IMG/VR virus record: IMGVR_UViG_3300032240_001633
Coordinates: 1 to 20,634 of that record
Reading direction: 5' to 3' (one strand)
DNA length: 20,634 nucleotides
Origin: a virus
The position numbers and the translations under genes were made by a program. The stretch's first letter is position 1. Every line of letters begins with the position of its first letter. The notes beneath the pieces are model-generated. The model saw only the letters and a list, made by a program, of their open reading frames with translations, was not told the DNA's origin and searched no databases. Of the stretch, positions 1-20,634 are shown piece by piece.

Positions 1-1
1 C

Positions 2-550
2 ACGACAGGCCAAGTGTTGACGGCTACCACTGGCGGCGCACCTACTTGGGCAGCGCCAGCAACCAGCGGCACGGTCACAAGCGTGTCAGTGGTGTCTGCC
101 AACGGCTTTGCCGGTACGGTGGCGACTGCCACAACCACACCCGCAATTACCCTGACAACCAGCGTAACAGGCGTTCTTAAGGGCAATGGCACGGCAATTT
201 CAGCAGCTACTGCCAACACAGATTATCAAGGTGTTTCAGCACCAGTTACCAAGACCGCTGACTTTACGGTTGCAGCAACTGACATTTGGTTAATTAACAA
301 CAAGACTGGCTCGACCTGCACGGTGACTCTGCCAGCAGCTTCAAGTTGGTCAGGTCGGGTTTTACGGTTTTTGAACTACCAAGCTCAGACGGTTGTCTCA
401 GCGTCGTCAAACGTGGTGCCTCTGACCGGCGGTGCTGCGGCAACGTCCATCCTGTTGGCCAGCACGGGCGACCAGACGACTTTGGTGTCTGACGGCACGA
501 ACTGGCTGGTGACACAATACATACCTAACAACATTCTTCTTTTGGAATAA
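2..550 (+). CDS. Tail appendage/fibre protein, C-terminal part (5' end outside window)
   Basis: The reading frame is open from the left edge, with codons starting at base 2, so this is the last 182 residues of a longer protein; the GTG at 14 is internal. The composition is Ala/Thr/Ser/Gly/Val-rich and low in charge, with beta-strand-like segments such as GQVLTATTGGAPTW and TSVSVVSANGFAGTV. Such segments are common in phage tail fibres and appendage proteins that carry repeated glycine/threonine beta elements. The end has a compact segment (GDQTTLVSDGTNWLVTQ) typical of the trimerising, surface-exposed tip of fibre-like proteins. It is followed by a cupin gene and ejection-protein genes, which fits a virion-structure operon. 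The role in host recognition is inferred from composition and position. It could equally be a head decoration protein with the same repeat style. Confidence 0.75.
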   Translation, partial: TTGQVLTATTGGAPTWAAPATSGTVTSVSVVSANGFAGTVATATTTPAITLTTSVTGVLKGNGTAISAATANTDYQGVSAPVTKTADFTVAATDIWLINNKTGSTCTVTLPAASSWSGRVLRFLNYQAQTVVSASSNVVPLTGGAAATSILLASTGDQTTLVSDGTNWLVTQYIPNNILLLE

Positions 551-553
551 TTG

Positions 554-892
554 ATGATCCACCACCACTTTAGCTCGGGCGTGTACGCCAAAGAAACCCG
601 CATACCGGCGGGGTACGTCTTGGTGCAACACGCCCACAAACATGACCACCTGTCCATCTTGGCCAGCGGGTCGGTTGAATTGCTTGTGGATGGGGTCAGA
701 TCAGTCGTTGAAGCACCTGCCTGCCTGACTATTGCCGCAGGTAAGCATCACGGCGTAAAATCGCTCACAGACGTGGTTTGGTACTGCGTACACGCCACTG
801 ACTGCACAGATGAAGATGAAGTTGACAAAGTGCTGATTGTGCCCAGCAACGTAGAAGAAATGCAAGAACTGGCGTTAAGCCTACAGGAGTAA
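554..892 (+). CDS. Small cupin-fold protein
   Basis: A 112-residue protein read as a single-domain cupin. The first cupin motif is QHAHKHDHLSILASG (His26, His28, His30 and His32 available as metal ligands). The second is seen around IAAGKHHGVKS (His65, His66), followed by DVVWYCVHATD. Cupins are beta-barrels that usually bind a metal ion between these two motifs; their activities vary widely and no substrate can be assigned. I chose the ATG at 554 because GGAA at 544-547 sits 6 nt upstream. A TTG at 551 would add one residue. It lies between a tail-appendage gene and the ejection proteins, 3 nt before the next ATG, whose Shine-Dalgarno is inside its last codons. Similar small cupins occur beside tail genes of uncultured phages; a virion or sugar-binding role is only a guess. 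Confidence 0.85.
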   Translation: MIHHHFSSGVYAKETRIPAGYVLVQHAHKHDHLSILASGSVELLVDGVRSVVEAPACLTIAAGKHHGVKSLTDVVWYCVHATDCTDEDEVDKVLIVPSNVEEMQELALSLQE

Positions 893-895
893 ATT

Positions 896-1618
896 ATGCC
901 TTGGTCATTCATCATCCCCGCAGCAGCCAGCCTAATCGGCGGCAAAATGCAAGGCGACGCTGCGAGGTCAGCCGCAGATACCGCCGGTGCAGCTTCTGAC
1001 CGCGCCGTTGCACTCCAACGCGAGCAATATGAAAAGCAGTTGGCGATGCAAAAGCCGTTCTACGATGTCGGCGTTAACGCGCTGCCGGAACTGGTGGCTG
1101 CTTCCAAATACACAAATTTTGGCCCCCAACAATTCCAGCAAGACCCAGGCTACGCATTTCGGTTGTCAGAAGGTCAGCAGGCGCTTGACCGATCTGCGGC
1201 AGCCCGTGGTGGTCTGATTTCCGGCGGGGCTTTAAAAGCCGCGCAACGTTACGGTCAAGAAATGGGTTCGCAAGAATACATGAATGCTTTCAATCGGTAT
1301 CAGACTGAGCGTGCAGCCCGTTTGCAACCTTTGCAGTCCCTTACGGGTTTTGGCCAAACTACCGCCAATACATTAGGTACTGCTGGCTCAAACATGGCCG
1401 GTAACGTAGGCAATGCGTACATGCAACAGGGTGTCAATCAAGGCAATGCGTTGTTGGCAGGATCACAAGCTAGAGCATCGTCTTACGGCGACATTGCCAA
1501 ACTGTACGGTCAGACTAACCCTAATTTTGGTGGTTTGTTTGGTGGCGGTGGTGGTGGTAGCGGTGCGGCGGGCTACAACATAAGCCCCGAACAATACAGC
1601 GGTTACTATGGAAAATAA
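896..1618 (+). CDS. DNA ejection/transfer-type internal virion protein
   Basis: A 240-residue protein with a hydrophobic, glycine-containing N-terminus (MPWSFIIPAAASLIGGKMQG), an Ala/Gln-rich helical region, the segment QQDPGYAFRLSEGQQAL followed by ALDRSAAARGG at about residues 80-105, and a Gly-rich C-terminus (FGGGGGGSGAAGYN). This organisation matches the phage 'DNA transfer protein' group (P22 gp7-like / T7 gp14-like), small virion proteins that leave the capsid at infection and help form a channel across the cell envelope. CAGGAG at 884-889 precedes the ATG by 6 nt and overlaps the end of the cupin gene. The two following genes look like its larger partners. Family assignment rests on pattern recognition; the ejection role is family knowledge and inference. 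Confidence 0.8.
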   Translation: MPWSFIIPAAASLIGGKMQGDAARSAADTAGAASDRAVALQREQYEKQLAMQKPFYDVGVNALPELVAASKYTNFGPQQFQQDPGYAFRLSEGQQALDRSAAARGGLISGGALKAAQRYGQEMGSQEYMNAFNRYQTERAARLQPLQSLTGFGQTTANTLGTAGSNMAGNVGNAYMQQGVNQGNALLAGSQARASSYGDIAKLYGQTNPNFGGLFGGGGGGSGAAGYNISPEQYSGYYGK

Positions 1619-1632
1619 TAAAGGGTCACATC

Positions 1633-3114
1633 ATGGCACTTGATTTTGGAATGCTTCAGCCCGTTAATATTGCGGGCAACATATTGGCTGGCCAGCAAGA
1701 AACGCAACGCAATCAGTTGGCGCAACAGCAGTTGGCTATGGGTGGTTTGCAACAGCAGCATACGCAAATGCAACTTGAACAAGCCACACGCGAGCGTGAT
1801 GCTTTGGCCAAGATGCAGCAATCGTTTATTGCTAACGGTAAATCTGGCAACCTGCGTAAAAATTTTCAAGATATGCTGGATTCTGGTATTCCACATTTTA
1901 TGGATATTGGGCTTAAAGGTCAGCAAGCACTAGACCGTCAAAGTCAAGTATCCAGAATTCTTGGGATTGAACCAGAGCAGTTTAATCCCCCGCCTTCTGC
2001 TGAGGCCCCATCCGCGCCTTCTGCTTCTAATCTGCCTGCATATGATAATACAACCCTAAGCGCCGCTGGTGATAGTAACGCGCGTCGTCAAGCTGCTTTG
2101 GAAGCGCCGGTAACAGCGCAAGCACCTTTTGTAGAGACAAGAAATCTTCCTGCGCCAGGTGAAGCATTACCACCTGCTACACCTGTACCGGCGGCCAATC
2201 AATTGGCACCGACGTCTTACAAACCAGTTATGCCCACACGAAATGCGTTAGCTGCGCCGGTTTCTACTGCGGCAAACGAAATTGAAAACACATACCGCAA
2301 GATTGATCAACTTCACGCAATTGGCGAGCACGAGTTAGCAAAGTCTCTTGAGCAACGAGTCAAAGACAAATTGCCGCCAACTATGGTGCAAGAGTATAAG
2401 TTTGCTCAGACGCCAGAAGGTGGCGGATTTAAAGGTTCGTTTGAACAATTTAAAGTTTTGCAAGCACCTAAGACCACGGTTAATGTGCCTGTTAACGTCA
2501 GCACAGAGAGAAAATACAGCGAGCAATTTGCAAACAAAATGGCAGATACTGACATTGCCAAGATGACCACGGCTGAAAAAGCGCCTGAACTGGCTGCAAA
2601 TGCTGATCGCGTATTGGATATTTTGAAACAAGGTAATGTGTTTACAGGTTCAGCCGCCGACATCAAACTTAACATTGCGCGGGGGTTGAATGTAATAGGC
2701 GCAAGCAACGATGAAAAAATTGCAAACACTGAAAGTCTTATTTCTGGGTTGGCAAAAAATACGTTGGGCGCGGTTAAATCTTCAGGGCTTGGAAGTGGCG
2801 CGGGCTTTACCGATAAAGATTTGCAGTTTTTGCAAGATGCTGAAGGTGGTCGCATTACGCTTAACGCTCAAACACTACAAAGATTGGCAACCTTATCGCG
2901 CAAAGCCGCTGAAAAAAGTGCTGAAGTATGGAATTCACGAGTTACTCAAATGCCTAAATCAGCAATTGAAGGTACGGGGCTTTCTACCCAACCAATTAGC
3001 GTGCCTAAACGGGTAGAAGCGCCGCCTGCGATATACGCAACAAATCCAAAAACAGGCGAACGCATTCAGTCTACTGATGGCGGCAATACTTGGAAACCAG
3101 CAGGAGCTAAATAA
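1633..3114 (+). CDS. Coiled-coil internal virion protein (probable ejection protein)
   Basis: A 493-residue protein. Residues about 15-60 are Gln-rich and predicted helical or coiled coil (GQQETQRNQLAQQQLAMG). The middle (about 115-215) is Pro/Ala-rich and probably disordered. The C-terminal half is helical, with the recognisable segments VFTGSAADIKLNIARGLNV from residue 336 and GSGAGFTDKDLQFLQDAEGG from about residue 387. I associate these with large internal/ejection proteins of podoviruses and related phages. No enzyme motif is seen. The ATG at 1633 follows AAGGG (1621-1625) with a 7-nt gap. It overlaps the next gene by one base (TAATG at 3112-3116). Size, low complexity and position between two other internal proteins support a role in DNA ejection; this is inference. 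Confidence 0.75.
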   Translation: MALDFGMLQPVNIAGNILAGQQETQRNQLAQQQLAMGGLQQQHTQMQLEQATRERDALAKMQQSFIANGKSGNLRKNFQDMLDSGIPHFMDIGLKGQQALDRQSQVSRILGIEPEQFNPPPSAEAPSAPSASNLPAYDNTTLSAAGDSNARRQAALEAPVTAQAPFVETRNLPAPGEALPPATPVPAANQLAPTSYKPVMPTRNALAAPVSTAANEIENTYRKIDQLHAIGEHELAKSLEQRVKDKLPPTMVQEYKFAQTPEGGGFKGSFEQFKVLQAPKTTVNVPVNVSTERKYSEQFANKMADTDIAKMTTAEKAPELAANADRVLDILKQGNVFTGSAADIKLNIARGLNVIGASNDEKIANTESLISGLAKNTLGAVKSSGLGSGAGFTDKDLQFLQDAEGGRITLNAQTLQRLATLSRKAAEKSAEVWNSRVTQMPKSAIEGTGLSTQPISVPKRVEAPPAIYATNPKTGERIQSTDGGNTWKPAGAK

Positions 3115-4937
3115 TGCCTTTACCACCTGGGTTTGAACTTGAGCAAGCTGCACCGCTGCAACAACCTGCGGATATGAAACTGCCACCTGGCTTTGAAATG
3201 GAAACCAGTAGCGGCATTCCTACGCAACGCCGATCGTTTTCCAATGTGCCTGGCGAAGCCTTAGCTAATCTTCCATCAAGCGCGTCCAGTTTTTACAAAG
3301 GTTTGGTAACCGCAATTACAAACCCCGTGCAAACAGTGTCTGGTGTGTTGGATGTTGGGGCGGGCGCATTGCAAAAGCTATTGCCTAAAGATTTGGTCGA
3401 TATGGTCAACCAAATTGACAACAACCCTGAAGCAGCCAAACGTGCTGTTGATGCAGCTAATGCTGTTGGCGGTATGTTTAAAGACCGTTACGGCAGCGTT
3501 GAGGCGCTAAAAAATACTTTGGCGACTGACCCTGTTGGCGCAGCGGCTGACCTGTCTACATTGTTTACCGGCGGCGCATCAGCAACGGCTCGTGTAGCGC
3601 CCGCCGTATCAAAAGTGATGGGCACCGTTGGTAAGTTTACTAATCCAGTAACACCAGTTACTTCGGCTGCTGGATACGGTTTGGCTTTGGGTGCCAAAGG
3701 CACGGGAAATGTGATCGACGCAATCACCGGCGATCGTGCGGCAAATCGTGCGGGCACTATTGTTCGCAACGCGCTAACCGAAGAAGGCAGAACGCCGCAA
3801 AATTTAGCTGCGGCGCAAAATGCCTTGGCCAACGCGCAACCTAGCATGACAGTACGGCAGGCTTTGGCTGATGTGACGTCACCACAAGTTCAATATCTTG
3901 GCGAAACTGTTCAAGCTAAGACTGCACCTGGCCGCGCTTTGTCTGTGCAACAGGCACAAGAAGCTGATCGAATGGCGCGGTTAAAAGCCGTGACGCCTGA
4001 TTTGCAAGCCGCAGAAACAGCGCGGACAAACTTATCTAAACCAATGTACGAGGCGGCTACTCAACCTACTACAGCGGTCAATACTGCGCCGTTGACACAA
4101 CAAATAGACGCGCTTTTAGCCGCAAACCCTGGCAATACCAAACTTGTGTCTGCATTAAACCAAGTAAAAACAGGTTTGGAAGCCAGTACTAGCGCAGAAC
4201 AAGTATCTTCAGTGTTGGACAACATTAAAGACTTGATTTCAAGCAAAGACAATAAGTTTATTGTCAAAAATTTGGTTGACGTCAAGAAAACAATTGAACA
4301 AGCGTTGCCTGGGTATGAACGAGCTCAACAGATGTTTGCTGCTGCATCGCCGCCAGTTAATCAAGCCAAAGTCTTGGGTGCCATGACAAACGTGCTTGAG
4401 CAACCGCTGGGCGTTGGCGAACGTGCTGGGCCGTTTATGAACGCCTTGGGTCGTGGTGAGTCGGCACTGCTAAAAAAAGCAACTGGCGAAGCGCGGTATT
4501 CTGACTTGAGTCAAGTGCTGTCACCGCAACAAATGAACGTGGTCAAAGGCGTTGAGTCTGAATTAAAACGCAACGCCGAGGTCGTTAGTCAGACGCAAAA
4601 AGGCGCAGACGCCATGAAAATAATCATGGACGCTAACCAATCCAAGTTCCGCTTGCCAAGTTTTCTGGACGTCAAAGTTACTTTGACAAATCAAGTGCTT
4701 GACATTCTCAAAGGCAAAATGAGTGCAGGTGTGCTGAAAGAACTTGAAAAAGGATTTGCGTCTGCGGATAACTTTAAAGATCTTCTTGGTAAAGTCCCCG
4801 CATCTCAACGGATTGACGTACTCAGGGCGCTTGGCCAAGCTCAAAATCAATTGAGCCCTACCAAGCTAAACATCATTACACAAACACAAAACGCTCTTGT
4901 ACCAGCACAACAAAACCAGAATGCGCTAACACAATGA
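3114..4937 (+). CDS. Large internal virion protein with N-terminal LPPGFE repeats
   Basis: A 607-residue protein. The N-terminus carries two copies of LPPGFE, at residues 3-10 (LPPGFELE) and 23-30 (LPPGFEME), exactly 20 residues apart. Tandem LPPGF-type motifs recur at the N-termini of large internal or cargo-like phage proteins. The rest is Ala-rich and mostly helical, with a semi-hydrophobic, glycine-containing region near residues 65-90 and a helical C-terminus (around residues 520-580). No lysozyme or protease motif is seen. CAGGAG at 3101-3106 lies 7 nt before the ATG. The gene overlaps the next by 4 nt (ATGA at 4934-4937). It is probably the largest of the three ejection proteins. The motif's function is unknown; a capsid-targeting or processing tag is a guess. 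Confidence 0.75.
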   Translation: MPLPPGFELEQAAPLQQPADMKLPPGFEMETSSGIPTQRRSFSNVPGEALANLPSSASSFYKGLVTAITNPVQTVSGVLDVGAGALQKLLPKDLVDMVNQIDNNPEAAKRAVDAANAVGGMFKDRYGSVEALKNTLATDPVGAAADLSTLFTGGASATARVAPAVSKVMGTVGKFTNPVTPVTSAAGYGLALGAKGTGNVIDAITGDRAANRAGTIVRNALTEEGRTPQNLAAAQNALANAQPSMTVRQALADVTSPQVQYLGETVQAKTAPGRALSVQQAQEADRMARLKAVTPDLQAAETARTNLSKPMYEAATQPTTAVNTAPLTQQIDALLAANPGNTKLVSALNQVKTGLEASTSAEQVSSVLDNIKDLISSKDNKFIVKNLVDVKKTIEQALPGYERAQQMFAAASPPVNQAKVLGAMTNVLEQPLGVGERAGPFMNALGRGESALLKKATGEARYSDLSQVLSPQQMNVVKGVESELKRNAEVVSQTQKGADAMKIIMDANQSKFRLPSFLDVKVTLTNQVLDILKGKMSAGVLKELEKGFASADNFKDLLGKVPASQRIDVLRALGQAQNQLSPTKLNIITQTQNALVPAQQNQNALTQ

Positions 4938-5131
4938 ACGAAGAACTTGAAATAGATTTTGCCGTGCATGAAGCTGTTTGTTCTGAACGCTACGCGGCTA
5001 TTGAGAAGTCATTCATCGATGGCGACAAGCGCATGACGCGTATTGAGTACCTGCTCTACGTGCTGATCGCTGCTGTGCTGCTTGGCCCAGGGTTCGCTGG
5101 CGAGCTCGTAAAAAAAATACTGGGGCTCTAG
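4934..5131 (+). CDS. Small protein with one C-terminal membrane segment
   Basis: A 65-residue protein with an acidic, helical N-terminal half containing YAAIEKSFIDGDKRMTRIEY, one hydrophobic stretch at about residues 39-54 (YLLYVLIAAVLLGPGF), and a short basic tail (VKKILGL). The layout (soluble coiled region, then one membrane helix) resembles XhlA-like or other small phage membrane proteins that sit in lysis modules. The ATG at 4934 overlaps the stop of the preceding gene in an ATGA arrangement, so translation is probably coupled. It opens the lysis segment that later holds a 3TM holin and an endolysin, so a holin helper or antiholin is possible. There is no family signature that I can name with confidence. 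Confidence 0.75.
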   Translation: MNEELEIDFAVHEAVCSERYAAIEKSFIDGDKRMTRIEYLLYVLIAAVLLGPGFAGELVKKILGL

Positions 5132-5812
5132 ATTGATCCGATCAGTTTGCTCATTGCTGCGAATTCCTGTGTTCAGGGAATTACGAAACTGTGCGACCTG
5201 TACAAGCAGAGCAAGTCTAATTTTCTCAAGATTAAGAACACGGCTACAGAGATTGCGTCTGACGCCCAAGCCGTTAGATCATGGTGGCAACGGTTATTTG
5301 CCACGCCAGCCAGCCCCAAGCCTGTGGCGAAAAAGGCAGAGAAATTCGTTGACTACAACGAGTCACAAGCGATGGCAGACATCGTTGCCGAGCTGACAAA
5401 GTTCTGGACGCTGCAAGACAAGCTAACCGAGTATTTGAGGGCAGAGGAAGCAAAGGCAAAAGTCTATGATCCAAACGTCACCAACGCCGAGCAAATGAAA
5501 ACCGCGATGAACCGGATCATGTGCCAACAAGAGATGGCCAAACTGGATGTGACGATCCGAGAGATCATGGTGTACCAGACCCCTGGGCTTGCTGACCTGT
5601 ACACCCAGACGTATGAAATGCGCGGTGTCATACGAGAGCAACAGGAGAAAGCCAGACTTGCAAATGTTTCACAAGAAAGGCAAGCGCAATGGCAACGGCG
5701 AGAGGAGGAAAGAAACCTACGGTTAAAACTGGGGGCAGTGGTAGTGACTTCTATATTCCTCCTGTACCTGTGGCTGTGGCTTCTCCTCGTCAGTCGCTGG
5801 GGGAAGACATGA
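5132..5812 (+). CDS. Conserved phage protein with tail-anchor helix; probable ATT start
   Basis: A 226-residue protein if started at the ATT at 5132, directly after the previous gene's TAG. Read from there with initiator Met it begins MDPISLLIAANSCVQG, an N-terminus I recall from a widespread family of hypothetical phage proteins that begin MDPIS/MDPVS. TGGGG at 5121-5125 lies 6 nt upstream of ATT. The first ordinary start is TTG at 5147, which has no convincing ribosome site and would remove MDPIS. The centre is charged and helical, with a Gln/Arg/Glu-rich coiled region (about 170-195). The C-terminus is a strong hydrophobic segment (residues about 200-220) followed by SRWGKT, so it looks tail-anchored. 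It overlaps the next gene by 4 nt. It lies between virion and lysis genes; the function is unknown. Confidence 0.82.
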   Translation: MDPISLLIAANSCVQGITKLCDLYKQSKSNFLKIKNTATEIASDAQAVRSWWQRLFATPASPKPVAKKAEKFVDYNESQAMADIVAELTKFWTLQDKLTEYLRAEEAKAKVYDPNVTNAEQMKTAMNRIMCQQEMAKLDVTIREIMVYQTPGLADLYTQTYEMRGVIREQQEKARLANVSQERQAQWQRREEERNLRLKLGAVVVTSIFLLYLWLWLLLVSRWGKT

Positions 5813-5994
5813 TGGGCTGGGTGGCCGCTGTGGTGCTCGTAGGGCTGTTGTTGCCTTTGCTTGGGTTCCTGTACTTAGACATTTTGGACGCCAAGCACGA
5901 GGTCAAGGTGCAGGTAGAGAAGGTTGAAAAGCTCAGACGACAAATTGAACAGAAAGAACGAGATGATTCCAATAATCGCATCCCTCCTCGGTAG
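5809..5994 (+). CDS. Small membrane protein with i-spanin-like architecture
   Basis: A 61-residue protein with a hydrophobic N-terminal helix (about residues 3-22, WVAAVVLVGLLLPLLGFLYL) followed by a charged heptad-like helix (HEVKVQVEKVEKLRRQIEQK, about 30-49). This is the topology of inner-membrane spanins (Rz-type), which link the inner to the outer membrane in the last step of Gram-negative lysis. I chose the ATG at 5809 because it makes an ATGA overlap with the previous stop and has a GGGGGAAG ribosome site just upstream. An in-frame ATG at 5689 would add 40 residues but would overlap the previous gene by 124 nt. It overlaps the holin gene by 32 nt. No lipoprotein (o-spanin) gene was found nested in it or next to it. 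The family call is by architecture and context only. Confidence 0.62.
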   Translation: MMGWVAAVVLVGLLLPLLGFLYLDILDAKHEVKVQVEKVEKLRRQIEQKERDDSNNRIPPR

Positions 5995-6472
5995 CCTTGC
6001 CCAAAACGGGCTGGGGCTGCTCTCCAGCGCCATCCAAGCCAAAGGCAAGGAAGTGGTTGAGAACACCTTGGGCGTGAAGATACCCGACAACCCTACGCCG
6101 GAAGACGTGGCCAAACTGCGCCAGTTGCAGTTTGACCATGAAGAGCGCCTGCTGGAACTGGGTATTGAGAAAGCCAAGATGGAACTGGCCGAGCTTGATC
6201 TGCTAGCCAAGGCCGCGCAGAACGACGCTGACAACATCACAGACCGCTGGGAAGCGGATATGGCATCTGACTCTTGGCTGTCCAAAAATATCCGGCCTAT
6301 GAGCCTCATAGCGATCTTTCTAGGCTACTTCTTGTTCGCCATGATGTCAGCCTACGGGTTGAACGCCAATGAGTCCTACGTCACGCTGCTGGGCAACTGG
6401 GGCATGTTAATCATGGGCGCTTACTTTGGTGGCAGGACTGTTGAGAAACTGGCAGAAATGAGGAAGAAATGA
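5963..6472 (+). CDS. Holin of the 3TM (GTA_holin_3TM-like) family
   Basis: A 169-residue protein. Residues 1-22 (MIPIIASLLGSLAQNGLGLL) are moderately hydrophobic. A long charged helical middle (about 48-100) follows. Then comes the hallmark SWLSKNIRP at 104-112, directly before two strong membrane helices (about 113-131 and 138-157) and a basic tail. This pattern matches the 'holin of 3TMs' family named from gene transfer agents, which opens the inner membrane so that endolysin reaches the cell wall. I chose the ATG at 5963 because it starts at the MIPII segment; an upstream TTG at 5924 lies inside the neighbouring gene and is less likely. The stop overlaps the endolysin start (ATGA at 6469-6472), so holin and endolysin are translationally coupled. 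Confidence 0.85.
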   Translation: MIPIIASLLGSLAQNGLGLLSSAIQAKGKEVVENTLGVKIPDNPTPEDVAKLRQLQFDHEERLLELGIEKAKMELAELDLLAKAAQNDADNITDRWEADMASDSWLSKNIRPMSLIAIFLGYFLFAMMSAYGLNANESYVTLLGNWGMLIMGAYFGGRTVEKLAEMRKK

Positions 6473-6807
6473 GCTTAAACACCGAACAAGCTGCGTTCCT
6501 GTTGGACGCTTGCAAATTGATCCAATACGCCACTGAGCAAGGGTTTATCGTGACCGGCGGTGAACTGTCCAGAACGCCAGAGCAGCAAGCCATCTATTTC
6601 AAGACCGGCCGCTCCAAAACCATGAACAGCATCCACCTCAAACGTTGCGCCATTGATTTGAACTTCTTCAAAGACGGCAAGATCATCTGGGACAAGGCAG
6701 TCATTGAGCCATTGGGACTGTACTGGGAATCGTTGCACCCGAAGAATCGCTGGGGAGGCCACTTCAGTAACCTGGTGGACTGCCCGCACTTCGAGCGCAA
6801 CGTCTAA
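6469..6807 (+). CDS. Endolysin, M15-type (VanY/L-Ala-D-Glu-like) peptidase
   Basis: A 112-residue single-domain protein. Zinc-peptidase hallmarks are present: SIHLKRCAIDL (His56, Asp63) matches the SxHxxxxAxDL motif, and CPHFE (His107, with Glu109) matches the C-terminal HxE ligand region. These are the three usual zinc ligands of M15 peptidases. GGELSRTPEQQ at about 30-40 also fits the fold. Such phage enzymes cut peptide cross-links or stem peptides of peptidoglycan and release progeny. There is no signal peptide or cell-wall-binding domain, so it depends on the holin, whose stop overlaps its ATG by 4 nt. AGGA at 6461-6464 is a suitable ribosome site. The size is normal for compact Gram-negative phage endolysins. 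Its 3' end overlaps the end of a minus-strand peptide gene by 3 nt. Confidence 0.92.
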   Translation: MSLNTEQAAFLLDACKLIQYATEQGFIVTGGELSRTPEQQAIYFKTGRSKTMNSIHLKRCAIDLNFFKDGKIIWDKAVIEPLGLYWESLHPKNRWGGHFSNLVDCPHFERNV

Positions 6808-6890
6808 TCAGCAAAGAAGTGCAAGAAGGCGACAAGCCCGCCAATACCAATGGCGGCACCTAACAGCAGAATGAAGATGGTCGTCATCAT
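6804..6890 (-). CDS. 28-residue single-helix membrane peptide
   Basis: This peptide begins MMTTIFILLLGAAIGIGG and ends FLHFFAD. It is almost entirely one hydrophobic, glycine-containing helix with an acidic last residue. Two ATGs in a row (6890 and 6887) open it. The first overlaps the stop of the upstream gene as ATGA, the same coupling used throughout this minus-strand chain, which is the main evidence that it is translated. It is the last gene of the chain and runs 3 nt into the antisense end of the endolysin gene. The function is unknown. Small membrane peptides of this kind can modulate host membrane complexes or the holin, but nothing in the sequence decides this. Confidence 0.55.
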   Translation of the reverse strand: MMTTIFILLLGAAIGIGGLVAFLHFFAD

Positions 6891-7036
6891 TTCATTATTT
6901 CCCTGTACGCCTTGATGGCGTCTTTAAGATCATTCTGCAACTGCTGAATTTGGTCGTTTTGCTCTTGCATCTTGGCGTACGCTTCGGCAGCAAATTTGAC
7001 CAAGTTCTCATGGCTCCATGTTTCAAACGCTGGCAT
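6887..7036 (-). CDS. 49-residue coiled-coil protein
   Basis: The protein begins MPAFETWSHENLVKFAAEAY and continues as a Gln/Asp/Lys-rich amphipathic helix (EQNDQIQQLQNDLKDAIKAY, about residues 25-44). The helical heptad pattern suggests a small dimeric coiled coil. I chose the ATG at 7036 because AAGGAG (complement of 7044-7049) lies 7 nt upstream; an in-frame start further out at 7087 would run inside the preceding gene. It overlaps the upstream gene by 14 nt and the downstream membrane-peptide gene by 4 nt. It belongs to the string of tiny minus-strand genes. No family is recognised. Confidence 0.65.
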   Translation of the reverse strand: MPAFETWSHENLVKFAAEAYAKMQEQNDQIQQLQNDLKDAIKAYREIMK

Positions 7037-7181
7037 TGCGCTTCTCCTTAATACTTTGCGACAACATCTGGCGCAGCCACTTGGCACCGCCCAAACGATT
7101 CCACTCTGCGTAGTGCGCCGGTATTAACCGCACACCGACGTTCTTGGCCACACTGGTCAGTTCAGTTTTTGGTCTGGGCAT
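7023..7181 (-). CDS. 52-residue basic protein of unknown function
   Basis: The protein begins MPRPKTELTSVAKNVGVRLI and contains HYAEWNRLGGAKWLRQMLSQ, ending in a basic tail. Its shape (short beta-like strand VGVRLI followed by two helices) resembles small ribbon-helix-helix-type DNA-binding proteins that phages carry. A conserved helix with W-x-R at the same place occurs in phage proteins I know only as hypothetical. The ATG at 7181 has CGGAG (complement of 7190-7194) 8 nt upstream and matches the natural protein start better than the far upstream ATG at 7241. Its first 25 nt overlap the zinc-finger gene upstream, and its end overlaps the next gene by 14 nt. A regulator role is a guess. Confidence 0.6.
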   Translation of the reverse strand: MPRPKTELTSVAKNVGVRLIPAHYAEWNRLGGAKWLRQMLSQSIKEKRNASV

Positions 7182-7324
7182 GGGTGCTGCTCCGCTGTTG
7201 TTCTGGTTAGAAAAACGTGGTTGCACTCTGTGCAGCGCCACACGAAGCCCTGCTCCACGATTGTTCTACGATCACCATGTTGGCCGCGCAGTTTTCCTAC
7301 GAATGTTCTGATTGCTTCAATCAC
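7157..7324 (-). CDS. 55-residue C2HC zinc-finger-like protein, GTG start
   Basis: The protein begins (M)IEAIRTFVGKLRGQHGDRR and ends with a zinc-finger-like pattern: Cys31-x2-Cys34, then His47-x-Cys49 (FVWRCTECNHVF ... EQHPCPDQ). Four metal ligands with a Cys-x2-Cys knuckle suggest a small zinc-binding protein that could contact nucleic acid or another protein. The start is GTG at 7324, overlapping the upstream stop as GTGA, with GGGAGAG (within 7330-7336) as ribosome site. This GTG coupling and the tidy Cys/His spacing are the reasons for calling it. It overlaps the next gene by 25 nt. The specific role is unknown. Confidence 0.62.
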   Translation of the reverse strand: MIEAIRTFVGKLRGQHGDRRTIVEQGFVWRCTECNHVFLTRTTAEQHPCPDQKLN

Positions 7325-7527
7325 GATTGTCTCTCCCTCATCATGGCTTTTGCCTGTTTGTATGCTGACTTTGCAATGTCGTCATAGTCAAGCTCAAAAT
7401 CATCTGGTGCCGTGTCCACAAGAGCTTGCATTGCTTTGGCAGCAAAGTAGTCGAGCGTTGTAATTCCAGCCCTACCCGAGTCTCTTGGCTCAGGTGTAGG
7501 AAATGCTGGATGGTTTTTAAGTTTCAT
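7321..7527 (-). CDS. Conserved small phage protein (DYFAAKAM type)
   Basis: A 68-residue protein starting MKLKNHPAFPTPEPRDSG, with GITTLDYFAAKAMQALVDT (about 21-39), an acidic stretch (PDDFELDYDDIAKSAYKQAK) and a basic end (MMRERQS). The pairing of a Pro-rich head with a T-x-x-DYFAAxAM helix is common in small early-region proteins of phages of Gram-negative bacteria. Their function is unknown to me. The ATG at 7527 overlaps the previous stop (ATGA) and its own stop overlaps the next GTG start. It is a soluble, likely helical, acidic protein. Confidence 0.75.
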   Translation of the reverse strand: MKLKNHPAFPTPEPRDSGRAGITTLDYFAAKAMQALVDTAPDDFELDYDDIAKSAYKQAKAMMRERQS

Positions 7528-7646
7528 TTATAAACTGCCACAACTTCACCACCAAAACTTTTTTGAATTTCCCTAGCAGGGGATTCTGTCCAAAAGAATT
7601 TGGGTTCATGCTTATCTTTAATCCAGACGTATCCGTATGGTTTCAT
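7524..7646 (-). CDS. 40-residue phage protein of unknown function
   Basis: The peptide begins MKPYGYVWIKDKHEPKFFWT and ends GGEVVAVYK. It looks like a small beta-sheet protein. AAGGAG (complement of 7655-7660) lies 8 nt before the ATG at 7646. The start overlaps the upstream stop as ATGA and its own stop overlaps the next start as ATGA, so coupling is seen on both sides. Short as it is, the ribosome site and double coupling make it credible. No family is recognised. Confidence 0.65.
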   Translation of the reverse strand: MKPYGYVWIKDKHEPKFFWTESPAREIQKSFGGEVVAVYK

Positions 7647-7900
7647 GTGTTCTTCTCCTTTAACTTGGCTTGCGCCCATGCAACGCCTTGGTCAAAGGTG
7701 TCGGGCATATCTTCAATTTCTTTCCAATCCTCATCCGTCAGCCCTACCCATGTGCGCTGTGCTGAGGCTTTGGCGGCTACCAGCTTGGCAAAAGCTAAAA
7801 GGTCTGGCGTCCAAACCTCAATAAATTTTGTTGCACCAAATAATTTCATTGGTGTCATACCAGCCTCTTTAGCCATTTCAATGATTTCATCTTGTGTCAT
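7643..7900 (-). CDS. Conserved small phage protein (MTQDEIIEMA type)
   Basis: An 85-residue protein beginning MTQDEIIEMAKEAGMTPMKL, with LLAFAKLVAAKASAQRTWVG (about 34-53) and WVGLTDEDWKEIEDMPDTFD. The combination of an N-terminal EII-x-MA-x-x-AG helix and a central FA-x-LVAA helix is one of the commonest patterns among hypothetical phage proteins of proteobacterial viruses, and the WVGLTDEDW phrase often follows it. No enzyme or DNA-binding function is established for this group as far as I know. The start overlaps the upstream stop by 4 nt, and the stop overlaps the start of the 40-residue gene by 4 nt. Confidence 0.78.
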   Translation of the reverse strand: MTQDEIIEMAKEAGMTPMKLFGATKFIEVWTPDLLAFAKLVAAKASAQRTWVGLTDEDWKEIEDMPDTFDQGVAWAQAKLKEKNT

Positions 7901-8088
7901 GGTTGTTTAGCCTCCTGCAAGAGTTCAATACGTTCACGGGACGCCCTGAGCGTGGTGTAGCGTTGGTGCAATCGCTCCAGTACCACCACACGCTTGGCGT
8001 TCGCCCGTTCATGGGTCAACATCTCCAAAACCTTTTGTTCGTCAAAAGTCCTGAGCTCACTGTTTAATTTTCGCCAAGTGATTTGCAA
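7897..8088 (-). CDS. 63-residue charged helical protein, TTG start
   Basis: The protein begins (M)QITWRKLNSELRTFDEQKV and is strongly charged and helical throughout (LEMLTHERANAKRVVVLERL, then RASRERIELLQEAKQP), consistent with a small coiled coil. The start codon is TTG at 8088, supported by a strong GGAGG (complement of 8095-8099) 6 nt upstream. The stop overlaps the next ATG as ATGA. The gene overlaps the upstream 56-residue gene by 32 nt in another frame, so its ribosome site lies inside that gene. The function is not recognised. Confidence 0.65.
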   Translation of the reverse strand: MQITWRKLNSELRTFDEQKVLEMLTHERANAKRVVVLERLHQRYTTLRASRERIELLQEAKQP

Positions 8089-8227
8089 CTTTGTCCTCCA
8101 GTTTTTTAACTAACGTCATGCTCTTGCTCAACTTGCGCCAAGCGGCGTTAAAGTCTCGCTGGTAAATTTTCTGGATAGACTTTTCAGCTTTTAACTGTGT
8201 CTTCCAATTGTTCAAACGTACACTCAT
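8057..8227 (-). CDS. 56-residue basic coiled-coil protein
   Basis: The protein begins MSVRLNNWKTQLKAEKSIQK, continues through IYQRDFNAAWRKLSKSMTLV and ends HLAKIKQ. It is Lys/Arg-rich and almost fully helical. The ATG at 8227 overlaps the helicase stop as ATGA, and GGAGGAA lies about 6 nt upstream. Its last 32 nt overlap the next gene. Being immediately downstream of the helicase gene, and basic, it might bind nucleic acid or the helicase; that is speculation. Confidence 0.65.
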   Translation of the reverse strand: MSVRLNNWKTQLKAEKSIQKIYQRDFNAAWRKLSKSMTLVKKLEDKVANHLAKIKQ

Positions 8228-9561
8228 TTCAGTTCCTCCATTGCAATGTCAGATATGGCGCGTTTGTCGTGTAGCGCGCCCCAAATTTTTTCATCCACAG
8301 TCTTATTCGTCAGCATGACGTACACCCACACACTGTGTGCTTGGCCTGAGCGGTGCAGACGACCAACGGTTTGTTCGTACAACTCCAAGCTCCACGGCAA
8401 GGACAGAAACACCATGTGACAACCCCCAAACTGGAGGTTGAGCCCATGTCCTGCTGACTTTGGATGGACGAGTAGGAGCTCGACCTTACCTTCGTTCCAG
8501 CGTTGAATGGCTTCTTTGTCGTCAAGCGTTTGGGCGTGGGGATAACGGCGCTTGAGTTCTGCCAACTCTTCTTGATACGTGTAAGCAATGATCGTATTTG
8601 CTCTTTGATTTTCATTCAGTAACTCCTCAAGTCGGTCAAATTTATGGCTGCTAAACCACACTGGCGTCTGGGTGACAATGAACTTACCAGGTGTTTCGGA
8701 GGCTTCTTTGCGTGTGTCGTACACAAACCCGCTGGCCATCTGTTGCAGCTTGCCGGTGACGACACCGGCGTTGATAGCGGTAACATCCAGCGCCTGAAAA
8801 TCCACACGCATCTTCTCGTAGGGCTTGCGGTCTTCCAGATTGCAGCGCACTTCAATCACATGTAACGGCGGCAGTTTGTCGGCGTACTCGCCAGCTTCCA
8901 AGACGTAGGTAGCCGGTTTGATGCGCGTCATGACGTTGGCCAGCGCGCCGGCACGCGGTGCCCACTCGCCAAACTCCTTGTTGATCAGCACGAAATACTG
9001 CTGCATGAACGCGCCTTTGGAACGACCAAGCAGGCTCTGGTCAACGATCTTGCACTGGCCAAACACATCTTCCAAACCGTTGCTGGTGAACGAGCCGGTC
9101 AAGCCCCAGCGGATTGTCATGGGGTCGATCACCTTCAGCAGCGCCTTGAAGCGTGTGCCGGATGGATTCTTCAAGCGTGTCAGTTCGTCAAACACAATGC
9201 CATCAAAGTCCAACTCTTGCTCGGCCAGCCATTGGATGTTGTCGTAATTGCTAACCACAATCTGCGCCTTGGAGCGCAGCGCAGCCAGCCGTTCCTTGGG
9301 TGTGCCCACGGCCACGGCCACTGGTGTCGCCGGTGCCCACTTGGGTTGCTCGACTGGCCACACGTCAGTACAGACGCGCTTGGGTGCCAGAACAAGAAAC
9401 CGCTTGGCCACACCGTTGGCCAGCATGGCCTGCATAGCCGTCAAGGTGATGGCTGTCTTGCCAGCGCCAACAGGTGCCAAGATCATGGCCCGATCACGCT
9501 CGTAGAGGAAGTCAGCGGCTTCGTCTTGGTATGGTCTAAGTTGCACTTTTAATCCACTCAT
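8224..9561 (-). CDS. SNF2-type superfamily 2 DNA helicase/translocase
   Basis: A 445-residue protein with both RecA-like lobes. Motif Q/I region: LRPYQDEAADFL (8-19) and Walker A APVGAGKT (29-36). Walker B-like FDELTRLKNP (124-133; DELT rather than DEAH). Motif III GLTGSFTSN (153-161). Motif IV/V HPKSAGHGLNLQ (366-377). Motif VI EQTVGRLHRSGQ (396-407) with arginines 401 and 404. This is a minimal SNF2 ATPase without accessory domains. Such helicases move on duplex DNA and remodel bound proteins. In phages the gene is typically next to a VRR-NUC nuclease and the replication genes, as here. The ATG at 9561 lies 26 nt inside the end of the nuclease gene and the stop overlaps the next start as ATGA. 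It probably acts in phage DNA replication or recombination. Confidence 0.93.
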   Translation of the reverse strand: MSGLKVQLRPYQDEAADFLYERDRAMILAPVGAGKTAITLTAMQAMLANGVAKRFLVLAPKRVCTDVWPVEQPKWAPATPVAVAVGTPKERLAALRSKAQIVVSNYDNIQWLAEQELDFDGIVFDELTRLKNPSGTRFKALLKVIDPMTIRWGLTGSFTSNGLEDVFGQCKIVDQSLLGRSKGAFMQQYFVLINKEFGEWAPRAGALANVMTRIKPATYVLEAGEYADKLPPLHVIEVRCNLEDRKPYEKMRVDFQALDVTAINAGVVTGKLQQMASGFVYDTRKEASETPGKFIVTQTPVWFSSHKFDRLEELLNENQRANTIIAYTYQEELAELKRRYPHAQTLDDKEAIQRWNEGKVELLLVHPKSAGHGLNLQFGGCHMVFLSLPWSLELYEQTVGRLHRSGQAHSVWVYVMLTNKTVDEKIWGALHDKRAISDIAMEELK

Positions 9562-9811
9562 CTACTTGTTCTATCGTCCATAAACACGCGTACTTCTGAT
9601 TCAGCAGCGCCATGTCCGACATGAACATTTTCTGCAACGCTGACAGCCTGCCGCCTTTGGTCTTCAACTCCACAAACCATGTGCTGCCGTCAGGCAGACA
9701 TGCAATCCGATCTGCAACACCTTTGCGCCCAGGTGACGTGAACTTGTACGTCTTGCCACCGATGCGCTCAACTGCCCAGACGAAATGATTTTCAACTATT
9801 TTTTCTTTCAT
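9536..9811 (-). CDS. VRR-NUC domain nuclease
   Basis: A 91-residue single-domain protein with PD-(D/E)XK VRR-NUC features: GRKGVADRIACLPDG (Asp34), WFVELKTKGGRLSALQ (Glu48, Lys50, Gln60). These acidic/lysine residues form the metal-dependent active site in the family. The stand-alone phage forms are small endonucleases thought to cut branched or flap-like DNA, as part of replication or recombination. It is the first gene of the minus-strand chain and overlaps the helicase by 26 nt. No strong ribosome site is visible before the ATG at 9811: AT-rich sequence with only AAAC/TTTTTGAC precedes it. The family call is secure from the motif; the cellular substrate is not known. Confidence 0.9.
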   Translation of the reverse strand: MKEKIVENHFVWAVERIGGKTYKFTSPGRKGVADRIACLPDGSTWFVELKTKGGRLSALQKMFMSDMALLNQKYACLWTIEQVDEWIKSAT

Positions 9812-9880
9812 GTCAAAAAGTTTAGCACAGTTTTATTTTCTATGCTATAGTTCAGTCTCAATTAACTAAAGGAGAGTTCA
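9812..9880. promoter_or_regulatory. Divergent intergenic control region
   Basis: This 69-bp AT-rich gap separates the minus-strand nuclease/helicase chain from the plus-strand replication operon, so promoters for both probably lie here. On the plus strand TTAGCA (9822-9827) and TATAGT (9846-9851), 18 bp apart, are acceptable sigma70-like boxes. On the minus strand TTGAGA (complement near 9855-9862) is a possible -35 box, with only a poor -10. The stretch TTCAGTCTCAATTAACTAAA (9851-9870) plus the following GGAGAG forms a leader that resembles those of the 17518 and 18033 minus-strand genes. The ribosome site AAAGGAG (9868-9874) serves the GTG at 9881. Confidence 0.5.
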
Positions 9881-11008
9881 GTGGATCACAGTAAGATAGT
9901 CGGCGGCTCAACCGCCAAGCGCGTTATGAACTGCCCAGGCTCTGTAGCCTTGGTGCAGAAGATGCCGCCGCAGCCTAGCAACAAGTACGCCGATGAGGGT
10001 ACGCTGTTGCACAACGTCATCGCAGAGATTGTGATGTCAGACAAACACCCCGAAGAATTCCTCGGCACTACCTACAACGACCAAGTGCTGACGCTTGACT
10101 TGATCGACAACAAGCTGGTGCCTGCATTGGCGGCGCTGGATGTGATTGACCCTAACAAGGAGATGGAAATTGAAGCTGAAACTCGTGTTGGCTTTGGCGA
10201 TTTGTTGCCTGGCGTTTTTGGGAGCACTGATCTCATTGGGCGCATTGGCAGCCGCGCTGTCGTACTGGATTGGAAATTCGGTGACGGCGTGGCTGTTGAG
10301 GTAGAGGAGAATCCACAGCTCATGTTCTACGCCGCTGCGGCCATGCGTACCGAAGAAGCCAAGTGGGCGTTTAAGGATGCCGAAGAGATCGAGATGGTGA
10401 TCGTGCAGCCGCCACAGGTCAAGCGTTGGGTGACCACACCTGCTCGCATCGCTCAGTTTGAGAAAGACTTGGTGAAGGCCGTCAAGCTAGCCCAGCAACC
10501 GAATGCCGAGCTCAAGATCGGTGACCACTGCCGATGGTGTGCGGCCAAGCCGATCTGTCCACAGATGACCGGCGCTGTTGATCGCGCATTGAAGACGCAA
10601 GTTGAAGCGATCGACGTGGATACGCTGGGCGCGTACTTGGCCAACGCCGACATATTGGAAGATTGGATCAAAGACTTACGTGCGCTGGCGCACCAAATCC
10701 TTGACAGCGGTGCGCCGGTACCTGGGTATAAACTGGTGGCCAAGCGTGGTACACGTCAGTGGACGGAAGAAAAAGACGTGGTGCATTGGCTTGACGGCAA
10801 AGGCTTGGAGCCTATTGAAATCTACAGCAAAGAATTACTCAGCCCTGCTCAAATGGAGAAGGTGCTGAAAAAGCGCAAGTTGACATTGCCCGACGATCTT
10901 GTCGTGTCAGTGTCTTCAGGCACAACATTAGCAAGCGCGGATGACCCGCGCCCAGCAGTGTTGCAAATCGGGAAGCAGTTAACTGCGGCCCTTCTTAAAC
11001 TTCAGTAA
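9881..11008 (+). CDS. DUF2800-type PD-(D/E)XK nuclease with Cys cluster
   Basis: A 375-residue protein. Residues 8-21 (GGSTAKRVMNCPGS), ADEGTLLH (37-44), FGSTDLIG (113-120), AVVLDWKFGDG (126-136) and QLMFYA (146-151) match the DUF2800 phage family, a Cas4/RecB-like PD-(D/E)XK nuclease. The expected active site is His44, Asp117, Asp130 and Lys132, with Gln146/Tyr150 as the QxxxY motif. Cys18 together with HCRWCAAKPIC (Cys217, Cys220, Cys226) looks like the four-cysteine iron-sulfur arrangement of Cas4/AddB-type nucleases. The start is GTG at 9881 with AAAGGAG 6 nt upstream. It heads the plus-strand replication operon. It probably processes DNA ends in replication or recombination; iron-sulfur binding is inferred from the cysteines. 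Confidence 0.9.
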   Translation: MDHSKIVGGSTAKRVMNCPGSVALVQKMPPQPSNKYADEGTLLHNVIAEIVMSDKHPEEFLGTTYNDQVLTLDLIDNKLVPALAALDVIDPNKEMEIEAETRVGFGDLLPGVFGSTDLIGRIGSRAVVLDWKFGDGVAVEVEENPQLMFYAAAAMRTEEAKWAFKDAEEIEMVIVQPPQVKRWVTTPARIAQFEKDLVKAVKLAQQPNAELKIGDHCRWCAAKPICPQMTGAVDRALKTQVEAIDVDTLGAYLANADILEDWIKDLRALAHQILDSGAPVPGYKLVAKRGTRQWTEEKDVVHWLDGKGLEPIEIYSKELLSPAQMEKVLKKRKLTLPDDLVVSVSSGTTLASADDPRPAVLQIGKQLTAALLKLQ

Positions 11009-11018
11009 GGAAAATCAA

Positions 11019-11657
11019 ATGTCCAATCTAGTAGCGTTCTCTCAAGCGGGCTTGCCCGCAGTTTCCACCCTGTCATCCGCACTGCGGGCGATCCAATCCG
11101 ATGTCGGCCCAGCCGGTACAGCTATCCTCAAAATGGATAAGACTGGCCATTGGGTCTTCGGTGCCGATCAGACCGAAGTCGAAGACGACAGCAAGTGGGC
11201 GATCAACCCCTTCTCCTTTGTCCACGGCTTCATTGCTTGGGGTGATGGTGAGGTGTTGGCCGAGAAGATGGCCAGTGTCAGCCAGCCGTTGCCCGAACTC
11301 GACGAAGCGCCCCCAGGTGCCAAGAAGGGTTGGGAGACACAGGTCGGCCTGAGCTTGAAGTGCATCAGCGGCGAAGACAAGGGAATGGAAGCGCGTTACA
11401 CCACCACATCAGTGGGCGGTAAGAAAGCGGTTCAGTCCATCGCAGTCGCCTTGGCCGAGCAGGTCGATAAGGATCAAGCCAAGCCAGTGGCTATCGTGCG
11501 TCTGCGTAAAGACCACTACGCCCACAAGAGCTACGGCAAGATTTACACGCCTGTGTTTGAGGTGATTGAGTGGGTCAGCATGGATGGTGAGCCTGAGCCT
11601 GCAAAGGTTGAGGAAGCCCCCGCTGCGCCAGCAGGTCGTCGTCGCCGGTCTGCCTGA
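11019..11657 (+). CDS. Conserved replication-operon protein, possibly ssDNA-binding
   Basis: A 212-residue protein. It contains TGHWVFGADQTEVEDDSKWA (about 42-61), then NPFSFVHGFIAWGDGEVLAE and later GKIYTPVFEVIEWV (173-186). The tail is Glu/Ala/Pro-rich and ends in GRRRRSA. The central WxxGADQTEVEDxSxWAINPxSFxxGFIAWGDGE pattern is one I recall from many uncultured phages; it is normally left as hypothetical. It lies between the DUF2800 nuclease and PolA, the slot held by DUF2815 (a single-stranded-DNA-binding candidate) in the equivalent cassette of other phages, so an SSB-like role is plausible. The sequence itself does not look like DUF2815. AAGGAAA (11007-11012) is the ribosome site. The stop shares a base with the polymerase ATG (TGATG). 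Confidence 0.72.
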   Translation: MSNLVAFSQAGLPAVSTLSSALRAIQSDVGPAGTAILKMDKTGHWVFGADQTEVEDDSKWAINPFSFVHGFIAWGDGEVLAEKMASVSQPLPELDEAPPGAKKGWETQVGLSLKCISGEDKGMEARYTTTSVGGKKAVQSIAVALAEQVDKDQAKPVAIVRLRKDHYAHKSYGKIYTPVFEVIEWVSMDGEPEPAKVEEAPAAPAGRRRRSA

Positions 11658-13594
11658 TGTCACTTTGGGTTGATTTTGAGACCCGTAGCGCCTGCAACCT
11701 AACGGTTGCGGGCGTTTACAACTACGCGCAAGATGCCAGCACCGAAGTGCTGTGCATGTCTTACGCTTTTGGCGATGATGAGGTGGTGACTTGGATACCT
11801 ACCGAACCCTTTCCCGAGAAAGTAAAGTCGTACACCGGCCAAATCTACGCACATAATGCGGCGTTTGAGCGCCTGATCTTTTGGTACGTTTTACAGATAA
11901 ATTTCAATCTGGAGCAGTTTGTCTGCACCGCAACACAAGCCCGCGCCAACTGTGCGCCTGGCTCGCTGGAAGACGTTGGCCGGTTTGCTGGCGCGTCTAT
12001 GAAGAAAGACCACCGAGGTGCCCAGTTGATCCGTCTGCTGTCGATCCCGCAGGCTGACGGCACCTTCCGACAGGACGCCGCCTTGATGGCTGAGATGATC
12101 CAATACTGCGAACAAGATGTCCGTGCTATGCGTTCCATCAGCAAAGCCCTGCGCCCACTGTCAGCGGATGAGCTGGCCGACTACCACGTCAATGAGCGGA
12201 TCAACGACCGTGGCGTGTTGGTGGACGTGCCTCTGTGCAACGCCGCCATCAAGTTTGCCAGCGATGAGCTAATCGAGATTGAGCAGATCGTGGCTGAGGT
12301 GACCGAAGGCGAGATCACCAGCGTTAGGTCGCCTAAGATGCGCCAGTGGGTGATCGACCGTGTTGGCCCGCAGGCGCTCAAGTTGATGGAAACCTTTAAG
12401 GACGGCGAGAAGAAATATTCGATTGACAAAACTGTGCGAGCCAACCTGCTTGCAATGGAGAATCCAGATGAGATACCGCCCGCTGTTGCCGAGGTCATCC
12501 AATGCGCGGACGACCTATGGGCCTCTTCGGTTGCGAAGTTTAGCCGCCTTGCATCTCTTGCAGATGTCGAAGACAACCGAGTACGCGGAGCCTTTGTATT
12601 CGCTGGAGGATCAGCCACAGGCAGAGCCTCAAGCTATGGAGCCCAAGTTCACAATTTCACTCGCAAGTGCGCCAAATCGCCCGAAGACGTTAGAACTGCA
12701 ATGGTCAGAGGCCATGCAATTGTTCCTCAGTTTGGCAAGCGCGTTACAGATGTCCTCAAAGGAATGCTCAGGCCCGCACTGATACCGGCTAAGGGTAAGT
12801 CCTTAGTAGTGGCCGATTGGTCGTCCATCGAAGCCCGTGCGACACCGTGGCTGTCGAACTGCCCCGCAGGCGAGCGCAAGTTGGCCATCTTCGCCCAAGG
12901 CGAGGACGTGTACAAGGTCAACGCTTCAGCCACCTTTGGCGTGACAGTCGATCAGGTCACCGGCGAGCAACGCCAGATTGGCAAGGTTCAAGAGCTTGCC
13001 TGCGGCTTTGCCGGTGGCGTTGGTGCCTTTGCCGCGATGGGGCGCGCCTATGGTGTGCACCTGCCCGAGTCAGATGCCAAGCGCATGGTGGATGCTTGGC
13101 GCCGCGCAAATCCGTGGTCTGTACCTTATTGGCAGAGCCTAGAAGAAGCCTACACCCGTGCCATGCGAAACAAAGGCCATGAGTTCAACGTGGGGCGGGT
13201 TACCTATCTATATGATGGTCAGCATCTCTGGTACGCTCTGCCCTCCGGCCGCGTCCTGTGCTACCCGTTTGCCAAGCTGGAAGCCGACGGCGTGACGTAC
13301 GCCAAGGCGGCTTGGAAACCGGCAGCAGACGCGACCGAATGGCCACGCGCAAGGCTTTGGAAAGGGTTGGCGTGTGAAAATATCACCCAAGCCACCGCCA
13401 ACGATCTGCTGCGCCATTCGCTGCGCCAGCTTGATGACGTGGTGCTGCATGTGCATGACGAGATAGTGTTGGAAACCGACCGGCCTGAAGAGATGGCCGT
13501 GCGGCTCGAAGAGGTGATGTGTACGCCACCCGAATGGGCTAAGGGTTTACCCCTTGGCGCAGAGGTAGCGATCATGTCGGTATACGGCAAATAA
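11657..13594 (+). CDS. Family A DNA polymerase with 3'-5' exonuclease domain
   Basis: A 645-residue replicative polymerase. The exonuclease domain (about 1-165) has ExoI DFETRS (Asp6, Glu8), ExoII HNAAFER (66-72) and ExoIII YCEQD (150-154), so proofreading should be active. The polymerase domain has motif A ADWSSIEARA (Asp387, Glu392), motif B RQIGKVQELACGFAGG (Arg439, Lys443) and motif C LHVHDEIVLE (His600, Asp601, Glu602). At the E. coli Phe762 position stands Leu447, and at Tyr766 stands Phe451; Leu762-type polymerases are common in environmental phages. There is no 5'-nuclease domain, as usual for phage enzymes. The start follows the previous stop as TGATG. A hairpin follows directly after the stop. 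It copies the phage genome together with the primase-helicase downstream. Confidence 0.95.
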   Translation: MSLWVDFETRSACNLTVAGVYNYAQDASTEVLCMSYAFGDDEVVTWIPTEPFPEKVKSYTGQIYAHNAAFERLIFWYVLQINFNLEQFVCTATQARANCAPGSLEDVGRFAGASMKKDHRGAQLIRLLSIPQADGTFRQDAALMAEMIQYCEQDVRAMRSISKALRPLSADELADYHVNERINDRGVLVDVPLCNAAIKFASDELIEIEQIVAEVTEGEITSVRSPKMRQWVIDRVGPQALKLMETFKDGEKKYSIDKTVRANLLAMENPDEIPPAVAEVIQCADDLWASSVAKFSRLASLADVEDNRVRGAFVFAGGSATGRASSYGAQVHNFTRKCAKSPEDVRTAMVRGHAIVPQFGKRVTDVLKGMLRPALIPAKGKSLVVADWSSIEARATPWLSNCPAGERKLAIFAQGEDVYKVNASATFGVTVDQVTGEQRQIGKVQELACGFAGGVGAFAAMGRAYGVHLPESDAKRMVDAWRRANPWSVPYWQSLEEAYTRAMRNKGHEFNVGRVTYLYDGQHLWYALPSGRVLCYPFAKLEADGVTYAKAAWKPAADATEWPRARLWKGLACENITQATANDLLRHSLRQLDDVVLHVHDEIVLETDRPEEMAVRLEEVMCTPPEWAKGLPLGAEVAIMSVYGK

Positions 13595-13595
13595 A

Positions 13596-13619
13596 AAAGC
13601 CCGCTGGCAGGCGGGCTTT
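13596..13619. terminator. Hairpin after polymerase gene; probable partial or bidirectional terminator
   Basis: A perfect 9-bp stem AAAGCCCGC (13596-13604) / GCGGGCTTT (13611-13619) with a 6-nt loop follows the polymerase stop. On the plus strand only three T residues close it before AACTGG, so termination should be weak and allow read-through to the primase-helicase. On the minus strand the stem is followed by six T residues, which is the stronger orientation, although no minus-strand gene is seen upstream of it. Confidence 0.7.
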
Positions 13620-13634
13620 AACTGGAGCACTAAC

Positions 13635-15899
13635 TTGGAATTTCTGGACTTTATCACAAAACTCGCCCCTGCTGGCGAGACCGCACTTATTGTGCACCAA
13701 AAACCACAATTAAAAGACGGTCAAATACAACTGCACGCCGATGGCGCAGTCAAATGCACATGGCCAGCGCACCTACCGACCAAAGGCACTAAGGCTGGCC
13801 AAGCGTGGTACGCCAACACCGCCAGCTTTGTCGTTGACCGGTTCACCGATGGCCGCGTGTCAGCGTCCGCAGCCAACTGCGAGTACATCCTCGTCATGAT
13901 GCTGGACGACATCGGCACCAAGTCCAAGGTGCCGCCCATCGCCCCGACGTGGATTATGGAGACGTCGCCTGGCTCGTTTCAGTGGGGTTACGCCTTCAGC
14001 GACCAACCAACCAAAGCCGAGTTCAGCGCAGCCATCCGCGCCATCGCCGACGCGGGCTATACCGACCCTGGTGCCTGCAACCCCGTTCGCAACTTCCGGT
14101 TGCCTGGCTCGGTCAACCTGAAGCCCGAGCGCAACCTGTTTGAGTCGCGCTTGGTCGAGTTTCACCCAGACCGTGAGTTCACGCTGCCCGAAATATGCGG
14201 CGCGCTTGGTGTCACGCCCGTCGAAGCCGATTCGCTGACCCTGCGCCCGATCCGCTTGTCGGACGATGGTGCCGATGACGTGATGGCGTGGCTGTCCGAG
14301 CAGGGTCTGCTGCTGTCCCGACCCAATGGCGAGGGCTGGGCTGGCGTGATCTGCCCCAATAGTGCCGAGCATACCGACGGTAACCCCGAAGGCCGGTACA
14401 TGCCCGCCAACCGCGCATACTGCTGCCTGCATTCGCACTGCGTGGACTTTGATTCCCGCATGTTCTTGCAATGGGTGACCGACAACGATGGCCCTGCCCA
14501 CACGCCTGGTCTGCGTGAGGAGCTGCTGGCGCAGGCGATGAACTCTGCGCTGTCCAAGCTCACGCCGACCATTGAATACCCGAACGAAGCGGCCAAGATC
14601 GTGGCCGAGGTCGAGCGCAAAGAGCTTGGCCGCATTGAGAAGGCCGAGTGGTACGAGCGGTTCGCCTACGTCCAAGCAGATGATTGCTACTTCGACCTGA
14701 GCGACCGGCGTGAGATCGCCCGCAACACGTTTAACGCCCTGTTTCGGCATATAGATTGCAAGTCGATTCACAACAGCAAGCGTCGCATTGAGGCGTCGCA
14801 CTGCTTTGATGAGAACCGCCAAGCCAAGGGTGCCAAGTCGTTGGCAGGCATCACCTACGCCGCCGGTGCCACTATTCTGGTCGCCCGTGACGGCATGGTC
14901 TACGGCAACCGTTGGCGTGACGCCCGCCCAGCACCGAAAGCCGGTGACGTCAGCCTGTGGCTGGCGCACGTCGAGCGCATGGTGCCCGAGCCCTTCGAGC
15001 GTGAGCACCTACTGAACGCACTGGCGCACAAGGTGCAATTCCCTGCCCACAAGATCAACCACGCCATCCTGATGGGGGGTAATCATGGGTCGGGCAAGGA
15101 CACTTTGTTTGCGCCGTTTTTCTGGGCTATAGGTGGAGATGCTAAGGCCAACTGTTCGCTGGTCAAGAACGAGGACTTATCGTCTCAGTGGGGCTACGCG
15201 CTGGAATGCGAAGTCATGGAGATCGCCGAGCTACGCCAAGCAGAAGCCAAAGACCGCCGCGCGCTGGAGAATACGTTGAAGCCCATCATCGCCGCGCCGC
15301 CTGAGCTGCTGATGGTCAACCGTAAGGGTTTGCACCCGTACATGGCACTGAATCGGGTTTTCGTGATCGCATTTTCTAACGAGCGCGTGGCCATTTCACT
15401 GCCTAGCGAAGATCGCCGGTGGTTTGTGATCTGGTGCGCTGCCCCTAAACTAGCAGAGGCTCAGGCCGTCTCGTTATGGAATTTTTACCAGCACCGTGGC
15501 GGCTTTGAGGCTGTCGCCCATTACCTGCACACCCGTGACGTGTCCGACTGGAACCCGACCGCGCCGCCGCCAGTGACCGAAGCCAAACTGATCATGGTCG
15601 AGCATGGCATGAGCACCGCCGAGTCGTTTCTGGTTGACCAAATGCGCCGCCGTGTCGGTGAATTCTCCCGTGGTGTCGTTGCGTCCCCTTTTCACGGTGT
15701 CTGCGACCGTCTGCAAGGGTACGCGCCTGGGGGTGTCAAGATCGTGCAGGCCGCGTTATTACACGCGCTGAAGGAGGCTAACTGGATCGACTGCGGTCGT
15801 CTTAAGTCGTCACTGCACGACACTAAAAAACATATCTTTTGCGCCCCTGATCTGGCGAAGGCCACGAAATCAGAACTGCGAAATATGGTCGAGTCATAA
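13635..15899 (+). CDS. Primase-polymerase / SF3 helicase fusion (DUF5906/VirE-like)
   Basis: A 754-residue fusion. The N-terminal part resembles an AEP/RepB-type primase: ILVMMLDDIGTK (Asp91, Asp92), PTWIMETSPGSFQWGYA (104-120) and RNFRLPGSVNLK (152-163). A possible zinc-binding insert follows (Cys240, His246, Cys263/264, His266, His268, Cys269). The C-terminal part is a superfamily-3 ATPase of the DUF5906/VirE type: Walker A MGGNHGSGKDTLF (480-492), VMEIAELRQ (527-535) as Walker B-like acids, SNERV (581-585) and the arginine pair in SEDRRWFV (591-598). It would prime and unwind DNA for PolA upstream. The start is TTG at 13635 with GGAG (13624-13627) 7 nt before it. The gene looks more GC-rich than the virion genes at 1633-4937. 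Confidence 0.92.
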   Translation: MEFLDFITKLAPAGETALIVHQKPQLKDGQIQLHADGAVKCTWPAHLPTKGTKAGQAWYANTASFVVDRFTDGRVSASAANCEYILVMMLDDIGTKSKVPPIAPTWIMETSPGSFQWGYAFSDQPTKAEFSAAIRAIADAGYTDPGACNPVRNFRLPGSVNLKPERNLFESRLVEFHPDREFTLPEICGALGVTPVEADSLTLRPIRLSDDGADDVMAWLSEQGLLLSRPNGEGWAGVICPNSAEHTDGNPEGRYMPANRAYCCLHSHCVDFDSRMFLQWVTDNDGPAHTPGLREELLAQAMNSALSKLTPTIEYPNEAAKIVAEVERKELGRIEKAEWYERFAYVQADDCYFDLSDRREIARNTFNALFRHIDCKSIHNSKRRIEASHCFDENRQAKGAKSLAGITYAAGATILVARDGMVYGNRWRDARPAPKAGDVSLWLAHVERMVPEPFEREHLLNALAHKVQFPAHKINHAILMGGNHGSGKDTLFAPFFWAIGGDAKANCSLVKNEDLSSQWGYALECEVMEIAELRQAEAKDRRALENTLKPIIAAPPELLMVNRKGLHPYMALNRVFVIAFSNERVAISLPSEDRRWFVIWCAAPKLAEAQAVSLWNFYQHRGGFEAVAHYLHTRDVSDWNPTAPPPVTEAKLIMVEHGMSTAESFLVDQMRRRVGEFSRGVVASPFHGVCDRLQGYAPGGVKIVQAALLHALKEANWIDCGRLKSSLHDTKKHIFCAPDLAKATKSELRNMVES

Positions 15900-15904
15900 A
15901 AAAA

Positions 15905-15924
15905 GAGCCCCTTTGCAGGGGCTC
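15905..15924 (-). terminator. Rho-independent terminator of the right minus-strand operon
   Basis: A 7-bp GC-rich stem GAGCCCC (15905-15911) / GGGGCTC (15918-15924) has a 6-nt loop. Read on the minus strand it is followed by seven T residues, the classical intrinsic terminator. It lies just beyond the end of the minus-strand chain and directly after the stop of the plus-strand primase-helicase, so it closes convergent transcripts. In the plus direction there is no T run (GTTAAG follows), although the stem could still slow that transcript. Confidence 0.85.
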
Positions 15925-15943
15925 GTTAAGTTTAGGCAACTGC

Positions 15944-16003
15944 TCAAAGACCAAGCAGAACAGCTAGTATAGCGGCTATCAAGGCCGCGCAAATGGCTAA
16001 CAC
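15944..16003 (-). CDS. Possible 19-residue hydrophobic peptide, GTG start
   Basis: Read from the GTG at 16003, the peptide is (M)LAICAALIAAILAVLLGL, a single hydrophobic helix, which stops 20 nt before the terminator. It overlaps the previous gene by 7 nt. The GGAG ahead of the GTG is only 2 nt away, which is too close for a normal ribosome site, so translation is uncertain. It is listed because the other two minus-strand chains' tiny membrane peptides (6804-6890, 16936-17022) follow the same idea. It may simply be untranslated trailer sequence. Confidence 0.3.
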   Translation of the reverse strand: MLAICAALIAAILAVLLGL

Positions 16004-16245
16004 GACTCCAAGGCCATATTTTCAATACGGTCTATCAACTTGAAATGCAATAGCGGCGCGACATCCACGCCGCCGACATAGGCGGCGAGTAACGTCATTT
16101 GAGGGTCTATGTCCTCTTCCGGTATGCCGTCGTCGTACTCAAGGTGGCAGACAAGGGTATATCCTGAATCCTCATGATCGTAGTGGTACTCATGATAATG
16201 CGGCTCACACGGCGGTGCGTCCAGTATTAGATTCTTCATTTTCAT
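15997..16245 (-). CDS. Small His-rich protein of unknown function
   Basis: An 82-residue protein. The N-terminal part has a striking cluster of His, Tyr and Cys (CEPHYHEYHYDHED, then TLVCHLEYDDG), and the rest is an ordinary small fold (PQMTLLAAYVGGVDVAPLLH). The His/Cys cluster could bind a metal, but the spacing fits no finger I can name. The ATG at 16245 overlaps the upstream stop as ATGA, with AAGGGGGA as ribosome site. It is the last full-size gene of this minus-strand operon before its terminator. No family is recognised. Confidence 0.7.
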   Translation of the reverse strand: MKMKNLILDAPPCEPHYHEYHYDHEDSGYTLVCHLEYDDGIPEEDIDPQMTLLAAYVGGVDVAPLLHFKLIDRIENMALESC

Positions 16246-16673
16246 AGCGTCCCCCTTGCGCGGATGACGGCGGCGGCGATGCGCTCAGGGTCGCCCTCTT
16301 CACAGGCTTCAATCAGGGCAACCAAGGCCGCGCGGGTTGTCAACTTCTTTGCGGGCTTGATATCCTCAATGTAATGCTCATCCACCTCTTCCCATACTTC
16401 CGGCTGAGTAGCGTCCAACATAGGCGCGGCGCGATCTACATAGGTGTAGTCGCATTCCATCAAGTGAATGCGGCTGTTGAGCGCGTTAAAGCACTTCAGA
16501 TAATCTTCCGTAGTCATTCCAGCTTGAAATATGGGGTATTCCCTTTTCATACTGTTATTTTTAGCGTCGACTTTTATTTTGATCTTTGGCGGCTTTGCCG
16601 CCAGTGCGCGGATAGCATGAGCGTTTTCCGGCTTGACTTTATAGCGTGTAGTTTCGTGTGTGAATTCGATCAT
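16242..16673 (-). CDS. 143-residue phage protein of unknown function
   Basis: The protein begins MIEFTHETTRYKVKPENAHA. It has a basic segment (KPPKIKIKVDAKNNSMKREY), then YPIFQAGMTTEDYLKCFNAL and a C-terminal helix pair (TTRAALVALIEACEEGDPER). Domains are not recognised; the middle FQAGMTTEDYLKCFN has the feel of a small phage early protein. The ATG at 16673 sits in the repeated junction ACAGCATGA and overlaps the upstream stop by 4 nt; GGAG is a few bases upstream. It is the largest gene of this small-gene operon. Confidence 0.72.
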   Translation of the reverse strand: MIEFTHETTRYKVKPENAHAIRALAAKPPKIKIKVDAKNNSMKREYPIFQAGMTTEDYLKCFNALNSRIHLMECDYTYVDRAAPMLDATQPEVWEEVDEHYIEDIKPAKKLTTRAALVALIEACEEGDPERIAAAVIRARGTL

Positions 16674-16939
16674 GCTGTTTGCTCCTTTGACAATAATTCT
16701 TCTGCAACCTCTTGCGCCCAGTCAAGCAAATCGTTACTGTTTTCGTCATTTTTACGATATACATAAGCACAGGCTTGATGCAATACCGCATCAGGCGGTA
16801 TGGTTAACTCTTGGTCTACAAACCGTTCGCGTAGGTCTTCTACGTCAAGAGTAACAACGGGATACCAACCCAAAGCCCGTTCTAATTCCATAATCAATTT
16901 GATCTGGTCTGATCTGTCAAGTGTTTTAATGTCAATCAT
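16670..16939 (-). CDS. 89-residue acidic phage protein of unknown function
   Basis: The protein begins MIDIKTLDRSDQIKLIMELE and contains LGWYPVVTLDVEDLRERFVD, then PDAVLHQACAYVYRK, and ends in an acidic helix (NSNDLLDWAQEVAEELLSKE). I chose the ATG at 16939 because it overlaps the stop of the membrane-peptide gene (ATGA) and has GGAG about 7 nt upstream; a TTG at 16951 would add MEYE. Its own end overlaps the next ATG inside ACAGCATGA. No family is recognised. Confidence 0.7.
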   Translation of the reverse strand: MIDIKTLDRSDQIKLIMELERALGWYPVVTLDVEDLRERFVDQELTIPPDAVLHQACAYVYRKNDENSNDLLDWAQEVAEELLSKEQTA

Positions 16940-17022
16940 TTCATACTCCAAAAATATAAAACAAAGGGAAGGGCGAGGAAAAAGGCAAACGCGATAGCGT
17001 CAAGAACTTGGCGGGTTGTCAT
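16936..17022 (-). CDS. 28-residue membrane peptide
   Basis: This peptide begins MTTRQVLDAIAFAFFLALPF and ends VLYFWSMK. One hydrophobic helix follows a short basic, polar head, giving the normal charge pattern for an inner-membrane peptide. The ATG at 17022 overlaps the upstream stop (ATGA in ACAGCATGA) with GAGGTG just ahead, and its stop overlaps the next gene's ATG, so it is coupled on both sides. That double coupling is the main evidence for it. The function is unknown. Confidence 0.6.
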   Translation of the reverse strand: MTTRQVLDAIAFAFFLALPFVLYFWSMK

Positions 17023-17231
17023 GCTGTCACCTCAATGATTCGATAATCTTCGGGGTTGAAATCTTCTAAATATCCGGCTTTCACGGCATAGGCCGCTTCC
17101 GATAGATACTCGTCTAGTTCGGCTTGCGCGGCTTCGCGGGTTGCAAAGGTGACGAGGATGTCGTCCAGACTATCCGTCCAAACATTTTCCCATTGGTTTG
17201 GGTATATGCGGGTTTGTACTTCGTAAGTCAT
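17019..17231 (-). CDS. Small phage protein (FATREAAQAELDEY type)
   Basis: A 70-residue protein beginning MTYEVQTRIYPNQWENVWTD. It contains VTFATREAAQAELDEYLSEA and ends EDYRIIEVTA. The order 'short strand, W-x-x-x-W, T-F-x-TREEAQAELD helix, acidic DFR-I-x-E end' recurs in small early proteins of many phages that I know only as hypothetical. I chose the ATG at 17231: it lies in the recurring ACAGCATGA junction and has AGGA (in TTAGGATGA) 8 nt upstream. ATGs at 17240 and 17252 are alternatives with weaker support; 17240 overlaps the upstream stop. The stop overlaps the membrane-peptide start. Confidence 0.72.
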   Translation of the reverse strand: MTYEVQTRIYPNQWENVWTDSLDDILVTFATREAAQAELDEYLSEAAYAVKAGYLEDFNPEDYRIIEVTA

Positions 17232-17236
17232 GCTGT

Positions 17237-17518
17237 TCATCCTAAAATACATTCGCGGAGGGTTCGCATTTCGTCATTCCATGATTGACCGCAAATATAG
17301 TTCGCGCCCGTATCACTCAGCGTCATGCGCGAATATATGCCGTAGCGTTCCCAGCAGCTTAAGGGTATTTCAAGCCTACGGGCTAGCTTTGCTTTTGTAT
17401 TTTCACGGCAACCTTTGCCTACCATAGCCAAAATATCAGCCTTTTGCGCGTCATTCAGGGCAAACGTGCCCTCTGAAAATTTAGCGTTATGAATCAAATT
17501 ATCTAAATTGCGTTGCAT
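17237..17518 (-). CDS. 93-residue protein with helix-turn-helix-like segment
   Basis: The protein begins MQRNLDNLIHNAKFSEGTFA. The central part (TKAKLARRLEIPLSCWERYG, about 41-60) has the spacing of a helix-turn-helix pair as in Xre-type repressors (LAxxLxI...WERyG). The rest (YSRMTLSDTGANYICGQSWN) is unlike a full repressor domain. AAAGGAAA precedes the ATG at 17518 by about 6 nt, in a leader nearly the same as that of the gene at 18033. Two hairpins lie just upstream. It may be a small DNA-binding regulator; I would not name it a repressor. Confidence 0.68.
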   Translation of the reverse strand: MQRNLDNLIHNAKFSEGTFALNDAQKADILAMVGKGCRENTKAKLARRLEIPLSCWERYGIYSRMTLSDTGANYICGQSWNDEMRTLRECILG

Positions 17519-17547
17519 GATTTTCCTTTAGTTGATTGAATTGAATC

Positions 17548-17586
17548 GGTGACAAGTCACCCGCTAGCCCTCAGACAAGGGCTAGC
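17548..17586. repeat. Two tandem inverted repeats in a 78-bp intergenic gap
   Basis: The gap 17519-17596 holds a 14-bp palindrome GGTGACAAGTCACC (17548-17561; 6-bp arms, 2-nt centre), then directly a 9-bp hairpin GCTAGCCCT (17563-17571) / AGGGCTAGC (17578-17586) with a 6-nt loop. They stand upstream of the 17518 gene and downstream of the 17597 gene on the minus strand. Neither is followed by a T run on the minus strand, so they are not simple terminators; an operator plus an mRNA processing or attenuation hairpin is possible. Confidence 0.6.
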
Positions 17587-17596
17587 AGTTGCATTG

Positions 17597-17809
17597 TCAA
17601 TGCACAATCGACGCGATAACACCACGATCAATATGGTGCAACTGAATCAGATTATGTTTGTTGAATGAGCGCATGCGCTCAGGTAATGACATATAGCGGT
17701 CGAAGTCGCGCAATGCCTTAGCTAAGGTTTTCGCGCTGAATAGCACGCGCTGATGCGTGCCCTCAGTCGCTGAGTTATGCCAGCAAATAATTTTATATAT
17801 GTTGTTCAT
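17597..17809 (-). CDS. 70-residue phage protein of unknown function
   Basis: The protein begins MNNIYKIICWHNSATEGTHQ, continues RVLFSAKTLAKALRDFDRYM and ends QLHHIDRGVIASIVH. It is basic, with a helical middle and several His residues, but no known motif. The ATG at 17809 overlaps the upstream stop inside the recurring ACAGCATGA junction. It is followed by a 78-bp gap with two hairpins rather than by a coupled gene, the only such gap in this operon. Confidence 0.68.
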   Translation of the reverse strand: MNNIYKIICWHNSATEGTHQRVLFSAKTLAKALRDFDRYMSLPERMRSFNKHNLIQLHHIDRGVIASIVH

Positions 17810-18033
17810 GCTGTCACTCCCTCAATGGCACGGCTTTGAATCTGCTTGTTGGCTATGTCGTGCATTGTCCAGCAGTCTCTGTCACCCCAATACGCGGCCT
17901 CCTCGTCGCTGTCTACGATCTTTTGCACTTCACGAGTAATTAACACGTTATGCACGATGTCAGAATTACGCGGGAACTGGTAGTGCAACCAGTTGCTAAA
18001 AAAATTCAGGTACTCGGCGCGGTTTGATTTCAT
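17806..18033 (-). CDS. 75-residue phage protein of unknown function; first gene of right minus operon
   Basis: The protein begins MKSNRAEYLNFFSNWLHYQF and contains NSDIVHNVLITREVQKIVDS and YWGDRDCWTMHDIANKQIQS. It looks like a small helical, polar soluble protein; no family is recognised. I chose the ATG at 18033 because AAAGGAA (complement of 18041-18047) lies 7 nt upstream; the ATG at 18072 would add 13 residues and lacks a ribosome site. It heads the minus-strand operon, so its promoter lies in the repeat-rich region to the right. The stop overlaps the next ATG as ATGA. Confidence 0.68.
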   Translation of the reverse strand: MKSNRAEYLNFFSNWLHYQFPRNSDIVHNVLITREVQKIVDSDEEAAYWGDRDCWTMHDIANKQIQSRAIEGVTA

Positions 18034-18066
18034 GATGATTTTCCTTTGGTTTAGTTGACTGAATAA

Positions 18067-18086
18067 GAGCATATTTTTAGATGCTC
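18067..18086 (-). repeat. Stem-loop in the 5' leader of the right minus-strand operon
   Basis: GAGCAT (18067-18072) and ATGCTC (18081-18086) are a 6-bp inverted repeat with an 8-nt AT-rich loop. On the minus strand it lies some 35-50 nt upstream of the ATG at 18033. It could be a weak mRNA leader hairpin or a binding site; there is no T run to make it a terminator. Confidence 0.4.
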
Positions 18087-18130
18087 TCTATATATACATA
18101 ATAGAATCGTGCCAGCTTTTAAAATAGTCT

Positions 18131-18200
18131 TGTAAAACAATCACTTACGATGTCGACTAAAAACCCTATGTAAAACAATTCCTTACAAATAGATGTAAGG
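18131..18200. repeat. 18-bp direct repeats plus an inverted repeat
   Basis: TGTAAAACAATCACTTAC (18131-18148) and TGTAAAACAATTCCTTAC (18169-18186) match at 16 of 18 positions and start 38 bp apart. The second is followed by an inverted repeat CCTTACA (18181-18187) / TGTAAGG (18194-18200) with a 6-nt loop. The ending CACTTAC in the first is the complement of GTAAGTG, the half-site seen in the 16-bp dyads further right. They look like protein-binding sites in front of the minus-strand operon. Confidence 0.65.
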
Positions 18201-18234
18201 TTAGCGTCAGTTTGCATGGATATTTAGGGTAATG

Positions 18235-18440
18235 TATGGACAAGGGAAAACAAGCGCGAATTGTCCATAAAAAAGCTATATACGGCCTGACTATTTTAGG
18301 GTTTATGGACAATATGGACAATAAAATAGGTATATATAAAGCAAACAAAAATAGTAATACTATATAGCTATACAGTAGGTTGAGGATCACGTTTAGCGAC
18401 CGACTTAAAATGCCTGTCCAAACTGTCCATAGTGTCCATA
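18235..18440. repeat. 9-bp iterons, TATGGACAA / TTGTCCATA, seven copies
   Basis: TATGGACAA stands at 18235-18243, as complement TTGTCCATA at 18261-18269, and twice head to tail without a gap at 18304-18312 and 18313-18321. Three more, in the opposite orientation and without gaps, are CTGTCCAAA (18414-18422), CTGTCCATA (18423-18431) and GTGTCCATA (18432-18440). The abutting 9-bp tandem blocks of two and three are typical of iterons or clustered initiator sites. The word is 7/9 identical to the DnaA box TTATCCACA, so degenerate DnaA sites are one reading. Confidence 0.75.
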
Positions 18441-18461
18441 AACTATAGTACTACATACTAA

Positions 18462-18589
18462 GTAAGTGACCACTAACATCACCAAGTTAGTGTGTACTCA
18501 CTTGTCAAATCTATATGTTAGTGGCCACTAACTTCCAGGTGTATGTAAGTGCTTACTAATTTAGGGCTTGTATGTAAGTGCTCACTAAC
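18462..18589. repeat. Five 16-bp dyad-symmetric sites in an array upstream of terminase
   Basis: Sites: GTAAGTGACCACTAAC (18462-18477), GTTAGTGTGTACTCAC (18486-18501), GTTAGTGGCCACTAAC (18517-18532, a perfect palindrome), GTAAGTGCTTACTAAT (18545-18560) and GTAAGTGCTCACTAAC (18574-18589). The shared shape is GTWAGTG-N2-CACTAAC. Centres are 24, 31, 28 and 29 bp apart, so most sites face a similar side of the helix at about three turns. They are likely sites for a dimeric DNA-binding protein: a repressor, an initiator or the terminase small subunit. The sequence shows the sites; their ligand is not known. Confidence 0.8.
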
Positions 18590-18591
18590 TT

Positions 18592-18637
18592 GAGGGGGAG
18601 GGGTAGGGCCCGCCGTCATGGCCCAACGGTGACGGAG
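18592..18637. other. GC-rich block with inverted repeat (candidate cos/pac element)
   Basis: A sharply GC-rich block follows the dyad array in otherwise AT-rich DNA. It contains GAGGGGGAGGGGTAGGGCCC and then CCGTCA (18613-18618) / TGACGG (18630-18635), an inverted repeat with 11 nt between the arms. GC-rich cut sites beside repeated terminase-binding sites and the terS gene are the arrangement of lambda-type cos regions. The order here (sites, GC-rich block, terS) fits, but no cut site can be shown from sequence alone. Confidence 0.35.
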
Positions 18638-18671
18638 GTTTCACAAACAATTTTTTTATTTTTTAAAATTG

Positions 18672-18708
18672 CCCACATGACCCACATGATTTACACTTGC
18701 GCACATGA
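18672..18708. repeat. CACATGA repeats running into the terS start
   Basis: CCCACATGA occurs twice without a gap (18672-18680, 18681-18689) and again as CGCACATGA (18700-18708). The ATG of the terminase small subunit (18705) lies in the last copy. No Shine-Dalgarno is visible before it, so the repeats may be binding sites that control terminase translation or start choice. Confidence 0.5.
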
Positions 18709-19154
18709 CGTTTCACAGCCTACCGTTTGAGCCGCGCAAGATCGTTGCGACCGAAGCGCGTCTGAACAAAATTTACGAAGCCGCCAAGCTGGGGCTCAAG
18801 GGCGACGCATTGGCCCTGGCTTCCGGCATGCTGCCGACCGAGTACCGGCAACTGTGCGAGTTAGACCCCGTTGCAGACATGGCAGCGCAAAAAGGCAAAG
18901 CCGACGGCGAACTGGAGATGTCGCTGTGTCTGCACAAGGCGGCCAAGGAAGGCGACGCCAAAGCGGCGCTGGCGATCCTGCAACACTCACACGGCTGGGT
19001 GGCCAAGCAGTCCATCAGCATAGATGTCGATCAGCGCATCAGCATCATCGGCGCGCTACGCCAAGCCGAGTCACGGGTCATTGATGTAATCGCCCATGAG
19101 CCAAGTCCTACGTTACAACCAAAGTTAAATGCAGAACACCATATACAGCGCTGA
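18705..19154 (+). CDS. terS: Terminase small subunit
   Basis: A 149-residue protein, directly upstream of and overlapping (26 nt) the large terminase gene. The N-terminal half has a helix-turn-helix-like run (YEAAKLGLKGDALALASGML, about 24-43) suited to DNA binding. The middle is charged and helical (EMSLCLHKAAKEGDAKAALA), followed by ILQHSHGWVAKQSISIDVDQ. Small terminase subunits recognise the packaging site and stimulate the large subunit. No ribosome site is seen at the ATG (18705), which lies in a CACATGA repeat; no better start exists in frame. The identification rests mostly on position and general shape, and is likely rather than certain. The repeat arrays upstream are natural candidates for its binding sites. 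Confidence 0.82.
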   Translation: MTFHSLPFEPRKIVATEARLNKIYEAAKLGLKGDALALASGMLPTEYRQLCELDPVADMAAQKGKADGELEMSLCLHKAAKEGDAKAALAILQHSHGWVAKQSISIDVDQRISIIGALRQAESRVIDVIAHEPSPTLQPKLNAEHHIQR

Positions 19155-20634
19155 AGACGAACAAGAACTTATGGCCAGGCTTTGGAGTCCGGCCATCAAG
19201 GACAACCCGCTGGCGTTTGTGATGTTTGCGTTTCCCTGGGGCGTCAAAGGTACGCCGCTGGAGAACTTCAGCGGCCCGCGCCGCTGGCAACGCGAAGTGC
19301 TGCTGGACATTGCGGAGCACATCCGACTCAACCAGAAAAAGCTAGACTTTGACGTGCTGCAAGAGGCAATATCGTCTGGCCGTGGTATTGGCAAGTCGGC
19401 GTTGGTCAGTTGGGTCACCATCTGGATGTTGGCGACAAGGATCGGCTCGACGACCATCATATCGGCCAACTCGGAGTCCCAGTTGAGGTCAATCACTTGG
19501 GCCGAAATCACAAAATGGCTGGCGATGTCGATCAACAGCCACTGGTTTGAGGTGTCAGCCACCCGAGTGATGCCCGCCAAGTGGCTGACCGAGCTGGTCG
19601 AGCGCGACTTGAAGAAGGGCACCAGGTACTGGGGCGTGGAAGGCAGGCTCTGGTCAGCGGAAAACCCTGATGCGTACGCGGGTGTGCACAATTTTGACGG
19701 TGTTTTGGTGATTTTTGACGAGGCAAGCGGTATTGACGACTCGATTTGGGCCGTTACTGGCGGTTTTTTCACAGAAAATACGCCAAATCGCTTCTGGCTG
19801 GCTTTTTCCAACCCGCGCCGCAACACTGGGTACTTTTACGAAGCGTTCAACAGCAAGCGGGAGTTCTGGAAAAGCCGCGTCGTGGACGCCAGAACGGTAG
19901 AAGGCACCGACAAACAGGTTTACGAGCGAATCATTGCCGAATATGGGCCGGACTCGGCGCAGGCGCACGTTGAGGTGTACGGCATGTTCCCCAACGCAGG
20001 CGATGACCAGTTCATCGGGGCTGACATTGTGGACGACGCCATGAAGCGGACGAAGTATCAGGATCAGTCAGCGCCGATAGTGATTGGGGTCGATCCGGCG
20101 CGATTTGGCGCGGACGCTACGGTCATCGCGGTGCGGCAGGGGCGCGATATTGTGAAGATCATGCGGCACAGGGGCGACGACACCATGACGGTGGTCGGTC
20201 ATGTGATCGAAGCGATTGACGAGTTCAAGCCGACGCTGGTGGTGATCGACGAAGGTGGCCTGGGTGCTGGCATCGTGGATCGGCTGAAGGAGCAGCGGTA
20301 CAAAATCAAAGGTGTGAATTTCGGGAATAAAGCAAAAAATCCGATCATGTACGGCAACATGAGGGCGCAGATGTGGGGAGACATGCGCGAGTGGCTCAAG
20401 ACGGCGAGCATTCCGAACGACAGGTTCTTGAAAACGGATTTGATTTCGCCTATGATGAAGCCTGACTCAAGAGGCACGATTTTCTTGGAGAGCAAAAAGG
20501 ACATGAAGTCGCGCGGGCTGGCGTCGCCTGACGCAGCAGACGCGATTGCTGTTACATTTGCATTTCCTGTAGCGCACCGCGAGTACACTGAACCAACGCG
20601 CCGGATAAACTCGCAGGGCAGCAGCGTATCAACA
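19129..20634 (+). CDS. terL: Terminase large subunit (3' end outside or at window edge)
   Basis: The frame from the ATG at 19129 is open to the last base, giving 502 residues without a stop; typical length is about 480-550, so little is missing. ATPase motor: Walker A ISSGRGIGKSALVSW (81-95; Lys89), Walker B GVLVIFDEAS (191-200; Asp197, Glu198) and the coupling motif FSNP (226-229). Nuclease domain, RNase H-like: VIGVDPARFGAD (Asp322), VVIDEGGLGAG (Asp374) and LASPDAADAIAV (Asp468, Asp471). It cuts concatemeric phage DNA and drives it into the prohead, with TerS. The start overlaps terS by 26 nt, and AAAG is the only weak ribosome site. The motor and nuclease motifs are complete and intact. 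Portal would be expected next, beyond the window. Confidence 0.95.
   Translation, partial: MQNTIYSAEDEQELMARLWSPAIKDNPLAFVMFAFPWGVKGTPLENFSGPRRWQREVLLDIAEHIRLNQKKLDFDVLQEAISSGRGIGKSALVSWVTIWMLATRIGSTTIISANSESQLRSITWAEITKWLAMSINSHWFEVSATRVMPAKWLTELVERDLKKGTRYWGVEGRLWSAENPDAYAGVHNFDGVLVIFDEASGIDDSIWAVTGGFFTENTPNRFWLAFSNPRRNTGYFYEAFNSKREFWKSRVVDARTVEGTDKQVYERIIAEYGPDSAQAHVEVYGMFPNAGDDQFIGADIVDDAMKRTKYQDQSAPIVIGVDPARFGADATVIAVRQGRDIVKIMRHRGDDTMTVVGHVIEAIDEFKPTLVVIDEGGLGAGIVDRLKEQRYKIKGVNFGNKAKNPIMYGNMRAQMWGDMREWLKTASIPNDRFLKTDLISPMMKPDSRGTIFLESKKDMKSRGLASPDAADAIAVTFAFPVAHREYTEPTRRINSQGSSVST

Follow-up and report, generated by a model that had tools for sequence, protein, structure and literature searches.

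The window, that is, the whole 20,634-nucleotide stretch of freshwater phage DNA analysed here (IMG/VR record IMGVR_UViG_3300032240_001633), carries five 16-bp dyads at positions 18462–18589, between leftward small early genes and the rightward terminase genes terS and terL. The features of the region, from left to right, are:

13635–15899, + strand: primase-helicase gene (DUF5906; PHROG 1156, PF19263)
18235–18322, − strand: 9-bp iterons TATGGACAA, at 18235 and twice in 18302–18322 (repeat families D8-D9, I1, I6 and I12)
18261: iteron in the opposite orientation, TTGTCCATA (repeat families)
18323–18375, no strand: A/T-rich core (79% AT), flanked by iteron clusters in inverted orientation, a candidate unwinding region
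18415–18443, + strand: direct 9-bp iterons TGTCCAAAC, TGTCCATAG and TGTCCATAA (repeat analysis)
18462–18477, no strand: dyad 1, GTAAGTGACCACTAAC
18486–18501, no strand: dyad 2, GTTAGTGTGTACTCAC
18517–18532, no strand: dyad 3, a perfect palindrome, GTTAGTGGCCACTAAC
18545–18560, no strand: dyad 4, the weakest, GTAAGTGCTTACTAAT
18574–18589, no strand: dyad 5, GTAAGTGCTCACTAAC
18590–18640, no strand: conserved G-rich stretch (31% AT)
18641–18709, + strand: conserved T/A tract, then 9-bp repeats GCCCACATGACCCACATGA up to the start of terS
18705–19154, + strand: terS, 149 aa (assigned by position and tblastn relatives)
19129–20634, + strand: terL, running off the window (PHROG 2, terminase large subunit, E 1.5e-39)

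The terS product had no PHROG or gathering-level Pfam match, and no Shine-Dalgarno sequence was evident before its ATG.

The initial annotation had reported five dyads with a common sequence and a regular spacing of about 28 bp. The positions, the palindromic nature of 18517–18532 and the centre distances (24, 31, 28 and 29 bp) were all reproduced, and the array is not a product of base composition: allowing up to three mismatches, 10 strand matches were found against 2.0 expected, a number reached in none of 100 dinucleotide shuffles. The proposed common sequence, GTWAGTG-N2-CACTAAC, is exact in three of the dyads and has two mismatches in the other two (18486 and 18545). A stricter pattern, GTDAGY-N4-RCTHAC, matches four of the five, and the full 20-bp form of the site described below is absent from the window. 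The regularity of the spacing is rough, the distances in relatives being mostly 23–25, 28–29 and 31–34 bp, which are not helical multiples. The CACTTAC at 18142–18148, taken earlier for an additional half-site, does occur, but as part of a different repeat (TGTAAAACAATCACTTAC and TGTAAAACAATTCCTTAC, at 18131 and 18169), and is not retained as a half-site in several relatives; its resemblance to the dyads is probably due to chance.

Scanning of viral contigs with TerS yielded 80 loci, 73 of which included upstream DNA. At least four dyads were found about 120–520 bp before terS in 66 of these 73 loci, whereas six had none and one had a single dyad, so that both the location of the array in front of the terminase genes and its conservation, for which a search of related phages had been proposed, are borne out. 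In near-complete genomes, the dyads are confined to this region; outside it, no genome has more than one weak site. The same dyads are retained in distant family members (TerS 54–67% identical); a closer clade (TerS about 78%) and the clade of MW202483 lack them, and some members of the latter carry other palindromes at the same place, such as TGTTTACGTAAACA. Relatives of MW202483 with such different dyad arrays (TGTTTACGTAAACA; TATAGTCATGACTATA) include L288, L296 (about −440 to −110 before terS) and L297. The array is also missing from relatives with near-identical core genes and is therefore not essential. Dyad 5 has a 20-bp extended form, GTAAGTAAGTGCTCACTAAC, in many relatives. The spacers between the palindromes flip orientation over evolution: L026 has the exact reverse complement of the stretch separating dyads 2 and 3 (18502–18516, TTGTCAAATCTATAT), and many relatives have this stretch reversed with a single change (ATATAAATTTGACAA). 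Close relatives were assigned to betaproteobacterial (Rhodoferax, Burkholderiales) and some gammaproteobacterial bins, assignments that can be wrong.

Across 103 distinct dyads, each conforming to GTNAG[T/C]-N4-[A/G]CTNAC, the arm consensus was G T (T>A,G) A G (T/C) (G/A), with N2 between the arms. An earlier arm-pairing test was biased by its score threshold, and sites chosen by pattern were used instead; among these, the arms displayed no base-pair covariation, and the inner positions paired less often than expected. This is the trace expected of a dimeric protein rather than of a hairpin, and the earlier suggestion of sites for a dimer is thus consistent with the arm statistics. The perfection of some palindromes, and the occurrence of an inter-dyad spacer in both orientations, might be taken to indicate a structural element, either a DNA cruciform or RNA hairpins, but the lack of compensatory changes in the varying arms and of any Rfam match makes such an element extremely improbable.

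The protein reading these sites was sought among the phage products. The position of the array directly upstream of terS, together with the P22-like portal and coat of the relative MW202483, would suit terminase small-subunit recognition sites (pac or cosB), one of three earlier readings. Nevertheless, the TerS proteins of L059, which has degenerate dyads, and L067, which has none, differ at about two residues, and the same arrays lie beside unrelated terminases. On these grounds of co-variation alone, TerS was rejected as the reader, and we consider pac or cosB sites very unlikely. Contig ends were scattered relative to terS, with no fixed cut at the array, a distribution consistent with permuted genomes.

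A gene-content screen of 21 near-complete genomes (nine with the array and twelve without; ORF families of at least 40 aa) identified no family present in all nine and absent from all twelve, although such a screen could overlook proteins that are very short or highly diverged. The best-tracking family (nine of nine with the array, three of twelve without) was, by eye, no DNA-binding candidate and was set aside. The operators of a phage repressor should be accompanied by a cognate regulator gene, and none followed the array in the 21 genomes. The shared core proteins were about as similar between the two groups of genomes as within them.

The array itself extends beyond this phage family. Of the 80 loci listed by a scan for pairs of adjacent dyads, 65 have this TerS or TerL, three more have its primase and polymerase, and twelve are in other phages. 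In L429, L444, L427, L519, L525, L530 and L448, recovered in two scans, the terminase genes downstream of the array belong to different families, and early genes often lie on its other side. An ORF resembling, by eye, a Hint domain or intein directly precedes terL in L444 (2097–3059), L530 (5152–6144) and L138 (5428–6399). Among cultured phages, Salmonella phages LPST10 and ZK22 and E. coli phages BEK6 and 2725-N35 each carry one perfect copy in a divergent intergenic region; phage Cyrano has two sites, one imperfect, beside its RepA gene, and Skatevirus relatives retain the site only partly. BLAST searches of phage records returned 30 with the array as query, five with the reversed-sequence control and three with the ideal 20-mer, the last of these numbers indicating that ideal sites are rare in cultured phages. 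As the array is common to unrelated phages, its reader is likely to be a host protein.

The surroundings of the array resemble a replication origin. Repeat clusters with a lag of 9 bp numbered 60 in 63 arrays, with no other lag exceeding four; the iterons are of type TGTCCATA in the window and TTGCCCACA in others, and inverted clusters flank the A/T stretch. Within 18235–18443 and 18664–18709, the iteron type switches between TGTCCATA, TTGCCCACA and ATGACCCACA among close relatives, the 9-bp period remaining constant, and the G-rich block and T/A tract (18590–18704) remain conserved in relatives with TerS identity as low as about 60%. A DnaA box, TTATCCACA, lies to the left of the array in three distant relatives (L119, L169 and L189). 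Given the inverted iterons around the A/T stretch and the DnaA boxes, the region is probably a replication origin, and the 9-bp iterons are likely to be initiator sites, with the primase-helicase (13635–15899) as a candidate reader. The GC skew reached its minimum near terS (within about 1.3 kb) in only six of 21 genomes. In L443 (8840–8920), DnaA boxes (TTATCCACA or its complement, with variants) lie beside dyads.

Lambda ori and P4 ori are iteron-type phage or plasmid origins, in which repeats likewise lie beside an A/T-rich stretch and replication genes. The dyads could accordingly be sites for a phage initiator, like the lambda O iterons, an earlier reading that gains from the iterons and DnaA boxes described above and from the origin-like regions adjoining the arrays or single copies of unrelated phages. 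Unlike the repeats of lambda- and P4-type origins, the dyads are absent from a number of close relatives, including those in which an equally similar primase-helicase (88–89% to that of the window) and the iterons are retained, and they are common to phages with no detected homologue of the window's primase or polymerase. Initiator sites would be expected wherever the initiator is conserved, and the dyads do not follow this rule. The origin-like character of the region thus stands, but the 9-bp iterons, which occur whether or not dyads are there, suit the role of initiator sites better, and we regard this function as improbable for the dyads.

The dyads resemble the chromosomal binding sites (SBS) of SlmA, the host nucleoid-occlusion factor, a bacterial protein that prevents cells from dividing across their DNA. 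The published consensus is GTGAGTACTCAC (PMC3116907), and SBS17, SBScons and SBS12 are published sites bound by a dimer of dimers (PMC4423959). The published 20-bp site consists of two GTNAGT-N4-ACTNAC 16-mers offset by 4 bp. Matches to GTDAGY-N4-RCTHAC numbered 4–12 per array (65 arrays), against 0.0008 expected per shuffled 620-bp region. Overlaps between 16-mers in these arrays had an offset of 4 bp in 90 cases and any other offset below 19 bp in none; the period-4 character of the pattern itself eases such an overlap, and the offset alone is therefore no proof. The 20-bp form was present in 54 of the 65 arrays, e.g. GTAAGTGAGCACTCACTAAC, which may be compared with SBScons, GTAAGTGAGCGCTCACTTAC. 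Palindromic GTNAGT half-sites, the consensus GTGAGTACTCAC and the 20-bp site are thus all found in the arrays; the window has the 16-mer form only. The first 11 bp of dyad 1 are one base away from E. coli SBS17, GTTAGTGACCA (PMC4423959), making this dyad a candidate SlmA-type single-dimer site. With a matrix built from the family, SBScons, SBS17 and SBS12 ranked above all others in a set of 28 regulator sites (p per 30-mer of 2e-5, 4e-5 and 3e-4, respectively), in which the SlmA sites alone were taken from published sequences. The same three sites ranked first of the 28 with a matrix built solely from unrelated phages. The E. coli chromosome has 24–52 SBS, scattered and mainly in coding regions (PMC3116907, PMC4423959). 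The phage arrays share with them the GTNAGT half-site, the 20-bp form with its 4-bp offset and the degenerate positions, but differ in that their 4–12 sites are clustered and intergenic, many of them being stand-alone 16-mers.

An SlmA orthologue was identified in 52 of 61 Burkholderiaceae genomes (44–52% identity), and the recognition helix, VSEAALYRHF, is the same in E. coli and the six Burkholderiaceae SlmA proteins examined, a family that may not be that of the window's host. No clear SlmA was found in a Rhodoferax MAG, which may be incomplete. The exact palindrome was found in none of 401 Burkholderiaceae genomes and, in a second host-genome scan, in three of 398. GTDAGT-N4-ACTHAC was not enriched in Burkholderiaceae chromosomes (27 matches vs about 63 for the reversed control). 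SBS-like 20-mers were only modestly in excess in ten SlmA-bearing genomes (24 vs 10), and five beta genomes showed no such excess (1 vs 1). These motif scans of chromosomes do not confirm the SlmA reading; they have low power, because published SBS, such as SBS12, are degenerate. A search of plasmids gave three weak matches.

Based on site architecture and distribution, we propose that the reader of the array is probably host SlmA. Taken as a whole, the array is best explained as a set of host SlmA sites beside a probable origin, at the divergence of early and late genes, an account to which we give slightly better than even chances. SlmA, a TetR-family protein, would bind as one dimer per 16-mer, with half-sites one helical turn apart, and two 16-mers offset by 4 bp would form the 20-bp site for a dimer of dimers. 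Of the three earlier readings, that of operators for an unspecified regulator comes closest to this proposal, with SlmA as the best candidate reader.

Control of the divergent early or terminase promoters, by SlmA or by a different TetR-like regulator of host or phage, is itself an alternative use of the sites. The array lies at the early/late divergence, in Skatevirus a TTGACG promoter-like element follows the dyad at a distance of about 35 bp, and SlmA activates Vibrio cholerae Pchb from 167 bp away (PMC5519180). One bacterial chromosomal copy (L557, about 1501; GCGTTAGTGGCCACTAACGC) adjoins a sequence encoding, as read by eye, an ArsR-type regulator, and a similar operator may thus serve ArsR-like proteins. 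However, five to ten sites of mixed spacing exceed the needs of an operator, sigma-70-like promoters occur in the region at chance level (promoter scan), and no phage regulator tracks the array; we therefore consider operators unlikely, less so than initiator sites.

Division block or shielding of the replicating phage DNA is ranked first as the most likely use of the array, followed by transcriptional use. SBS-bound SlmA shortens FtsZ polymers (PMC4423959), and a mild, about fourfold overproduction of SlmA was needed for division to be blocked by a multicopy plasmid bearing two SBS (PMC3573117, PMC4117426). By analogy, SlmA would bind the array, and the sites would come to outnumber the chromosomal SBS as the phage DNA replicates: with 5–10 sites per genome and tens of copies, they would exceed the 24–52 chromosomal sites of E. 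coli. SlmA-DNA complexes would then dissociate FtsZ polymers around the phage DNA, with the result that the host would not divide and the septum would stay clear of the replicating genome. Division block, considered on its own, is a reasonable possibility that falls somewhat short of even chances. Tethering to the membrane is less likely, because SBS DNA competes with membrane binding by SlmA (PMC7468209).

The laboratory pUC-2xSBS plasmids resemble the phage array in being multicopy, extra-chromosomal carriers of SBS; unlike it, they are artificial, and they block division in the presence of about fourfold SlmA (PMC3573117, PMC4117426). The phage FtsZ inhibitors lambda Kil, T7 Gp0.4, P1 Icd and T5 Hdi would have the same outcome as that proposed for the array, a block of host division, but, like all phage inhibitors of host division described in the literature searched, they act as proteins, whereas the array would recruit a host inhibitor through DNA sites. 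No report of phage-borne SlmA sites or of such arrays was found in the literature searched, and a literal sequence search of papers returned nothing relevant. SlmA sites as such are already known; their clustering in a phage-borne array would be a novel form of them, and division inhibition by DNA alone would likewise be novel.

We tentatively suggest, as a conjecture more doubtful than SlmA binding itself, that many unrelated phages of SlmA-bearing bacteria have arrays of SlmA sites at their origins that turn their own DNA into an inhibitor of FtsZ assembly, without a phage protein. If this is true, these phages would possess a purely DNA-encoded means of making a factor of the host cell cycle work against the cell that produces it or, alternatively, of protecting phage DNA from the septum. 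It would also explain the repeat found in many unrelated phages, and the array could mark phages of SlmA-bearing hosts.
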